Under the pieces are notes generated by a model, which searched no databases, was not told the DNA's origin, and worked only from the letters and a program-made list of their open reading frames with translations. This document shows, piece after piece, positions 1 through 24,978 of a stretch of 24,978 nt of DNA. The stretch's first letter is position 1. Every line of letters begins with the position of its first letter. Source of the DNA: a virus; the IMG/VR virus record IMGVR_UViG_3300038461_000309, positions 1 to 24,978 of that record; one strand, written 5' to 3'. Position numbers and translations under genes: made by a program.

Positions 1-248
1 GAATTTTTTTCAGGCATCCCTGAGATATACCCAGAAGTACTTGCAAAAGGCATCGCTATGGGGATCTCGTTGATGACATTGTTGGTGAATAAGATATCAC
101 AAGTCATCGTGAATCGTTCTAAATCGACATACCTAACTATACCTCTTACTAAAGTTAAATCTTTAGCTAAGAAACCAGGGGGTATAGTTGTTCTGTCTGG
201 TCGCCTATAACCGTGGCTTAAAGAATTTATTAAACTTTCAAGACTCAT
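1..248 (-). CDS. Baseplate spike-like OB-fold protein, N-terminal part (runs off left edge)
   Basis: The minus strand is open from an ATG at 248 to the left edge, giving 82 codons with no stop. The visible part ends in a pattern typical of the OB-fold of phage spike/hub-tip proteins (gp5/gpV/gp45-like): GIVRYVDLERF at about residues 36-46, then a run of beta strands, then a glycine-rich turn followed by SGMPEKN at the edge. The gene starts 21 nt after the hub gene and sits where a spike gene is expected in myovirus tail clusters. The Shine-Dalgarno is weak (TTGGATTT). I infer the membrane-puncturing spike or hub-tip role; the diagnostic C-terminal needle is outside the window. A small baseplate wedge protein is the main alternative. 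Confidence 0.6.
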   Translation of the reverse strand, partial: MSLESLINSLSHGYRRPDRTTIPPGFLAKDLTLVRGIVRYVDLERFTMTCDILFTNNVINEIPIAMPFASTSGYISGMPEKN

Positions 249-269
249 ATTAAATCCAATTTTAATATT

Positions 270-2747
270 TTAACGACCGCCATTAGGCCATACATATGTA
301 TTATTCACGGTCCCATTAGGATTTATTATATACGCACCATTAATGTTTGTTGCCCCTGCTGGAGGAGGAGCAAAAGGTGACTTTTTATCTGCAATAACCA
401 ATGCTGTCGCTGTATTATAATAAGTAAAAGAATTTCCTGAAGTATTATTAGGTGTATTTTGTTGAAATCCATAAGTCCAATTTACGGGCCTACCATCCGT
501 CTTAGTTTGGGTATTAACTTCATTAGGTGTTGTAGGAGTACCCGTAGCTGCACCGGATATCTTAGAAGTATTGGTAACTGCATCTGCTTGATTATCTAAT
601 TTAGAAGTAACACTATCATTAAGGGGGCCCAAAGTAACAGAATCTTTTAAAATTAAATTTGCCCCGTAAGGGAATGCTCCTATATGTCTATATCCTCTAT
701 AATCTGTATATGGTATCGTATCTTTAGTTATCATGAGCATCTGATTTGACATTACTGTAGATTTATCCCCAGTAGCATTAGATATGTCTGGATTCTGTGT
801 CGTACCATCTAAGGAAGTTCCTGTTAATGCCGCTGGGACTAATTTATAGGCTCCATTAAATTTAGGACCAGCCATTACGCCCGTTAATCTGAGATGATCT
901 TCTTTATCACTATACATTTTAGCAGCAGCTGGATCTATAACGTCTTGTAACTTCTTGGCTTCTTTATCAGCATTATGTAAAGAGGGATTACTTGTTGTAT
1001 CGTTTATAAATTCATTTTTTTCTACAAATTTTTGTACAAAACCTCTTAGAACTCTTCCTGTAATTGTTGAAGAAGTTACCGCGCTATTATCAGAAGTATT
1101 TACTTGAATAGGCAAATCTGAAGTTAACTCGCCTGTAAAATCATAAATACGTTCTCTTTTTGCTGTTAAGGACAAATCCGTGGTTGCACCAGAACCAAAA
1201 TTAAAAGAATGTGTTATACCTGTTACATAAAAATAAACATCTTTGTGTGTCAGATAAATTGGATACCCCATCCTTAACTCAGGCCTGATAGGTATTGAAA
1301 CATGCCCAGTTGTAGCTTCTGAATTCATTCGTGTCATTTCAGCGGCTGCTATCAAACTTAAAGATGTAGCATCATTACCGTATTGAACATTACCTTTCTG
1401 ATATCTTAAACCATATCGTAACAACAAATCCCAGTCTATATGTAATCCCTGCAAAACTTCTGTATGATTAGGAAGATTCTGGGATGCTGGTGCTGTAAGC
1501 TCCAAATATGTGCATATTGCATCTGCATTAATACCTGAACTAAAATTAAGAACATCGCTTGGATCTATTACATAATAGTTTATATTACCCTTAGTAACAT
1601 CCATGTTATAAAAAGGTGGCTTGAAAACTATAATACCATTTGTATCTAAATAAAATTCCATCTTACTAGCATCACAAACTTTTTTAGCTATATCTAACTT
1701 TGACATCTCTAATGACTCACTACCTGCCGCAAACAAATCTATATCTGAAAAAGGCTGTACTCTTGCAAGTAAATTATAATCCAAGCTAATATTAGGATCT
1801 ATTGGCTTGGATTTAGGATTATATTTTAGAGAAGCTTCTGTAGATCCTGCTGCTACATTACTTTTTGAGCTATCATTAGTACTTCCTGAAATAGCATCAG
1901 ATTGTGGATCTTTATATATATTTATTCTATTAGTTAACCCAAACATTTCTATCTGCAATGATTCCCCAAAAAAATTAAACCTCTTATTCCAATACTCGTT
2001 CATTTTTATAGCTAAAGATCCTATTAACTCTACAGGAAGATTACCAAATTTAGGTAAATTTGCATAAGAAGAACGCTTTGTTTGGATAAAAGCATAGGTA
2101 GCTGAACCATCATCTGTACTCCATTGTGTTTCATACGTTAATGTCTTAATAATATCCCAAGGATTCATTCCTTTAAGTATCGTAGAAAATTTATTAATAC
2201 TAGGGCCACCCACCGATGCTGACCACTCATTAGGACTTACATTTAGCTTTTGATAATTCCACCACCAAAGCATATCGTTACATTGTACAGAAAGTGTATT
2301 TACACCGTCATGGTATTCTTCGGTGACATCGGTTATGAATCCCCAAAAAACTCTATAATAAATAGGATTATTTATACCTTGCTGATTTACAAGGTATCTT
2401 CCTTTCATAAATATCTGTACTTCCATCATTGGTATTATATAAGGGACTTTAACACCACTAGGTAATGTTACCCAATACCCGCTGCTATTACTACTATCTC
2501 TCGAATGTACCCCAGCATAATCAGGTGCGACAATCTGTATACTGGCTTTTCCTGCACCTGGTGAAGTTATTGTAGAATTAGCATTTATAGATATAATCCC
2601 GCCCTGAAGGTCTACATCCTGAGTCCCATTTTTATTTAAAGAAGTCACTATCCTTCCACCGAGAGCCCCATTAATAGTAACAAAAGCATCTGGGGCCAGT
2701 TTTACTACTGTCCTATGATTAAAATTATTGAAATCAAATATAGCCAT
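270..2747 (-). CDS. Baseplate hub protein (gp27/XkdQ-like)
   Basis: An 825-residue virion protein, probably the central baseplate hub that joins the tail tube to the spike. Residues about 108-170 carry a segment of the type PxxRVFWGFITDVxxxYxDGVNTLSVQCNDML, resembling hub domains that begin with a beta-barrel. Residues 353-378 (IAKKVCDASKMEFYLDTNG, then FKPP) and 480-533 (IPIRPELRMGYPIYL, then YFYVTGITHSF and a TTDLSLTAKRER strand) match the usual pattern of late-control-D/XkdQ hub proteins. The C-terminal 290 residues are Asn/Thr/Pro-rich and unrecognised, so the protein is longer than a minimal hub. The start is preceded by AAGGAT and lies 12 nt after the lysin gene. The fold call is based on motif pattern and gene order, not on a database match. 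Confidence 0.7.
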   Translation of the reverse strand: MAIFDFNNFNHRTVVKLAPDAFVTINGALGGRIVTSLNKNGTQDVDLQGGIISINANSTITSPGAGKASIQIVAPDYAGVHSRDSSNSSGYWVTLPSGVKVPYIIPMMEVQIFMKGRYLVNQQGINNPIYYRVFWGFITDVTEEYHDGVNTLSVQCNDMLWWWNYQKLNVSPNEWSASVGGPSINKFSTILKGMNPWDIIKTLTYETQWSTDDGSATYAFIQTKRSSYANLPKFGNLPVELIGSLAIKMNEYWNKRFNFFGESLQIEMFGLTNRINIYKDPQSDAISGSTNDSSKSNVAAGSTEASLKYNPKSKPIDPNISLDYNLLARVQPFSDIDLFAAGSESLEMSKLDIAKKVCDASKMEFYLDTNGIIVFKPPFYNMDVTKGNINYYVIDPSDVLNFSSGINADAICTYLELTAPASQNLPNHTEVLQGLHIDWDLLLRYGLRYQKGNVQYGNDATSLSLIAAAEMTRMNSEATTGHVSIPIRPELRMGYPIYLTHKDVYFYVTGITHSFNFGSGATTDLSLTAKRERIYDFTGELTSDLPIQVNTSDNSAVTSSTITGRVLRGFVQKFVEKNEFINDTTSNPSLHNADKEAKKLQDVIDPAAAKMYSDKEDHLRLTGVMAGPKFNGAYKLVPAALTGTSLDGTTQNPDISNATGDKSTVMSNQMLMITKDTIPYTDYRGYRHIGAFPYGANLILKDSVTLGPLNDSVTSKLDNQADAVTNTSKISGAATGTPTTPNEVNTQTKTDGRPVNWTYGFQQNTPNNTSGNSFTYYNTATALVIADKKSPFAPPPAGATNINGAYIINPNGTVNNTYVWPNGGR

Positions 2748-2759
2748 AAGATCCTTATT

Positions 2760-4151
2760 TTAAATAATCTGCTGTGTTACTTTAGAAGTATTTACCTTAT
2801 TTAAATAATTATAATTATTTAAAACATTAGGAACATACACATTAGCCGTACTTGCAGGTATCGAATGACTATTAGGATAATTAAGTGCATTATCAACAGA
2901 TGTTGGCCCAGCATTGTATGCCGCCACTATTTTATTAACATCCCCACCATATTTTGTCCAAAGAGTATTTATATAAGATACCGCTCCATCTATGTTATCC
3001 TTAGGATCTAAGAAATTCAAGGGTCTTCCTATAGCAGTAGAAAAATTGTCAATATTCTTACTATTAACTTGCATTAAACCATAATCCGTGGAAGTAACTA
3101 CTCCATAAACATTCTTATTTGGATTAACCGCATTTGGATTCCCGCCAGATTCCCACATCATTATAGCTTTAACAAGATTTGGTGGAACTGAAGTACCATA
3201 ATTAGAAATAGCATTAGTTATTAGATCGTTATATGTATTTACATTATTACTCAATTTATTTAAATTTCCTTTATATCCTTTAACTGAAGAAGTCCCCAAA
3301 CTCGAACCATTCCCTATATTCCAACTAGTCCCTATAGTATCAGAAGCAACAGGCTTTTGAAAAACAATATCTTGTTGAGTAGTATCTAAAGACACTGTCT
3401 CATCATAGGTATAGCTACCAGCTGTTTGGACTATAATACTTTTTACTGTATTACAACCAGTAGGTCCACACATTTTTAAATGTCCACTAACAGGTTCTCC
3501 TCTTAACCCTGATATTATGAATTCGAAGTTAAAATTAAAACGAAAGGGTGCCTCTGCTGTTTCATCTATAGTAAAAGAGTTAAAAGAACCTATATAATCC
3601 CCGTCATCATAGCTTATTTTTATCAAATCCATTACACTAATAACCCTACCTCTATTAACTCCTACAGCATCGAATAAGTCTTTATTTTCAGGCCCACTTA
3701 AAAAGTAATAACCATTATTTTTAAATATGGCAAGAATTGATATAAAATTTCTAAATGATAAAGACGACCTTCTACTTAACGCTGTAAGACCGCTGCCTCC
3801 AACATAAAAAGCTGCTGTAGACCCGTTTGCTAAAATAGTGGGTTGACCTCTACCCCATAAAGTAGATACCCAACCTTCTCTCGTATATGAATCACCAGAA
3901 ATAGTCGTTTGCCCAAAAGTTACATCAGACGGATTAACCATAAGAATCAAACTAATAACATCACTATCAGTCTGTTGGTTATATATCGATATCGAGAACT
4001 GTTTTAAACCTGGGACTGAAGCTATCGCTGTTTGATCTAAGGAAGTATCAATAATACCACCTGGATTTACAACAAAACCCCCACCTTGATGAGAGGTTAT
4101 CATATTAAAATAAGAAAAATTAGTATAATTTCTTTTTTCAGAATCTATCAT
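2760..4151 (-). CDS. Baseplate/tail protein with C-terminal lytic transglycosylase (SLT) domain
   Basis: 463 residues in two parts. Residues about 68-215 form a beta-rich domain also present in the preceding 336-aa protein (NP near 73, GWVSTLWG at 93-100, GSTAAFY at 110-116, PFRFNFNFEF at 202-211). Residues about 305-425 are a goose-lysozyme/SLT-type transglycosylase: the MMWESGGNP motif puts the catalytic glutamate at E334, followed by YGLMQV at 357-362 and AAYNAG at 410-415. The enzyme cleaves peptidoglycan glycan strands, and as a baseplate component it would open the wall locally during infection. The start lies 2 nt after the stop of the upstream gene (TAATTATG), suggesting translational coupling. 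There is no signal peptide, which fits a virion protein rather than a secreted enzyme. Confidence 0.82.
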   Translation of the reverse strand: MIDSEKRNYTNFSYFNMITSHQGGGFVVNPGGIIDTSLDQTAIASVPGLKQFSISIYNQQTDSDVISLILMVNPSDVTFGQTTISGDSYTREGWVSTLWGRGQPTILANGSTAAFYVGGSGLTALSRRSSLSFRNFISILAIFKNNGYYFLSGPENKDLFDAVGVNRGRVISVMDLIKISYDDGDYIGSFNSFTIDETAEAPFRFNFNFEFIISGLRGEPVSGHLKMCGPTGCNTVKSIIVQTAGSYTYDETVSLDTTQQDIVFQKPVASDTIGTSWNIGNGSSLGTSSVKGYKGNLNKLSNNVNTYNDLITNAISNYGTSVPPNLVKAIMMWESGGNPNAVNPNKNVYGVVTSTDYGLMQVNSKNIDNFSTAIGRPLNFLDPKDNIDGAVSYINTLWTKYGGDVNKIVAAYNAGPTSVDNALNYPNSHSIPASTANVYVPNVLNNYNYLNKVNTSKVTQQII

Positions 4152-4153
4152 AA

Positions 4154-5164
4154 TTATATTGTATCTAAGTTGTAAAGGGTTCTTTCCGCTTTAAATATTA
4201 TATTATATTTTAACCTGAAAGGGACTGACGCATCCTCTATTATATCAAATGTTTCAAATCTACCGAATAGTGTTAAATAATCATAGTACATTTTAATATA
4301 AAGTCTTTCCTTCATCATACCTTTTCTCGGATGATTATTCACAAATTCAGGATTATTATACATAAATTCTTTTACTGATAAGCTATCTGACGCTTCATAG
4401 TCATCAGATCCTTGATATATACACCCATTAACCTGATAATAATAAATCAATTCCTTTATAAAAGCATATGCCGCTGTTTGATCCCTGAACTCATTAGTTA
4501 AACCATTATCCAATGTAAAAAATGAAAAAGTTGAACCACTTAAGCTTATGGTATCTATATCATCTCCCCAATGTTCTTCGACCCATCCAGTCATTGCCAT
4601 AGATCTAGTTATTTTTTTTCCTGAAGTTACCGTTAATGTGTCAGGATTAGGAGTTAATTTGAGAGTTTCAATATAGTTCCCTTGAAATTGTACCCCTTGT
4701 AGTGCTCCCGTGCTATCTACCATCTCAAAGAAAACAGGGGTACCATTAAATTTCTGTAATGTATTAGGGATCTCATATATATTTGTTCCCCCGGGTATAG
4801 GAACTTTATACATATCTTGAAAATCTGGATCATCCGCACTCACTCTTACAGAATTAAAATTTAATGATTTAGAATTTATTGAATATAACGTTTGAGAGTT
4901 TGTACTACTCTGAGCTACTTGGGTATTATTTTGTGCTGGGATCTCAATAGGATTTTGACTTGGTACAGTAGCTTGTTGTGCATAGGCATCAGTAAGTGTA
5001 GGAGAAAGAAGGAGGGGCAACAAAATAGATGACACATTACCTAAATTTGGAGTATTGTATCCGGCTACAGAAGTAGTATCTACAGCTGCAACAGATGTAC
5101 TCATAGGAATAGCAGGATAAGCTGAATTAATAGATATCGAGGTAATACTTGTTGTATTTGCCAT
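4154..5164 (-). CDS. Baseplate/tail adaptor protein, paralogous to the lysin N-terminal domain
   Basis: 336 residues directly downstream of the tape measure gene. The first 110 residues are Ser/Thr/Ala/Asn-rich and low in complexity. Residues about 168-329 match the N-terminal domain of the next gene's product: NP at 173-174, GWVEEHWG at 193-200, GSTFSFF at 210-216, then GRFETFDI and PFRLKYNIIF near 301-324. The two therefore look like paralogues that sit side by side in the baseplate. This position is occupied by XkdP/gp53-type adaptor proteins in other contractile tails. No catalytic domain or transmembrane segment is seen. TTAGGG upstream of the ATG serves as a Shine-Dalgarno, 13 nt after the tape measure stop. 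The structural role is likely; the exact name is not known. Confidence 0.7.
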   Translation of the reverse strand: MANTTSITSISINSAYPAIPMSTSVAAVDTTSVAGYNTPNLGNVSSILLPLLLSPTLTDAYAQQATVPSQNPIEIPAQNNTQVAQSSTNSQTLYSINSKSLNFNSVRVSADDPDFQDMYKVPIPGGTNIYEIPNTLQKFNGTPVFFEMVDSTGALQGVQFQGNYIETLKLTPNPDTLTVTSGKKITRSMAMTGWVEEHWGDDIDTISLSGSTFSFFTLDNGLTNEFRDQTAAYAFIKELIYYYQVNGCIYQGSDDYEASDSLSVKEFMYNNPEFVNNHPRKGMMKERLYIKMYYDYLTLFGRFETFDIIEDASVPFRLKYNIIFKAERTLYNLDTI

Positions 5165-5177
5165 ATAAATACCCTAA

Positions 5178-8100
5178 TTATACCTTTGCAAGCATCTTTT
5201 CACGTTCATGTTTTAATATCACTTGCTCTACCATCTGTGTAAGTTTTTGCCCTGCCTGCCTTACAACAACAGGATCTTCTATATTTCCATTTACTTGGAT
5301 ACCACCTAAATTTATTTGATAGCTGGCATTACTTCCTTCAGCTCCTTTAGCCATAGGAGCATCAAATAGCCCCATCTTACTTAAAACTTCATTAACAAAC
5401 GCACCTGATTTACCAGCAATACCAATAGATGGATTAAAAGCTATATCCCCTTTATCCAATAATGCTAAACCTGCTTGAGTTGCTTTGAAATCTTTTACTG
5501 ATGGCGGTGGCCCTGGTGTTTTGGCGGTCTCCGGTACTGTTCCTGGGGCTTGAGGTGCTGTTGGTAAATCAATATTTTTATGAACTTTGGATTTATATTC
5601 ATTATCTTTTTTAGCCTTTTCAGAGATATTTATGCTTTCATTATTTATAAGTTCTTCTTGAGCCCTTTGAGCCTCTGTAGCATTTAAATGATTGCTCATG
5701 AGATTTTTTATACTTGATTTCAATATAGAGTTATACTGATCTATATTTTTTAAAAGTTGATCCTTCTTTTCTTTTTCCTTATCTGATAAATCTTTTTTTT
5801 GATTAAGATCTTTGAGTTCAGCATCAGCTTTTAATTTTTCAACTCCTGCTGTTGCTGCGGATATTTTTTGATAAGGGGTGTCTCCATACCCACCCATTGC
5901 ATATGTTGTTTTTGATTCTGCTCCTTTGGCACCTTCCATTTTATCTCGTTTATCTGAAGCTAATAAGGATACATCACCCCCTATACCTAAAACACCTTTT
6001 AGCATCTCCTTCATTATACCTGATTGATCAAGTTTATCCGCTGCCATATATTTAAGGGAATCTTTAGCTATATCCAGATAGTCAGCCGCAGAAGTTGTAC
6101 TCTTTATCATTTCTAATTCATTATCATTTAATGTATCATAACCTTCCTCATCAACCTTTTTAGCTTTCATGGATTCATCAACTAACTGTCTCGTTTTTAT
6201 TTTACCAGGTTTTAAAAACTTAGTAGATTCTTGCTTAGAAATTGTATCATTACCCTTCTTAAGGGCGTCTAAAGCACTAATAATATCATCTGAGGACAAA
6301 TCCCCTGATGATATCATATCAATCATATTTTTGGCATATTTTTCAGATTCAAGGTCGCTCATTTTAGAGTCCTGACCTTGCTTCCTAAAAGCATCTTTTA
6401 AATCTGATAATTTTTCAGGAGATGATGAGTTAGCTTTTCCGTACTCAACTAATTTCTTTGTATATTCTATTTGTTGCTCATTACCACCAATAGCATCACC
6501 TAATTTTCCTTCAAAAGTTTTTGACAAGTCATTATAATTACTAGCTATAGTACTCTTGGCATCCTCTACAGCTCTTAGTAACTCTGGACCTATATTTAAA
6601 CCTTTTTGTAATGCTACTAATTTTGCAGTATAATTACCAGGATCAGTATTATCTTCTATTTGACCCATTACTTGAGCTAAATTCCCTGTTAAAAGATCTC
6701 GATACTGTTGTAACTCTCCAACAGCTCCAGATTTTTGATAATCTTCTACCGCTTTATTAAAACCTGAAAGTCTAACATTAGCACTCTTCATTTCTTTTTC
6801 TAAGTTATTAATCGAATTTTTCAATTCGCCTTGTTTATCTTTATCTCCTGCTTTCTCAGCTGCCTCCAATTGATTTGTTAAATCAGCTAATTTTTTCTCA
6901 TTTTCCTTTAAAGGAGCTCCCCACATCTCTTTTGCCGATTTTTGCATTATCTCTACTAAACCTTTACCAGCCATACCAAAAGTTATTTGCAACTGCTTCC
7001 AATCCATCTTATTAAAAGCCTGCATATAATCGTTGGCTGCTTGTGCGGCATCCTTAAAACTTAGTGTGCTTTCTTTCATGAACATATTTAAAGCACCTGA
7101 TGCCTGTTTTGTATAATTGCCAAGAAAGGATAAAGCACTCACAGAATTCTGTATAGCTGAATAAAATTTATTAGAAGTAACCCCAGCCTTTGTAGCTTCA
7201 AATCCTAAAGATTGAAGAGATTTCCTGGAATCATCAAATGTAGTAGTAAGATCCATCATCTGTTCCGATATAACTTTCCCTGCATCCTCAAAAGATATCC
7301 CCAAATCTATATTTGTTTTTCTAACCATCTTTATAGCATTGTCATATCCACCGGCTAAACCGGAAAAAGCTTTAGCAGGTAATCCTACACCAGCTACAGC
7401 TTTAAACATACCCTGGATATCTTCCGCTTTAAGACCTAATTTTAAGTTTCTATTTAAACTGAATATAGCATCATTAAAATTCTTCATATCCCCTTTAATG
7501 TCTTTTAAACCTACTGTTGGCCCAGCCATCTCAAGAAATGTTTTATTTAAACCTTTTAAAAATTTGTCTAATTCTATACCAGCGGAAACTAAAGCTGAAA
7601 TAGCCCCTATTACTGCAAAAATCCAGCTCATTTTACTTAACATACCTAAAGCCGTTGAAAGTGCTTTAACAACTGTAACCATCATCCCTAATCCCTTAGT
7701 AGCTTTAGTGAAAGAAGCGCCAGCATCCCCAACATCACCCCCAACACCAACTTTTCCTAATATCCCTTTTCCTTTACCTAAACCAGCACCTTTCGAAGCA
7801 TTTCCTATAATGCCAACAGTACCTTCTTGAATATCTTTTTCAAGTTTACCTTTTACCAAAGATTTATTTTTACCTGAACCTTTTATCCCTTCCCCTATAA
7901 TATCAGCACCACCTTTTTGAATCTCTTTTCCTGTTCTTCCTTTTGTTAAAGATTTATTCTTACCGGCACCCTTCATAGCATTACCTAAAATATCAGCTGC
8001 ACCTTTTTGAATATCTTTTTCATCTCCTAACCCAGCTGCTCCTTTTGACCCTGATAAAGCTTCAGCCCATTCAGCCATACTTTGACTAGATTTTTCTATA

Positions 8101-8765
8101 TCCTCAGCAGCATCAGATCCCCCTTTAAGCCATTTTAAAGGGTTTAATGATTTATTCTTAAAAGGCTTAAAAACACTACTTAAAGCATCATCTAAGTCTC
8201 CCGCTATATTACCTGTAACTCTTCCACCGCCTTTTCCTATATGTTCTCTTTTTTCTTCTATTCTACGTGGAGCACCAAAACCAAATTTCTTTTCGTATTC
8301 TTCTCTCTTTTTATTCTGTTTTTGTTCCAATGCCGTTTCAGCAGCTATAGTTTTTTTCTCTGCTTCGAATCTCTTCTCAACATATTTGATTTGATTTCTT
8401 AAACGTGCTTTATCTGCAAGTTGTTGCTTTTTAGTTAACTTGATTATGTCTTCATATTCTGCTACTTCTGATGCTCGATGAGATTGAACATATTTCCGCT
8501 GCTTTTCTTTTGTTTTTGCATCAGTTTTCCCTAAAGAATTTAAAACCTTATATCTATCTATTTTTTTACTTAAAGACTTTAATTCTTCTTCAGTATTCTG
8601 TAATTGTTCCGAAGATATAGACCTGGATTTTGAAGTAGCTTTATTTATATCCCCAATGCTTTTTTCTCTAGCCTTATACAAGTCATTGAGTATACGCTCC
8701 TGCTCAACTTGAGAACGAGCATTTTTAAGTTTCTCAACACTACTTTTTAGATCGTCGTTAGCCAT
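5178..8765 (-). CDS. Tail tape measure protein
   Basis: The longest gene in the window (1195 residues), placed after the tube and chaperone genes as tape measures are. The N-terminal 180 residues are highly charged and coiled-coil-like. Residues about 249-340 hold three roughly 30-residue tandem repeats (xxIQKGxADIxGxxxKGxGKNKSL type), rich in Gly and Lys. Residues about 358-405 are hydrophobic, as in tape measure proteins that cross the membrane during DNA ejection. Long alpha-helical Lys/Glu/Asp-rich stretches follow, and the C-terminus ends in a small beta motif (YQINLGGIQVNGNIED) plus a helix. Tape length sets tail length; 1195 residues would suggest a tail in the 150-200 nm range if the usual proportionality holds (inference). 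The start has TAGGAAT upstream, overlapping the end of the previous gene. Confidence 0.87.
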   Translation of the reverse strand: MANDDLKSSVEKLKNARSQVEQERILNDLYKAREKSIGDINKATSKSRSISSEQLQNTEEELKSLSKKIDRYKVLNSLGKTDAKTKEKQRKYVQSHRASEVAEYEDIIKLTKKQQLADKARLRNQIKYVEKRFEAEKKTIAAETALEQKQNKKREEYEKKFGFGAPRRIEEKREHIGKGGGRVTGNIAGDLDDALSSVFKPFKNKSLNPLKWLKGGSDAAEDIEKSSQSMAEWAEALSGSKGAAGLGDEKDIQKGAADILGNAMKGAGKNKSLTKGRTGKEIQKGGADIIGEGIKGSGKNKSLVKGKLEKDIQEGTVGIIGNASKGAGLGKGKGILGKVGVGGDVGDAGASFTKATKGLGMMVTVVKALSTALGMLSKMSWIFAVIGAISALVSAGIELDKFLKGLNKTFLEMAGPTVGLKDIKGDMKNFNDAIFSLNRNLKLGLKAEDIQGMFKAVAGVGLPAKAFSGLAGGYDNAIKMVRKTNIDLGISFEDAGKVISEQMMDLTTTFDDSRKSLQSLGFEATKAGVTSNKFYSAIQNSVSALSFLGNYTKQASGALNMFMKESTLSFKDAAQAANDYMQAFNKMDWKQLQITFGMAGKGLVEIMQKSAKEMWGAPLKENEKKLADLTNQLEAAEKAGDKDKQGELKNSINNLEKEMKSANVRLSGFNKAVEDYQKSGAVGELQQYRDLLTGNLAQVMGQIEDNTDPGNYTAKLVALQKGLNIGPELLRAVEDAKSTIASNYNDLSKTFEGKLGDAIGGNEQQIEYTKKLVEYGKANSSSPEKLSDLKDAFRKQGQDSKMSDLESEKYAKNMIDMISSGDLSSDDIISALDALKKGNDTISKQESTKFLKPGKIKTRQLVDESMKAKKVDEEGYDTLNDNELEMIKSTTSAADYLDIAKDSLKYMAADKLDQSGIMKEMLKGVLGIGGDVSLLASDKRDKMEGAKGAESKTTYAMGGYGDTPYQKISAATAGVEKLKADAELKDLNQKKDLSDKEKEKKDQLLKNIDQYNSILKSSIKNLMSNHLNATEAQRAQEELINNESINISEKAKKDNEYKSKVHKNIDLPTAPQAPGTVPETAKTPGPPPSVKDFKATQAGLALLDKGDIAFNPSIGIAGKSGAFVNEVLSKMGLFDAPMAKGAEGSNASYQINLGGIQVNGNIEDPVVVRQAGQKLTQMVEQVILKHEREKMLAKV
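7746..8021 (-). repeat. Three 30-residue coding repeats in the tape measure gene
   Basis: Codons for residues about 249-340 encode three tandem copies of an xxIQKGxADIxGxxxKGxGKNKSL-type unit. The third copy is degenerate. They are Gly/Lys-rich and lie between the N-terminal coiled coil and the hydrophobic segment. Confidence 0.75.
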
Positions 8766-8773
8766 GATAATTC

Positions 8774-9823
8774 CTACTTATTACTTTTAATAACAGTCCC
8801 ACTGACTTTTTTAATGACATCCTCATTACTATACTTCTTCTCCAAAGGATCAGACGGTCTTACTACCCCTGGAATAACTTTTTTACTCATCAATCTTTTA
8901 ACTTCCTCAGGGGTAGCAATCCTGGAATCTTCCATTTTAGTAAAATCAATATCTTTATTAAGTTTTTCTCTATAGGCTTTTTGCTTTTCTGATAGTAATC
9001 TCTTTGCTTCCTCGGACTTTTCTTTTTGTTCTTTTATCCAGTTATCGATAAAAGCATCATGCTTATCTATATTCCCGGACATTTCTCTGTTGAGCTCTCT
9101 TACTATATCCTCTCGAGTCTTTAACGGAACTGCCCACCCATCCTTCTCTTCCTTCTTCTTAAGTATCCTTCTTTTATCATATCCATATTTTGCTATGTCT
9201 TTTCTTAGCTCTTCCAATTCAGTCTTATGAAATTCATATTTATTCTCTATGCTTTTACAGCCTTTGCTATTCATGGAGGAGGCTACCATTAAAGAAAGCC
9301 TAAAATCCCTATTGTAGCCCTCCTCTGAATCCAACTGCTGATTTATGGCTACCCAGCTTTCCTGAGTACTATTTATACCTATTTTATCAGAACCTTCAAT
9401 ACCATAAAAGTTAAGGTTATTAACTCCTCTATAAATATTCCATAAGACTCTTGATCTATCCGTGTAACAAAAACCCTCTAAGAAATCTAAAGAATCAATA
9501 TATTCTTTATGCAAATCATTAGTATCAGTCAATATCTTAGAAAAGGCTGTTACAGGTATGTCCTTATAAAAGTCAATTAATTCCGGAATATTCTTATTTC
9601 TGTCTATCAAAAAATTGTTCCCATCAACCATAAAAGTAGAAAAAGCTAATCTACATAATGATAACTGATCAGATTGATCTGGGGTATAAAAAGATATCAA
9701 TTTATACTCTTTATCGGATATAGTTTTAAGAATAATAGTATTATCCTTGTAACATATGCCTCTACATAAAAAACCATATGTTATAATATTTTCAAGGTTA
9801 CTATAAGCTTTTTCTATCTCCAT
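8774..9823 (-). CDS. Putative second tail assembly chaperone / tail protein (gpT position)
   Basis: 349 residues lying between the probable chaperone and the tape measure, starting 2 nt after the upstream stop. The N-terminal 190 residues are globular and not recognised, with WVAINQQLD, then EEGYNRDFRLSLMVASSMN at about 152-178. From about residue 190 the protein is strongly charged and helical (Lys/Glu/Arg), probably coiled coil. In many tailed phages this slot holds the longer chaperone form, made by a programmed -1 frameshift (gpG/gpGT). Here it is a separate gene with its own ATG, and the overlap in the -1 frame is only two codons, so frameshifting looks unlikely. The role is inferred from position. 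It could instead be a minor tail component. Confidence 0.5.
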   Translation of the reverse strand: MEIEKAYSNLENIITYGFLCRGICYKDNTIILKTISDKEYKLISFYTPDQSDQLSLCRLAFSTFMVDGNNFLIDRNKNIPELIDFYKDIPVTAFSKILTDTNDLHKEYIDSLDFLEGFCYTDRSRVLWNIYRGVNNLNFYGIEGSDKIGINSTQESWVAINQQLDSEEGYNRDFRLSLMVASSMNSKGCKSIENKYEFHKTELEELRKDIAKYGYDKRRILKKKEEKDGWAVPLKTREDIVRELNREMSGNIDKHDAFIDNWIKEQKEKSEEAKRLLSEKQKAYREKLNKDIDFTKMEDSRIATPEEVKRLMSKKVIPGVVRPSDPLEKKYSNEDVIKKVSGTVIKSNK

Positions 9824-9825
9824 GT

Positions 9826-10401
9826 TTATTTAGGCACTTCATCAATACTAGCTTCAACTACCTTAGTTAACTTTATATCAGGGATCTCATCCTCTTTAGT
9901 CTTCTCTGGGGTGGCCCCTAAATTCTTTTCAAGCTCAGCTTCCTTTTTATTCTTTTCTTCAAGATCTTTATCTCTTTGTTCTGGAGTCTTAAACCAATCA
10001 TATTTCATTTCTTTTTTAAGTGCCTCCTCTGACTGCTCCCTTATATCAACGTAGACATCAAAAAGATCAGTAGTAACTTGAGCAGGTAAGTCACCCAATA
10101 ATTCTTTTACTGCTATAGCTTTGTCTTTTTCGACTTCAGTTCCGTTGTCTCCAGGAATCTTTACAGTTTTTCCTAAAACTTCGTCGTTAATGGATATCAT
10201 AGCTTCTGAAACAATTGCCCTTCTAAGTTCATTAAGATATTCCATAGACTCATTATTGGTTATAGTCTCTAAATAAGCATTAACTTTTTTCTCCTGACCC
10301 ATACTAAGAACGGCCAACCCGTACTTAATACCATTGATAGTAGCAAATTTTTTGAACTTAAATGATTCCTTGACTGAAGAAAAAACATCCTTCGAAGACA
10401 T
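9826..10401 (-). CDS. Putative tail assembly chaperone
   Basis: 191 residues immediately after the tube gene and upstream of the tape measure, the standard place for the short tail chaperone that coats the tape measure before the tube polymerises. The N-terminal 120 residues are compact and mixed alpha/beta (FKKFATINGIKYGLAVLSMG at about 17-36). The C-terminal 60 residues are very rich in Glu/Lys/Asp and probably disordered, a common feature of these chaperones. A strong Shine-Dalgarno (AAAGGAG) overlaps the six-copy AT-rich promoter-like motif, so expression may be set separately from the tube gene upstream. No enzymatic motif is seen. Assignment rests on position, size and composition. Confidence 0.55.
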   Translation of the reverse strand: MSSKDVFSSVKESFKFKKFATINGIKYGLAVLSMGQEKKVNAYLETITNNESMEYLNELRRAIVSEAMISINDEVLGKTVKIPGDNGTEVEKDKAIAVKELLGDLPAQVTTDLFDVYVDIREQSEEALKKEMKYDWFKTPEQRDKDLEEKNKKEAELEKNLGATPEKTKEDEIPDIKLTKVVEASIDEVPK

Positions 10402-10410
10402 AAAGACTCC

Positions 10411-10430
10411 TTTTATATGATATTTAAATA
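10411..10430 (-). promoter_or_regulatory. AT-rich promoter-like motif before the chaperone gene
   Basis: TATTTAAATATCATATAAAA. Its 3' end runs directly into the AAAGGAG ribosome site of the chaperone gene. That leaves almost no leader if transcription starts just downstream, which is the one copy that argues against a simple -10 role. Confidence 0.5.
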
Positions 10431-10460
10431 AGAAGATTATTAAAGATACAAAAATTAAGC

Positions 10461-10559
10461 GGGGAATATTCGTAGAATAAAGATTGAGGATCTTATCTGT
10501 TATTATTTAAAATGAATATGGATATAATATATTATATGAATCTTTATGGGAATATCCCC
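10461..10559 (-). other. Nested folded element between tube and chaperone genes
   Basis: In the 194-nt gap, GGGGATATTC (10550-10559) can pair with GAATATTCCCC (10461-10471) with one bulge. Inside it TAAAGATT pairs with AATCTTTA (10539-10546 with 10478-10485). Between these is a 16-bp AT-only palindrome (10522-10537). It could be an mRNA stabiliser, a processing site or a weak terminator. There is no T run. Confidence 0.5.
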
Positions 10560-10595
10560 AATTATCTCAATACATATACTAAAACAAACTCAACC

Positions 10596-11309
10596 CTATA
10601 CAGCCTTAACCTGCTGTACAAACTTAGATATAGCATCAGAAGAGAACACATCCGTTGAACTATCCGTAGGAGGTGTAAGCTCTACTGCGACGATATCTGT
10701 AACATTAACCGTTACATCTTCTTGAACAAGAGCTGTATCAGATGCGAACGTCGAACTCCAATCAGACATCCAGCAAGCTTCATAAAGAGTAATAAGGGCT
10801 TGTAGGGCTGTTGGTGTCGTACCGCCAGGAAGAAGCGAGCTGATACCATTTACACTATTCTCATCGGTATAAGGAGTGGCAACTCCTGAACCTGTGAAAT
10901 CGGATCCATTAGAATATCTGGCAAGAGCACCAATAATAAGTTCTTGTCTGATATCAAAAGGATACTTATGGTGTCTCAAGGAACGACATATACCATCTAC
11001 ACCGCCTTTATAACCAAAAACCTGCATAATCATGGACAAATATTGTGCCGTTCTTGTAATAGCGATAGTCATAGGATCAGTCATACCTGGGACTAATTCC
11101 ATAACACGATCGCCATATCCTATCCCTCTGACAGGTTCAATTGTACGACCTTCAGTAGGGTTGAAGTTGGCAACAACACCTATTTGCTTCTGGTTTCCAC
11201 CCCAGGCAGGGACAGCATATATCCTATTCCTGGCGCTTACTACCGATAGAGTTTCTGGAGAAACTCCATACTGAGTCTGGGTGTATACACTTTCAGATGA
11301 TACTGGCAT
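10596..11309 (-). CDS. Tail tube protein (gp19-like)
   Basis: 237 residues. The middle of the protein (MTIAITRTAQYLSMIMQVFG at about 98-117, then LRHHKYPFDIRQELII near 131-146) is typical of T4 gp19-type tube subunits, where the tube monomer carries a conserved helix and a (W/Y)PFDI-type strand. Subunits would stack as hexameric rings to form the inner tube inside the sheath. The gene follows the sheath and a 388-aa gene, as expected for a contractile tail, and ends before the tape measure and chaperone genes. TAGGAGAT precedes the start; the stop is TAG. A folded non-coding element follows it. Confidence 0.87.
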   Translation of the reverse strand: MPVSSESVYTQTQYGVSPETLSVVSARNRIYAVPAWGGNQKQIGVVANFNPTEGRTIEPVRGIGYGDRVMELVPGMTDPMTIAITRTAQYLSMIMQVFGYKGGVDGICRSLRHHKYPFDIRQELIIGALARYSNGSDFTGSGVATPYTDENSVNGISSLLPGGTTPTALQALITLYEACWMSDWSSTFASDTALVQEDVTVNVTDIVAVELTPPTDSSTDVFSSDAISKFVQQVKAV

Positions 11310-11342
11310 TGTTATATCTCCTATCGTTATACAAAAAACGTA

Positions 11343-12509
11343 TTATTCAAATAATGCACTTAATTTCTTGACATCCTCATCGTTAGCATCTACTTCCTGC
11401 ATAACATTATCAAACTCGATACCTTCAGCTACAAGAGTATTGGCTTCAACTTCAGAAGTCTCTTCTTTTTTTACTTCAGGTCTTGACTTTTCTTTGAGTT
11501 CTTCTTTCTTTTTATCTTCCTGCATTTTAGCTATTTCTTTTGCAGGATCCTTTACTTTTCCAGCATCTTTAACTTCCTGGGGCTCAGCAGCTTTTGCATC
11601 AGGCGTCTCTTCTACAGCTGCACCAGCTTCTTTTCTTACAGGACCCTTTGACTTCTTAAACATATCAGAATCAAGCTTAACGCTAAGATTCGGAACCTGC
11701 TCTGGCTTTAATGCAGCACCAGTGTCTTCTTCTCTATTAACAGCTCCTTTTGTCTCTTGCTTCTTCTTAGCATCAGGCATCTGTTTAGGAGTCTGATGAC
11801 GCTTTGTATCACAGCAGATAGACTTTTCCATACCAAGGATATCACGGACTAAATTCTGAGCTACAAGGTCTGAAGCACTCTTTGTCCAAGCTTCTATATT
11901 TGCTTCTTTTTTATCCATACAAGCTTCCACTTCTTCAGATGCTTCTTCCATAATATCTTGATAAATACTTTTCATCTTTTCAGCAGGAATCTGATGCTTC
12001 TTAGCAATATCTGCAAGACCCTTTTCAGGAATCATCTTCGCTTTTGGTTGCCCACCAACATTATACGGTCTTTCACTCTGCGGAGTTCTCTGATGCATCA
12101 TTGGAGCAGCTTTCCCAATCCCAATGTCAAAATTTGCATCAACAGATTCTGAAGCTTCTACTTCTTCAGACGCTTCTTCCATAATATCCTGATAAATACT
12201 CTTCATCTTTTCCGCAGGGATTTGATGCTTCTTAGCAATATCTGAAAGGCCCTGTTCAGGAATCATCTTTGCTTTTGGGCCACCACCAATATTATGAGGT
12301 CTGTCACTTAAAGGAGTTCTTTGATGCATCATTGGGGCAGCTTTTCCAATCCCAATATCAAAATTTGCATTGATAACTTTGGCGAATTTTTCCTCAGGCA
12401 TCTCTCTAAGAGTATCCGCCATTGCCTTAAGATCTATCCCCATGTTACTATCACTTGCGAAAATTTTAGAATAGCCTTCGAATCTGTCTGCCAAAGCCAG
12501 CTTATTCAT
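11343..12509 (-). CDS. Protein with tandem 77-residue repeat, between sheath and tube genes
   Basis: 388 residues, not recognised. Residues about 48-119 and 125-196 are two near-identical copies of one module, each starting ANFDIGIGKAAPMMHQRTP and ending SIYQDIMEEASEEVEA. The module contains a Pro-rich basic loop and a helical tail (IAKKHQIPAEKMKSIYQDI). The second half is low in complexity and very rich in Lys, Glu, Ala and Pro, with a short CC near a KRHQTPKQMP segment that echoes the HQRTP of the repeats. It probably belongs to the virion or to tail assembly because it sits between sheath and tube. Candidate roles are a scaffold, decoration or packaged internal protein, but none is shown by sequence. 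A strong Shine-Dalgarno (GAGGAG) fixes the start. Confidence 0.8.
   Translation of the reverse strand: MNKLALADRFEGYSKIFASDSNMGIDLKAMADTLREMPEEKFAKVINANFDIGIGKAAPMMHQRTPLSDRPHNIGGGPKAKMIPEQGLSDIAKKHQIPAEKMKSIYQDIMEEASEEVEASESVDANFDIGIGKAAPMMHQRTPQSERPYNVGGQPKAKMIPEKGLADIAKKHQIPAEKMKSIYQDIMEEASEEVEACMDKKEANIEAWTKSASDLVAQNLVRDILGMEKSICCDTKRHQTPKQMPDAKKKQETKGAVNREEDTGAALKPEQVPNLSVKLDSDMFKKSKGPVRKEAGAAVEETPDAKAAEPQEVKDAGKVKDPAKEIAKMQEDKKKEELKEKSRPEVKKEETSEVEANTLVAEGIEFDNVMQEVDANDEDVKKLSALFE
11923..12139 (-). repeat. Tandem coding repeat, copy 2
   Basis: Second copy (in reading direction) of a duplicated segment of the 388-aa gene. The offset from copy 1 is 231 bp (77 codons). Over the 190 columns I aligned by eye (11950-12139 against 12181-12370), about 25 differ, roughly 87% identity. 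Many differences are synonymous, so the protein module has been held by selection since duplication. Confidence 0.9.
12154..12370 (-). repeat. Tandem coding repeat, copy 1
   Basis: First copy of the duplicated module, covering residues about 48-119 of the 388-aa protein. It is joined to copy 2 by a five-residue linker (SESVD). Confidence 0.9.
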
Positions 12510-12527
12510 TATTAACTCCTCGGTTTG

Positions 12528-12543
12528 TCTCCTTAATCGGAGA
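12528..12543 (-). other. Small hairpin just upstream of the 388-aa gene's ribosome site
   Basis: TCTCC/GGAGA with a GATTAA loop. It lies directly before the GAGGAG ribosome site and may influence translation or simply be chance. Confidence 0.35.
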
Positions 12544-12577
12544 ACTCATAGTTAAAAAATTATATTCCAAATTTGTA

Positions 12578-12610
12578 ATCCCACCTTCTCTTATTCAAAG
12601 AAAGTGGGAT
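12578..12610 (-). terminator. Hairpin after the sheath gene (weak terminator or mRNA-stabilising stem)
   Basis: ATCCCAC pairs with GTGGGAT, and the stem extends by seven more pairs, two of them G-U on the minus strand (A-C on the plus strand), to a loop of about 5 nt. It lies six bases after the sheath stop. No T run follows on the minus strand, so read-through to the next gene is likely. Confidence 0.6.
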
Positions 12611-12615
12611 ATTTT

Positions 12616-15525
12616 TTATACTGACTGCCTTAAGTTAAGTGTAACTATAATCCAGTTCAACGGAAATACTGGGCTATAGAAAGCTTCGACATCAACAGTT
12701 GAAGGATCATTAGCATCCTGATAAACATGGATACCCTTAAAATCTACAATAACCTTAGTATTCTTAAGAGTAGCAAAATAAGAATTAACTGAACTTGTAA
12801 TCTGAGGAATAACCGTTGGCAAATTCTTTTGACCAATATATTGGTTAAGATTACTTCTAATACCCTGCTGAACAAAATGTTTTACTTCAACAATTCGAGG
12901 ATCTCTTGTAAAAGCATTGCTCAAATCAGAGGTAAGATACATCTTTATTCTAATTGAATTGCCTACCTGATCTAATGTTGTGCATCCAGCATTTGCCACT
13001 AGAGCCGCAGTAACTTCATCCAACCTACGATATAACCTATCAAAACCAACAATAGTTTTGTTAGTAAGCGGTGTAGCTATATCGTACGCCGGTGAAACAT
13101 CTAATCCCGCCATAGCAACTGCTATGAAAGACCCATCCACAAGATATTGTACTTCTGCTCCAAAAGCATCTGTAATACTTATAACAGCAGCTTCTGGATA
13201 AACTGGGGTCACTTTTTCAGTAGCAAGACCTTTACATTTAGCTATAGCAGCATCAGGAGTAGTACCAAAAGGAAAACCAATGATACTTGTTCTTTCATTA
13301 CGGTATGTTATGCTACTCTGAATAGCATTACTTGATTTCAAGTATGCTATTACATCAGCATTCGTTGTCATAGGCTGAATCAACGAAGGTCTTGTTCCGT
13401 TAGGAAGAGGAGTAGCGAAAGCATCTATACCATCGATATAAGACTGTACTGAAGCATCCGGAAGACCGGGTTCTTTTAGGATCTGCTGGATAGCTACTGC
13501 TCTAGCACCATTTAAGAAAGCAAGATTAGCTCCTACTACAATTTTGTTGGTAATATCCAAAGGACCGAAATCCCTATAAACATCACGCATTGCAACATAA
13601 TACTTTGTTGAATAATCAATCTTGTCCTTATCAAATGTGACATAATAATTATCCCCAACAGAGGGCTCATTTCCACTCTTATTAAAAGTATTAAGGATAA
13701 CAGTATCACCCGTACTATCAAAAAGTCCACCAGAAGTTGATGCAACCGTAAGATTAATTCCAGGGACTACTTTTACAATACTAGCGCTTGCTGAGATCCA
13801 AGCTTTGCTTATTGTAGGATTTAAAGGATTTCCAACATCATAAATAACAGTGTTACCTAAAACAGGGGCAAAAGCGATATTAGCAAAGGTTACTCTGAAT
13901 CCGGTAATACTATCTATATAGGTTTGCCCTTGATAACCTGTATTAACAAGCCCCGTACCTGTTTTTCCAGTGGATGTAACTGTAAATCCACCGGTGCCAT
14001 TAAAAGTAACAGTAACCGTTTCAACTACTGCTTTTAACGGATTAACCTCAACAGTTGAGGTTAATCCGTTAAAATTTGATATACCTGAACCTGCATAAAC
14101 TGGGGCTATTGTTCCTCCAGCAGCAAGAGTCACATCTAATGCCGTACCACTATGTTGAGAAGTTACTAAATATTTCCCAACACCAGGTCCGCCTTGAACT
14201 TCGTTAGTAAGAGTCCAAGTATCATCCAAAATATTACTCTCATAATATGTTACAAAAACGAGCTCACCTGCGGTCTGAACTGGGGGTACCTCAAGAGTAA
14301 TAACATTTCCATTTATCTCTGTAACAACAACAGGGCCGCTAGTATAAGCTGTTGGCCAATCCGTACCTACATAAGCTATTATGTTAGAGGGATCCTCAGT
14401 GGCTTCGCCAACACCTGTACCATCAACTGGGTAAGATGATAAGATATAATTTTTGTCCGTATCTGACCCTAGCACAGAAGGGGTAGCTTGTACACCAAAA
14501 ACTCGAGTATCTGTTAAGGATGCTACAACATTACTTACGAAAGGAGTAGACCCTGAAGTATAAATACCTTGAGCGAGCTGATAAGAAGTTCCCCAATGTA
14601 ATTTATTCTCTCCGGCTAGAACACAATCCTGACCTATTGAAAAATCGGATGTATCTGAACTTAAACCTACTTTAATAAGATCAATGACGTGGGCAGCTGG
14701 AAGGATATCATATGTATCTTGCCATAAATTCGTAAAATAAGAAATTGTTACATTAGCTCCACCTACTGGTATTGAATCTAAAATTAAAGTTCCATGAGAT
14801 CCATCAAGATGGTCTATGGTAGCAATGATACTATCTACAGTAACCTGTATAACTGGTACTGTCTTTAAATATTCTTTACCGGGGACTAATGGATTTGGAT
14901 TATAAAGAATTTCAATTGAAGAACCTATGTCAGAATCTGTGGCTGACTGCCCCCTATTATTACCTTTTACAATTCTGGCATTACGTACTTTAAAAATGTT
15001 TGTAAGACCATCAGCCTGAAAAGAGAGATCCTCGTTTTCAATATAGGTATCTCTTCTTTTGAAATAATAATTTGCATAAACAGCGGAAGTCTCTAAAGGT
15101 ATATCCACTAAAGTGACTACACCTGTAAGACCATTAACAGCATTAACGGCTACGGGGACATCATCAACGGTAACTATTACATTTGCTGGGAGAGTTGCTA
15201 CTGTTCCTTTACCGTCACCAACTACTATAGGGAAATTAGCTACTCTAAATGTATTCGTGGTACCCTGTGCGCCACCTATCCAACCTGGACCTGGATCTGT
15301 ATCTAAAACTGCGACACCGGTTACAAGCTCTTCTAAAATAAGATTATCAGCAATAGCTGATGAGCCTCTAATCATACCAAAATTAGAAACTCTTACTTGT
15401 TCGTACCCAACTCCAATAATACCAGGGTATCTAATATCCCCGGCTGCTGACGCTCCTGCTGATTCTGTAAATGTCTGGGCGAACACGCCAGGAAATACAA
15501 AGGTTTCTAAAGGTCCTATAGCCAT
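12616..15525 (-). CDS. Tail sheath protein (large, with inserted beta modules)
   Basis: 969 residues. The N-terminus (FVFPGVFAQTF, then PGIIGVG at 34-40) and the last 200 residues (FDRLYRRLDEV, then RIVEVKHFVQQGIRSNLNQY, YFATLKNTKVIVDFKGIHVY and the terminal strand LNWIIVTLNLRQS) match contractile tail sheath proteins. The conserved C-terminal core polymerises around the tube and drives contraction. At 969 residues it is much longer than T4 gp18 (659). The extra length lies mainly at about 90-560, where at least three related beta modules appear (about 91-160, 175-273, 396-437). They should decorate the outside of the sheath. A perfect 43-nt palindrome lies within the codons for residues 484-498. 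The start has AAAGGAG and an upstream promoter-like motif. Confidence 0.9.
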   Translation of the reverse strand: MAIGPLETFVFPGVFAQTFTESAGASAAGDIRYPGIIGVGYEQVRVSNFGMIRGSSAIADNLILEELVTGVAVLDTDPGPGWIGGAQGTTNTFRVANFPIVVGDGKGTVATLPANVIVTVDDVPVAVNAVNGLTGVVTLVDIPLETSAVYANYYFKRRDTYIENEDLSFQADGLTNIFKVRNARIVKGNNRGQSATDSDIGSSIEILYNPNPLVPGKEYLKTVPVIQVTVDSIIATIDHLDGSHGTLILDSIPVGGANVTISYFTNLWQDTYDILPAAHVIDLIKVGLSSDTSDFSIGQDCVLAGENKLHWGTSYQLAQGIYTSGSTPFVSNVVASLTDTRVFGVQATPSVLGSDTDKNYILSSYPVDGTGVGEATEDPSNIIAYVGTDWPTAYTSGPVVVTEINGNVITLEVPPVQTAGELVFVTYYESNILDDTWTLTNEVQGGPGVGKYLVTSQHSGTALDVTLAAGGTIAPVYAGSGISNFNGLTSTVEVNPLKAVVETVTVTFNGTGGFTVTSTGKTGTGLVNTGYQGQTYIDSITGFRVTFANIAFAPVLGNTVIYDVGNPLNPTISKAWISASASIVKVVPGINLTVASTSGGLFDSTGDTVILNTFNKSGNEPSVGDNYYVTFDKDKIDYSTKYYVAMRDVYRDFGPLDITNKIVVGANLAFLNGARAVAIQQILKEPGLPDASVQSYIDGIDAFATPLPNGTRPSLIQPMTTNADVIAYLKSSNAIQSSITYRNERTSIIGFPFGTTPDAAIAKCKGLATEKVTPVYPEAAVISITDAFGAEVQYLVDGSFIAVAMAGLDVSPAYDIATPLTNKTIVGFDRLYRRLDEVTAALVANAGCTTLDQVGNSIRIKMYLTSDLSNAFTRDPRIVEVKHFVQQGIRSNLNQYIGQKNLPTVIPQITSSVNSYFATLKNTKVIVDFKGIHVYQDANDPSTVDVEAFYSPVFPLNWIIVTLNLRQSV
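14032..14074. repeat. Perfect 21-bp inverted repeat with 1-nt centre inside the sheath gene
   Basis: The arms 14032-14052 and 14054-14074 are exact reverse complements, separated only by the A at 14053. The segment stays in frame in the sheath gene, within the codons for residues 484-498 (NFNGLTSTVEVNPLK). Such a long, nearly centre-less palindrome could extrude as a cruciform or fold as a very stable mRNA hairpin. Confidence 0.95.
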
Positions 15526-15570
15526 TTAATTTCTCCTTTATTTTCAAAACTTATTATATTTCAAATTATT

Positions 15571-15590
15571 TTTTTATATGGATTTTATAG
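15571..15590 (-). promoter_or_regulatory. AT-rich promoter-like motif before the sheath gene
   Basis: CTATAAAATCCATATAAAAA lies 45 nt upstream of the sheath ATG. A related CATATAAGATCC sits just upstream on the same strand (about 15595-15606). Confidence 0.55.
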
Positions 15591-15659
15591 GCTAAGGATC
15601 TTATATGGTTCTGTTATCTTATCTTGATTTAATTATTAATAGCTTATTACACTTTACCT

Positions 15660-16133
15660 TTATTTTATTTCCATAACAACTGGCGTTTTGTTTCCATCTT
15701 TACCAGTATCTGTTATTTGCTTCTTATATTCCTGGGTATATTTTTTTCTGAAACTTTGTTCTTTCTTTGTTCCTAAGTGCTCAAATGGATGAACTTTTCC
15801 ATCGGGACCTTTATTATCTATAAGTACTTCTTTTAGCTCTTTACCTTCTTGCCTCTGTTTTCTTCTCTCATCATAGTGCTTCTTCCACTTTTCGTCATAA
15901 CTTTCCCATCTTTTTTCTGCTGCAGCCCCTACAGCTTTATCTATCTCTTTAGGGCTATAAACCGTATCTACCCTTGGGTTAATAGTTGTACTTATTCCAA
16001 AGGATGATACTTTTCTTTCTATAGTATCTTTTGAACAAGAAGGACAAACTCTTTTATTATCCTTATCTTCAAAAGAACTCAACTCTTCGAACTCTCTCCC
16101 ACAATCAACACACCGGTACTCATATAAAGGCAT
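15660..16133 (-). CDS. FmdB-family zinc-ribbon protein
   Basis: 157 residues. It begins MPLYEYRCVDCG with C8/C11 and a second pair at C30/C33 (RVCPSC), the full signature of the FmdB/CxxC-CxxC zinc ribbon. Ordinary bacterial FmdB proteins are about 60-110 residues. Here the ribbon is followed by about 95 residues that are basic and helical (KRWESYDEKWKKHYDERRKQ at about 75-94) with no recognised domain. The family is often labelled a putative regulator, but its biochemical role is poorly defined. In this position, between a neck-like gene and the sheath, it could be a structural or assembly factor, or a small nucleic-acid-binding regulator. AGGAGG gives a near-perfect ribosome site. Confidence 0.8.
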   Translation of the reverse strand: MPLYEYRCVDCGREFEELSSFEDKDNKRVCPSCSKDTIERKVSSFGISTTINPRVDTVYSPKEIDKAVGAAAEKRWESYDEKWKKHYDERRKQRQEGKELKEVLIDNKGPDGKVHPFEHLGTKKEQSFRKKYTQEYKKQITDTGKDGNKTPVVMEIK

Positions 16134-16147
16134 TTGAAACCTCCTAT

Positions 16148-16166
16148 TTTATATTATTTAAAATAT
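16148..16166 (-). promoter_or_regulatory. AT-rich promoter-like motif before the FmdB-like gene
   Basis: TATTTTAAATAATATAAAA ends about 14 nt before the start codon, next to AGGAGG. The spacing between halves is one base shorter than in most copies. Confidence 0.5.
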
Positions 16167-16214
16167 GTATATGTAAAAATGAAAAAATATTAATAGAGTA
16201 TTCGCCTTAAATCT

Positions 16215-17678
16215 TTAGTAGTAACGAACATATCCTACTTCAGGATATTTAACTTCAAAGGGCTTTGAATTAGGGACAACAGACATCTCTAATATTTTTC
16301 CTTGATTATTAACAACATAGTCTACAGTCTTAACAAATGGATACAGCATCATATCATAATCCATTATCTCAGTAAGGTATGGCTCAAATCTCTTCCATTC
16401 GCTTATTAATGTTAAAGAAACTGAATTTCTATAATATTGATCTCCAGTATTCTCATCATACACATCTTCTATTTCACCACCTGGCTCAAGGGACTCCATA
16501 GTAAGACCTTCCATAATGAGCCTTACTCTTTTCCTACTCCACATATCATTTACTATCCAATCAGTAAGATCAGGAAGTTGTACAGGATCTCTACATATAA
16601 CTTCTATATCAAAATTCATCATCCAGTGACCACTATAAACTCGTGCTGCTTGCTCCCTTTTAGGATAAACAATTATAACATTTTTATCGCCTACTATTCT
16701 TTCATTACTGAAACCAAGGATAACTCCAGGAAGAACAGTATTATTGTATATATATTCCTTTTTAGATAATTCAAAAGGACCTAACTCATCCCCGATCCAA
16801 CGATAATTAGCATACAAAGAGGTATCAACTGGTAAAGGGTGTAAAAAAGTTATAGTTCCATAGGTATCGATAGTATAGTCTGTACCTCTAACAAGATTTA
16901 TCCTATATTCGTAATCATTTTTACATCTTAAATATTTATTTTTAAGAGTATATAAGACATCAAAATTAGGAAGTAAACTATGATTTTCAGTCTGTGCGGT
17001 AAGTTCCGTTCCTGTAGTCCTGTTTATTAATTCCTCTTTTGTTACAACATACAACGGATCTATAACAAATTGATCGTCATTGATTATTTCGATATAGTAT
17101 CTACCGGGTGGAGTAAGATTGAGATACTCGTAGGAGATTAAAACTACAGACCCTACTGAGGGTGCTTGTTGGAGTATAATTATACCCTTTGTACCATTTA
17201 CGTATTCAGGAAAAGTAACATTCCCGTTTACAGTTACAGATACCTGAGCAAAATTATGTGCTGTCTTGGAATTAAAAGTACCTGCTACTATCGGTTTATG
17301 CTGTACTGTAAAAACTCTATTTGTCCCAAAGTTAGTATCACCACTTAATTGGGAGGAGACATCCTCATTAAGCTGAAATTTGGTTAGGTTAGTTTGATCT
17401 TCCCAAACCCATTTTAAAATTCTGCCTTCTTTATCTTTTGCACTGGCTAAAGCTACGTGGCTACTAAGCTCTGCAGCATAATCGTCTGGGGACAGTCTTT
17501 GCCTCGTGGACGAGCTGTTACGCAGAACAATTCCCATTTGGGGTCGTTCAGAATATGGAAATTTATGATAAGCTTTTACTCTATCACGAAAATTTGAGTT
17601 TTGTTGCAAACTATCGGTAAGCTCGTCAAAAACCCTTCTTTTAATTGTTCTGAGAAGCCTGCTATCCATGTAGTCCAT
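16215..17678 (-). CDS. Neck / tail-completion-like virion protein
   Basis: 487 residues, probably structural. Residues about 119-192 and 256-301 look like the beta modules found in the sheath: TNRVFTV, then a GxxxLxxxP turn and a VxxxYxY strand followed by PPGRYY; the second copy ends LYANYRWIGDELGPF. The region 353-435 (MMNFDIEVICRDPVQLPDLTD, then IVNDMWSRKRVRL and SVSLTLISEWKRFEPY) resembles tail terminator or completion proteins that cap the tail and join it to the neck. That fits its place just upstream of the sheath gene. An AGGAGAT site supports the ATG at 17678. The name is an inference; a sheath-associated decoration protein is the main alternative. Confidence 0.6.
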   Translation of the reverse strand: MDYMDSRLLRTIKRRVFDELTDSLQQNSNFRDRVKAYHKFPYSERPQMGIVLRNSSSTRQRLSPDDYAAELSSHVALASAKDKEGRILKWVWEDQTNLTKFQLNEDVSSQLSGDTNFGTNRVFTVQHKPIVAGTFNSKTAHNFAQVSVTVNGNVTFPEYVNGTKGIIILQQAPSVGSVVLISYEYLNLTPPGRYYIEIINDDQFVIDPLYVVTKEELINRTTGTELTAQTENHSLLPNFDVLYTLKNKYLRCKNDYEYRINLVRGTDYTIDTYGTITFLHPLPVDTSLYANYRWIGDELGPFELSKKEYIYNNTVLPGVILGFSNERIVGDKNVIIVYPKREQAARVYSGHWMMNFDIEVICRDPVQLPDLTDWIVNDMWSRKRVRLIMEGLTMESLEPGGEIEDVYDENTGDQYYRNSVSLTLISEWKRFEPYLTEIMDYDMMLYPFVKTVDYVVNNQGKILEMSVVPNSKPFEVKYPEVGYVRYY

Positions 17679-17696
17679 TATGATTATCTCCTATAG

Positions 17697-17706
17697 ATCC
17701 TTTTAT
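17697..17706 (-). promoter_or_regulatory. Weak copy of the AT-rich promoter-like motif
   Basis: CTATAAAAGG lies just downstream of the terminator and about 18 nt before the start of the 487-aa gene. It resembles the ATATAAAA core of the six better copies but lacks the upstream TTTAAAT half. It is plausible because a promoter is needed after the terminator. Confidence 0.4.
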
Positions 17707-17731
17707 AGGGGGATAACATGAATAGATAATT

Positions 17732-17767
17732 AAAAAAGGATACTCCTGCTAAGGAATATCCTTTTTT
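17732..17767 (-). terminator. Rho-independent terminator after the endonuclease gene
   Basis: A stem of 11 bp (AAAAAAGGATA paired with TATCCTTTTTT) continues through one G-U pair and TCCT/AGGA to a TAGC loop, with a T run on the minus strand and an A/T run on the other. It should end transcription of the endonuclease gene and may work in both directions. It isolates that gene from the neck/sheath operon. Confidence 0.88.
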
Positions 17768-17791
17768 TTATAAAATACTATTACTTACAGA

Positions 17792-19561
17792 TTATGCTGC
17801 TAATTTTACTTTAAGAATACTTTCAGACAATATTTCAGGTAGACGTTTAAAATCTTTATAGGATATTCTTAATAAGGGTATATTATTGTCTAAACAATAC
17901 TTATTTTTAATAACATCATTATATTGCGTTCTTTTAAACTGATTAATAGCTTTTTCTTTAGACATACCTTTAAATTGTACTGGTCTATAATGCTGCTCCC
18001 CATCAAACTCTACGAGCAAATTTTTAATAGGGACATAAAAATCAAACTTTAAAAGTTTTTTATTATTAAATCCCCTTAAATTTGAATATGTCTGTTGTTG
18101 TTTATACTCTACATTGTTGGACACTAACCACTTTTTTATAAACTTTTCTCCAGAAGAAATAATCGTGCAATTTTCACACCCATGCCCTGATAAATGATTA
18201 TTTGGCTTTTGGTAGAATTCACCGTGTATTTTACATATAATACATATTTTTACATGATTATTAATATATTTTACTTTTGAATAATCATATTTTCCTTCAC
18301 CATGTATCTTAATAGCTCTTTCTATAAACTTCTGTTTAGTTGAGGTACTTCTTTCCGTTATACTTATTTTTGTACAAGTAGGGCATCCATATCCCTTTAA
18401 GTGATTAATAGGTTTTTGGTAAAAATTTCCATGTAATTTACAAGTAAAACATATTTTAGTAGAACTATCAACATATTTAATATTTGAATAATCATATTTA
18501 TCTTTTCCATGAATTGCTATAGCTCGCTTAATAAACTCTTCGGTAGACAATCTTTTTTTGTCCAAAGCACATTTAGGACAACCACATCCTAATAAATGAT
18601 CGGATGGTCTCTGATAAAAACTTCCATGAATTTTACATATAATATAAATTTTTGTTTTTAAATCTTTATATTCTACTTTTGAATAATCATACATATTTAT
18701 CCCATGTGAAATTTTAGACTTCATAATAAACTCTTCTTTAGTTAATCTAATTATAGAGCTAGCATTTAATTTACTACATGCAGGACATCCTGAGCCTCTT
18801 AAATGCTGACAAGGAGCCTGCAAAAAATCCCCATGAATCTTACAGATAACACATATTTTATCTTTAGTACTAATATATTCAACTTTTGAATAATCATATT
18901 TATAACCATGAATCAATACTGCTTTCGTTATGAATTCATTTTTATCTAAAGTATTTTTAATACTCCTTGACAATTTACCACACACTGGGCAACCCCTACC
19001 TTTTAAATGATTATTAAAATCCTGCAAAAATTCCCCATGGATCTTACAAATAATACATACCTTTGTTTTAATATTAACATAGTTAACTTTAGAATAATCA
19101 TACCTTTCTCCGTGCATGAATATGGATTTTTTTATAAAATTTTCTTTATTTCCATGCATTTGTTTACTTATATTTTGCAACCTACCACATTCAGGACAGC
19201 CATGGCCACACAAATGACTTGAAGGAGTCTGATAAAATCCCCCATGAATTCTACACACAACGTATATTTTTGTAGCAACATTTACATATTGAACTCCTGA
19301 ATAATCATATTTGTTTCCATGAATTTTTACAGCTTTTTTAATAAATTCATATATATTCATTGATTGTTTAATTTTATTACATAAAAAGCACCCACATCCA
19401 CTTAAATGACTATTAGGGCTCTGAAAAAATTCACCATGAATTTTACATATAATCAAAACTTTAGTAATAGCATTAGTGTACCTAACTGTAGAATAATCAT
19501 ATTTATCCCCGTGAACAGACGTGGCTTTTTCTATAAATTCATCCTGTGTAAGTTTTTTCAT
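17792..19561 (-). CDS. Free-standing homing endonuclease-like protein: seven zinc modules plus Vsr-like nuclease
   Basis: 589 residues from the ATG at 19561; a TTG at 19588 would add nine residues, but neither start has a good Shine-Dalgarno. Seven modules of about 54 residues (roughly 8-61, 73-125, 142-194, 210-262, 278-331, 343-396, 412-465) share FIxKAxxxHGxKYDYSxVxY, then CKIHGxFxQxPxxHLxGxGCPxC. Each holds one zinc site (CxxH and CxxC). They match the DUF723-type repeats found with phage endonucleases. The C-terminus carries a PD-(D/E)XK-like site: D507, then VEFDGEQHY with E518, D520 and H524, as in Vsr-like/EDxHD homing enzymes. The modules should read DNA and the nuclease cut it. The gene has its own terminator and a structured leader, so it looks like an inserted selfish gene. 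Confidence 0.83.
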   Translation of the reverse strand: MKKLTQDEFIEKATSVHGDKYDYSTVRYTNAITKVLIICKIHGEFFQSPNSHLSGCGCFLCNKIKQSMNIYEFIKKAVKIHGNKYDYSGVQYVNVATKIYVVCRIHGGFYQTPSSHLCGHGCPECGRLQNISKQMHGNKENFIKKSIFMHGERYDYSKVNYVNIKTKVCIICKIHGEFLQDFNNHLKGRGCPVCGKLSRSIKNTLDKNEFITKAVLIHGYKYDYSKVEYISTKDKICVICKIHGDFLQAPCQHLRGSGCPACSKLNASSIIRLTKEEFIMKSKISHGINMYDYSKVEYKDLKTKIYIICKIHGSFYQRPSDHLLGCGCPKCALDKKRLSTEEFIKRAIAIHGKDKYDYSNIKYVDSSTKICFTCKLHGNFYQKPINHLKGYGCPTCTKISITERSTSTKQKFIERAIKIHGEGKYDYSKVKYINNHVKICIICKIHGEFYQKPNNHLSGHGCENCTIISSGEKFIKKWLVSNNVEYKQQQTYSNLRGFNNKKLLKFDFYVPIKNLLVEFDGEQHYRPVQFKGMSKEKAINQFKRTQYNDVIKNKYCLDNNIPLLRISYKDFKRLPEILSESILKVKLAA

Positions 19562-19583
19562 ACAATCTTTTCTTAAAAATAAA

Positions 19584-19727
19584 GCCAAGACGGTGAGGAA
19601 ACACCTACAAAAATAGTAAGCTTGTGGTATTACTATCTTTGACTCTTGGCTCTAAATCATATTCTTATTATTCCACAAGCTATAGGTTTGATACAGGTAT
19701 TTTCCTTACCCGTATATTATAGGAAAA
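19584..19727 (-). other. Structured non-coding region (candidate regulatory RNA)
   Basis: Several inverted repeats interleave. GCCAAGA/TCTTGGC (19584-19590 with 19644-19650) encloses ATAGTAA/TTACTAT (19613-19619 with 19630-19636) and GGTG/CACC (19592-19605). The loop of the middle hairpin contains one arm of GCTTGTGG/CCACAAGC (19620-19627 with 19673-19680), giving a pseudoknot. Further upstream, ATACGGGTA/TACCTGTAT (19691-19699 with 19707-19715) has a seven-base loop AGGAAAA complementary to 19721-19727. One pair there is G-U on the minus strand but A-C on the plus strand, so the minus-strand RNA is the better folder. It lies between the actin-like stop and the endonuclease start. It may be a leader, an intron remnant or a stabilising element. 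Confidence 0.5.
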
Positions 19728-19763
19728 TTTATGAATAGAATACTATAATAAGTAAAATTATAC

Positions 19764-20777
19764 CTAATCATTCATTGCTGCAATTAATAATCCTTTTGCG
19801 ACCCCATTAAGAGGGTCTGCGGCCATACGAATCTCAGACACGCTAATAGGAAAATTGTCTTTAATTTTATTGAACTCTTGTTGAAAAAGTGGAAGAAAAT
19901 TCTTAGCTAAACTGGTCCCACCTGAAATAATCCAAGGTATTTTATCTGGTAATTCTATAGTACTTTGATCTTTTTTAAACTCCTTTTTAATACTGTCTAT
20001 AGCATTTCTTATCAAATTTTTATAATAAACTGTAATTGCTTCTCTCTCACGTATTTGTTTAGGATCCCCTTCTTCTGGATTTAAAAGATTTACCCCACGT
20101 TCTTTTACCATCATTATCTTCGTTGCGGTACTACCAGTAGCCTTGGCTGCTGAAAAATCAATCCAATCGCCTGAATTCATGGTTGAAAAAGACATACCAA
20201 TAAGCGTTCTGTACAGCAAGGATGTATTAACTAAACCTGCTCCGAAAGAACTTGCCAAAGCAGTAAATCCACTCTCCTCACAGTTGGAATAAACTATAGC
20301 AGCTGCCTCATTCATAGACACAGCCCTATAGCTACCACAATTTTCTATCACTTTTTTAAAAATAGCCTCATGATAAACTATATCAACGTTATTGTCCAGG
20401 GCTTTAGCCGGTACACTATAATAGACTATTTCGTTTTCTACTTGTGGCTCTTTCAAAATACTTTTAATTAAAATAGAGAGTACCTTTTCAGCATCCAACT
20501 CTCCAGGAGATATGATACCTTTGCTCAAAGGTCTACGAGCCTCTCTTTTAAACATGTTTGCTAAAGATAACGCACTTTCCCCTATAACATATACACTGTC
20601 CTTTTCTTGTATATAGGAAACATTAGACATTTTAAGCATATTTAAAACAGTAGGGTCTGCTTCAATATCCAAAAATGCATCTCTCACAGAATTAATCTGC
20701 ACTTCTGACTGAGGGTTCTTTGGATCTTTAGATGCACATGCAAGCCAGCATGTCCCGATATCCAATCCTTTAGCCAT
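19764..20777 (-). CDS. Actin/Hsp70-fold ATPase (ParM/MreB-like)
   Basis: 337 residues with the actin-superfamily motif order: phosphate-1 GLDIGT at 4-9 (D6), a connect-1-like NEAAAIVYSN at 156-165, a phosphate-2 segment SSFGAGLVNTSL at 176-187, NSGDWIDFSA at 201-210 where MreB and DnaK have GG-DFD, the adenosine motif IISGGTSL at 283-290, and connect-2 near 321-334. The usual Asp opening phosphate-2 is Ser here, which may weaken ATP hydrolysis. Phage actin-like proteins usually form filaments that segregate or position DNA. This one lies in a structural operon next to a protein with a DnaJ-like zinc site, so a chaperone-like role is also possible. AAAGGAG and a promoter-like motif precede the ATG; the stop is TAG. 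Confidence 0.78.
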   Translation of the reverse strand: MAKGLDIGTCWLACASKDPKNPQSEVQINSVRDAFLDIEADPTVLNMLKMSNVSYIQEKDSVYVIGESALSLANMFKREARRPLSKGIISPGELDAEKVLSILIKSILKEPQVENEIVYYSVPAKALDNNVDIVYHEAIFKKVIENCGSYRAVSMNEAAAIVYSNCEESGFTALASSFGAGLVNTSLLYRTLIGMSFSTMNSGDWIDFSAAKATGSTATKIMMVKERGVNLLNPEEGDPKQIREREAITVYYKNLIRNAIDSIKKEFKKDQSTIELPDKIPWIISGGTSLAKNFLPLFQQEFNKIKDNFPISVSEIRMAADPLNGVAKGLLIAAMND

Positions 20778-20800
20778 TTGTAAACTCCTTTTTAAAGTTT

Positions 20801-20820
20801 ATTTTATATGGATTTAAAAA
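20801..20820 (-). promoter_or_regulatory. AT-rich promoter-like motif before the actin-like gene
   Basis: TTTTTAAATCCATATAAAAT overlaps the stop codon of the 304-aa gene and lies 23 nt before the actin-like ATG. It would allow extra expression of the ATPase within the operon. Confidence 0.55.
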
Positions 20821-21728
20821 TTTACAATTTTTTGATCATCAAAAATTAATGTCCTAGTCCTTTTTTCTGGTACTTCTGTTTTTTGAGTACTCCTTAATTT
20901 ACTAACATATTCTTCTGCATTTACCTGGATACTCCCAGTACCTTTGCATGTAGGGCATTTAATCTTAAAAAATAATATTTTAATTAATTTATTACTTTTG
21001 CATGTCGGGCAGATTACCGGTATGGTATACTTATACCCTTCCTTAAAGATTCTAAAATCTTTATAAAATTTATCATCTACTTTTTGAGATTCCTTTTGAA
21101 AAGCCTTTTCTTCCGTCATATCTTTATCTTCTTCGACACCAAATTTTTCCTTAATAGCCCATATCTTAGAAAGGCCTTTTTGATTGGCTAATCCTGTAGC
21201 TATTCCAGTTATCTGATTAGCTATTTTATCTTTTATAGCATTATCAGTATTTTCAACAATTTTAAGTTTTCTAACTGAACTATCTATAACATTTTCAAAA
21301 ATTATAGATGAAGAAACCAACTTTTCATTATCATATCCCTCTTCAAGTATTTTTTCAAGTGTTTCCTGATTGTCCTCTAAAGATTTAAGATAATCTTTGT
21401 CTAACTCGCCATCTTCACCATAACCGTACGGATTCTTATTCATTTCATTCAAATCTTTCTCTAACACCGATATTTCATCATCATCAAAAAGATATGAAGC
21501 TTTTTCTTTGTCCAAAAACTTTTTATCTTGCGACTGATCAGCAGTTTTATTAAGACTTGGATCATTACTTTGCTCTGCTATTGCTTCCCTTATACTTTTT
21601 CTTGGCTCACCTTCTACATTTTTCATTTTATAGCTAATAGCTCCTTCTTTTTCTGAGTCCTGATCCAAATCCTTACGCTGTTCCTCAAACTTAGCCTTGT
21701 CCTTAGACTTGTCCTGATTCTGTTCCAT
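20814..21728 (-). CDS. Acidic protein with a DnaJ-like CxxC...CxxCxGxG zinc site
   Basis: 304 residues, not recognised as a whole. The N-terminal 130 residues are highly charged and probably disordered; residues about 135-235 are helical. A zinc site follows: C240/C243 (ICPTCKS) and C258/C261 in CPTCKGTGS, the latter an exact CxxCxGxG unit as in the DnaJ zinc-binding domain. DnaJ has four such units making two zinc sites; here there is only one site and no J-domain HPD. Its stop lies 36 nt before the actin/Hsp70-like start, so the two are probably co-expressed. I infer a partner or substrate adaptor for that ATPase. A structural protein with a simple zinc knuckle is the alternative. Confidence 0.7.
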   Translation of the reverse strand: MEQNQDKSKDKAKFEEQRKDLDQDSEKEGAISYKMKNVEGEPRKSIREAIAEQSNDPSLNKTADQSQDKKFLDKEKASYLFDDDEISVLEKDLNEMNKNPYGYGEDGELDKDYLKSLEDNQETLEKILEEGYDNEKLVSSSIIFENVIDSSVRKLKIVENTDNAIKDKIANQITGIATGLANQKGLSKIWAIKEKFGVEEDKDMTEEKAFQKESQKVDDKFYKDFRIFKEGYKYTIPVICPTCKSNKLIKILFFKIKCPTCKGTGSIQVNAEEYVSKLRSTQKTEVPEKRTRTLIFDDQKIVNF

Positions 21729-21741
21729 GTTATACTCCTTT

Positions 21742-22416
21742 TTAAGTAGATTTTTTTATCTTTTTAAGTGCCGCTGCCGCACTGTTTATATCGTCACTTC
21801 TCTCTATCGTACGTACCTTAAGATTTATATGAGAATTACCATCCTCAACTTTAATATTCGGGACATATACTTCTTCAGGTGCTTCAGCATCAACTTTTTT
21901 ATCAGGAGACATCTTAGAAGATATCCCTGACAACTTTAATAAAACTTCCTCTAACTTTTGAAATGCTGGATTATTAGTAGTCTGATTAACTTTTTCTTCC
22001 AATTTATGGATAGTATCTAAAAGAGCACTATTATCTGACGGAACTGGACCTTGTAATTTCTTCTCCAAAGCGTCTATCTTCTGTACTAAAAGGTCTATTG
22101 TTATATTGTTACTATTAGAAGTATTAGATTGCTCTATTTTAGATTCAAGATTCTTTAATAAATCAAAAAGAGGATTTAAATCAGAGGAGTTCTTATCTAT
22201 TGTATTATCTTTTAAACCTTCGGGTACTTCAAAATTTGAAAATTTTTCATTTACCCTTTTAAGTACAATGACGCTACCTTTACTTATAGCTATCTTTAAG
22301 CTATTAGATTTTTTATACTCCTCTTCTGAAAAAGTCTTTACCTGTTTGTAATATATAAAATCTTGGAGTTCCGGCAGAGGGACTGTTTCAGGATTCTCTC
22401 CCCTGACTGTAATCAT
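21742..22416 (-). CDS. Coiled-coil phage protein of unknown function
   Basis: 224 residues. The N-terminus (residues about 10-55: VPLPELQDFIYYKQVKTFSE, then KSNSLKIAISKGSVIVLKR) is a compact segment that looks like a small domain. Residues 80-175 form likely coiled coil broken by Asn/Ser/Pro-rich linkers. The C-terminus is short and mixed, ending in a basic KKIKK tail. No enzymatic motif or membrane segment is seen. It has only a weak Shine-Dalgarno (TTGAGAT) but a promoter-like motif 17 nt upstream, and it ends 13 nt before the 304-aa gene. It is probably virion-associated or part of head-neck assembly, by neighbourhood only. Confidence 0.7.
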   Translation of the reverse strand: MITVRGENPETVPLPELQDFIYYKQVKTFSEEEYKKSNSLKIAISKGSVIVLKRVNEKFSNFEVPEGLKDNTIDKNSSDLNPLFDLLKNLESKIEQSNTSNSNNITIDLLVQKIDALEKKLQGPVPSDNSALLDTIHKLEEKVNQTTNNPAFQKLEEVLLKLSGISSKMSPDKKVDAEAPEEVYVPNIKVEDGNSHINLKVRTIERSDDINSAAAALKKIKKST

Positions 22417-22433
22417 GTGTTATCTCAATTTCA

Positions 22434-22453
22434 TTTTATATGTATTTAAGGGA
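22434..22453 (-). promoter_or_regulatory. AT-rich promoter-like motif before the 224-aa gene
   Basis: TCCCTTAAATACATATAAAA. Its upstream half overlaps the 3' arm of a perfect 10-bp hairpin, so termination and initiation signals are stacked. Confidence 0.55.
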
Positions 22454-22474
22454 AAGCATTTAACGCTTTCCCTT
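22448..22474 (-). terminator. Perfect 10-bp hairpin after the 266-aa gene
   Basis: AAGGGAAAGC and GCTTTCCCTT flank a 7-nt loop in the short gap after the 266-aa gene. Only two T residues end the stem, so it is a weak intrinsic terminator at best. It overlaps the next promoter-like motif. Confidence 0.6.
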
Positions 22475-22488
22475 ATTAAAAGCATAAC

Positions 22489-23289
22489 TTAAACAGTATA
22501 ACGAGCACGAGAGTTCTCATACCTCTCGGTTGCTTGCTTAGACTTGAATTTAGGAATATCCTTCTTTTCAAGATCTATGGGCTCTTTTTTCTTCTTCGGC
22601 TTTTCCTCTTTTTTAGTTTCTGGTTCTGCTGGTTCCGTATCCATCTTTTCTGAATTATCACCTTTTACCGCAGAAGGATCTGGCTCAGTTTTAGGAGAAG
22701 GTTCTGATAACGGGTCTTCATCTTTTGGAGTTTCACTTTTCTCTTTATTAGGATCACCCAATAGATCAGTTTCCTGCTCTTTTACTTTCTTTTCTTTTCT
22801 AGCTTTTTGAATCGTATCAACATTATCAACTTTTTCCTGCTTGGCTTTTGCATTCTGTGTCTCAACATCTTCAAAAAGCTTATCAATTTCAGAATCTAAA
22901 TCATCATCTTTTTTATCTTTAGCAGCAGGCTCTTCGGCTGGTTTCTCAGCGGGCTCCCCCTTATCCTCTTTAACGGTATCTTCTAACATAGGGTCTTCAG
23001 CTGATTCTTTTTCTTCAGTATAGAATTTTTCACTAGTATCTGTAGACACATATGCCATCTTACCTTCGCATCCAGGAACAGGACATGCTACAGCATCATT
23101 GATAGTAACTGCCTTAACTGTAAGCTCAGGATCTTCTTGAGCAGCACACTTAACACGTCTATCATTAATCTCAGCTAAAGAAGCCGTATGATTACAGTGA
23201 GAACAAATAAAAAAAGTATTATCAGAGGCTTCTTTTTCTATTTGTTCAGCTAATTTCAAAAGTTTTTCAGCATGCTTCTGAAGATCCAT
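22489..23289 (-). CDS. Acidic zinc-binding protein of unknown function
   Basis: 266 residues. It starts with an amphipathic helix (LQKHAEKLLKLAEQIEKEA at 3-21), then a small cysteine domain: C29/C32 in FICSHCNH, C48, and C69/C74 in CPVPGCEG, which can hold one zinc ion. From residue 90 onward the protein is almost entirely Glu, Asp, Lys, Pro and Ser and probably disordered, ending in a short basic-aromatic tail (RYENSRARYTV). The composition recalls prohead core or scaffold proteins and the 388-aa protein in this window. An AAAGGAG site fits the start. A promoter-like motif lies 37 nt upstream and a perfect 10-bp hairpin lies downstream. Confidence 0.72.
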   Translation of the reverse strand: MDLQKHAEKLLKLAEQIEKEASDNTFFICSHCNHTASLAEINDRRVKCAAQEDPELTVKAVTINDAVACPVPGCEGKMAYVSTDTSEKFYTEEKESAEDPMLEDTVKEDKGEPAEKPAEEPAAKDKKDDDLDSEIDKLFEDVETQNAKAKQEKVDNVDTIQKARKEKKVKEQETDLLGDPNKEKSETPKDEDPLSEPSPKTEPDPSAVKGDNSEKMDTEPAEPETKKEEKPKKKKEPIDLEKKDIPKFKSKQATERYENSRARYTV

Positions 23290-23326
23290 GTTAACGCTCC
23301 TTTATTATCTGATTAAACAGAACATC

Positions 23327-23346
23327 TTTTATATGATAAAAATATT
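23327..23346 (-). promoter_or_regulatory. AT-rich promoter-like motif before the 266-aa gene
   Basis: AATATTTTTATCATATAAAA lies 37 nt upstream of the start codon, between the small membrane protein gene and the 266-aa gene. Confidence 0.5.
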
Positions 23347-23355
23347 AACAGTTTA

Positions 23356-23559
23356 TTACCTTTTATTTTTAGGCTCTTGATACTGTATCTCATAGATGCC
23401 TATATCATACGGTATGATCTTATATTTTATGTTCTTTTTTTGTAGATCATCAGTAACATTGCCCAATTCTTTCTTACTATCCACATAAACACTTGTGTGT
23501 GATCCTCCAATAGTCGCACAGAAAATAAATAAAACTACGAATATCAATAATAATCGCAT
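23356..23559 (-). CDS. Small exported or membrane protein
   Basis: 67 residues. Residues 1-19 (MRLLLIFVVLFIFCATIGG) form a signal peptide or single membrane anchor. The remaining 48 residues are polar, with a likely alpha/beta pattern. The first ten residues resemble those of the gene just upstream, so the pair may act together in the envelope. I considered a spanin-like role, but there is no long coiled coil to support it. The start has AGGTTG upstream, 30 nt after the previous stop. Confidence 0.6.
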   Translation of the reverse strand: MRLLLIFVVLFIFCATIGGSHTSVYVDSKKELGNVTDDLQKKNIKYKIIPYDIGIYEIQYQEPKNKR

Positions 23560-23589
23560 AATTCAACCTAAAACAACTTTTAATAAAAA

Positions 23590-23781
23590 TTATTTCTTGG
23601 CTGGTTCTTTTGCAGTTTCCTTTGTAATGGCTTTTGTCGTATCTTTAACCATGGCTTTTGTCGTATCTTTAGCTACTGCAACTACCGCAGGCTTTGTCGT
23701 TAAAGGAGCTACTTTCTTAACCTTATTACAGCAACTAAGCATAACCCCACAAGCAACAACAAAAATTATAAGAGTTCTCAT
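23590..23781 (-). CDS. Small lipoprotein-like protein with KDTTKA repeats
   Basis: 63 residues. The N-terminus (MRTLIIFVVACGVMLSCC) is a short signal sequence ending in a lipobox-like LSC, with C17 the likely lipidated cysteine. After a basic stretch the rest is Lys/Thr/Ala-rich, with three degenerate eight-residue repeats (KDTTKAMV, KDTTKAIT, KETAKEPA) encoded by a 24-bp repeated DNA segment. The strong GGAGGTG ribosome site marks it as a true gene despite its size. It could be a phage lipoprotein such as an outer-membrane spanin subunit or a superinfection-exclusion lipoprotein. Neither is proven. The lipobox is imperfect, with Met or Leu at -3 depending on which cysteine is used. Confidence 0.65.
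   Translation of the reverse strand: MRTLIIFVVACGVMLSCCNKVKKVAPLTTKPAVVAVAKDTTKAMVKDTTKAITKETAKEPAKK
23627..23671 (-). repeat. 24-bp direct repeat in the lipoprotein-like gene
   Basis: A 21-bp segment (23627-23647) recurs exactly at 23651-23671 with a 24-bp period, so the reading frame is kept. It encodes the KDTTKA repeats. Copy number could change by slippage without breaking the gene. Confidence 0.9.
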
Positions 23782-23811
23782 AACACCTCCATTAAATTAA
23801 GGTTTAAACTT

Positions 23812-24852
23812 CTAAACGTTATACAATAAATAATCTCTCCAAACTTTTTTTGCTTTTCTATTGTACCAATCTAAATAAATATTATTTAACTTATAAACAT
23901 CAAAATCCTTCGTATCGATAATAAATCTAATCTTTTCTAAGATATCTTCTGATGAATTTGGGTCAGCTTGAAACATCTCAGGCAACCACGTAATATCCTT
24001 TGATCCGATAAGGGGGACTCCGTTAAAAATAAAATCAGCAGCTACAATATTAAATGTCTCACTCAAACTAACTTGAAGACCAACATCCATTTGGACTACA
24101 ACTTTTACAAAATCTTTATGACTCAGCCATGAATGATCTATAAGTTTGTGTTTTGTCCCTGCAAAAAGAGCTTTGAGATTCTTATAGACATTATCACCAG
24201 ATTGCTCCTGCCTATCGGAATTTACGTGAAAATGGATCACCTTCTCCAGTTCTTCGCCGTATTCAATGGCTGCTATCGCTTGTGTAAGAATATTTTTAAA
24301 AGGCCTAATCGCCCCAAAGCACCCTATGTCTATATAATCTTTAACAACCGGAACCTTTACAGGAATATCTTCTTTTGGTAGATATATATTAGGCAGATAT
24401 AGACTTTTAATGAAAAATATTTTTTCTAAATCCTCTGTAAATTCAAAACTATTAACAGAAACAAACAAATTTTTAAAATCCTTCATTAATTTAACATATC
24501 CTGTAATCCAAGTAAAAGCTATACCTTCAGATGATATAAAACTTATTTTACTATGGAGTCTTATTATCCAAGTAATTTTCTTGTACCTCTTTATAGACAG
24601 AAGCTCTTGGATCTTTTTAGGCGTTACCCATAGGGCTTCTAAAATTACATGCGTTGGGTTATAATCAAAAACTTCTTTATCTATCCCATTGGCATCCTTA
24701 ACTACAGATAACTTGCTTTCTATATCTATTTCTTCTAAATAATTAATAACAAATCTTGAGGAGTTCATTAACCCTACGGAATTCCCATACCCATAGGAAT
24801 AAAAATTTGTACGCTCCTTGCAGATAAACAAAACTTTTGGTAAGACACCCAT
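23812..24852 (-). CDS. GT-B glycosyltransferase (GT4-like)
   Basis: 346 residues. The C-terminal half has the usual nucleotide-sugar side of a GT-B enzyme: GCFGAIRPFKN at 178-188, a variable middle, then LSETFNIVAAD near 263-273 with the acidic residue of the E-x7-E-like region, and GVPLIGSKDITWLPEMF. The N-terminal half is an acceptor-type Rossmann fold without a signal peptide, so it acts in the cytoplasm. The substrate cannot be read from the sequence. In phages such enzymes modify DNA, virion proteins or host surface sugars. It is the first complete gene at the right of the window, with a weak ribosome site (GAGTGA); the stop is TAG. Confidence 0.75.
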   Translation of the reverse strand: MGVLPKVLFICKERTNFYSYGYGNSVGLMNSSRFVINYLEEIDIESKLSVVKDANGIDKEVFDYNPTHVILEALWVTPKKIQELLSIKRYKKITWIIRLHSKISFISSEGIAFTWITGYVKLMKDFKNLFVSVNSFEFTEDLEKIFFIKSLYLPNIYLPKEDIPVKVPVVKDYIDIGCFGAIRPFKNILTQAIAAIEYGEELEKVIHFHVNSDRQEQSGDNVYKNLKALFAGTKHKLIDHSWLSHKDFVKVVVQMDVGLQVSLSETFNIVAADFIFNGVPLIGSKDITWLPEMFQADPNSSEDILEKIRFIIDTKDFDVYKLNNIYLDWYNRKAKKVWRDYLLYNV

Positions 24853-24886
24853 TTATTCACTCATTTCCCCTGATGTTGTGATTTAA

Positions 24887-24978
24887 TCATATTATATTCT
24901 GACCAACAGATTTGATTACATTTTCTACAACACTAAACAAACCATTAATACCTATTAAAGAAAATAACAAAACCATAA
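24887..24978 (-). CDS. C-terminal end of a possible small hydrophobic protein (runs off right edge)
   Basis: The minus strand is open from the right edge to a TGA at 24887. The 29 codons after an ATG at 24976 read as a hydrophobic segment (VLLFSLIGINGLFSVVENVI), and the frame is also open to the edge. It may be the tail of a gene whose start lies outside the window. The TGA stop differs from the TAA/TAG used by the other genes. Evidence is thin. Confidence 0.35.
   Translation of the reverse strand, partial: MVLLFSLIGINGLFSVVENVIKSVGQNII

Follow-up and report, generated by a model that had tools for sequence, protein, structure and literature searches.

A volactin-family actin-like ATPase and its conserved coiled-coil partner in the neck/tail gene block of large phages

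Phage-encoded actins and tubulins are already known as a kind, and to our knowledge the few phage cytoskeletons described (PhuZ, TubZ and AlpC) are all tied to DNA positioning. The PhuZ spindle of nucleus-forming jumbo phages resembles the system considered here in being a cytoskeleton of large phages, but PhuZ is a tubulin, and a search of 16 large volactin-bearing records gave no tubulin match. In the Corynebacterium prophage CGP3, the actin-like ATPase AlpC is encoded beside its adaptor AlpA, an early-expressed protein that binds the DNA of the phage (PMC4446434). The name volactin comes from Haloferax volcanii HVO_2015 (VolA), an actin homologue that assembles into filaments and is required for disks to form on time; the filaments are dynamic in cells and their tips bind membrane, and the surrounding region, hvo_2013-hvo_2020, is suspected in shape determination (PMC10869688).

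We analysed a stretch of viral DNA of 24,978 nucleotides (the window), in which volactin, its partner, the two zinc-site genes, P487, the zinc-ribbon gene and the tail sheath gene lie on the minus strand. Its actin-like ATPase resembles VolA in matching the Pfam Volactin model (PF25216) over the full length and in carrying the phosphate-2 serine of close haloarchaeal VolA homologues. The settings differ: VolA is cellular and membrane-tethered with a role in cell shape (PMC10869688), whereas the phage volactin is encoded among tail genes and has a soluble partner. Our literature search returned no description of a phage volactin, and co-mentions of the two words concern Haloferax motility and shape. 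What is new is volactin in a phage tail block together with a putative adaptor bearing a C-terminal tail motif.

The volactin ATPase

The open reading frame at 19764-20777 encodes 337 residues, and profile matching places the product in the volactin family over its entire length: PF25216 is covered from position 1 to 321 of 321 with 201.6 bits (cut-off 35; E 2.9e-59) and is the only Pfam family found. This frame and the one at 20814-21728 are both present as given in the preliminary description. A PHROG search with the ATPase gave no annotation. The volactin of one relative (L012) shows 38% identity over its full length to two haloarchaeal plasmid volactins, which themselves score 447-466 bits with the PF25216 model.

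Motif conservation was examined in an alignment of 90 volactin relatives of phage, bacterial and archaeal origin. In the phosphate-1 motif GLDIGT (residues 4-9, 20751-20768), D6, G8 and T9 are invariant, and in the adenosine motif GGT (residues 286-288, 19914-19922) the GG is invariant and followed by T or S in 90/90; both motifs had been read from the single sequence and proved invariant or nearly so. Glu157 (20307-20309), also invariant (90/90), presumably occupies the catalytic Glu/Gln position of actin-like proteins, an assignment made by position. The phosphate-2 Asp, which in actin binds Mg, had been reported as Ser. We confirmed this substitution at S177, in the loop SFGAG (residues 177-181, 20235-20249): S177, G179 and G181 are invariant in all 90 sequences, haloarchaeal members included. 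The absence of the actin-type Asp from all volactins examined counts against the filament system proposed below. Since the Ser is invariant across phage, bacterial and archaeal volactins, it represents a signature of the family and not decay.

The phosphate-2 loop also hosts inteins of 363-371 residues, placed after the invariant Ser with Cys as the next residue, in L017:9995-12094, L018:8369-10480 and L029:5369-7507. A 700-residue volactin frame, L161:5857-7959, has its insert at a different point, after SLAR.

Structure prediction and profile searches, which the preliminary description had proposed as checks, together with fold searches placed the protein among actin-like filaments. The AlphaFold2 model (pLDDT 91.3, pTM 0.89) has a predicted fold of the actin/MreB/MamK type and not of the Hsp70 type. 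With this model, the top Foldseek matches were MamK (2.8e-14), MreB and BeeR, and Hsp70 came far below them (BiP at rank 47); TM scores against the filament structures of MamK and BeeR were 0.72-0.73. At the sequence level, a PDB search with the single protein gave no match, and a profile of volactin relatives retrieved MamK as best match (E 2.9e-6). MamK, MreB and BeeR, the closest solved structures by fold, nevertheless differ from phage volactin in their phosphate-2 signature and share about 15-17% identity with it.

A scan of viral contigs found volactin relatives in at least 554 viral stretches, many in records above 200 kb (the largest 529 kb). Among 50,697 phage records, matches were confined to two huge uncultured phages of 485 and 595 kb. 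The family occurs in 16/16 large records searched, as a single volactin in 14, as two copies in one and split by an intein in one. On one viral contig of 297104 bases, two different volactin/partner pairs lie about 160 kb apart (L050 and L063). In an unrooted tree, the volactins found in tail-gene context form one group (100/99 support) next to the cellular volactins of bacteria, while haloarchaeal volactins fall outside; the closest relative of the window by volactin is L016 (75% identity). A second phage type falls outside the tail-gene group: L020:12001-13020, from the 595-kb phage LR756511, and L029:5369-7507, from a contig similar to that phage and binned as Neisseriaceae, neither with a tail-bearing neighbour. 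The LR756511 volactin has neither the partner nor the tail-module context described below, which counts against our best explanation.

In Planctomycetota, the family scored above cut-off in 135/392 genomes sampled, and a literature search on Planctomycetota volactins found nothing. In Omnitrophota, tandem volactin paralogues of 347-349 and 465 residues (L023:9986-12550 and L026:9986-12531) lie next to genes for a ParA-like, a coiled-coil and a tail-bearing protein.

The conserved partner and its gene block

Judging from sequence comparison, the conserved partner of volactin is the coiled-coil gene at 21742-22416, whose product of 224 residues (CC224) comprises an N-terminal domain, a coil and a putative docking tail. 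Profile search found the CC224 family in 81/93 loci of the volactin set, usually in the gene before volactin and often 8-16 bp away from it, and CC224 comes ahead of volactin in almost every viral relative; counting against the system proposed below, many huge phages have at least one gene between the two. To avoid circularity, we also fetched loci by the downstream gene P487 alone, for which a broad alignment was too divergent for scanning and two narrower ones worked. All 67 such loci with at least 4 kb upstream carry volactin and CC224 in the same order; some of them overlap with loci of the first set or are similar to one another, so that 67 does not count independent lineages. In most loci, no protein of the gene block is better conserved than volactin.

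P487 itself (16215-17678) is a conserved structural gene kept beside volactin; its product is a probable neck/tail protein, with a weak DUF2460 match in 3/15 members. It is followed by an FmdB-type zinc-ribbon protein (15660-16133; PF09723, 54 bits) and then by the tail sheath protein (12616-15525; PF17482, phrog_2839). The block also contains a 1195-residue protein in tape-measure position and a lytic tail protein, so that the phage structural context proposed earlier holds. Upstream of the partner lies a zinc-site-bearing protein conserved in the clade of the window (22489-23289). In L019:9439-10827, a 462-residue structural protein upstream of the partner contains CTICYGVGYVGG; a site like CxxCxGxG thus occurs in a further protein of the neck region.

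Between volactin and P487, the window carries at 17792-19588 a 598-residue protein in which HGxKYDYS treble-clef units (DUF4379) recur and whose C-terminus is nuclease-like. Its relatives at the same spot in L004, L005, L010, L015 and L016 suggest an insertion hotspot for a mobile nuclease.

The predicted structure of CC224 has a confident N-terminal domain (residues 1-55, pLDDT about 95), uncertain coil helices and a C-terminal helix (209-223). The N-terminal domain weakly resembles the prophage protein YqbF (Foldseek probability 0.96, E 0.11), whose gene lies in the head-to-tail part of the skin element of B. subtilis. Searches of CC224 against Pfam, PHROGs and a PDB profile gave no reliable match, and no DNA-binding family was among the results.

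A C-terminal tail motif shared with cellular volactin neighbours

The putative docking tail of CC224 spans residues 183-224 (21745-21870, VYVPNIKVEDGNSHINLKVRTIERSDDINSAAAALKKIKKST). We built a profile from the C-terminal 50 residues of 79 CC224 proteins of phages and searched it against the open reading frames of volactin loci that lie outside this phage group. There, the top-scoring genes adjoin volactin, in Omnitrophota, haloarchaea and Planctomycetota. A further 56 cellular loci, picked by volactin rank and spread only, brought the total to about 64-65. At 5 bits or more, the phage-only profile found a gene in 21 cellular loci, adjacent to volactin in 21/21 and with the motif at or near the C-terminus; these neighbours come from Planctomycetota, Omnitrophota, a Desulfobacterales MAG and haloarchaea. 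Counted per open reading frame, matches occurred in 22/250 adjacent versus 2/3367 other frames (Fisher p 3e-24, a value that overstates independence since many cellular loci are related). One of the two matches elsewhere (L307) is the gene called next to volactin in the locus-level search, and one adjacent match (L349) looks spurious. Shuffled tails reached the threshold in 2/1050 cases. Counting against the system proposed below, the motif is short, its individual matches score low (5-19 bits with the phage-only profile), and 42/64 cellular loci are without a tail-bearing neighbour at threshold, some of them distant members.

The reverse profile, made from bacterial neighbours and containing a few spurious rows, ranked the phage partner first among about 91 open reading frames in 69/79 viral loci. 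A combined profile recovered more adjacent genes in non-seed loci, including Planctomycetota missed earlier. The consensus reads roughly E-S/N-N-I/L ... G-V/I-x3-L-x2-L-R/K-x-L/M-R/K.

Outside the tail, the Planctomycetota neighbours have a common N-terminal domain of their own and a coiled coil. Profile comparison did not relate the N-terminal domain of the phage partner to that of its bacterial counterparts, as expected for adaptors with different cargo. The tail-bearing haloarchaeal neighbour consists of a multi-TM domain (DUF7139, hydrophobic segments) followed by the tail, which fits the membrane binding of volactin filament tips (PMC10869688).

Proposed system and competing explanations

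We consider it somewhat probable that volactin and an adaptor with a docking tail form a two-component actin-like filament system, encoded at this locus within the neck/tail module of phages that are large and often jumbo. By its family and fold, volactin (19764-20777) would bind ATP and polymerise into dynamic filaments. The partner (21742-22416) would dock on it by the short C-terminal tail, and its variable N-terminal part, domain or coil, would link the filament to cargo. In haloarchaea the cargo would be membrane, as the tail-bearing neighbour there has the multi-TM domain DUF7139. In phages it would most likely be a nascent virion part, capsid or tail, positioned or moved in late infection, because the gene pair is fixed in the neck/tail morphogenesis block. 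The phage pair probably acts in late virion assembly or positioning. The preliminary description had suggested a filament system with an adaptor; the filament half is upheld by the volactin family and the actin fold, but the adaptor would be the product of the coiled-coil gene and not the zinc-site protein discussed below.

The main rival, which we regard as unlikely, is a DNA-positioning system like ParMRC or AlpAC, in which volactin filaments would transport or tether the DNA of the phage and the partner would serve as a DNA-binding adaptor. Known phage actins (AlpC/AlpA) work in this way (PMC4446434), and there too a phage-encoded actin-like gene adjoins that of its adaptor, as at this locus. 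However, AlpA binds DNA while CC224 matched no DNA-binding family in the Pfam and PHROG searches, and no iteron or centromere-like repeat was found within 19400-24978. Moreover, the volactin pair is located among neck/tail genes, in contrast to alpAC, which forms an early operon on the border of its prophage (PMC4446434).

It is quite improbable that volactin is instead a virion component, or a non-polymerising, scaffold- or chaperone-like assembly ATPase in neck/tail building. Its invariable place between the partner/neck genes and the P487/sheath genes would suit such a role, and the change of the phosphate-2 Asp to Ser could slow hydrolysis. Yet haloarchaeal volactins have the same Ser, and the characterised relative polymerises dynamically in cells (PMC10869688). 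The closest folds are likewise filament-forming actins.

The 304-residue zinc-site protein (20814-21728) lies between partner and volactin, 36 bp from the ATPase frame. It has a single CPTC...CPTCKGTG site, and its match to the DnaJ zinc domain PF00684 is below threshold (14.5 bits, cut-off 32.7). Among the loci searched, homologues occur in the near-identical record of the window (L002/L021/L107) and in L030/L110 alone. In the L030 copy CxxC...CxxC is retained, whereas CKHTGK stands in place of CxGxG, so that of the proposed DnaJ zinc unit the site itself stands and the 'DnaJ-like' label does not. Comparison of these loci marks it as a zinc-ribbon protein specific to a lineage, whose gene is an insertion between two conserved ones, and not as a conserved part of the system. 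That volactin and this protein form a functional unit is highly improbable: they adjoin each other in the window and in L030, but the zinc-site protein is absent from L016, with its 75% identical volactin, and from all other loci searched, and its L030 form and DnaJ score argue the same way. The pairing noticed at first is rejected by this distribution, confined to two related phage lineages; its proponents had named relatives carrying the ATPase without the zinc-site protein as evidence of an accidental pairing, and the co-occurrence survey found exactly such relatives.

The suggestion of a stripped-down Hsp70/DnaJ chaperone is rejected as well. The ATPase shares the fold superfamily of DnaK and BiP, and its neighbour holds one zinc-site unit; the ATPase, however, matches no DnaK family, its 337 residues include no substrate-binding domain, Hsp70 ranks low by fold, and the zinc-site protein has no J-domain.

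That an actin-like filament protein is fixed in the tail-building block of widespread uncultured large phages points to a role in virion assembly. More broadly, archaea, bacteria and phages may have in common a cytoskeletal system of volactin plus an adaptor with one docking tail, an idea we hold to be evenly balanced. In this system the N-terminal part would set the cargo (membrane for haloarchaea, coiled-coil proteins for Planctomycetota and Omnitrophota, and parts of the virion for large phages), and large phages would build or place their tails and capsids on filaments of their own. The common tail names concrete partner candidates in archaea (the DUF7139 neighbour), Planctomycetota and phages, which can be tested in cultured organisms.
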